A stretch of DNA of 39,961 bases, taken from contig VGCC01000017.1 of assembly GCA_016870195.1 (NCBI GenBank), forward strand, positions 1 to 39,961, read 5' to 3'. The DNA is from Actinomycetota bacterium (GTDB lineage Bacteria > Actinomycetota > Actinomycetes > S36-B12). Under the pieces are notes generated by a model. That model was not told the DNA's origin. It did no database searches and saw only the letters and a program-made list of their open reading frames with translations. Positions 1 through 39,961 of the stretch are shown here, in pieces. Both the position numbers and the translations under genes were made by a program. Within the stretch, counting starts at the first letter, position 1, and every line of letters begins with the position of its first letter.

Positions 1-1226
<1,226 letters not shown>

Positions 1227-1230
<4 letters not shown>

Positions 1231-3758
1231 GCCTCGGCCACGATCGCCCGCACCGAGAGCGGTGCATCATCCGAGGCAGGAGCGAGGATCAACTCGTCCA
1301 CCCCGCCCGCAGCCCGCAGATCATCGCGCGCCTGGCTGATGGAGTGGATGACATCGGGAGTTCCCTCGATGCTCGCCTCGGTGAGCCGCGCCTTCATGGA
1401 CACCTTCGCATCCGATTTCACCTTGCGCAGGCCACTCAGCGCCTCGGACACCCGCTCGAGGATGTGCGGATCGCCCCCGGATGGAAACTCGGTGTCACTC
1501 GGCCAGGTGGATCGATGGATCGAGCCACGGCGCGTCCACGACCACACCTCCTCCGTCGTGAATGGGAGGAACGGAGCGAACAGGCGCAGTTGGATCGAGA
1601 TCGCGAGGGTGAGTGAGGCGCGAGCGCTCTCCGAGTCGGGCCCGGTGGCGTAGGCACGCTCCTTGACGAGTTCGACGTAGTCGTCGGTGAATGCCCAGAA
1701 GAAGGTCTCGGCCACCTCGAGCGCACGCGCGTAGTTATACGCCTCGAATGCGGTAGTGGCCTCCTGCACCACGGACCGCAGCCTGGCCAGCATCGACAGG
1801 TCGAGGGGGTTGGCGATGGCGGCCATGTCGTCGATCGGCCCCATGCTCAAGGTGAACTTGCTGGCATTGAGGATCTTGATCGCAAGACGACGACCGATCT
1901 TCATCTGGCCGACGTCGAAGGCGGTGTCCGTGCCAGGGCGACCCGATGCGGCCCAGTAGCGCACTGCGTCGGAGCTGTATTCGTCGAGGAGTGCCATCGG
2001 GGTCACCACATTGCCCTTGGACTTGCTCATCTTCTTTCGATCCGGATCGAGGATCCAGCCCGAGATGGCGGCATCGCTCCACGGGAGGCAGCCATCTTCG
2101 AGGTGCGAACGCACGACGGAGGAGAAGAGCCAGGTGCGGATGATCTCGTGGGCTTGCGGACGCACGTCCATGGGGAAGACGCGGCTCCAGAGATCCGGGT
2201 CCCGTTCCCATCCGCCCGCGATGTGCGGGCTCAAGGAACTCGTGGCCCAGGTATCCATGACGTCGGGATCGCCGATGAACCCGCTCGCGGCGCCGCGCTG
2301 TGACTCGGTAAACCCGGGCGGGGCATCGCTGCTCGGGTCGATCGGCAGGTCCTTCTCATCGGGGACGATCGGACGTGCGTAGTCCGGGTTGCCCTCGGAG
2401 TCCAGCGGGTACCAGAGCGGAATCGGCACTCCGAAGAATCGCTGACGCGAGATGAGCCAGTCCCCGTTGAGTCCTTCCACCCAGTTCTCGTAGCGCACGC
2501 GCATGTGCTCCGGATGCCAGGCGAGTTCCCGACCGCGTTCGAGGAGTTGGGCGCGCAAGGCCGGCTCCCGACCACCGTTGGTGATGTACCACTGCCGCGT
2601 CGTGACGATCTCGAGTGGCTTGTCACCCTTCTCAAAGAACTTCACCGGGTGGGTGATCTCCCGTGGCTCGCCGACCAGGTCACCCGATTCGGCCAGGATC
2701 TCCACCATGCGTTCGCGTGCCGTGTGACTCGTTGCTCCCGCGATGCGGGCATACGCGTCGGTTCCGGAAGTCGAAGTGATCCAGGCGGGTACCTCCGAGA
2801 GGATCCGCCCATCCCACCCGATGATCGGGCGGGTCGGGAGTTGCAATTCACGCCACCAGGTCACGTCCGTGAGATCGCCGAAGGTGCAGATCATCGCGAT
2901 ACCCGAACCCTTCTCGGGATCGGCGAGCGTATGCGGAACCACCGGGACCTCCACGCCGAAGACCGGAGTGGTCACGGTCGTTCCGAAGAGGGGCTGGTAC
3001 CGCGCGTCGTCGGGATGCGCGACCAGGCCGACGCATGCGGCGATCAATTCTGGGCGCGTGGTCTCGATGAAGACGGGTTCGGCGTCGGCACGGTGGAATC
3101 CGATGCGGTGGTAGGCGCCGGGGCGTTCCCGATCCTCGAGCTCCGCTTGTGCCACCGCGGTGCGAAACGTCACGTCCCACAGGGTGGGTGCCTCGGATTG
3201 ATAAGCCTCGCCGCGGGCGAGATTGCGAAGGAATGCGAGCTGGCTCGTGCGTTGGGCATTGCGATCGATCGTCTGGTAGGTCTGCGTCCAATCGACGGAG
3301 AGTCCCATGCGCTTCCACAGGTCCTCGAACGCCACTTCATCCTCGACCGTCAACTTCTCGCACAACTCCACGAAGTTGCGGCGCGAAACCGGGATCTGCT
3401 CCTTCGGGTCCGGGTTTTCCGGCGGGGTGAAGTCCGGGTCGTAGGGGAGGGAGGGATCGCAGCGGACACCGAAGTAGTTCTGCACGCGGCGCTCCGTGGG
3501 GAGGCCGTTGTCGTCCCAGCCCATGGGGTAGAAGACCTCGAACCCGCGCATGCGCTTGTAGCGCGCCATGCAGTCCGTGTGGGTGTAGCTGAAAACGTGG
3601 CCCACGTGGAGGCTTCCGCTGACGGTCGGGGGCGGTGTGTCGATGGAGTAGACCTCGGGACGGGTCTTGGTCCGATCGAACCGGTAGGTCCCGTGCTCCT
3701 CCCACCACCGGGACCACCGTTGCTCGATGCCATCGAGAGTGGGCTTGTCCGGGACCAT
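1227..3758 (-). CDS. valS: Valyl-tRNA synthetase, archaeal-like short form
   Basis: Class I aminoacyl-tRNA synthetase charging tRNA-Val. The 843-aa protein has the HIGH-type motif HVGH at residues 51-54 and KMSKSKGN near residue 575, flanking a long CP1 editing domain and followed by the anticodon-binding helical domain. It ends soon after that domain and lacks the C-terminal coiled coil of the E. coli-type enzyme. This is known for the archaeal/actinobacterial short subfamily, so it is not a truncation. The frame stays open for 38 codons upstream, but that stretch is Arg/Ser-rich and overlaps folC. ATG at 3758 gives the expected N-terminus ([10 protein letters not shown]). A TAGGAT hexamer sits 8 bases upstream, suggesting a near-leaderless mRNA. 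It diverges from folC and converges on clpX. Confidence 0.97.
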
Positions 3759-3766
3759 GGTCGGCA

Positions 3767-3772
3767 ATCCTA
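3767..3772 (-). promoter_or_regulatory. Candidate -10 box for valS
   Basis: TAGGAT on the minus strand, 8 bases before the valS ATG. It matches the TAnnnT core of actinobacterial -10 elements. Any -35 would lie inside folC. Inferred from position only. Confidence 0.45.
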
Positions 3773-3778
3773 GGTTCC

Positions 3779-3784
3779 TAGACT
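3779..3784 (+). promoter_or_regulatory. Candidate leaderless -10 box for folC
   Basis: TAGACT is followed by exactly six bases and then ATG at 3791, the second of two tandem ATG codons. With a transcription start about seven bases after the hexamer, the mRNA would begin at that ATG without a leader. This favours 3791 over 3788 as the folC start. Confidence 0.5.
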
Positions 3785-3787
3785 GCG

Positions 3788-5125
3788 ATGATGACCGCGG
3801 ATGCCCTCTGGGAAGAACTGCAGTCGCGTTGGCCGGAATCGCAACTCGAGCCCTCGCTCGCGCGCATCGCATCCGTCGTCACATTGATGGGGGATCCGCA
3901 TCGGGTCTTCCCGGTGATCCAGGTCGCAGGCACCAACGGTAAGAGCTCGACCTCGCGCATGACCGAGTCGATCCTTCGTGCCTATGGCCTCCGCACGGGC
4001 CTGTTCACATCACCGCACCTCGTGCGGATCGGTGAGCGCATCTGTCTGGACGGGATCCCGGTCAGCGATGAACGCCTGGTCGCGACCTGGCAGGAGGCCG
4101 AGCCCTGCATCCGGGTGGTCGACGCGCAGTCGCAGGCCGATGGCGGTCCCCGCATGTCCTTCTTCGAGGTGCTGACCGCACTCGCTTTCGCCATCTTCGC
4201 CGACGCCCCGGTCGACGTCGCCGTGATCGAGGTCGGAATGGGGGGCACGTGGGACGCGACCAACGTGGTCGACGCGCAGGTGTGCATCGTCACACCCATT
4301 GGACTGGACCACATGGAGTATCTCGGCGAAACCATCGCGGCGATCGCGGGGGAGAAGGCGGGGATCGTCACGGGTGACGCGGACGTTGTTCTCGCCGAAC
4401 AACCGCGCGAAGCCGGAGAGGTGCTCCAGGAGCGGTGCGCGATGCTCGGGCTCACCCCACAACGCGAGGGAATCGAGTTCGCCGTCACGGATCGAGTGGT
4501 GGCGGTCGGGGGCCAGATGATCGGTGTGCGTGGCACACGCGGGGTCTACTCCGATCTCTTCCTTCCCCTGCTGGGTGATCACCAGTCGCACAACGCCGCG
4601 TGCGCGATCGCCGGGGTGGAATCCTTCCTGCACCAGCCCCTCGACATCGACCTGGTGCGTGATGGTCTGGCACAGGTGGTGGTCCCGGGACGGTTGCAGA
4701 TGGTCCGCCAGGGTCCCGCCGTCATCATCGATGCCGCCCACAACCCGCATGGCGCCGCAGCGTTGGCGTCATCCGTGCAGCAGTACTACGCGTTCGATTC
4801 GATCATCGCGGTGGTGGGAATGCTCCAAGGCAAGGATGCGCTGGGTTTCCTCGAGATCCTCATGCCGGTCATCGATGAGCTCGTTATAACGGCGCCGCAG
4901 TCACCACGCGCGATCGCTGCGGATGAGTTGGCCGCGATCGCCGAGTCGGTATCGGGCGTGCTTCCGATCAGCGTTGTGGCCTCTGTCCCAGACGCGATCG
5001 ATACTGCGATCGGGATTGCCGAGTCACGCCCGGGTGTGTCCGCGGTCATCATCGCCGGCTCCTTCGTGCTCGCCGGCGACGCCATGCGGGTTCTGGATGC
5101 GGCTCCGTGGCGGGACGCACCATGA
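3788..5125 (+). CDS. folC: Bifunctional folylpolyglutamate synthase/dihydrofolate synthase
   Basis: FolC is an ATP-dependent Mur-ligase-fold enzyme that adds glutamate to dihydropteroate and to folates. The 445-aa protein shows the P-loop VAGTNGKSSTSRM near residue 47 and the family motif TSPHLVRIGERI just after it. EVGMGGTWDATN lies near residue 150, and the C-terminal Mur-ligase domain contains IDAAHNPHGA. Two tandem ATGs (3788, 3791) start the frame; the promoter geometry favours the second. There is no Shine-Dalgarno sequence, consistent with a leaderless message. The stop overlaps the next gene's ATG (ATGA), so folC and the DUF4233 gene are translationally coupled, as in many actinobacteria. 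Function is confident from motifs and length. Confidence 0.95.
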   Translation: MMTADALWEELQSRWPESQLEPSLARIASVVTLMGDPHRVFPVIQVAGTNGKSSTSRMTESILRAYGLRTGLFTSPHLVRIGERICLDGIPVSDERLVATWQEAEPCIRVVDAQSQADGGPRMSFFEVLTALAFAIFADAPVDVAVIEVGMGGTWDATNVVDAQVCIVTPIGLDHMEYLGETIAAIAGEKAGIVTGDADVVLAEQPREAGEVLQERCAMLGLTPQREGIEFAVTDRVVAVGGQMIGVRGTRGVYSDLFLPLLGDHQSHNAACAIAGVESFLHQPLDIDLVRDGLAQVVVPGRLQMVRQGPAVIIDAAHNPHGAAALASSVQQYYAFDSIIAVVGMLQGKDALGFLEILMPVIDELVITAPQSPRAIAADELAAIAESVSGVLPISVVASVPDAIDTAIGIAESRPGVSAVIIAGSFVLAGDAMRVLDAAPWRDAP

Positions 5126-5445
5126 GGGTCCTCGGGTCCTCCGTTCTTGGCTTTGAGGCGATCGTCGTGCTCCTGGCGATGCCGCTCCTGGCCGTCAATG
5201 GCTACGTCGACTCGATGGGAGTTGCTTTCGCCATCGGTGGAGCGATCGCAATCGGTTTGATCCTGGGCATCGCGGTGATCACGCGGCCCTTCGGTGTGTG
5301 GTGGGGCTGGGCCATGCAGGTGGTCGTCCTCGCCCTCGGCTTCTGGATCCCGACGATGTGGATCCTCGGGGGCATGTTCGCGATCCTGTGGTTCGTCGCC
5401 GTGCGCATGGGCGGTCGCATCGACCGCGCACGTGCCGGTCAGTAG
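5122..5445 (+). CDS. DUF4233 small integral membrane protein
   Basis: A 107-aa hydrophobic protein with about four transmembrane segments: a pair separated by a short loop (NGYVDSMG), then a WWGWAMQ-containing segment and a final GGMFAILWFVAVRMGGR segment. It matches the actinobacterial DUF4233 family, which characteristically follows folC. The ATG at 5122 overlaps the folC TGA (ATGA); an earlier in-frame GTG at 5107 would lie inside folC and is less likely. No function is known for the family. Position suggests coupling to folate metabolism or just to the operon. Its TAG stop forms the first half of the -10 hexamer proposed for ndk. Confidence 0.85.
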   Translation: MRVLGSSVLGFEAIVVLLAMPLLAVNGYVDSMGVAFAIGGAIAIGLILGIAVITRPFGVWWGWAMQVVVLALGFWIPTMWILGGMFAILWFVAVRMGGRIDRARAGQ

Positions 5446-5448
5446 GCT
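5443..5448 (+). promoter_or_regulatory. Candidate -10 box for ndk
   Basis: TAGGCT, whose first three bases are the DUF4233 stop codon. A transcript starting about seven bases downstream would have a leader of roughly 43 bases that includes the ndk ribosome-binding site. Confidence 0.4.
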
Positions 5449-5497
5449 GCCGAACACATCACATGAAGAAGACATCGAGTGAGTGAGTGGAGTCAAC

Positions 5498-5908
5498 GTG
5501 TCCGAGCGAACCCTGGTCCTGATCAAGCCCGATGGCGTGGCGCGCGGCCTCGTCGGTGAGGTGCTCGCACGCATCGAGCGCAAGGGATTCCGCGTCGTCG
5601 CTCTGGAGATGCGCACGCTGACCCGCTCGATCGCGGAGACGCATTACGGCGAGCACGCGGGCAAGCCGTTCTTCGAGTCCTTGGTGTCTTTCATCACGGG
5701 TGGCCCGTTGGTGGCCGCCGTGATCGAGGGCCCGGATGCCATCGTCGCGTGGCGCACGATGATGGGTGCCACGAATCCCGTCAACGCAGCACCCGGAACG
5801 ATTCGCGGTGATCTCGCCACCGAGACGCAGAACAACGTGACTCACGGTTCGGATTCACCCGAGTCCGCTGCACGTGAGATCGCGCTGTTCTTCCCCGGCC
5901 TCGGGTGA
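5498..5908 (+). CDS. ndk: Nucleoside-diphosphate kinase
   Basis: Transfers the gamma phosphate of NTPs to NDPs through a phosphohistidine and balances NTP/dNTP pools in the cytoplasm. The 136-aa length is typical. The N-terminal [13 protein letters not shown] strand and the active-site region [12 protein letters not shown] (phosphorylated His) are intact. GTG at 5498 is preferred because GGAG lies five bases upstream and it gives the family N-terminus; an in-frame GTG at 5483 would add five residues and has no better site. The stop overlaps the start of the following hydrolase (GTGA), so the two are likely co-translated. Confidence 0.96.
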
Positions 5909-7173
5909 GGATCCGCGCACTCACCGCACTCGCGGCCGGCGCGCTCGTCGCCATCGCCGCACGTCGACCCACGCTCGTGCCGTGGCCACGTCCGGTGCGG
6001 ATCGCATTCCCGGCCGTACTCGCCGGCGCGTCGGCCGCAGTGGTGGCAGGTGCCCCCGACGCCCCCCGTCTCCTCCGCCCCCGACGCATGGCAGTTCTCG
6101 CGGGTGCCGGTGCCGGGCTGTGGTGGGGTGGACGCATCGTTCGAAGCCGACTCTTCGAGCGACTGACCGCGTCGAGTCGTGAACTCGATGTGGCGTTTCG
6201 CGAACCTCCCACGAGTCCGCATGTCAGTGGGTCATCCATGTCGCACGTGCCCCTGGCGTCGCTGGGCCGCGAGGGTGCCCGTTTCGTCCATACCCGCGCC
6301 CACGAGGATGCCATCCGGATCTTCATCGGCGCTGACTCGGCTGCTCGTCCCGAAGACCGGGTCGAACTCGCCATGGCGGAGCTGGCGCGCACCGGTGCAT
6401 TCGATCGCGGCACCCTCGTTGTGCAGGCGCCTGCAGGGACCGGGTACGCAAATCCCACCCCGATCGATGTCGTGGAATTGCGCACTGGTGGAGACTGCGC
6501 ATCGATCGTCGTGGGCTCGGGACTTCTTCCGAGCTTCCTGTCCCTCGGAACTGCGGAGCTCGCCGCACGAACGCAGCGTTATCTCCTCGAGCGGCTGAGT
6601 GCGCTTGGCGGGCATCCACGACTCCTTCTCTATGGTGAGAGTCTCGGGGCGCTCGTGCAGCAGATGGCGCTACCCGCAGGTACGACGGACCTCGACCGAT
6701 TCGGTATTCACACCGCGTTGTGGGTTGGCACTCCGGGAGGCGTGCGCGCGGATCGGTTCCGTTCCCGCTGTTCGTCCTACGTCAGCATCGATAGTCCTCG
6801 TGATATCCCGCATCCTCGTCCGCAGGAGCGGGTGTGGTTCCTTGAACACCATGGTGATCCGGTCGTGCGCTTCCGTCGGGAGTTGATCGGCACGCGTCCG
6901 GACTGGTTGTCGGGCCCACGTGGTCGCAATGTGCCGGAGGGCATGCGGTGGTCTCCGGGTATCACGTGGGCCCAGGTCCTTGTCGACACCGTCTACGCCA
7001 CCGATGTCACCCCGGGCGAGTTCGAGAGCATCGGCCACGATTATCGCGCCGATCTCGGCACGGTCGTGACCGCAGCATACGGATTCTCCGATGAGTCACC
7101 GTCGCCCGAGGAGCTCGAGGAGACGCTTCGGAGCCGCGAGCGTGACCGGGCCAGGGATGTGGGCGAGCTCTAG
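5905..7173 (+). CDS. Membrane-anchored alpha/beta hydrolase (Abhydrolase_9 type)
   Basis: A 422-aa protein. Residues 1-75 are hydrophobic and Ala/Arg-rich with probable membrane helices, as in the N-terminal domain paired with Abhydrolase_9. The rest is a predicted alpha/beta hydrolase with nucleophile elbow GESLG (Ser246) and conserved patches [11 protein letters not shown] and WVGTPGG. Late acidic and His residues ([15 protein letters not shown]) could complete the triad. The family is common in actinobacteria and mostly uncharacterised; lipid or cell-wall-related ester hydrolysis is only a guess. The GTG start overlaps the ndk stop. It precedes the mreB promoter, so it may be made with ndk rather than with the shape genes. 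Confidence 0.8.
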
Positions 7174-7182
7174 AGGGGCGTC

Positions 7183-7188
7183 TACACT
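7183..7188 (+). promoter_or_regulatory. Candidate -10 box for the mreB cluster
   Basis: TACACT about 45 bases before the mreB ATG, which has its own ribosome-binding site (AAAGG). No convincing -35 hexamer is visible 17 bases upstream. Confidence 0.4.
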
Positions 7189-7233
7189 GGAGTTCCGGCC
7201 TTAGGGCCCGAGTCCGTGTTGAAAGGCGTGTGA

Positions 7234-8268
7234 ATGGCCTCTCCTACCTCGACCTTCATCGGGCGAGACATGGCTGTGGACCTTGGCACCGCCAATACGC
7301 TCGTGTACGTGCGCGGCACGGGAATCGTGCTGAACGAGCCTTCCGTCGTCGCCATCAACAGCACCACCGGCGGCATTCTCGCCGTGGGTTCCGAGGCCAA
7401 GCGCATGATCGGGCGCACGCCCGGCAACATCATCGCTATCCGTCCTCTCAAGGACGGCGTCATCGCCGACTTCGACACAACCGAGCGCATGCTCCGCTAT
7501 TTCATCCAGAAGGTGCACCGCCGTCGTCACCTCGCCAAACCCCGACTCATCATCTGTGTTCCTTCCGGGATCACGGGGGTCGAGCAGCGCGCCGTGAAGG
7601 ATGCTGGTTACGCCGCTGGTGCGCGCAAGGTGTTCATCATCGAGGAACCTATGGCGGCTGCCATCGGTGCGAACCTGCCCGTGCATGAACCAACCGGCAA
7701 CATGATCGTCGATATCGGGGGTGGCACCTCCGAGGTCGCCGTCATCTCGCTCGGTGGAATCGTCGTGAGCCTCTCGGTGCGTGTAGGCGGCGATGAGCTC
7801 GACAACGTGATTATCCAGTACATCAAGAAGGAGTACTCCCTTCTCCTCGGTGAGCGCACTGCGGAGGAGATCAAGGTCGCGATCGGCTCCGCCTTCCCCG
7901 CACCCGAGGAACCACATGCGGAGATTCGCGGTCGCGACCTCGTTACGGGTTTGCCACGCACTGTTGTCGTCAGTGCGGAGGAGATCCGCCGCGCCATGGA
8001 CGAGCCTGTCGCTGCCATCGTCGATGCAGTCAAGGCGGCGCTCGATCGGACGCCACCGGAACTCTCGGGCGACATCATGGATCGTGGAATCGTGCTGACC
8101 GGTGGCGGGGCACTGCTGCGCGGATTGGATGAGCGGTTGCGCCACGAGACCGGAATGCCGATCTTCATCGCAGACAATCCACTCGACTGTGTAGTCCTCG
8201 GATCCGGAAAGTGCATCGAAGAGTTCGATGCACTGCAGCAGGTTCTTGTCTCCGAGCCGCGCCGCTGA
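7234..8268 (+). CDS. mreB: Rod shape-determining protein MreB (bacterial actin)
   Basis: MreB polymerises on the inner face of the membrane and positions the elongation wall-synthesis complex. The 344-aa length is typical. Actin-fold nucleotide motifs are present: phosphate-1 [13 protein letters not shown] (residues ~13-25), phosphate-2 [16 protein letters not shown] (~160) and the adenosine-binding motif [14 protein letters not shown] (~290). The ATG at 7234 follows AAAGG at seven bases. It heads the mreB-mreC-mreD-mrdA-rodA cluster. A complete set argues for rod-shaped growth or lateral wall synthesis, unlike actinobacteria that grow only at their poles and lack MreB. Confidence 0.98.
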
Positions 8269-8287
8269 TTAGTAGAGCGGGATCGGG

Positions 8288-8293
8288 CAGACT
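8288..8293 (+). promoter_or_regulatory. Possible leaderless -10-like element for mreC
   Basis: CAGACT is placed exactly six bases before the mreC ATG at 8300. It keeps the A2 and T6 of TAnnnT but has C at position 1. No Shine-Dalgarno sequence precedes the start. Confidence 0.3.
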
Positions 8294-8299
8294 GCACCC

Positions 8300-9253
8300 A
8301 TGTTGTCGCGGCGCCTGCGGATCGCACTGTCGATCCTGGTCGTCGCCTCATTGACATTCATCATCCTCGATCTCCGAGGAGGCGAAGGCCCACTTTCTAG
8401 TGCGCGTGCTGCACTGTCATCCATCATGGGTGGTGTCCAGTCTGGTGCTGCCTTCGTCTTCGCCCCCCTGACGTCGTTCAATTCGTGGTGGGGAACTCTC
8501 AACGCGCAATCGCAACAGATTCGCGACCTCCGCGCAGAGAACGAGAATCTGCAACTTCAAGTGAGGATCGCTGAAAATGAGCGCGCACGCGTCGACGAGA
8601 TGAATGCGCTCCTGAAGGTCTCCTCGGTGGGTGAATACGCGATCGTTCCCGCGGAGGTGATCGCCGTCGGTCCCGCCCAGGACTTCTCATGGACCGTCAC
8701 GATCGATGCGGGCCGCGATGACGGCGTCGAGCCGGACATGACCGTCATCAACGGGCAGGGTCTCGTGGGACGTGTCCTCAAGGCCTTCGCCACCACGTCC
8801 ACGGTGGTGTTGATCGTCGATGCCTCGTCGGCGGTGGGTGGGCGGATCGCCACGACGGAGGAGATCGGCATCGTGTCCGGAACGGGGCGCCAAGACTCCC
8901 TCGACTTCCAACTCCTCGATCCGCTGGCCGAGGTGCGCTCGGGCGACGCCCTCGTCACCTTCGGGTCGAAGGGGGGTCGGCCCTACGCCCCGGGGCTGCC
9001 CATCGGCGAGGTGGTCGAGGTGACGGGCACCGCGGGTCAACTGACGCGCGTGGCGACCGTGCGGCCGTTCGCGAAGGTGTCGGCGCTCAGCATCGTGGGC
9101 GTCGTCGTGCAACCTCCGCGCACCGATCCCCGGGACACCCTCGTCCCGGGCCCGGGGGCCGTGGTGTCGCCGCCGGCACCGAGCTCGGAGCCCACCTCCG
9201 GGATCGAGGTCGAGCAGCCGGCCACGCCTGCACCGGAGGTGGCGCTCGAATGA
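8300..9253 (+). CDS. mreC: Rod shape-determining protein MreC
   Basis: MreC is a bitopic membrane protein that links MreB to PBP2 and RodA. The 317-aa protein has a short cytoplasmic N-terminus, one transmembrane helix at about residues 8-25, and a coiled coil around residues 65-105 (QSQQIRDLRAENENLQLQ). Two beta domains follow, typified by SWTVTIDAGRDDGVEPDM and GLVGRVLK. A Pro/Ala-rich tail (~270-317) is probably disordered. The tail's last codons overlap mreD (ATGA). The start has no Shine-Dalgarno, and a CAGACT element at leaderless spacing precedes it. Confidence 0.95.
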   Translation: MLSRRLRIALSILVVASLTFIILDLRGGEGPLSSARAALSSIMGGVQSGAAFVFAPLTSFNSWWGTLNAQSQQIRDLRAENENLQLQVRIAENERARVDEMNALLKVSSVGEYAIVPAEVIAVGPAQDFSWTVTIDAGRDDGVEPDMTVINGQGLVGRVLKAFATTSTVVLIVDASSAVGGRIATTEEIGIVSGTGRQDSLDFQLLDPLAEVRSGDALVTFGSKGGRPYAPGLPIGEVVEVTGTAGQLTRVATVRPFAKVSALSIVGVVVQPPRTDPRDTLVPGPGAVVSPPAPSSEPTSGIEVEQPATPAPEVALE

Positions 9254-9795
9254 TCTGGCGTCAGGGCCTACTCATCCTCGGGGTGGTCTTCGTGGCCGAT
9301 GTCCTCCAGGCGACCGTGCTCAGCCGGCTGGGCATTCCCGCTGCCACCCCCGATCTGCTCGTGGTCGCGGTGGTCGCGCTCGCCCTGGCCCTCGGCCCCA
9401 CCGAGGGTGCTATCGCCGGCTTCCTGGCCGGAGCACTCGTGGACATCTCTCCACCCTCGGACACCCCCTTGGGGGTGAACTCCCTGGTGTACCTGGTCAT
9501 CGGATTCGTCACGGGATTCGTCATCCATCCCCGTGACCGCACCGTGTGGGTGTCGATGGGCCTCGTCGGATTGAGCACCGCGGGGGCGGCCCTGGCCACC
9601 GCTGCGATCGATGCTCTCTTAGGCAGCCCGCGGGTGATCTGGTCCGAGGTCCCGACCGTGGTGCTCGCATCCGCCCTGTACGGCGTGTTGCTCGCGCCGC
9701 TCGTCATACCGGCGGTCGCCTGGTTGGCGGCGCGCGTTGCCCCTGCGCCGCCCGCGGAGCTACGGCTCCCCCCGCGCATCACCGATATGTCCTGA
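9250..9795 (+). CDS. mreD: Rod shape-determining protein MreD
   Basis: A 181-aa polytopic membrane protein with about five to six hydrophobic segments. Family features include the opening VVFVADVLQATVLSRL, ATPDLLVVAVVALAL and the LAGALVDISPP turn. MreD works with MreC to control PBP2/RodA. The ATG at 9250 overlaps the mreC stop by four bases, so translation is coupled. Sequence conservation in this family is weak; the assignment rests on the hydrophobic pattern, the motif DL..V..LAL and position between mreC and mrdA. Confidence 0.9.
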   Translation: MIWRQGLLILGVVFVADVLQATVLSRLGIPAATPDLLVVAVVALALALGPTEGAIAGFLAGALVDISPPSDTPLGVNSLVYLVIGFVTGFVIHPRDRTVWVSMGLVGLSTAGAALATAAIDALLGSPRVIWSEVPTVVLASALYGVLLAPLVIPAVAWLAARVAPAPPAELRLPPRITDMS

Positions 9796-9797
9796 AT

Positions 9798-9811
9798 GCC
9801 CCTCGTGGGGC
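9798..9811 (+). other. Small GC hairpin between mreD and PBP2
   Basis: GCCCC-TCGT-GGGGC, a perfect 5-bp stem starting three bases after the mreD stop. It is followed by G-rich sequence, not a T-run, so it is not a standard terminator. It may modulate readthrough or stability of the mre mRNA. Confidence 0.35.
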
Positions 9812-9892
9812 CGGGGAACGCCCTGTGACCCGCGCCCGTCCCAGGGAGGGAACCGGGCATGGGGGATCATGCTGGCTGAGGAAGGGAGGGGT

Positions 9893-12031
9893 ATGCGAGA
9901 GCGATCGAATCTCCGGCTCCTCATCCTGATGGTGCTCGTGGGCTCCCTGGTCGTGACGCTGCTCGGCCGCCTCTACTACCTCCAGGTCATGACGGGGGAG
10001 ACCTATCGGGTGGCCGCGGCGAACAACACCGTGCGTGAGGTGGTCGAGCCGGCGGTGCGCGGCCTGATCCTGGACCAGGTGGGTCGACCACTGGTGTCCA
10101 ATCGCACCTCGCTGGTGGTCACGGTCGACCGGCTCGCACTCCAACGTCAGGCAGATGGCGGGGATGGCGTGATCCAACGACTGTCCCGGATCCTCGACAT
10201 CCCCGCGGAGAAGATCGCCGACCGCCTCAAGACCTGTGGCTCCGAGGGCGCGAAGCCGCCTCCGGTGTGCTGGAACGGTTCGCCCTACCAACCGATCCCG
10301 ATCGCGCGCGATATCGATGCGCAGGTGGCTCTCTCCATCATGGAGCGCCGTAGTGACTTCGCCGGCACTAGCGCGCGCCTGGAAGCGATTCGTGAATACC
10401 CGGCACCCTTCGACGTGAACGCCGCGCACCTCCTGGGTTACCTCGGCCCGGTCACCGAGGAGCAGCTCGACGAGCAGGGTGGCACCACAGCCTGGGATCG
10501 ACTCCGGCGCACCGACACCGTGGGACGCTCGGGACTCGAGTCCTACTACGACGAGGAGCTCCGAGGGAAGCCAGCGGTCACCACCCTTGCCGTCGACACT
10601 GCCGGTCGAGTCACGGGAACCATCGACCAACGCCCTCCATCGCCCGGGAACTACCTCGTATCGAGTATCGATGCCCGACTCCAGTCCGTCGTGGAAAAGG
10701 AATTGGTTGCAGCTGTGCAACGTGCACAGGAGCAGGGGTATCCCGGTGATTCGGGTGCAGCGGTAGTGATCGACGTGCGCAACGGGCGCATCCTCGCGAT
10801 GGCGAGTTATCCGACGTACGACCCGGCTATCTGGGTGGGTGGGGTCACCCAGAAGCAGTACGACCGACTGGTGGCAAGTGACTCCCTCGCATCGAATGCG
10901 ATGCAGGGTTTGTTCGCACCAGGTTCGACGTACAAGGTGATCAGCACCGTCGCTGCGGGGAAGGATGGATTCAGTCTCTACGGGGATTACAACTGCCCGC
11001 GCAAACTCAAACTCGGCACCCAGACCTTCCGGAACTACGAGTCCGCGGGTTACGGTCGGATCTCGCTACGACGCGCGATCGAGGTGTCGTGCAACACCGT
11101 GTTCTACGGGATCGCAGATGCGATGTGGGAGCGGGCCGGCGGCGACAAGGCCACGGTGTCTTCGCCCGATCCGATAGCGAGCGCCGCACGGATGTTCGGA
11201 CTCGGGGAGCCCACGGGGATCGACCTCCCCGAAGAGTCCGCCGGGCGAGTCGCAAGTCGCGAATTCAAGATCGCAAACTGGGAGACCAAGAAGGACACCT
11301 GGTGTCGGAACGCGGTCGAGGGATATCCCGAGACACGCAAACGCGACCCGAAGTTGGCGGACTACTTCACGGCCCTGGACAAGGAGAACTGCGCGGACGG
11401 ATTCCGTTGGCGCGAGGGAGATGCCCTGAACGCGGCGATCGGCCAGGGTGACACCGCGGTCACGCCGCTGCAGATGGCGATGGTCTACGCAGCGATCGCC
11501 AACGGCGGAACCGTCTATGAGCCGCGCCTGATCAAGGGAATTGTGTCGGGTGACGGGGCAGTCGTGGAGGAGTTCAGGCCCGTTGTGAAGTCCACCGTCA
11601 AGGCACCGAGGTCCGCGCTGCGCTTCCTGCGTGAGTCCCTTCCCGGTGTCACCACGGATGGCTCGGCGCGTGTGCCCTTCGCGGGCTTCCCGCTCGATGC
11701 GATCCCGGTGGCGTCCAAGACCGGCTCGGCGCAGGTGACCGGGAGCGAGGTGTCCACATCGTGGTTCGCCGCGTACGCACCAGCGGACAAGCCTCGTTAT
11801 GCCGTGGTGATGATGGTGACCCAGGGAGGCACCGGCTCCAAGACCAGCGGCCCCGGAGTCCGGGCCATCTTCGAGGCACTCTTCGGCGTGCGGGGGTCGG
11901 ACATCGACCCCCGACGTAGTGTGCTGTTTGAAGGTCGTCCGCAGGACGCACTTCCCAGAGTTCGTTCGGACGGCACCCCGGTGATCCCGCGGAGTGCGGG
12001 CACCGGACTCCCGGAAGCGAGGCAGGAGTGA
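9893..12031 (+). CDS. mrdA: Penicillin-binding protein 2 (elongation transpeptidase)
   Basis: Class B PBP that cross-links lateral-wall peptidoglycan with RodA. The 712-aa protein has an N-terminal transmembrane anchor (residues ~10-30), a PBP dimerisation domain (PAVRGLILDQVGRPL onward) and a C-terminal transpeptidase. Catalytic motifs are complete: S345-T-Y-K348, S399-C-N401 and K609-T-G611. ATG at 9893 is chosen because a purine-rich GGGAGG site is immediately upstream and the TM anchor begins soon after. The frame is open further upstream, but that sequence is Pro/Arg-rich and overlaps mreD. The stop overlaps the rodA start (GTGA). Confidence 0.96.
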   Translation: MRERSNLRLLILMVLVGSLVVTLLGRLYYLQVMTGETYRVAAANNTVREVVEPAVRGLILDQVGRPLVSNRTSLVVTVDRLALQRQADGGDGVIQRLSRILDIPAEKIADRLKTCGSEGAKPPPVCWNGSPYQPIPIARDIDAQVALSIMERRSDFAGTSARLEAIREYPAPFDVNAAHLLGYLGPVTEEQLDEQGGTTAWDRLRRTDTVGRSGLESYYDEELRGKPAVTTLAVDTAGRVTGTIDQRPPSPGNYLVSSIDARLQSVVEKELVAAVQRAQEQGYPGDSGAAVVIDVRNGRILAMASYPTYDPAIWVGGVTQKQYDRLVASDSLASNAMQGLFAPGSTYKVISTVAAGKDGFSLYGDYNCPRKLKLGTQTFRNYESAGYGRISLRRAIEVSCNTVFYGIADAMWERAGGDKATVSSPDPIASAARMFGLGEPTGIDLPEESAGRVASREFKIANWETKKDTWCRNAVEGYPETRKRDPKLADYFTALDKENCADGFRWREGDALNAAIGQGDTAVTPLQMAMVYAAIANGGTVYEPRLIKGIVSGDGAVVEEFRPVVKSTVKAPRSALRFLRESLPGVTTDGSARVPFAGFPLDAIPVASKTGSAQVTGSEVSTSWFAAYAPADKPRYAVVMMVTQGGTGSKTSGPGVRAIFEALFGVRGSDIDPRRSVLFEGRPQDALPRVRSDGTPVIPRSAGTGLPEARQE

Positions 12032-13212
12032 CGTCACTCGGCAGGGTTGTCATCCCCGGTGAGGTGCCCACGGTCCCCGGGCGTCGGCGCGGGGGCTACT
12101 GGCGCGACCTGGACTGGGTGCTCCTCATCGCAGTCTTCGCGCTGACCATCCTCGGATCCGTGCTCGTGTGGTCGGCGAGCCGCGCCGACCTCGCGTCGGA
12201 CTCCGATCCGCAGTCGTATCTCAAGCGCCACCTGATCACCGTCGGCGTGGCGATCGGCCTGGGATTCCTCGCTTCGCATCTCCAATATAGGTGGCTGCAG
12301 GCCTGGACACCGGTGCTGTACGGGGCAGCCATCGTGCTGCTGCTGATCCCTTTCCTCCCCGGACTAGGGACGACCATTTCCGGTGCGCGCGCGTGGATCA
12401 ACGTTCCCGGCGGATTCAGCCTCCAGCCGTCCGAGATTGCCAAGGTCGCAGTGATCTTGATGATGGCGGCGCTGCTCGCCGAGCGTCGAGACAACGAGAC
12501 TGAGCCAACGTCGCGCGAGATCTTGCTCGCAATCGGATCTGCCGCACTGCCGATTGGCATCATCCTGTTGCAGAACGACACCGGGACGGTGCTCATCCTC
12601 GGTGCGGTTGCGGTCGCACTCATCGCCGTTGCCGGAGCTCCCACACGTTGGGTTGTCGGACTCATCGGAACCGCCATCCTCGGGCTCCTCGTTGCCGTGC
12701 AGGTCGGGCTGCTGCGCGAGTACCAAATCGAGCGACTCACCTCCTTCATCAACCCCGCCGAGGATGCGGGCAACTCCGCGTATAACGCGAACCAGGCGCG
12801 AATCGCGATCGGTGGTGGTGGGCTCTACGGGTACGGGCTCTTCGAGGGCCCGCAGACCCAGGGGAATTTCGTCCCGGTCAACGAATCCGACTTCATCTTC
12901 ACCGTCGTCGGCGAGGAGCTCGGCTTCCTGGGCTCGGCTCTGCTGATCCTGTTGCTCGCGGTGGTCCTGTGGCGGGCGTGTGTGATCGCGTGGCGGGCCG
13001 ATGACATGTACGGCCGCTTGGTCGCCTCCGGTGTCGTCGCCTGGTTCTCATTCCAGATGTTCGAGAACGTGGGAATGGCGCTCGGGATCATGCCGATCAC
13101 GGGTATCCCGCTGCCGTTCGTGTCCGCAGGAGGGACGTCGATGATGTCGACGTATATCGCCGTGGGGCTCTTGCAGACCGTGCGTCTGCATCGCGCGTCC
13201 ACGCTTCCCTAG
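12028..13212 (+). CDS. rodA: RodA, SEDS peptidoglycan polymerase
   Basis: RodA is the SEDS-family glycosyltransferase that polymerises lipid II in the rod complex with PBP2. The 394-aa protein has about ten transmembrane helices. It shows the SEDS signatures GARAWINVPGGFSLQPSEIAK (~118-138, in two parts around the conserved Pro/Ser), QNDTGTVLIL (~185), the large loop containing NSAYNANQARIAIGGGGLYG, and the C-terminal GIPLPFVSAGGTSM. GTG at 12028 overlaps the mrdA stop. FtsW is the alternative assignment, but pairing with PBP2 and MreBCD points to RodA. Confidence 0.95.
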   Translation: MTSLGRVVIPGEVPTVPGRRRGGYWRDLDWVLLIAVFALTILGSVLVWSASRADLASDSDPQSYLKRHLITVGVAIGLGFLASHLQYRWLQAWTPVLYGAAIVLLLIPFLPGLGTTISGARAWINVPGGFSLQPSEIAKVAVILMMAALLAERRDNETEPTSREILLAIGSAALPIGIILLQNDTGTVLILGAVAVALIAVAGAPTRWVVGLIGTAILGLLVAVQVGLLREYQIERLTSFINPAEDAGNSAYNANQARIAIGGGGLYGYGLFEGPQTQGNFVPVNESDFIFTVVGEELGFLGSALLILLLAVVLWRACVIAWRADDMYGRLVASGVVAWFSFQMFENVGMALGIMPITGIPLPFVSAGGTSMMSTYIAVGLLQTVRLHRASTLP

Positions 13213-13220
13213 CGCGCCGG

Positions 13221-13226
13221 TACCCT
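13221..13226 (+). promoter_or_regulatory. Leaderless -10 box for the radical-SAM gene
   Basis: TACCCT followed by exactly six bases and then GTG at 13233. No ribosome-binding site is present. The geometry matches leaderless actinobacterial promoters. Confidence 0.55.
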
Positions 13227-13232
13227 GGTCGG

Positions 13233-15182
13233 GTGCCCATCGATACCCACCGCGGTGCAAGCGTCTTCCCCCAATTGGAAGACGTGCTCCCACTGGTGAA
13301 CAAGCCGATCCAATACGTCGGTGGGGAGATCAATGCGCGGGGCAAGGACTGGGAGGCGACCACTGTCCGCTGGGCCTTGATGTACCCGGATGCGTACGAG
13401 GTGGGGGCGCCCAACCAGGGGGTGCAGATCCTCTATGAGGTGCTCAACGAGATCGTCGATGTCCTTGCCGAGCGCACGTACGCCGTCTGGCCCGATCTCG
13501 AAGTTCTGATGAGGAAACGCGGAATCCCCCAGTTCACCGTGGACTGCCATCGCAGTATCCGCGACTTCGATGTCCTCGGGATCTCCTTCTCCACCGAACT
13601 CGGCTACACCAACATGCTCACCGCACTCGATCTTGCGGAGATCCCCATCCACGCCGCGGATCGGGACGACTCCCACCCCTTCGTCATCGCGGGCGGCCAT
13701 GCGGCCTTCAACCCGGAGCCGATCGCGGACTTCCTCGATGCGGCCGTCCTCGGCGACGGCGAGGAAGCCGTCCTGCTCATCACCGATCACCTGCGCACCT
13801 GGAGCGGCGAGGGCCGTCCCGGTGGCCGCACCGAACTGCTCCGACGACTGGCGCGCACGGGCAGCGTCTACGTCCCGGCCTTCTATGACGTCGAGTACCT
13901 CGACGATGGTCGGATCCGTCGGGTGACCCCGCGTGACCCCGATATCCCCTGGCGGGTGTCCAAGCACACGTTGATGGACCTCGATGCATGGCCGTATCCC
14001 AAGAACCCGCTCGTTCCGCTTGCTGAGACGGTGCATGAGCGCATGAGCGTGGAGATCTTCCGAGGGTGCACCCGCGGGTGCCGTTTCTGTCAGGCCGGGA
14101 TGATCACGCGCCCTGTGCGGGAGCGCAGCATCACCGGGATCGCGGCGATGGTGGACCAAGGGCTCTGCGCCACCGGATATGAGGAGGTGGGTCTGCTCTC
14201 GTTGTCGAGTGCGGATCACTCCGAGATTGCTGATATCGCCCGAGGTCTCGCCGACCGATACGAAGGATCTGAGACATCCCTCTCGCTCCCGAGCACGCGG
14301 GTCGACGCGTTCAACGTCGACCTCGCCAATGAACTCTCGCGCAATGGTCGACGCAGTGGTCTCACGTTCGCTCCCGAGGGTGGAAGTGAGCGCATGCGCC
14401 GGGTGATCAACAAGATGGTGACGGAGGAGGACTTGATTCGCACCGTCACCACCGCCTACGCAGCGGGATGGCGCCACGTGAAGCTCTACTTCATGTGCGG
14501 GTTGCCGACGGAGACTGACGAGGACGTGCTGCAGATCGCGTCCCTCGCGCGTGAGGTCATCAAAGCTGGGCGTGCTGCATCCGGCCGTTCCGATATCAAG
14601 TGCACCGTCTCTATCGGTGGCTTCGTACCCAAACCGCACACACCGTTCCAGTGGGCGGCCCAGCTCGACCATGTGAGCACCGATGCACGGCTTCACGCAT
14701 TGCGCGATGCCATTCGCGCGGATCGCAGTTATGGCAAATCGATCGGACTGCGGTACCACGATGGCAAGCCGGGGATCGTCGAAGGGCTGCTCTCCCGTGG
14801 TGATCGACGGGTGGCGCGGATCATCGAGTGTGCCTGGCGTGATGGTGCGCGGTTCGACGGGTGGAGTGAACACTTCTCCTTCGATCGATGGATGGCGGCG
14901 GCCGACCAGGCATTGGCGAGTGAGCCTGTGGACGTCGATTGGTTCACCACACGTGAGCGTGACCGCACCGAAGTCCTGCCGTGGGACCACCTCGATTCCG
15001 GGCTCGACTCCGAGTGGCTCTGGCAGGACTGGCAGGACTCACTCTCCGAGGTCGCGGTCGATGACTGCCGCTGGACCCCGTGCTTCGACTGCGGTGTCTG
15101 CGACCAGATGGGAACCTCGATCGAGATCGGGCCCACCGGGGTGACCGAACTTCCCATGCCGCGCGTGGGCGCGGGAGCGTGA
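13233..15182 (+). CDS. Radical SAM protein, TIGR03960 family
   Basis: A 649-aa protein with an N-terminal B12-binding-like domain (residues ~40-230; LGISFSTELGYTNMLTALDL and GGHAAFNPEPIADF). A radical SAM core follows, with the iron-sulfur triad C279-x3-C283-x2-C286 (RGCTRGCRFCQAG). A Cys-rich C-terminus contains TPCFDCGVCDQMGT, possibly an additional metal site. The family is always found next to, or fused with, a DUF2344 (TIGR03936) protein, as here; no reaction has been assigned to the pair. Position directly before rng is also conserved and hints at RNA or ribosome modification, which is inference. Start GTG 13233 is set by the leaderless promoter; the stop overlaps the next gene (GTGA). 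Confidence 0.9.
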   Translation: MPIDTHRGASVFPQLEDVLPLVNKPIQYVGGEINARGKDWEATTVRWALMYPDAYEVGAPNQGVQILYEVLNEIVDVLAERTYAVWPDLEVLMRKRGIPQFTVDCHRSIRDFDVLGISFSTELGYTNMLTALDLAEIPIHAADRDDSHPFVIAGGHAAFNPEPIADFLDAAVLGDGEEAVLLITDHLRTWSGEGRPGGRTELLRRLARTGSVYVPAFYDVEYLDDGRIRRVTPRDPDIPWRVSKHTLMDLDAWPYPKNPLVPLAETVHERMSVEIFRGCTRGCRFCQAGMITRPVRERSITGIAAMVDQGLCATGYEEVGLLSLSSADHSEIADIARGLADRYEGSETSLSLPSTRVDAFNVDLANELSRNGRRSGLTFAPEGGSERMRRVINKMVTEEDLIRTVTTAYAAGWRHVKLYFMCGLPTETDEDVLQIASLAREVIKAGRAASGRSDIKCTVSIGGFVPKPHTPFQWAAQLDHVSTDARLHALRDAIRADRSYGKSIGLRYHDGKPGIVEGLLSRGDRRVARIIECAWRDGARFDGWSEHFSFDRWMAAADQALASEPVDVDWFTTRERDRTEVLPWDHLDSGLDSEWLWQDWQDSLSEVAVDDCRWTPCFDCGVCDQMGTSIEIGPTGVTELPMPRVGAGA

Positions 15183-15934
15183 AGCGCACCCCCGATCGCA
15201 CGGTTGCCCCCGTCGCCCAGCGTGTGCGACTCGAGTACGCCAAACGCGGGCGCCTTCGGTTCTCGAGCCACCGCGACTTCCAGCGGGCGCTCGAACGGGC
15301 TATCCGCCGAGCCGGGATCCCCATCGCCTTCAGCGCCGGCTTCTCACCGCACCCGCGCATCTCCTACGCCAACTCCGCGCCCACGGGCACGGCGTCGGAG
15401 GCCGAGTACGTCGAACTCGCATTCACCGAGACCCTCGACCCCGCATGGGTGCGGGAGAGCCTGGACGCCTCGCTTCCGGAGGGCTTCGACGTACTCCGAG
15501 TGGTCCAGGCGACCCCACCCGACCTCGCGGGCCGATTGCAGGCCAGTCTCTGGCGCATCGCCCTGCCAGGCGTCGCGCCCTCCGTGGCTGAGGCGGCGGC
15601 CGAGTGCCTGCTGGGGCTGGAGACTGCTGAGGTCTCCCGCATGACCAAATCCGGAATGCGGACCTTCGATGCCCGCGGTCCGGTGGTCTCCCTCGTGGTG
15701 GAGCCGCAGGAGTCCGAGGATGGATGTGCCATACTCCACGTGGTCGTCCGGCACGTCACACCGTCGGTTCGACCCGACGACGTTCTTTCAGCACTGCGGA
15801 ACGTGGCCGACCTCATGCCGCCAGCACCCCCGAGGGTGACGCGGCTGGCACAGGGGCCATTCGATCCGCGCACGGGCAGCGTGGGAGATCCCTTCGCGCC
15901 GGACGTCGTTGCGGAGTCGGCGTCGCAGCACTAG
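15179..15934 (+). CDS. DUF2344 (TIGR03936) protein, partner of the radical-SAM gene
   Basis: A 251-aa soluble protein starting VAQRVRLEYAKRGRLRFSSH, with the family's FSSHRDFQRALERAIRRAGIP and SAGFSPHPRISYANSAPTGTASEAEYVE segments. GTG at 15179 overlaps the TGA of the radical-SAM gene; the frame is open upstream but lies inside that gene. In some bacteria the two are one polypeptide, so they probably act as a complex. DUF2344 proteins precede rng in many genomes. Function is unknown. The C-terminal third (after ~190) is less conserved and acidic/Pro-rich. Confidence 0.88.
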   Translation: MKRTPDRTVAPVAQRVRLEYAKRGRLRFSSHRDFQRALERAIRRAGIPIAFSAGFSPHPRISYANSAPTGTASEAEYVELAFTETLDPAWVRESLDASLPEGFDVLRVVQATPPDLAGRLQASLWRIALPGVAPSVAEAAAECLLGLETAEVSRMTKSGMRTFDARGPVVSLVVEPQESEDGCAILHVVVRHVTPSVRPDDVLSALRNVADLMPPAPPRVTRLAQGPFDPRTGSVGDPFAPDVVAESASQH

Positions 15935-15965
15935 CGCGCACCGGCACCACACCAGGCTTGCGAGA

Positions 15966-15979
15966 GGCGGTTCGCCGCC
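15966..15979 (+). other. UUCG-loop hairpin in the rng leader
   Basis: GGCGG-TTCG-CCGCC, a perfect 5-bp stem with a UUCG tetraloop ending 19 bases before the rng ATG. GGAG of the ribosome-binding site follows within ten bases. E. coli rne is autoregulated through hairpins in its leader; similar use here is inference. Confidence 0.4.
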
Positions 15980-15998
15980 CCATTGAGGAGTACGACCC

Positions 15999-18032
15999 AT
16001 GGTCGATGAAGATGTGTCACCACCGAAGAAGCGCACCCGCCGTGCGGCAGTCCGGCCCTCGGGACCACCCGTGGAGCCAGCCTCCGAGGCTGTCGAGAAG
16101 CCGAAGCGCACCCGCAAGAAGGCCGCGAGTGCCGAGGAGACCGCCGAGCGCAAACCGCCATCGGTGATCTTCCAGGCGGCGGCCGCGGACGCTGCCGCCA
16201 AGGCGCCTGCGAAAGCCGCCGCGAAGTCCACCGCGAAGCCCGCCCCCAAGGCCGCCGCGGCACCCGCGGACGAGGAATCCGGAGAGGCCAAGCGACGTCG
16301 GCGTGGTGGCCGAGGCCGCAAGCGCCGGGTCGGCGAGGACGACGTACCCGAGGGTGCGGACACCGAATCCTCGGACGAGTCGGATGACATGGAGGACTCA
16401 GGAGACGCGTCCGGTACACGTCGTCGGCGTCGTCGTCGCCGCCGTGGCAGCGACGGTGACGGTGAGCCGTCGCCGGATGATCCGCCGAACACGGTGGTCA
16501 AGGTGCGGGAGCCGCGACGCAAGGGTGAGGAGTACCTGCGCGGGTCGACCCGCCTCGAAGCCAAGAAACAGCGACGCCGCGAAGGCCGCGAAGCCGGTCG
16601 TCGTCGGGCGCCGATTCTCACCGAAGCCGAGTTCCTCGCCCGCCGTGAGTCGGTCGACCGGGTCATGGTCGTGCGTCAGGCGCCGGAGCGCATTCAGATC
16701 GCGGTGCTTGAGGACGGGGTACTCGTCGAGCACTACGTCACGCGAGGAACCCAGTCGTCGATGGTCGGCAACGTCTACCTCGGGCGGGTCCAGAACGTGC
16801 TCCCCAGCATGGAGGCGGCCTTCGTCGATATCGGGCGTGGACGCAATGCGGTCCTCTACGCGGGTGAGGTGAATTGGGATGCGGCCGGATTGGATGGCCA
16901 ACCCAAGCGCATCGAGTTCGCGCTGAAGTCCGGTGATCCGGTCATGGTGCAGGTCACCAAGGACCCGGTGGGACAGAAGGGTGCCCGCCTCACGAGCCAG
17001 ATCTCGCTCCCCGGCCGATTTCTCGTCTACGTCCCCGATGGGTCGATGACGGGCATCAGTCGCAAACTCCCAGATACTGAACGCACGCGCTTGAAGTCGA
17101 TTCTCAAGCGCGTTATGCCCGAGGACGCCGGCGTGATCGTTCGTACCGCGGCAGAGGGCGCAGCGGAAGACGCACTTGAGGCGGATGTGGAGCGCCTTCA
17201 GGCACTCTGGTCGGACATCACCGATGCCGCATCCAAGGCATCGCCGCCGGAATTGCTCTACAGCGAACCGGATCTGTCCATCAAGGTGGTCCGTGACATC
17301 TTCAACGAGGACGTAACGAAGCTCGTCGTCTCCGGTGACAATGCCTGGACGACCATCGACGCCTACATCAGCGCTGTGGCACCCGACCTTCGCGATCGAC
17401 TCGACCACTGGGTCCAGGACAAGGACGTTTTCGCCGAGTACCGCATCGATGAGCAGCTGATGAAGGCGTTGGATCGTAAAGTCTGGTTGCCGTCCGGAGG
17501 CTCCCTCGTCATCGATCGCACCGAAGCCATGACTGTGGTCGACGTCAACACCGGGAAGTTCACCGGTCAGGGTGGCAACCTCGAGCAGACCGTCACGAAG
17601 AACAACCTCGAAGCCGCCGAGGAAATCGTGCGGCAACTTCGCCTCCGTGACATCGGCGGCATCATCGTCGTGGACTTCATCGACATGGTTCTCGAGAGCA
17701 ATCGTGATCAAGTGCTTCGCAGACTCGTCGAGTGCTTGGGACGCGATCGCACGAAGCATCAGGTCGCCGAAGTCACCTCCCTCGGTCTCGTACAGATGAC
17801 CCGCAAGCGGATCGGTTCGGGTCTGCTCGAGTCCTTCTCCGAGACCTGCGAGCAGTGCAATGGGCGCGGCATCCGGGTCTCGCTGGACCATCACGAACAC
17901 AGCCCGCGGGGGCGCAAGCCCGCCGGCGTCATCGACCCGGCTGAGGTGGCGGCCCGCGCCCTGTCGAGGGCCGATGAGCCCGAGCCCGAGGAACCGGACG
18001 AGGCGGAGCCAGCGGCCCAGGGGGCGATGTGA
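15999..18032 (+). CDS. rng: Ribonuclease E/G family endoribonuclease
   Basis: Single-strand endoribonuclease for rRNA processing and mRNA turnover. The 677-aa protein has a ~210-residue N-terminal low-complexity tail rich in Lys/Arg/Ala/Pro with acidic patches, typical of actinobacterial RNase E, where disordered arms flank the core. The core contains an S1 domain (MVGNVYLGRVQNVLPSMEAAF, read as two parts around ~250-275), the DNase I-like catalytic region DVNTGKFTG and DIGGIIVVDFIDM (~510-560), and a zinc-link CEQCNGRG (~620). A short acidic C-tail (EPEPEEPDEAEP) follows. ATG at 15999 is preceded by GAGGAG. It is followed by rplU-rpmA-obgE, a conserved order. Confidence 0.95.
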   Translation: MVDEDVSPPKKRTRRAAVRPSGPPVEPASEAVEKPKRTRKKAASAEETAERKPPSVIFQAAAADAAAKAPAKAAAKSTAKPAPKAAAAPADEESGEAKRRRRGGRGRKRRVGEDDVPEGADTESSDESDDMEDSGDASGTRRRRRRRRRGSDGDGEPSPDDPPNTVVKVREPRRKGEEYLRGSTRLEAKKQRRREGREAGRRRAPILTEAEFLARRESVDRVMVVRQAPERIQIAVLEDGVLVEHYVTRGTQSSMVGNVYLGRVQNVLPSMEAAFVDIGRGRNAVLYAGEVNWDAAGLDGQPKRIEFALKSGDPVMVQVTKDPVGQKGARLTSQISLPGRFLVYVPDGSMTGISRKLPDTERTRLKSILKRVMPEDAGVIVRTAAEGAAEDALEADVERLQALWSDITDAASKASPPELLYSEPDLSIKVVRDIFNEDVTKLVVSGDNAWTTIDAYISAVAPDLRDRLDHWVQDKDVFAEYRIDEQLMKALDRKVWLPSGGSLVIDRTEAMTVVDVNTGKFTGQGGNLEQTVTKNNLEAAEEIVRQLRLRDIGGIIVVDFIDMVLESNRDQVLRRLVECLGRDRTKHQVAEVTSLGLVQMTRKRIGSGLLESFSETCEQCNGRGIRVSLDHHEHSPRGRKPAGVIDPAEVAARALSRADEPEPEEPDEAEPAAQGAM

Positions 18033-18033
18033 C

Positions 18034-18047
18034 GGGAGGGGCCTCCC
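18034..18047 (+). other. GC palindrome after rng
   Basis: GGGAGG-GG-CCTCCC begins two bases after the rng stop. The nearest T-run (tctttt) starts about eight bases later and overlaps the rplU promoter, so termination here would be weak at best. Confidence 0.3.
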
Positions 18048-18052
18048 TGCCG

Positions 18053-18058
18053 TAGTCT
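18053..18058 (+). promoter_or_regulatory. Candidate -10 box for rplU-rpmA
   Basis: TAGTCT, about 46 bases before the rplU GTG. It would give a leader containing the hairpin at 18069-18081 and a GGAG site at 18095. Confidence 0.45.
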
Positions 18059-18068
18059 TTTCCCTCGT

Positions 18069-18081
18069 GCCCCTGAGGGGC
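18069..18081 (+). promoter_or_regulatory. Hairpin in the rplU leader
   Basis: GCCCC-TGA-GGGGC, a perfect 5-bp stem, 24 bases before the rplU start. It is not followed by a T-run. L21 leaders in other bacteria carry autoregulatory structures; a similar role here is inference. Confidence 0.35.
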
Positions 18082-18104
18082 TCCCTGGAATAGTGGAGTG
18101 AATC

Positions 18105-18419
18105 GTGTACGCCATCGTTCGTGCCGGAGGCCGGCAGGAGAAGGTCGCCATCGGCGACCTCGTGGTCATGGACCGCGTCACCGGTGAGCCCGGTGGCTCC
18201 GTTTCCCTCCCGGCCGTGCTGGTGGTGGATGGCGCGAAGGTCACCTCGGATGCCGCTGCACTCGCAAAGGTCACGGTTACGGCGGAGATCGTTGATCACC
18301 GTCGCGGCCCCAAGATCGACATCCTGAAATACAAGAACAAGACCGGGTACCGCAAGCGTATGGGTCATCGTCAGGAACTCACCGCGGTGCGTGTCACCGG
18401 GATCAACACGGGCAAGTAG
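18105..18419 (+). CDS. rplU: 50S ribosomal protein L21
   Basis: L21 binds 23S rRNA in the large subunit. The 104-aa length is normal, and the family start [17 protein letters not shown] and C-terminal [18 protein letters not shown] motif are clear. GTG at 18105 has GGAG six bases upstream. It is followed after eight bases by rpmA, in the near-universal rplU-rpmA-obgE order. Confidence 0.98.
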
Positions 18420-18427
18420 GAGTAGTC

Positions 18428-18682
18428 ATGGCGCATAAGAAGGGTGCATCGAGCACTCGCAACGGACGCGACAGCAACGCCCAGCGTCTCGGTGTGAAGC
18501 GCTTCGCGGGCCAGGCGGTCAATGCGGGCGAGATCATCGTGCGTCAGCGCGGGACCCATTTCCACCCGGGCACCAACGTCGGCCGTGGCGGCGACGACAC
18601 CCTCTTCGCCCTCGCGGCGGGGACCGTCGAGTTCGGGAGCCATCGCGGACGCCGGGTCGTCAACATCGTGGCGGCCTCCTAG
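18428..18682 (+). CDS. rpmA: 50S ribosomal protein L27
   Basis: L27 lies at the peptidyl-transferase centre. The 84-aa protein begins [15 protein letters not shown], the flexible N-terminal extension reaching the active site, with no Firmicute-type cleaved leader. The core [11 protein letters not shown] and [10 protein letters not shown] are conserved. TAGGAG precedes the ATG closely. A strong terminator follows 21 bases after the stop. Confidence 0.98.
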
Positions 18683-18702
18683 AGGACGCGATCGACATGC
18701 GA

Positions 18703-18728
18703 GGGCGGGTCCACTGACCCGCCCTTTT
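18703..18728 (+). terminator. Rho-independent terminator after rpmA
   Basis: A perfect 9-bp stem GGGCGGGTC / GACCCGCCC with a CACT loop, followed by TTTT. It lies between rpmA and obgE, with obgE starting only 20 bases beyond the T-run. It therefore acts either as a full stop or as an attenuator setting the ratio of ribosomal protein to Obg. Confidence 0.85.
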
Positions 18729-18748
18729 GCATGGTGAGGAGGACATAG

Positions 18749-20134
18749 ATGGCGACATTCGTCGACCGGGTCCTCATCCACGCCAGAGCAGGCAATGGTG
18801 GCAATGGATGCGCCTCCGTCCATCGCGAGAAGTTCAAGCCACTCGGTGGACCCGACGGCGGTAACGGTGGACGGGGTGGCGACATCGTGGCGGTTGTTGA
18901 TCCGCACATCACCACATTGCTCGAGTTCCACCGCTCACCGCATCGCGCTGGTGGGAACGGGCGGCCAGGACAGGGTTCCCACCGCAACGGCGCCGAGGGC
19001 GAAGACGTCGTTTTGCGCGTTCCGTCCGGAACGCAGGTCACCACGACGTCCGGTGAGGTCCTCGCGGATCTCGTCAGCGCGGGCGAGCAATTCGTGATCG
19101 CCCGGGGCGGCCGAGGTGGCTTAGGGAATGCAGCCCTGGCCTCGCCGCGACGCAAGGCCCCGGGCTTCGCCCTCCTCGGTGAGCCCGGTGAGCAACGCGA
19201 GATCATCCTCGAGCTCAAGACGGTTGCTGATGTCGCACTCGTCGGATATCCCAGTGCGGGAAAGTCCAGCCTGATCGCGGCGATGTCGGCCGCGCGCCCC
19301 AAGATCGCCGACTACCCATTCACCACCCTCGTTCCGAACCTGGGGGTCGTGACGGCGGGCGAGGTCGTGTACACGATCGCCGACGTCCCCGGCCTCATCC
19401 CCGGCGCCAGTCAGGGGAAGGGGCTGGGCCTGGAGTTCCTGCGTCACGTCGAGAGGTGTCAGGTGCTCGCGCACGTCATCGACTGCGCCACCCTCGAGCC
19501 GGGACGTGACCCGGTCGCGGACCTCGATGTCATCGAAGCCGAACTCGCCGCGTACGGAGGTCTGCAGGATCGGCCACGGGTGGTGGTGCTGAACAAGATC
19601 GACCTCCCCGATGGTTGGACCATGGCCGACCTTGTGACCCCTGCACTTGTCGAACGCGGGTACCCGATCTTTCCAGTCTCCGCCGTCACGCGCGAGGGGC
19701 TCCGCGCGCTGTCCTTTGCCTTGGCAGAGCGGGTGCAGCAATCGCGCGCGGTCACCGTGGAGGCGTCGGCGCCGCGCATCGTCATCCGCCCGGTCGACGA
19801 TCAGGGCTTCACCGTCGTGCGCGAGGGCGATGCCTTCCGCGTACGCGGCCAGCGGCCGGAGCGTTGGGTACGCCAAACCGACTTCAGCAATGACGAGGCC
19901 GTCGGGTACCTCGGGGATCGCCTCGCGCGACTCGGTGTCGAGGAGGAACTCGTCCGTCTCGGCGCGCAGCCGGGGAACGAGGTGCGCGTGGGATCGGACG
20001 ACAATGCCGTGGTGTTCGATTGGTACCCGACCATCGGCTCCGTTTCGCACCAGGGCCCACGCGGGACGGATGTCCGGCTTGACCTGGACCAGCGCGATCT
20101 CGTGGATGGAGGTGAGGACGATGGCATCGACTGA
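18749..20134 (+). CDS. obgE: GTPase ObgE/CgtA
   Basis: Ribosome-associated GTPase acting in 50S assembly and stress response. The 461-aa protein has the Gly-rich Obg domain (residues 1-160; [18 protein letters not shown]). The G domain follows, with G1 [11 protein letters not shown] (~165), G3 [11 protein letters not shown]4 NKID and G5 SAVT. A C-terminal OCT domain (~345-430; [18 protein letters not shown]) and a short acidic tail complete it. GAGGAGG before ATG 18749 is a strong ribosome-binding site, sitting just past an intrinsic terminator. The stop lies 14 bp inside proB, indicating coupling. Confidence 0.97.
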
Positions 20135-21257
20135 GGACGTGCGCGCGCGTATCGCGCAAGCGCCGAGGATCGTGGTCAAGGTTGGTTCGTCGTCGCTCAC
20201 TCGGGATGGTGCCCTGGATCCGGATCGACTGCGTGCCCTCGTCTCCGTCGTCGCCCAGCGTCGGGAGCAGGGAACCCAGGTCGTCCTGGTGTCGAGTGGC
20301 GCCATCGCGACGGGGATGCCCTCGTTGGGACTGCGCGCGCGCCCGCGAGATCTCGCGACCCAGCAGGCGGCAGCGAGCGTCGGGCAGGGGCTCTTGATCG
20401 CCCACTACACAGCGGCTTTCGCCACACATGGATTCACAGTGGGTCAGGTTCTGCTGACATCCGACGACGTCACGCGGCGCACCCACTATCGCAATGCGCA
20501 GCGCACCTTCTTTCGGCTACTCGAGTTGGGCATCGTCCCCATCGTCAACGAGAACGACACCGTCGCGACGGATGAAATTCGGGTGGGGGACAACGATCGA
20601 CTCGCAGCCTTGGTCGCGCACGTGGTGCAGGCCGAGGCGCTGATCCTCTTGTCGGATGTGCCGGGTCTCTACGACGGACCACCCGAGCGTGGAGACGCAC
20701 GGTTCATTCCCGAGGTGCACTCGACCGCAGATCTCGCCGACATCGCCATCGGTGGCGTGGGGTCCGCCGGTGTCGGGCTCGGCGGGATGTCGTCGAAGGT
20801 TCAGGCGGCGGGGATCGCCGCCTCCGCCGGGATCCCGACCCTCGTCGCGGCCACGGTGGACGCCGCCGAGGCACTCGGTGCCGCGTCCGTGGGCACGGTC
20901 TTCCACCCCACGGGCAGCCGTACGTCAACGCGCCTGCTCTGGTTGGCGCATGCCACGACACCCTCGGGTTCGCTCGTGCTGGACGACGGTGCGGTCGAGG
21001 CCATCGTGGAACGCCGGTTGTCCCTGTTGCCCGCGGGCATCACTGGGGTCAACGGGACATTCCTCGCGGGCGACCCGGTGGACTTGGTCGACCAAAACGG
21101 AGACACCGTCGCCCGTGGTCTGGTCAACTTTGACGCGAGTGAGTTGCCATCCCTGGTGGGGCGATCCACTCGCGACCTGGCCCGTGAGCGCGGGCCGGAG
21201 TATGAGCGGGAGGTTGTCCACCGAGACGATCTGGTGGTGATCCGCGGATTGGGGTGA
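20121..21257 (+). CDS. proB: Glutamate 5-kinase
   Basis: First enzyme of proline synthesis, phosphorylating glutamate. The 378-aa protein has an amino-acid-kinase domain ([11 protein letters not shown] at ~16; [29 protein letters not shown] at ~150) and a C-terminal PUA domain (~285 onward; [19 protein letters not shown]). ATG at 20121 lies 14 bp inside obgE with a GGTGAGG site. The same frame is open far upstream, but only as a shadow of obgE. The next small gene overlaps the stop (GTGA). Confidence 0.96.
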
Positions 21258-21646
21258 GCGTGAGTCAGGAGACCAGCCCCCTACCCGTCATCACCCCTCC
21301 GCTCGAGCCCGAGCACATGTGGCACGTCACGCTGACCGTCTCTGGCGATGTTCAGGATCCCGGCTCGGTCCGTTCGGCACTCCAACGACTCAGCGAACGT
21401 CACCCCTTCCTTATGGATGCGCGCTACTCCGGGGATCGGGCGGAGATCCGCTACTGGGAGGAGGCCGAGAACCTCGCGACCGCCGTGGATCTTGCGTCCC
21501 GGGTATGGCGGATGAATGCGGATGCCGCGGGACTTCCCGGCTGGCACGTGGTGGGAGTGGAGGTCGTCGACCGGGCCACGATGCGACACCGCGGCGAGCG
21601 GGATGCGGGATTGCGCCTGGCCGGCGGGCGGATCACCCCACTCTGA
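21254..21646 (+). CDS. Unknown 130-aa protein between proB and proA
   Basis: GTG at 21254 overlaps the proB TGA; a second GTG at 21260 is an alternative. The protein is soluble and mixed alpha/beta by eye. Its segments include [50 protein letters not shown] (long region ~45-70) and a Trp-containing [15 protein letters not shown] near the C-terminus. It has no signal peptide, TM helix or Cys pair. The beta-alpha-beta layout resembles small ferredoxin-like domains, but I do not recognise a family. A small gene at this place recurs in actinobacteria from memory. Coupling to proB and the proA promoter just after its stop suggest a proline-pathway or housekeeping role, which is inference. Confidence 0.75.
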
Positions 21647-21651
21647 CGCCG

Positions 21652-21657
21652 TACGCT
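21652..21657 (+). promoter_or_regulatory. Leaderless -10 box for proA
   Basis: TACGCT followed by exactly six bases (AGGCGC) and GTG at 21664. The spacing fixes the proA start and matches the same signature at four other genes in this window. Confidence 0.55.
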
Positions 21658-21663
21658 AGGCGC

Positions 21664-22932
21664 GTGGACGACCGCGAAGACGTGCTGGCCTGTGCCCGAC
21701 GGGCACGGGTGGCTGCTCGAGTGCTCCGGACGTTGAATCGCAATGCCAAGGACGCCGCCCTTCATGCGATGGCCGATGCACTCGTCGACCAGGCCGACCG
21801 CATCGTGTCGGTCAACGCCGACGATGTCGTGCGGGCACGCGGCAACGGCACGTCGGAGGCGATCATCGATCGGCTCACCCTGACCCCCGATCGTGTCGGG
21901 GCGATCGCCGATGCCCTCCGCGATGTCGCAGCGCTTCCCGATCCCGTCGGGGAAGTGGTGCGCGGGTACAGCGTTCCCAATGGTCTGCGGATCCGTCAGG
22001 TTCGGGTTCCCCTCGGGGTCGTGGGCATGATCTACGAGGCGCGCCCGAATGTGACCGTCGACGCCGCGGGGTTATGTCTGAAGAGCGGCAACGCGGCCCT
22101 GCTGCGTGGCTCCTCCTCGGCCGCAGCAAGCAATGCGGTCCTCACCGACGTCATGCGCGAGGCACTTGTGGCCTGTGGACTCCCGGCCGACGCGGTGCAG
22201 CTCGTTCCGGGAGACTCCCACGAGTCGGTGAAGCATCTGATGACCGCGCGCGGCCTCGTTGATGTTCTCATCCCGCGAGGCGGCGAATCCCTCATTAGAA
22301 GTGTGGTGGAGAACTCGACGGTGCCGGTGATCGAAACGGGGGTCGGCAACTGCCACGTCTACGTGGATCGCGACGCCGACCTCGACAAGGCAGTCGCGAT
22401 CGTGATGAACAGCAAGGCACAACGGGTGAGCGTCTGCAACGCGGCCGAAACCCTGCTCGTCCACGCGGAGATCGCCGATGCCTTCCTGCCGCGACTCCTG
22501 GCCGCGCTCCGCGAGGCCGGGGTCACCATCCACGGCGACGAGCGTTTCGCGCTGCACGCCACCTCCGCGGGCATCAAGTTCGCCGAGGTCACGGATGAGG
22601 ACTGGGCTGCGGAGTATTACTCCCTCGATCTCGCCGCGGGCATCGTCGACGACATCGATGCGGCGATCGCACACATCCAGCGCTGGTCCTCCGGTCACAC
22701 CGAGGCCATCGTCACGGACAGCCAGTCGGCGGCCCAGCACTTCATCGCCCACATCGACTCCGCGGCGGTCATGGTCAATGCATCCACCCGGTTCACCGAC
22801 GGTGGCGAGTTCGGATTCGGGGCGGAGATTGGCATCAGCACCCAGAAGTTGCATGCCCGGGGTCCCATGGGATTGACTGAACTGACCACGACAACATTCA
22901 TCGTCACGGGAGACGGCCACATCCGCACGTGA
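21664..22932 (+). CDS. proA: Gamma-glutamyl phosphate reductase
   Basis: Second enzyme of proline synthesis, reducing glutamyl-5-phosphate with NADPH. The 422-aa length is typical. Family motifs include [20 protein letters not shown] (~115), the nucleotide-binding [26 protein letters not shown] and the catalytic cysteine region [14 protein letters not shown] (~255). Near the C-terminus is [23 protein letters not shown], read around ~385-405. GTG at 21664 is set by the TACGCT-N6 promoter. The frame extends far upstream only because it shadows the preceding gene. Confidence 0.96.
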
Positions 22933-22935
22933 GGG

Positions 22936-22941
22936 TAGGCT
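22936..22941 (+). promoter_or_regulatory. Candidate -10 box for the 47-aa membrane peptide
   Basis: TAGGCT, four bases after the proA stop. Transcription would start near 22948, just upstream of the AGGAGG ribosome-binding site. Confidence 0.4.
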
Positions 22942-22958
22942 GATCATCAGGAGGCATC

Positions 22959-23102
22959 ATGAATTGGATTGGCGCTGCGGTGGCGGCAAGTGAGGCGGGG
23001 GAGCACGGTGGCGGGGTTTCGCCGTACGTCTTCGGAGGCTTCGCGTTCCTGGTCTTGGGTGCCCTGCTGGTCGTCACGATGATGATCAACGTCGATCGCT
23101 GA
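22959..23102 (+). CDS. 47-aa single-span membrane peptide
   Basis: A short gene between proA and nadD with a textbook AGGAGG site six bases before its ATG. The peptide opens MNWIGAAVAASEAGEHGGG and continues with one hydrophobic span, FGGFAFLVLGALLVVTMMIN, ending VDR. The Gly/Glu/His-rich N-terminus is probably outside the membrane or at its surface. Small membrane ORFs are often seen at this place in actinobacteria. No function is known to me. The strong ribosome-binding site and own -10 box argue that it is expressed. Confidence 0.75.
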   Translation: MNWIGAAVAASEAGEHGGGVSPYVFGGFAFLVLGALLVVTMMINVDR

Positions 23103-23111
23103 ACTTCCTTC

Positions 23112-23711
23112 ATGCGCCATCGCATCGGGGTGATGGGGGGAACCTTCAACCCCATCCACCACGGTCACCTCGTTGCGGCTTCGGAGGTGGCGCACCGGTT
23201 TGATCTGCAGCGCGTCATCTTCACCCCCACCGGAGTGCCCTGGCACAAGGCGCCCCTCGGCCTGGCGAGCGCCGAGGATCGGTACCTGATGGCCGTGATT
23301 GCCACAGCATCCGATCCGCGCTTCGAGGTCTCGCGGGTGGACATCGATCGCGAAGGACCCACGTACACCGTCGACACCCTGAGGGATCTCCAGGCGCAGT
23401 TCGCGGAGGAGTCGCCCGCGGATACCGTGGACTGGTTCTTCATCACGGGTGCCGATGCCCTCGCAGACATCGTGGGGTGGCGGGACCCGGACGGGATCCT
23501 GGCCCGCGCCCACCTCGTGGGTGTCACCCGACCTGGACACCGACTGAGCAACCCGGGTCTGCCGAGTGATGCCGCGACCTTGGTCGAGGTCCCCGCGCTC
23601 GCCATCTCCAGCACGGATATCCGCGAACGCATCCATGCGGGTGCACCGATCGACTACCTGGTGCCGGGTGGCGTGGCCCTATGGATCGACAAGCATGATC
23701 TCTATCGATGA
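23112..23711 (+). CDS. nadD: Nicotinate-nucleotide adenylyltransferase
   Basis: Adenylates nicotinate mononucleotide in NAD synthesis. The 199-aa protein starts with the nucleotidyltransferase motif [15 protein letters not shown] (residues 6-20). It has [16 protein letters not shown], the family's [15 protein letters not shown] (ISSTxxR signature, ~175) and the closing [17 protein letters not shown]. It starts nine bases after the membrane-peptide stop and is followed closely by rsfS, a common order. Confidence 0.97.
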
Positions 23712-23720
23712 AGGGAACTG

Positions 23721-24098
23721 ATGGCAGCGTCCGATGAGGCGATAGCACTGGCCACCGCTGCTGCGGAGGCTGCAGCCGACAAGTTGGCGACCGACATCGT
23801 CCTGCTCGATGTCAGCGAACAACTTGTGATCACCGATGTCTTCGTGTTGTGTTCAGCCGCCAATGAGCGTCAGGTCAAGGCGATCGTCGACGCGGTGGAA
23901 GAGCGCCTGCATGGAATGGGTGCGAAGCCCCTGCGTCGCGAAGGCGAGCAGGAGAGCCGGTGGGTGCTCCTCGACTATGGCGACATCGTCGTGCACGTGC
24001 AGTTGGCGGAGGAGCGGATCCACTACGCGATCGAGCGGTTGTGGAAGGACTGCCCGGTGGTGCAGCTTCCCCCTGCCGTGACCGCCGACCACCGATGA
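23721..24098 (+). CDS. rsfS: Ribosome silencing factor RsfS
   Basis: RsfS binds L14 on the 50S subunit and blocks subunit joining when nutrients are short. The 125-aa protein carries the family core DIVLLDVSEQLVITDVFVLCSAANERQ, in order from ~25, then RREGEQESRWVLLDYGDIVVHV and the C-terminal YAIERLWKDCPVV. AAGGGA precedes the ATG. Its stop overlaps the next gene (ATGA). Confidence 0.96.
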   Translation: MAASDEAIALATAAAEAAADKLATDIVLLDVSEQLVITDVFVLCSAANERQVKAIVDAVEERLHGMGAKPLRREGEQESRWVLLDYGDIVVHVQLAEERIHYAIERLWKDCPVVQLPPAVTADHR

Positions 24099-24733
24099 GC
24101 GCCAACCGACGCCTGGTCCTCTGGCGCCACGGGCGCACTGCCTGGAATGCCGAGCAGAGATTTCAGGGCCAGACCGATATCGCACTCGACGAGGTCGGGA
24201 TGGAACAGGCGCGGATGGCGGCTCAGTTCCTCCAGCACCTCACCCCCGACCGCATCATCGCCTCCGATCTGCAGCGCGCTGCAGTCACCGCGCAGATGCT
24301 CGGCGACCTCGTCGGTCTTCCGGTGATCACGGACCCGGACCTGCGCGAAACATTCGCCGGGACGTGGGAGGGCTTGGTGCGCGCCGAGTTGATGCGCGAT
24401 CACGCCGCAGACTTCACTCGATGGGCGTGGGATTCCCATACGCGGCCCGGGGGCGGTGAGACCCGCGTGGAGGTGGCCGAGCGCATGGTGCGGGCCATCG
24501 AGCGCGAGCTCGCGCACGTGCCGGAGGGTGGGACGCTGATCATCGCCACTCATGGTGGTGCCGCGCGTGCGGCTATCGCATCACTTCTCGGGTTGCCCCC
24601 GGACCACTGGTCGTGCCTCGGCGTCTTGAGCAATTGCGCATGGTCCGTGGTGCGCGAGGACTCCACCGGCTGGCGACTCCAGGAGTACAACGCGGGTTCA
24701 CTTCCGCAACCGGCCCTGGCCGACGACCGATAG
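24095..24733 (+). CDS. Histidine phosphatase family protein (phosphoglycerate-mutase-like)
   Basis: A 212-aa phosphohistidine phosphatase-fold protein. The RHG motif LWRHGRTAWN (residues ~9-18) provides the phosphorylated His and an Arg. DLRETFAGTWEGL supplies the conserved Glu (~88), and IIATHGGAARA (~150) the second His. This fits the broad-specificity phosphatase/cobalamin-phosphatase group more than true phosphoglycerate mutase, which is longer; the substrate is unknown. The ATG overlaps the rsfS stop. The pairing nadD-rsfS-phosphatase is typical for actinobacteria. Confidence 0.9.
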   Translation: MSANRRLVLWRHGRTAWNAEQRFQGQTDIALDEVGMEQARMAAQFLQHLTPDRIIASDLQRAAVTAQMLGDLVGLPVITDPDLRETFAGTWEGLVRAELMRDHAADFTRWAWDSHTRPGGGETRVEVAERMVRAIERELAHVPEGGTLIIATHGGAARAAIASLLGLPPDHWSCLGVLSNCAWSVVREDSTGWRLQEYNAGSLPQPALADDR

Positions 24734-24745
24734 TCGACCCTCAGG

Positions 24746-24751
24746 TACGCT
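24746..24751 (+). promoter_or_regulatory. Candidate -10 box for tRNA-Ala
   Basis: TACGCT, 13 bases before the mature tRNA 5' end, giving a short 5' leader for RNase P to remove. Confidence 0.45.
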
Positions 24752-24764
24752 GCCGTGTCCCACC

Positions 24765-24839
<75 letters not shown>

Positions 24840-24846
24840 GCGCGTA

Positions 24847-24883
24847 GACCACCGTCCGGGTCCACTCTCGGCGGTCGGGTTTT
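24847..24883 (+). terminator. Possible terminator after tRNA-Ala
   Basis: GACCACCG pairs with CGGCGGTC (one A-C mismatch) around a 14-base loop, followed by GGGTTTT. It is a weak but reasonable candidate. Confidence 0.35.
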
Positions 24884-24921
24884 CGGGTGTTGCGAGTCCG
24901 ATCTGGACTACCCGAGCGGCG

Positions 24922-26523
24922 TCAGCCCGACGATGTAGACGGGGCGGGATGCTTAACGGACTCAACCGTCTCGTCGTCCGCGTGCTTATCCGCGCGACGC
25001 AAGAGGACGTAGCCCAGCAGACCGCCAAGGAGCATCAGCACGGCGGTGATGTACATCATCGTGGCAAAAGCACCGCCGTAGGACACGGTCGCGTCTGCCA
25101 GCGCCTCCTTACCCACGGATGTCGTGGGCGCAGTGCTCTGTGCGGCGTACGTCGTGACGGCGTCGAGGCCGGTGCCCACCTGAGTGGCGGGGACACCCGC
25201 AGCTTCTAGCTTGGCGACTGTGCCGCCGAGGGTGAGCTTGTCGATGACGATGGTGGAAGCCGCAAAGCCGATCGCGTAGAAGAATTGACCGAAGGTCAGA
25301 CGTGAGCTCGATACGGGACCGAAGTACTTTGCGGGGGCCTCCTTCAAGATGAGCGAGCCGTAGGGCACGGCGGCAATCACCACGCCTGCGCCCACGAGGA
25401 ACTCGCCGGGGAGGAAAGTCCAGAGGGACTTCCCGGTATGCGTAAGGGCCAGCAGAACCATGCCCACGGCGCTCACGACTCCGCCCAGGAGGAGCACTGC
25501 GCGCGCGGACAACTTGCCCGACGACATGAGGCGGCCGGTGACTAGGCCCGCAACGATGCCGGCCAAGAGCAGCGGCAACTGCCACATGGCAACCTGGAGG
25601 GTCTTCAGCCCGTTGACGTATTGCCAGAGGTTGGTCAGCTGCAGGAAGGCCACGGCATTGCCGAAGTTGTAGACGAAGCCCGCGACAATCGCTGCCAGGA
25701 ATATGGGGTTCTTCAGGATCTTCAGGGGGAAGAACCGCTTGTCGTCGCGCGACTCCCAGATCACCCAAACGATGAGAAGCGCGATCCCGACTCCAATACC
25801 GCCCAGGGCGATGGGGCTGGTCAGGCTCTTGCCGAGTTCGCTGATTCCGCCCAGGAGGCCGATGATGCCGAGCCCGAGCAGGACCTGACCGAGGATGTCC
25901 TTGCCAGGGAGCTTCAGTCGGGGTTCTTTGGGGAGCAGGATCGGCACGATGAAGAAGCTGATCGCACTCGCAATGGGGATGACGAGGAATGCCGTGCGCC
26001 ATTGAATGGATGACAGCGCGCCGCCGATGAAGGTGAGAATCATCGTCGACACCATGAGCACTGCGGTGAACATGCCCATGGCCGCGGCCAACTTGCCGGG
26101 CTTGGCTGCGGCGCGAATGTAGGCGAACGCCGCGCCGTAGACCGCGCCGAGACCGATACCGGCGATAACACGCCCTACGAGATAGACGGGCGTGTCTGGA
26201 GCAAGGAATACGACGAGGTCGCCGACGATCGTCACGACCAGGGCAACTTGCAGAACCTTGCGTCGGCCGAGGGAGTCTGCGAGCAGACCGGTCGAAATGG
26301 CCGTCGCCGCGAGGGCCAGTGTGGAAATGCTCGCCGCGAGTGACGTGCCCCCCATGTCCAGGCCGCGCGCCGCACCCACCAGCGCTGTCGAGGCGATATT
26401 GGGGTCTGTGCCCTGAAGCGCTCCGAGAATGCCGAGGAAGGCCAGGGCCAGGGCTGGTTTTTTGACCGGGTTCTGCGCTGGCGAGGCGGGGCTCGCGCCT
26501 GGCGTCGGTGCTGCAGCGGACAT
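24922..26523 (-). CDS. MFS transporter, DHA2-like 14-TM family
   Basis: A 533-aa polytopic membrane protein. The N-terminus is Ala/Pro-rich (SAAAPTPGASPASPA), then the first helix FLGILGALQGTDPNIASTAL leads into the family motif A-like GLLADSLGRRKV (~85). About 14 hydrophobic segments follow, with an extracellular loop near residues 440-490. The polar C-tail is cytoplasmic. Substrate is unknown. ATG at 26523 has AGAGG five bases upstream; the longer open frame overlaps the operator region and is rejected. It diverges from the Ntn hydrolase over 143 bp holding a perfect inverted repeat, so the two are likely co-regulated. It may import the substrate or export the product of the adjacent hydrolases. 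Confidence 0.88.
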   Translation of the reverse strand: MSAAAPTPGASPASPAQNPVKKPALALAFLGILGALQGTDPNIASTALVGAARGLDMGGTSLAASISTLALAATAISTGLLADSLGRRKVLQVALVVTIVGDLVVFLAPDTPVYLVGRVIAGIGLGAVYGAAFAYIRAAAKPGKLAAAMGMFTAVLMVSTMILTFIGGALSSIQWRTAFLVIPIASAISFFIVPILLPKEPRLKLPGKDILGQVLLGLGIIGLLGGISELGKSLTSPIALGGIGVGIALLIVWVIWESRDDKRFFPLKILKNPIFLAAIVAGFVYNFGNAVAFLQLTNLWQYVNGLKTLQVAMWQLPLLLAGIVAGLVTGRLMSSGKLSARAVLLLGGVVSAVGMVLLALTHTGKSLWTFLPGEFLVGAGVVIAAVPYGSLILKEAPAKYFGPVSSSRLTFGQFFYAIGFAASTIVIDKLTLGGTVAKLEAAGVPATQVGTGLDAVTTYAAQSTAPTTSVGKEALADATVSYGGAFATMMYITAVLMLLGGLLGYVLLRRADKHADDETVESVKHPAPSTSSG

Positions 26524-26572
26524 GGGAACCTCTCGTCTAGGAGTGCGCTGATGCTGGGGGCTGATGAAGCGC

Positions 26573-26595
26573 AATACCGGGAGATTTCCGGTATT
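26573..26595. promoter_or_regulatory. Inverted repeat, candidate operator
   Basis: AATACCGG-N7-CCGGTATT, a perfect 8-bp inverted repeat, lies about 50 bases upstream of the MFS start and about 70 upstream of the Ntn-hydrolase start. The size and symmetry fit a dimeric repressor of the TetR or GntR kind. No regulator gene is present beside it. Confidence 0.55.
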
Positions 26596-26666
26596 CGGCA
26601 ATTGACCGCGTTGGCATCCGGGCGCCCATTAGCCTTGGCCGACATTCGTGTCTGAGGAGGCTACCC

Positions 26667-27665
26667 ATGTGCACCAATTTCAAGTATCCGACGGCGAAGG
26701 ACGGCACCTCCTGTGTCGGCCGCACCATGGAGTTTCCCAACGAGATTCCCTGGCAGATCGGCGTAGCCGCCAGTGACTTGAAGGGGGAGTGCACGCTCGT
26801 CCCCAACGGGAAGACCTGGCAGGCGAAGTACGGCGTTGTCGGCATGTCGGCCTTCAACAATCCGCAGTGGTACGCGGATGGGATGAATAACGTGGGCCTC
26901 TCCGCACACCTGCTCTACATGCCCGACCATTCGACGTACTACCCCCCGAAGGGCGACGGTTCCGACGTCGGGATCCTCGACCTCATCGCCTTCGTGCTTG
27001 GTACCTGCTCGACGGTTGTCGAGGCCAAGGCGGCCGCAATGTCCGTCAATGTTGTCAACGTCGAGCCCAAGCAAATCCCGGTACCCCTGCCGTGTCACCT
27101 CGTCCTTCACGACAAGGACTCGTGCGCGGTCGTGGAATTCCATCCGGAGGGTCCGGTGGCGACCGACAATCCGGTCCAGGTTGCGACCAACTCCCCGTAC
27201 ATCGAATGGCACCTGACGAACGTGTGCAACTACCTGAGTCTTAGCCCGGACAACCCGGCCGCCATCACGATCGGTGGAACGCAGTTCGCCCCCTTTGCAC
27301 AGGGTCAGGGCTTCCGGGGCATCCCGGGCGACGGTACTTCCCCCTCGCGTTTCATCCGCGCACTCACCGACGTGCGTTTCGCGCCGGCGCCCGCAAACCA
27401 GCAGGATGCTGAACTCCAGACCATCCGGGAGTTGCACGGCTTCGACATCGCAACGGGAAGCATCATGGAGCCCGCGATTCAAGGGGGCCTAACGCCCGAG
27501 CTCACCATCTGGTCGACGGTGTCCAACCTGACCGGCAATCGCTATCTCTACAACACCTACGACGATCCGCAGTGGTTCGTAATCAATGTTGCGACGACGG
27601 ACTTCAGCACATCGCGATCGGTTGCCTTTACGCACTCGGGCGGCCCGGTTCCCCTCACCGTCTGA
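26667..27665 (+). CDS. Linear amide C-N hydrolase, choloylglycine hydrolase family
   Basis: A 332-aa Ntn hydrolase. Removal of Met1 exposes Cys2, the nucleophile. Residues in register with bile-salt hydrolase are Asn175 (ATNSPY) and Arg228 (GTSPSRF); Arg19 in GRTMEF matches Arg18. The family's Asp21 is replaced by Glu22. Members cleave amide bonds in bile salts, penicillin V, N-acyl homoserine lactones and related acyl amides. There is no signal peptide, so it acts in the cytoplasm. ATG at 26667 follows GAGGAGG. It is 27 bases upstream of the amidohydrolase and diverges from an MFS transporter, suggesting uptake or export coupled to amide hydrolysis. The substrate cannot be told from sequence. 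Confidence 0.9.
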   Translation: MCTNFKYPTAKDGTSCVGRTMEFPNEIPWQIGVAASDLKGECTLVPNGKTWQAKYGVVGMSAFNNPQWYADGMNNVGLSAHLLYMPDHSTYYPPKGDGSDVGILDLIAFVLGTCSTVVEAKAAAMSVNVVNVEPKQIPVPLPCHLVLHDKDSCAVVEFHPEGPVATDNPVQVATNSPYIEWHLTNVCNYLSLSPDNPAAITIGGTQFAPFAQGQGFRGIPGDGTSPSRFIRALTDVRFAPAPANQQDAELQTIRELHGFDIATGSIMEPAIQGGLTPELTIWSTVSNLTGNRYLYNTYDDPQWFVINVATTDFSTSRSVAFTHSGGPVPLTV

Positions 27666-27692
27666 AGCCAAACCGTCCGAACGGAGCCCCTC

Positions 27693-29416
27693 ATGCCGAC
27701 CACGATCCTCAAGGCCGCGTCGATTGTCACGATGGATGTTGCCAATCCGCGAGCCGAGGCAGTCGCCTTCGACGACGCGACCGGCAAGATCCTCGCCGTC
27801 GGAACGGTTGCCGAATGCCAGTCGGCGGCGCCCGGTACCGCGGTGACCGATCTCGGTACAACAGTTCTTATGCCCGGCTTCATCGAGGCCCATAGCCACC
27901 CGATGCTTGGCGGAATGATCACGCAGACGCCGTCGTACTGGATCGCCCCCTACATGGGCTATCCACATATCAGTGATGTTCACGCACTGTGGACGAAGGT
28001 CAACGCCGAACCCCCCCCGATCAGCCCGTCGTATTCCAGGGCCTTGATCGCCTGCTCCAACAGGCTTCGATGCCGACCAACACAGATCTCGATGCCTTCT
28101 TCCCGACCCGTCGCGCTGTCGTGCTCGACAACTCTGGGCACGTGGCCTACTTCAACTCCGCGGTCATCGCCTTCAACAAATGGGCAGGCGGTAAGCCCCC
28201 GCCCAATCCGCCGGGTGCGCACTTCGGCCGCAATCCCGACGGAACGTCCAACGGCATCGCCTACGAGACCGCTGCCCAACTCGAGGCCGTACTGCCGACT
28301 GTGAAGGACGCGGTTCCCCATCCCCTGGAGTCTGCGGCGCGGTGGCTGCAGTACATGGCGGGCTTCGGTATCACCGCGACCTCGGAAATGACCTACTCCA
28401 CCAACATGCTCAAGGGTTATGAAGCGCTTACCACCCGCCCGGATTCCCCCGTGCGCATGTCGCTGTATCACATGGCGATCGACTCCGACGCCGGTGTGCA
28501 AGTCGAGTCGCCCGACCCCGCGATGCTGCGCAAGCAGGGCGTGAAGTTGTGGGCCGACGGATCTCCCTGGGTCGGATCGATAGCGTCGTCGTTTGCCTAC
28601 CTTGACACTCCCGCAGTGCAGAAGGCCGAAATCCCGCTGGGTCCCGGTGGTACGACGATGATGAATTACACCCGCGTGGAACTCGATGCTCTGCTGGCGA
28701 AGTACGCCCCCATGGGTTGGCAGATGTCCTTCCACGTCAACGGCGACGTGGGCCTCGACATCGTCCTCGATGCATATGAAGAAGCCCTGGTGAACAACAA
28801 CCTCATGGGCACCGACCACCGCTGGCGCGTGGAGCACTGCGGTGGATGCCGCGGCGACCAATTCGAGCGCGCGGTGTCCATGGGCGTGACGATCTCTCTC
28901 GGCCCCTTCCAGTACATCTATTGGGTAGACCTCCTCGATGGCACGATGTTTCCCCCCGAGATCGGCTCCCAGTGGATGCGCTGGGGCGACGCGGTACGCG
29001 CCGGGGCTCACCTTTCGTTCCACAATGACGGACCTGTGAGTCCGCCTATCCCATTGCTCAATATTCAGACTGCCATCACGCGCACGACAGACACCGGCCA
29101 GGTGCACGGCGCGAATCAGATCATCAGCATCGAGGATGCCCTCAAGGCAGAGACCATCGGTGCGGCATACATGCTGCATCGTGATGATGAGATCGGCTCA
29201 CTTGCCGTGGGCAAGTTCACCGATCTTGTCGAGCTCTCGATGGATCCATACCTGGCGGAGCCTCTCAAGCTTGCTTCACAGGTGAAGGTGCAGGGCACAT
29301 GGCGATCTGGACGCAAGATCGACCTTGATGCCTACATGCAGCAGATCCAGGCGGTGGAAGCCGCGGGCACCCACCCGGTAGATCACGCGACCCCGATCCA
29401 AGCCCACAAGTGCTGA
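27693..29416 (+). pseudogene. Amidohydrolase family 3 (YtcJ-like) gene with a frameshift at a C8 run
   Basis: Two overlapping frames together make one metal-dependent amidohydrolase of about 574 residues. The first frame (from ATG 27693, GGAG upstream) gives the N-terminal beta-sandwich and the metal-binding MPGFIEAHSHP. It loses homology at the run of eight C at 28011-28018. The second frame resumes directly with DQPVVFQGLDRLL and continues through VVLDNSGHVAYFNS, SFHVNGDVGLDIV, WRVEHCGG and the metal-ligand SFHNDGPVSPP. It ends at a TGA at 29414-29416. Nine C, or six, would restore one frame. Possible explanations are sequencing error, a decayed gene, phase variation or slippage. The family cleaves cyclic or acyl amides; the substrate is unknown. 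It is probably co-transcribed with the Ntn hydrolase. Confidence 0.8.
28011..28018 (+). repeat. Homopolymer C8 at the frameshift
   Basis: Eight consecutive C between the codon for Glu (GAA) and GATCAG. It is the exact point where the amidohydrolase changes frame. Confidence 0.85.
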
Positions 29417-30101
29417 TAGGCGCACCCGGCATCCCCTCGATACCGGCCACGTTTCGGATGGAGCCGAGCACGCGACCGGACGAGGTGTTCATGAAGATGA
29501 GGCCCGCTTCATCGCAGGAAATGAGGAGGGTGGAGCTGTCCGGCGTGACGGCGAGACCCACCGGCTGGTTGTTCTTGCACGACTTCAGGGGGTAGCGGCC
29601 CTAGACCTTGGCCGAGGTGAGGTCGACCTTGGCGATATAGCCCTTGTCGATGACGTAGACGAATGCCGCGGATCCTTTGGGTCCGATCACCACGGCATCG
29701 GCCTGGCCTCCCACGGGCACCTTCTTCACGAGGGCCCCGCTACGTGCGTTGGTGATGCGCACGGCCTACTCCTGCCAACTGCTCGTAACAACCCGGGTGC
29801 CGTCGGGGGTGATGGCGAGTCCCATGGGAGTGGGTCCGATTGGCACCGTGCGCGTGACTGCGGGCGTTGTGGCGTCCACGATCGCCAGGGTTCCCGGGCC
29901 GCGACCCGTCAGCGCGCTTGAGGCCACAACCACGGTGGAGCCTGCCGACGCTGCGAGGTTTGGAGAATCGGGCAGTGCCACGTTTGCCGACGCGGCTGCC
30001 AATGGAGGGGCGGGATCGGCATACGCCGCGGGTGCGAGCGAGAGCCCGACCGTGCAGAGGGATGCTGCAACCAGTGAAGCCCCTATTCCCGATCTATTCA
30101 C
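29417..30101 (-). pseudogene. Secreted YVTN-type beta-propeller relic with two in-frame TAG codons
   Basis: The frame begins GTG at 30101 with a Sec signal peptide (about 28 residues ending PAAYA before DPAPP). Beta-propeller repeats follow: TPMGLAITPDGTRVVTSSW, then TAG at 29766-29768. The same frame continues VKKVPVGGQADAVVIGPKGS, then a second TAG at 29601-29603, then VGLAVTPDSSTLLISCDEAG. Homology runs on through both stops, so it was one gene. It ends abruptly at the end of the amidohydrolase, after only about 230 codons against the usual 320-400. It overlaps the K+ channel stop by eight bases with GGGAG upstream, so it was translationally coupled to the channel. The first 111 residues may still be made and secreted. 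Confidence 0.75.
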
Positions 30102-30873
30102 GTTTCATCATCTCCCCGAGTTCCTTGAGCGCTTTCTGTTGCTGCGAGTTCAGTTGCATCAACTCGTCGAAGCGGCCTTCCACGGTTTCCTGCTTTGCGG
30201 CGCGACGCCGCATCGGGGAGAGGAACAGATTGGCCAGGTAACCGGTCAGGGTGCCGAAAATGCCCACGCCGACGATGATGATGAATGTGCCCATGATCCT
30301 GCCTGGGTTGGTGATCGGGTACTGGTCCCCGTAGCCAACCGTGGCCATGGTGACTATGACGTACCACAGGGAGTCGGATGCCGAGGTGATGTTGGCCCCC
30401 GGGACGTTCTGTTCCAGGCGCAGCATCTCGAGACTGCCGAACTCCAGAACGAGCATGCCGATGAGGAGCAGCATGAGTAGGGCGGTCTCGGCGCGCTCCT
30501 TGATAAGCGCCTGACCCACCCGTCGCATGCCGTAGGTCCGGATCAGGCGATAAACGCGAATCAGACGAAACAGGCGCAGGATGTTGGTCTGCTGGAAGGG
30601 CAGAGCCGAGATCAAGTCCGCCCACCCGGCACCGCGTCCCATGTACTCCTTCTTGGATGGCGCCTTGATGAAGCGGACGATGAAGTCCAGCAGGAAGATG
30701 AGGGTAAGGACGAGATTCATCACCGTGATGACATCGGCGAGATTCGCATCCCGGACGAAGATCAACAGGCCGAGGTTCACGATGGACAGGATCGAGAGTC
30801 CTGCCATGAAGATCTCGTACCCGAGATTGCCCTCGCTGCCGGCTTCCTCTGCCAATTGCTGGGTGTCCGTCAC
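30094..30873 (-). CDS. Voltage-gated-type potassium channel
   Basis: An ion channel of about 259 aa with a six-TM layout. S4-like NILRLFRLIRVYRLIRTYG carries regularly spaced arginines (~105-123). The pore helix and selectivity filter read MATVGYGDQYP (~190), followed by the S6 helix IMGTFIIIVGVGIFGTLTG. A C-terminal segment with QLNSQQQKALKELGEMMKRE is probably a coiled coil for tetramer assembly. TVGYGD indicates K+ selectivity. GTG at 30873 is preferred because a GATGAT element lies six bases upstream; an in-frame GTG at 30900 would add nine residues but has no ribosome-binding site. The gene follows EamA on the same strand. Confidence 0.88.
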   Translation of the reverse strand: MTDTQQLAEEAGSEGNLGYEIFMAGLSILSIVNLGLLIFVRDANLADVITVMNLVLTLIFLLDFIVRFIKAPSKKEYMGRGAGWADLISALPFQQTNILRLFRLIRVYRLIRTYGMRRVGQALIKERAETALLMLLLIGMLVLEFGSLEMLRLEQNVPGANITSASDSLWYVIVTMATVGYGDQYPITNPGRIMGTFIIIVGVGIFGTLTGYLANLFLSPMRRRAAKQETVEGRFDELMQLNSQQQKALKELGEMMKRE

Positions 30874-30879
30874 CCGTCC

Positions 30880-30885
30880 ATCATC
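30880..30885 (-). promoter_or_regulatory. Possible leaderless -10-like element for the K+ channel
   Basis: GATGAT, six bases before GTG 30873. It keeps A2 and T6 of TAnnnT but has G at position 1. Confidence 0.3.
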
Positions 30886-30921
30886 CCGAGGGATGGGCAC
30901 CGCATGGGCTACCCACGCCGG

Positions 30922-31800
30922 TCAGGGATGGGGTTCACTCTCCAGTGCGGGGGCGCGCCTGGTGGCCAACCACGATCCCAGGAGGATCAGCGGCAGTGCC
31001 GCGACCATTCCAAGTGTCAGTGGTTCGGCGAGGATCACGATGCCGAGGATCACGGCGACGACCGGATTGATGTACGTGATGAGGGTCGTGCGTGAGGGGC
31101 CGACTTCTGCGATCAGCGCGAAGAAGACGATGAATGCGAGGGCGGAGCAGATTGCGCCGAGGATCACGACCGGTACCCACGCGCTCGTCGGTATCGGCGT
31201 GCTGGGCCACGTGACCACCGCGATAGGCGCGAAAAGGATTGTATTGACGACCATGGCCGCCGCGATCACGGCGAGGCTCGGCAATTCACCCAGTTTGCGA
31301 TCCACGATGATCGGGCCAAGCGCGTAGCCGAGTACCACGATCACCATCGCGGCAAGTGCCGGGAGGTTGCTTCCGGTGAGGTCGAACCCGACGAGTACTC
31401 CGACCCCCGCGAAACCGATGACAAGCCCGACCACACGGGTGCCGGTCAGCCGGTCATCTAGGCCGACAAGGCGCGCGAGAATCGCCGTGACGATCGGAAC
31501 CAGGGCAATCAGGAGCGCTGCCAGGGAACTCGTGATCCGCTGCTCCGCCCAATTCAGGGCGGACCAGGTGAAGGCCATCTCGATGAGAGCGAAGGCGATC
31601 ACCCAGCGCCAGTGGCCGGCCAGGGATCGCCACTGTCCCTTCGCGATCACGATGGGAAGGAGGATGGCTCCCGCGATGGCGACGCGAAGGAAGACGAGCG
31701 TTCCGGGAGAAAACGTCTCTACGGCGATCTTGATGAACAGGTACGGGATGCCCCAGATCACGCCCAGGGAGACGAGAAGGAACCACCCGCGCGGAGTCAC
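30922..31800 (-). CDS. EamA/DMT-family transporter
   Basis: A 292-aa membrane protein with ten predicted helices in two EamA repeats. The first repeat opens LVSLGVIWGIPYLFIKIAVE and the second GLVIGFAGVGVLVGFDLTG. The family's late Pro-containing ITYINPVVAVILGIVILAEPLTL is present. DMT transporters export metabolites such as amino acids; substrate is unknown. The GTG start at 31800 has TAGCGT exactly six bases upstream, overlapping the stop of the FUSC gene. Confidence 0.92.
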   Translation of the reverse strand: MTPRGWFLLVSLGVIWGIPYLFIKIAVETFSPGTLVFLRVAIAGAILLPIVIAKGQWRSLAGHWRWVIAFALIEMAFTWSALNWAEQRITSSLAALLIALVPIVTAILARLVGLDDRLTGTRVVGLVIGFAGVGVLVGFDLTGSNLPALAAMVIVVLGYALGPIIVDRKLGELPSLAVIAAAMVVNTILFAPIAVVTWPSTPIPTSAWVPVVILGAICSALAFIVFFALIAEVGPSRTTLITYINPVVAVILGIVILAEPLTLGMVAALPLILLGSWLATRRAPALESEPHP

Positions 31801-31806
31801 CCGCGC

Positions 31807-31812
31807 ACGCTA
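31807..31812 (-). promoter_or_regulatory. Leaderless -10 box for the EamA gene
   Basis: TAGCGT-N6-GTG. The TAG of this hexamer is also the stop codon of the upstream FUSC gene. Confidence 0.5.
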
Positions 31813-32844
31813 GTCCAGGGCCTTCACTCGCCAGAGGAGCGTCCCGCAGTAGACCAGAACAGCACCTGCCACGGTGAGTCCCAGGCGCAGCCCGATGTCC
31901 TCTCCGAGCGGATCGCCGGCAAGACCGATCATCGCGAGGATCCAGATCGTGACACCCGAGACACCAATGTGGTAACTCACCCAGATGAAGGCAATGGCGA
32001 TCGCCGAGCCGATGGTCGCGAACACGACGTAGAAAGTCAGAGTGGGCTCCAGGAGTAGCGAGGGAATGCCGATGATCGCGACACCCAGGGCAGTTCCCGC
32101 CACCCGTTGGATGACACGTGTCACTGTTCCGTTCCGTTCCGGTTTGGTCATCCACGCAACGGCGACCGGAAGCCAGTAGGCATGGGGGATCGTCCACAAT
32201 TCCGAGATCGCGGTCGCGATGGTCATCAGGATGGCAAGCCGGATGCCGTGACGAAGGAACTGTTTCTGGTCGGTGCGCAGCGCGCGGATGCTCGGGTGGT
32301 GGACGGGATCCAGTGCAGGGAGCGCACCGTGCTGACGGATCGCTCCGATGATGACGCACACCCCCGTTTGCAGAAGGCCGCCGAGTCCGATGAGTGCGGC
32401 TTCACGGGGGGCATTCACCGCGCCCATGGGCACTCCCGCGTACGCGGCAAACACCACGAGGGACACCAGGCCGGCCACGGCCGCCCGCGGACCCAGGTAC
32501 CCGACCGCTCCGCAGACGAGCGCAACGGGAGCCGTGATCAGGATGGTGAGGACGACCGACTCGGAGACGGTCACGGCGATCGCCATCGCGACCATCAACC
32601 ACAGGGTGGTCCAGAGCATGGTGCGCCATCGACGCCCGAAGGGCAGGCCGGATTCGGCGATCGCCGTGAAGACCGCGCCGATACTCAGGGGAAGTGCCAG
32701 GTCGATCCGCCCGGTCGGTACGAGGACGAGCAGGATGACGGTGGCGACGAGGGTTCCCCGGAGGGCGTCCCACCAGTCCGCACGACTGAAATCAGAATCC
32801 ACCATCATGCCCACGAAGCGAGGGCGAGGCGCCTGGGAGGGCAT
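31810..32844 (-). CDS. FUSC-type integral membrane protein
   Basis: A 344-aa protein with two blocks of hydrophobic helices (about residues 28-165 and 205-340). The second block matches the FUSC_2/YccS pattern: FLRHGIRLAILMTIATAISE, then PHAYWLPVAVAWMTKPERN and RVIQRVAGTALGVAIIG. Relatives include aromatic-acid exporters (AaeB) and YccS; this one lacks the long soluble middle domain. Substrate is unknown. ATG at 32844 is chosen: the open frame runs on inside glyS but has no family similarity there. Met13 and Met14 are later alternatives. GACAAT lies five bases before the ATG. Confidence 0.82.
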   Translation of the reverse strand: MPSQAPRPRFVGMMVDSDFSRADWWDALRGTLVATVILLVLVPTGRIDLALPLSIGAVFTAIAESGLPFGRRWRTMLWTTLWLMVAMAIAVTVSESVVLTILITAPVALVCGAVGYLGPRAAVAGLVSLVVFAAYAGVPMGAVNAPREAALIGLGGLLQTGVCVIIGAIRQHGALPALDPVHHPSIRALRTDQKQFLRHGIRLAILMTIATAISELWTIPHAYWLPVAVAWMTKPERNGTVTRVIQRVAGTALGVAIIGIPSLLLEPTLTFYVVFATIGSAIAIAFIWVSYHIGVSGVTIWILAMIGLAGDPLGEDIGLRLGLTVAGAVLVYCGTLLWRVKALD

Positions 32845-32849
32845 GCGCC

Positions 32850-32855
32850 ATTGTC
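32850..32855 (-). promoter_or_regulatory. Possible leaderless -10 element for the FUSC gene
   Basis: GACAAT (close to TACAAT) five bases before ATG 32844 on the minus strand; no Shine-Dalgarno is present. Confidence 0.3.
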
Positions 32856-32898
32856 TCGCTCGGTCGGGTGTCCGGGAAGACCACGACGCGCGATCACC

Positions 32899-32904
32899 TA
32901 GACT
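32899..32904 (+). promoter_or_regulatory. Candidate -10 box for glyS
   Basis: TAGACT, giving a leader of about 54 bases that ends in the GAGAGGAG ribosome-binding site. Confidence 0.45.
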
Positions 32905-32964
32905 CCCGGCACCGCCGACAGCCAGCCGGAGTGGAGCGCCCCCGCGCTCTGAGAGGAGTGCGTG

Positions 32965-34340
<1,376 letters not shown>

Positions 34341-34344
<4 letters not shown>

Positions 34345-34550
34345 TACTCGTCCGGCCGATCAAGTGGGCACGGTGCCGTGACGGGGCTGCCACAACATGC
34401 ACACTCGGCATCGAGGAGGTAGCCCGTAAGTTCGTAGTCCTCGAATACAGCTCGAATGACGAGGATGTTGCATCCGCACATCACGCACGCATTCGTGGGG
34501 ATCCCGCGTTGATCGATCGTTGCGGCGGAGGAACCAGGTTCAGGAACCAT
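34341..34550 (-). CDS. Small double-CxxC protein downstream of HU
   Basis: A 69-aa protein from ATG 34550 (or 72 aa from GTG 34559), overlapping the end of the HU gene and therefore likely coupled to it. It has four Cys in two CxxC pairs, C22-VM-C25 and C50-AC-C53, plus three further Cys (27, 52, 61), the layout of a zinc ribbon. The middle [20 protein letters not shown] is a plausible beta/alpha spacer. The C-terminus CPLDRPDEY ends opposite the glyS stop, with which it overlaps by four bases. No known family recognised. It could bind zinc or a nucleic acid, or be redox-active; this is inference. Confidence 0.6.
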
Positions 34551-34818
34551 CGGCGGCACGCTTGAGCGCCTGACCCGCGGTCATTCGAACCACCGTCCGG
34601 GCAGGGATCCGCAATTCCTCACCGGTGCGCGGATTTCGGCCCGTGCGTGCCGCGCGCTGGGCAACGTCAAGGGTGAGGAAACCGGGGATCGCGACCTTCT
34701 CCCCTCGGGAAATCGCAGCGGTAATCGCGTCCTGGACAGCCTTCAAAGCAGTATCGACAGTTCCCTGGGGGAGTCCGGAGACGCTGGCAGCTGCCGCGAC
34801 GAGTTCGGTCCTGTTCAT
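34540..34818 (-). CDS. HU-family DNA-binding protein
   Basis: Small nucleoid protein that bends DNA as a dimer. The 92-aa length is standard and there is no Lys/Ala-rich tail as in the mycobacterial HU. The family start MNRTELVAAAASVSGLPQG, the core VAIPGFLTLDVAQRAART and the DNA-contacting arm GRNPRTGEELRIPA are clear. AAGGAG lies four bases before the ATG. The -10 (TACAGT) and transcription start are covered by a 19-bp AT-rich palindrome, suggesting strong repression by a Fur-family regulator, unusual for HU. Confidence 0.95.
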   Translation of the reverse strand: MNRTELVAAAASVSGLPQGTVDTALKAVQDAITAAISRGEKVAIPGFLTLDVAQRAARTGRNPRTGEELRIPARTVVRMTAGQALKRAADGS

Positions 34819-34830
34819 GGCACTCCTTAT

Positions 34831-34849
34831 TGAAAACGATTGCTTTTCA
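34831..34849. promoter_or_regulatory. Fur/Zur-like palindrome over the HU promoter
   Basis: TGAAAACGATTGCTTTTCA, 19 bp, with half-sites matching at 7 of 9 positions. It resembles actinobacterial Zur boxes (TGAAAATGATTTTCA type) but is four bases longer. It directly adjoins the -10 and would cover the start point near 34842. Confidence 0.45.
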
Positions 34850-34854
34850 CTGTA
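34849..34854 (-). promoter_or_regulatory. Candidate -10 box for the HU operon
   Basis: TACAGT on the minus strand, giving a leader of about 25 bases that carries AAGGAG. It overlaps the palindrome by one base. Confidence 0.45.
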
Positions 34855-34881
34855 GCACGGCTCGGCGCGGTCCAGGGGGCA

Positions 34882-36504
34882 TTAGCCGCCCGGCGGGGCG
34901 TAGCCCTCGCTCACTACGCGCGCGGCATTGCGTGGCAGGACGAGGCTGGCGAGGAAGCCGAGCAGGACGAAGGCACCCGCGACGAAGGCCACGAGCTTGA
35001 TCGCGTGGGCGAAGCCGGCGGACGCGGCCTCGGTGATGATGTCCCCGTCGGGCTGCTGGGCCAGTGCGGGTATCGCCTGGCCCGCGGAGGAGGACACGAC
35101 GTCGGAGATCTGCTGGGCCTGTTCGGCCGGGACGCCGCGGTCGGTGAGTTGGCCGGCCACATTGCCGAGGCCGAGGATCAGCGTGGTGCCGATGATCGCG
35201 GTGCCGATGGCCGCACCCACCTGGCGTGAGGTGGACTGCACGGCACTCGCCTGACCGGATTCCGCAACCGGGATCTCCGAAAGGATCACGCCCGTGAGTT
35301 GCGCGGTGGCGAAACCCACTCCGAGACCGTAGATGAACAACCAGGGGGCCATTCCCCATCCGGTGATCGTGGTGGAGAGCACGAACGCGAGGCCGAAGAT
35401 GCCGATCGCTTCCAGCAGCATGCCCAGTTGCAGGACGCGCACTGGTCCGAATCTCTGGGAAAGCGGAGCACCCATCCCAGATGCGACAAAGGAACCGATC
35501 GCCAAGGCGAGCAGGATCACGCCAGTCTGCAGTGCGTCGTAGCCACGGGTGGCTTGAAGGAACAGGGGGAGGGCGAACAGGAGCCCGAACTCGCCGAGGC
35601 TGACGATCAGGGCGACCGCGTTGCCAGCGCCGAAGGTCCTGATTCGGAACAGGCGCAGATCGAGCACGACGATCTCGCCTGCGCGAACACGTCGCGACTC
35701 GACAACGAGGAGGAGTGCCAGGAGAACGACGCCGAGTACACCGGAGACCAAGACGAGGGAGATCGAACCCTTGGGCCACGTGACACCCCCGATGAGGAAG
35801 TCCTGGGTGGAGATGACCCAGCCGTAGCGCTGGCCCTCGATCAGCGCGAAGACGAGTCCGATGAGCCCGAACGTGACGAGCAGCGTGCCGGGCACATCGA
35901 GGCCCTTGCGGCCGAGCACGTCACGGGTCTCGGGCACGACGCTGAGGACACCCAGGATCACGATGATCCCGATCGGAACGTTGATAAGGAACGCCCAGTG
36001 CCATGAGGCGTAGGTGGTGAGCCATCCACCGACGAGCGGGCCGAGCGCGGCCATGCCGCCGATGGTTCCGCCCCACACCGCGAACGCCACAGCGCGCGAC
36101 TTGCCCGTGAAGACGGCGTTGATGATGGACAGCGAGCTCGGCAGGATCATCGCCCCACCGATGCCCTGAAGCAGTCGCGCGCCGACCAGTTCCACCGCTC
36201 CGCCCGATGCGGCGACAAGTGCGCTGGCGGCGGTGAAGATGATCACGCCGAGTACGAAGATGCGCTTACGGCCGAAGCGGTCAGCGAGTCGGCCGAAGAG
36301 GATCAGCAGCGACGCGAAGGCAAGTGCGTAGGACGCATTCACCCACTCGGCATCGGTTGTGGTGAGTCCGAGATCGGTGATCATCGTCGGGATGGCGACG
36401 TTGACTACCGTCGCGTCGAGGATGATCATCGAGACCCCGAGGGCCAGGAAGACCAGTGCTATCCATCGCCGTTTGCCGGTCAGGGCTACTGCCACTTCGG
36501 TCAT
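34882..36504 (-). CDS. MFS drug exporter, DHA2 (EmrB/QacA-like)
   Basis: A 540-aa protein with about 14 TM helices. It opens WIALVFLALGVSMIILDATVVNVAIPTM, the DHA2 signature region with the TM1 Asp (motif D1). Motif A GRLADRFGRKRIF (~70) and motif C-like GGMAALGPLVGGWLTTYASWHWAF, read over ~140-165, follow. There is a long extracellular loop near 450-490. The family expels lipophilic cations and antibiotics using the proton gradient. ATG 36504 has AAGGGG upstream; the longer frame overlaps the dus promoter. It ends 63 bases before the HU start and diverges from dus over a short gap. Confidence 0.92.
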   Translation of the reverse strand: MTEVAVALTGKRRWIALVFLALGVSMIILDATVVNVAIPTMITDLGLTTTDAEWVNASYALAFASLLILFGRLADRFGRKRIFVLGVIIFTAASALVAASGGAVELVGARLLQGIGGAMILPSSLSIINAVFTGKSRAVAFAVWGGTIGGMAALGPLVGGWLTTYASWHWAFLINVPIGIIVILGVLSVVPETRDVLGRKGLDVPGTLLVTFGLIGLVFALIEGQRYGWVISTQDFLIGGVTWPKGSISLVLVSGVLGVVLLALLLVVESRRVRAGEIVVLDLRLFRIRTFGAGNAVALIVSLGEFGLLFALPLFLQATRGYDALQTGVILLALAIGSFVASGMGAPLSQRFGPVRVLQLGMLLEAIGIFGLAFVLSTTITGWGMAPWLFIYGLGVGFATAQLTGVILSEIPVAESGQASAVQSTSRQVGAAIGTAIIGTTLILGLGNVAGQLTDRGVPAEQAQQISDVVSSSAGQAIPALAQQPDGDIITEAASAGFAHAIKLVAFVAGAFVLLGFLASLVLPRNAARVVSEGYAPPGG

Positions 36505-36563
36505 GAGGCCCCTTCTGCCGGGAGGGAGTCTGCCGTACGTAGCGGGTGATGGGAGAATGCAGT

Positions 36564-37715
36564 GTGAGTGTCGCAACCACTATTCAGGGCCTACGCGTGG
36601 GCGACACCGTCATCGATCCGCCGGTGGTGTTGGCTCCGATGGCGGGGATTACCAATCGCGCCTTTCGGCGCCTCTGCCGCGAACAGGGCGCAGGACTCTA
36701 TGTATCGGAGATGGTGACGTCCCGGGCACTGGTCGAGCGCAACGCCACCACCATGGACATGGTCACCTTTGCCGAGGATGAGAACCCCCGATCGGTGCAG
36801 CTCTACGGCGTGGATCCCGATGTCATGGCCCGCGCCACGCGCATCATCGTCGAGGAGGATCGCGCCGACCACGTCGACCTGAACTTCGGGTGCCCGGTTC
36901 CGAAGGTCACTCGCAAGGGCGGCGGAAGTGCCTTGCCGTGGAAGCGTGACTTGTTCGCGCGCATCGTGCAGGCGGTCGTTGCGGCCGCCGATGATCGCGT
37001 GCCCGTCTCGGTCAAGATGCGTATGGGTATCGATGACGATCACCTCACGTACCTCGAGGCTGGTCGCGCTGCGGCGCAGGCGGGTGTCGCCTGGGTCTCA
37101 CTCCACGGACGCACCGCTGCGCAGATGTACTCGGGGCGCGCGGACTGGAATGCCATCGCGCGCCTCAAGGAGGAACTCCCCGACACACCTGTCCTCGGCA
37201 ACGGGGATATCTGGACCGCGCTGGACGCACTCGCCATGGTCGCGCGCACCGGGTGCGATGGGGTAGTCGTGGGTCGCGGTTGTCTGGGCCGGCCGTGGCT
37301 CTTCGGGCAACTCGTGGCCGCTTTCCGCGGCGAGCCGATTCCCGACGACCCGGATCTGCGCACGGTGATCGCCACCCTGCGTCGCCATGCCGAACTCCTC
37401 TGCTCGGACTATGGAGAGGGGAAGGGCTGTCGGGACATGCGCAAGCACATGGCGTGGTACCTGAAGGGCTTCAGCGCTCGGCAGGCCGTCCGGCAATCCC
37501 TGGGGACGGTCTCCACCCTGGAGGAACTCGATGTTCTGCTAGCCCAGATCGACCCCGACCAGCGGTTCAACGCCGAGGTCGGTGCCGGTCCCCGCGGCCG
37601 CACCTCCGGGGGGCGCCCTCCGAGCCTCCCCGAGGGATGGCTGGATTCGCCAGATCTGGCCGTCGACCAGTGGGGCGTTCTCGCTGAGGCGGAACTGTCC
37701 GTGAGTGGCGGGTGA
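36564..37715 (+). CDS. dus: tRNA-dihydrouridine synthase
   Basis: FMN-dependent enzyme reducing uridine in the D-loop of tRNA. The 383-aa protein has PVVLAPMAGITNRAFRRLCR (~20-40), the FMN-binding beta-barrel and the catalytic region DLNFGCPVPKVTRKGGGSAL with the general-acid Cys (~107). SVKMRMGIDD, SLHGRTAAQMY and GNGDIWTALDAL follow, and the C-terminal helical domain binds tRNA. GTG at 36564 follows GGGAG at nine bases; ATG at 36549 or GTG at 36546 are possible and would add five or six residues. Uridine position specificity (DusB-like) is inferred from overall similarity. Confidence 0.93.
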   Translation: MSVATTIQGLRVGDTVIDPPVVLAPMAGITNRAFRRLCREQGAGLYVSEMVTSRALVERNATTMDMVTFAEDENPRSVQLYGVDPDVMARATRIIVEEDRADHVDLNFGCPVPKVTRKGGGSALPWKRDLFARIVQAVVAAADDRVPVSVKMRMGIDDDHLTYLEAGRAAAQAGVAWVSLHGRTAAQMYSGRADWNAIARLKEELPDTPVLGNGDIWTALDALAMVARTGCDGVVVGRGCLGRPWLFGQLVAAFRGEPIPDDPDLRTVIATLRRHAELLCSDYGEGKGCRDMRKHMAWYLKGFSARQAVRQSLGTVSTLEELDVLLAQIDPDQRFNAEVGAGPRGRTSGGRPPSLPEGWLDSPDLAVDQWGVLAEAELSVSGG

Positions 37716-37784
37716 CGCACCTCACTCGCTCGACACACCCTGTTCGTGTGGCATCACAACGCTTGCATGGTGTGTGTTGGGGGC

Positions 37785-39961
<2,177 letters not shown>

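Follow-up and report, generated by a model that had tools for sequence, protein, structure and literature searches.

Genomic organization

The window, the whole 39 961-nucleotide stretch of DNA that was analysed, is contig 17 of a 2.13 Mb genome in 87 contigs (completeness 99.21, contamination 2.42). A gene on the minus strand (24922–26523) encodes an MFS transporter of 533 residues (PF07690, 113.5 bits, cut-off 33.4). It is divergent from two plus-strand genes, the first of which (26667–27665) encodes a 332-residue Ntn amidase of the choloylglycine hydrolase family (CBAH; PF02275, 157 bits, cut-off 20.4). The second, a split gene for a YtcJ-like binuclear metallohydrolase of the Amidohydro_3 family (AH; 27693–29416), starts 27 bp downstream of the CBAH stop codon and matches PF07969 with 163 bits on its second part (cut-off 29.7). 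Profile searches thus placed MFS_1, CBAH and Amidohydro_3 above their cut-offs and where the first-pass annotation had located them, confirming its description of a divergent transporter accompanied by two different families of amide-cleaving enzymes.

ATG 26523 is a more suitable start for the MFS gene than TTG 26601, because homologues align from the former. Between this codon and the CBAH start at 26667 lies a divergent intergenic, or control, region of 143 bp (26524–26666). A search of this region for a sigma-70-like promoter and for a terminator pattern found neither, and its likeness to the corresponding DNA of relatives is mostly confined to the flanking coding ends and the ribosome-binding sites. 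Next to the module, the window shows no recognisable TetR- or MarR-like regulator, and the PADLOC anti-phage models gave no match to the MFS, CBAH or AH proteins. A degenerate gene adjoins AH at 29418–30101.

A tRNA-Ala(GGC) identified by ARAGORN (24765–24839, plus strand) is a neighbour outside the module. The adjacency noted in the first-pass annotation is present in the window but is incidental, with no tRNA adjoining the module at any of 12 related loci examined. Use of the tRNA as an integration site was considered and rejected, given that no second copy of its 3′ end occurs in the window and that the loci of the relatives are devoid of tRNA. A plasmid origin was also rejected: plasmid homologues are all below 60% identity and reach about 33% at best.

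The transporter

The best profile match of the transporter is to the DHA2/EmrB drug-efflux family (TIGR00711, residues 69–460), but at 77.6 bits it attains only a third of the cut-off (230.2 bits). A GP pair in motif C is typical of drug/proton antiporters, and this pair is absent from all 38 aligned members of the MFS family. The protein therefore satisfies neither the profile nor the motif expected of a DHA2/EmrB efflux transporter, from which it also differs in being encoded together with amide hydrolases. The missing GP weakly favours uptake as the direction of transport; it can be no more than a weak hint, since EfpA, a solved homologue, likewise has no GP.

The Ntn hydrolase

The PF02275 match covers residues 2–315 of CBAH. 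The catalytic set of the choloylglycine family is Cys2, Arg18, Asp21, Asn175 and Arg228 (PMC8066178). CBAH opens with Met-Cys, which supplies the nucleophile Cys2, as do all 21 homologues aligned, and it possesses Arg19, Asn175 and Arg228. The set is nevertheless incomplete, as the catalytic Asp21 is replaced by Glu22. Glutamate is found here in 19 of the 21 homologues aligned, whereas classical bile salt hydrolases (BSHs) sampled across the phylum have aspartate at position 21. Because of this substitution throughout the clade, the activity of CBAH cannot be assumed.

Position 81 is occupied by asparagine in BSHs and by an aromatic residue in penicillin V acylases (PVAs) (PMC8066178). Its counterpart in CBAH is Tyr84, which is invariant (21/21 homologues), and Met21 stands at the position of the PVA-type Met20. 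Against the NCBIfam equivalogs, CBAH scores 137.8 bits for penicillin V amidase (cut-off 600) and 153.3 bits for BSH (cut-off 350). The AlphaFold model (pLDDT 82.6) gives 2iwm and 2z71 as its best Foldseek matches, and PVAs occupy the top rows of the VIA-align comparison (Z 36.0–36.4), although the difference from the best BSH (34.8) is small.

CBAH has its Ntn fold in common with the PVAs of Bacillus sphaericus (3PVA/2IWM) and B. subtilis (2OQC) over its whole length (VIA Z 36, 2.5–2.7 Å, 310–321 residues), together with the N-terminal Cys2, the Arg, Asn175, Arg228 and the tyrosine at the BSH Asn81 position. It departs from them in its low identity (22–24%), its glutamate in place of Asp21, its score below the NCBIfam cut-off and its linkage to transporter and metallohydrolase genes. 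BSHs belong to the same family and have the same fold (VIA Z 33–35), but differ from CBAH at both diagnostic positions (Asn81 to Tyr and Asp21 to Glu), and CBAH again lies below the corresponding cut-off. Judged by its profile match and residue signature, CBAH is thus a member of the family, acylase-like rather than bile-salt-like, and a catalytic variant, and it should be filed neither as a BSH nor as a PVA. Assignment as a BSH was rejected on the two substitutions; bile salts, listed as one option in the first-pass annotation, are disfavoured by the tyrosine in particular. No export signal or N-terminal hydrophobic signal was seen in CBAH.

The metallohydrolase

On the intact relatives of AH, the metal ligands of a binuclear centre can be read as His67, His69, Lys285, His348, His382 and Asp446 (HxH, K, H, H, D; numbering for the L005 protein), all invariant in an alignment of 22 sequences. 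The TIM barrel, the HxH motif, the carboxylatable lysine, the two histidines and the aspartate are shared with YtcJ-like Amidohydro_3 enzymes, among them N-substituted formamide deformylase and metalloBSH. The model of AH (pLDDT 90.3) has 3IGH and 3ICJ, two structures without an assigned function, as its nearest solved folds, and no solved relative with a known substrate exceeds about 21% identity. An N-terminal hydrophobic signal was not seen.

The metalloBSH of Bilophila, a PF07969 protein, is a true, metal-dependent bile salt hydrolase; 3ICJ is one of its closest structural homologues, and its Gln381 contacts the sulfonate (PMC13081902). Compared with BwBSH1 by motif spacing only, the AH family conserves Ser148-x-His150 and Asn350 at positions matching Ser194-x-His196 and Asn443 of metalloBSH, the Ser-x-His and His-x-Asn motifs being equally spaced in the two, and has tryptophan at the position of Gln381 (Lys+8). 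AH is otherwise unlike metalloBSH in having no C-terminal domain (574 residues versus a 101 kDa protein), no export signal and not the same sulfonate-contacting residues.

Frame break and possible decay

No single reading frame spans AH in the window. The frame that opens at 27693 encodes the N-terminal part with the first HxH metal motif and leaves the family at GAACCCCCCCCGATCAG, where a C8 homopolymer occupies 28012–28019 of the plus strand; the family match resumes in the frame of the open reading frame 27989–29416. The window is one base short in this C/G run relative to the DNA of nine relatives. L003 reads GAGCTCCCCCCGGATCAG in frame at the site, and so far as the frame is concerned all nine agree (L002, L003, L005, L007, L008, L009, L010, L013 and L014); the intact protein of relatives has 574 residues. 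The first-pass annotation was right to include this gene as the third of the module, but overlooked the one-base deficit that splits it. A programmed frameshift was rejected, since the relatives are in frame at the break and there is therefore no conserved frameshift signal.

Nei–Gojobori counts (coded in our own script) gave dN/dS ratios of 0.025–0.07 for both halves of AH and 0.05–0.10 for CBAH, each against L002, L003 and L005, and 0.08–0.12 for the MFS gene against L002 and L003. By this measure the module genes are under purifying selection, with ratios of 0.025–0.12 overall. With selection this strong on both halves of AH, the break is either an error of sequencing or assembly at the homopolymer or a very recent mutation. 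Owing to the frameshift, the module may be only partly functional in the window genome.

It is possible, though we lean against it, that the window holds a decaying remnant in which AH is a pseudogene and either transport and Ntn hydrolysis or nothing at all is left, a state compatible with any functional reading. Apart from the break at C8 and the degenerate neighbouring gene, signs of decay are found in other genomes: AH of L002 contains an in-frame TAG at a position that is Glu in relatives, CBAH is split and the MFS gene shrunk to a remnant in G114, and CBAH stands alone in L004 and L012/L215. Against this, the low dN/dS of both AH halves in all three comparisons leaves room only for a very recent inactivation, and indels in homopolymers are frequent artefacts of sequencing and assembly.

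Recurrence across the order

The order, presumably the Nanopelagicales, was sampled by 166 species or genomes, which are fragmented metagenome-assembled genomes, so that the absence of a partner near a contig end is ambiguous; in each genome, the searches across the order scored a restricted set of candidates. The relatives that bear names, likewise metagenome-assembled, are mostly labelled Actinomycetota, Actinomycetales or Micrococcales, and isolate names suggest that several come from aquatic samples.

A scan with the CBAH protein returned 13 loci, eight of which hold MFS, CBAH and AH together in one of two gene orders. The MFS gene is divergent from CBAH–AH in L002, L003, L005 and L014, the last with a Mutator-family transposase between MFS and CBAH, and all three genes run in one direction as MFS–CBAH–AH in L007, L008, L009 and L010. 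The MFS orthologues beside these genes are 87–77% identical to that of the window. None of the genes that flank the module in the window is present at the module loci of L002–L014, and the copies of two relatives adjoin dnaK–grpE; the unit therefore remains intact as a group at changing sites. The recurrent neighbours dnaK, grpE, dnaJ and clpB were dismissed as a clue to the pathway, being housekeeping genes at the site.

The least biased measure of co-occurrence is a search with the MFS protein only, in which partners were identified from the matches and their fetched surroundings. Across the 166 genomes it gave 39 matches at E ≤ 1e-80. AH and/or CBAH adjoins 28 of these, in several arrangements and in one case across an inserted transposase. 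The families thus do co-occur elsewhere, contrary to the outcome that the first-pass annotation had named as a refutation. Both hydrolases are present at nine loci, AH only at 12 and CBAH only at seven; the remaining 11 homologues have neither partner. In L199 the MFS homologue stands beside a third type of amidase, a C69/AAT-like Ntn hydrolase. The chance that a random gene lies beside AH or CBAH is well under 1%, at about six such genes in some 2100 (an estimate, not a computed background), and the association of the MFS gene with the hydrolase genes is far beyond chance. Where AH and MFS are paired in the absence of CBAH, the two genes mostly share one orientation at a spacing of −56 to 95 bp, as in an operon; the pair in L110 is divergent.

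On the MFS tree, at least eight switches of partner type are required when loci lacking a partner are left aside; L116 entered this count as CBAH only, its AH lying past the distance limit on account of an inserted transposase. The trees were built quickly, with SH-aLRT as their sole measure of support. In them, the CBAHs of L007 and L009 form one supported clade whereas their AHs fall in different, well-supported clades, so that at least one of the two combinations must have been assembled anew. The window genome also encodes a second MFS homologue (53%), which stands alone, at a site where G021 has AH and MFS; its neighbours are presumably rplM and truA, names that were read from the protein N-termini.

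Outside the order, close AH homologues (48–52%) in eight genomes of a 395-genome sample of the class had neither CBAH nor such an MFS gene beside them in the loci examined, and AH therefore does not require either. Among the three candidates scored per genome outside the order, no MFS homologue reached E ≤ 1e-60. A search of the accessible literature for the combination of MFS, CBAH and AH found no description, in keeping with the remark in the first-pass annotation that it was not a familiar system.

At the level of gene neighbourhoods, these comparisons show a distinct MFS subfamily that is genetically tied to CBAH, to AH or to both, and that is kept across rearranged sites and often lost. 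The recurrent pairing and the swaps of partner together tie the transporter functionally to the hydrolases and show that one hydrolase can stand in for the other beside it.

Functional interpretation

As the transporter pairs with any of several amide hydrolases, an amide substrate is the simplest cargo, and the recurrent pairing points to a putative common amide nutrient or signal. The explanation that we consider best, and to which we give roughly even odds, is that the module serves the transport and cytosolic hydrolysis of putative N-acyl-amide compounds as a small accessory unit of this freshwater order. The MFS protein would move the putative amide substrate into the cytosol. CBAH would cleave amide bonds by attack of Cys2, formation of an acyl-enzyme and its resolution by water, and AH would cleave amide bonds of the same substrate class with metal-activated water, the resulting carboxylic acids and amines presumably being used for growth. 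Neither hydrolase has an N-terminus resembling a signal peptide, so hydrolysis is probably cytosolic.

The first-pass annotation envisaged two steps, with the Ntn enzyme acting before the metal enzyme. The distribution of partners does not support such a scheme: since either enzyme can be the sole partner of the transporter, parallel or overlapping action is more likely than obligatory consecutive steps. At loci that hold both enzymes, an Ntn-then-metal order could still apply without being necessary.

Uptake and salvage is probably to be preferred to detoxification, signal degradation and bile-type substrates. Of these, detoxification is the least improbable, although still unlikely. The transporter would be an efflux pump and the hydrolases would inactivate, in the cytosol, an amide antibiotic, for example of the penicillin or peptide type, in accordance with the best, if sub-threshold, profile match to DHA2 drug efflux, with the PVA-type tyrosine and methionine of CBAH and with PVAs as its best structural matches. 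The family-wide absence of the motif C GP and the lack of a recognisable TetR or MarR type of regulator next to the module in the window argue otherwise, as does the site of action of β-lactams, which is not the cytosol, given that neither hydrolase has an export signal.

Rather less credible is the quenching or recycling of acyl-homoserine lactones (AHLs) or other N-acyl amino signals by uptake and acylase cleavage: PVA-type enzymes of the choloylglycine family do hydrolyse AHLs, but the AHL-active ones cited are Gram-negative (PMC8066178). CBAH carries the PVA-type residue, but no role for AH would be evident. Moreover, long-chain AHLs need no dedicated importer. That two convergent enzymes, one of Ntn and one of metal type, hydrolyse conjugated bile salts or N-acyl taurines is very unlikely in spite of the metalloBSH precedent in PF07969 and the position-matched Ser-x-His and Asn of AH, given the tyrosine of CBAH, the missing C-terminal domain and export signal and the tryptophan of AH, the absence of taurine catabolism via Xsc from the window genome so far as profile matches tell (sub-cut-off homologues only, the best at 289 of 676 bits) and the scarcity of bile for free-living lake bacteria.

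Salvage of N-acyl amides can be cast in a more specific form, which we offer tentatively and think doubtful as it stands. An MFS transporter with its partner swapped among AH, the Glu-for-Asp21 CBAH and a C69/AAT Ntn hydrolase may define an order-specific pathway for abundant, unrecognised freshwater N-acyl amides, with CBAH and AH working in parallel on the same compounds, like the Ntn and metallo bile salt hydrolases.

If salvage is the correct reading, the transporter would provide a sequence handle for amide compounds taken up by uncultured lake actinobacteria. The module would also be a natural case of two unrelated amidase classes serving one transported substrate class, soon after the description of metal-dependent BSHs in the same metalloenzyme family (PMC13081902). 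The Asp-to-Glu clade of CBAH departs, in a way open to testing, from the conservation described for this catalytic residue in the BSH/PVA family.

Conserved substitution in the choloylglycine hydrolases

The catalytic Asp21 of the choloylglycine hydrolase family is replaced by glutamate across an entire clade of the family, which takes in the clade of the homologue alignment (glutamate in 19 of 21 sequences) and loci L145, L146, L031, L033, L038 and L118. Two of these (L145 and L146) extend the glutamate-bearing clade beyond the actinobacterial order.

Variation and decay of the module

A second MFS transporter of the same family (53%) is encoded in the same genome at positions 4885-6432 of locus L197 (G000:C1:180000-191500), without a hydrolase partner and flanked by rplM and truA, as named from a reading of the protein N-termini. 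In genome G021 (L101) an amidohydrolase–MFS pair occupies the same rplM/truA site; the hydrolase has probably been lost from L197.

Elsewhere, a Mutator-family (PF00872) transposase lies within the control region shared by the transporter and the choloylglycine hydrolase homologue (L014/L116, 6353-7600). A further copy (L115, G114:C18) is in decay, with an interrupted Ntn gene and only a 110-residue remnant of the transporter.

In the window, a degenerate β-propeller-like reading frame (29418-30101, reverse strand) containing two in-frame TAG codons abuts the 3′ end of the amidohydrolase gene. Its product is probably secreted, its homologues in relatives share only 24-32% identity with it, and it may represent a gene cut short on arrival of the module.

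Neighbours and partners

The module form in which all three genes run in one direction is preceded by a gene for a conserved 177-residue protein (L007, 5764-6294; also L112, L113 and L215), whose N-terminus is signal-like and which matches no Pfam family. At L199 (G124:C343, 3531-4871), a C69/AAT-type Ntn hydrolase adjoins a transporter of the module's MFS family and is a third type of amidase that partners this family.
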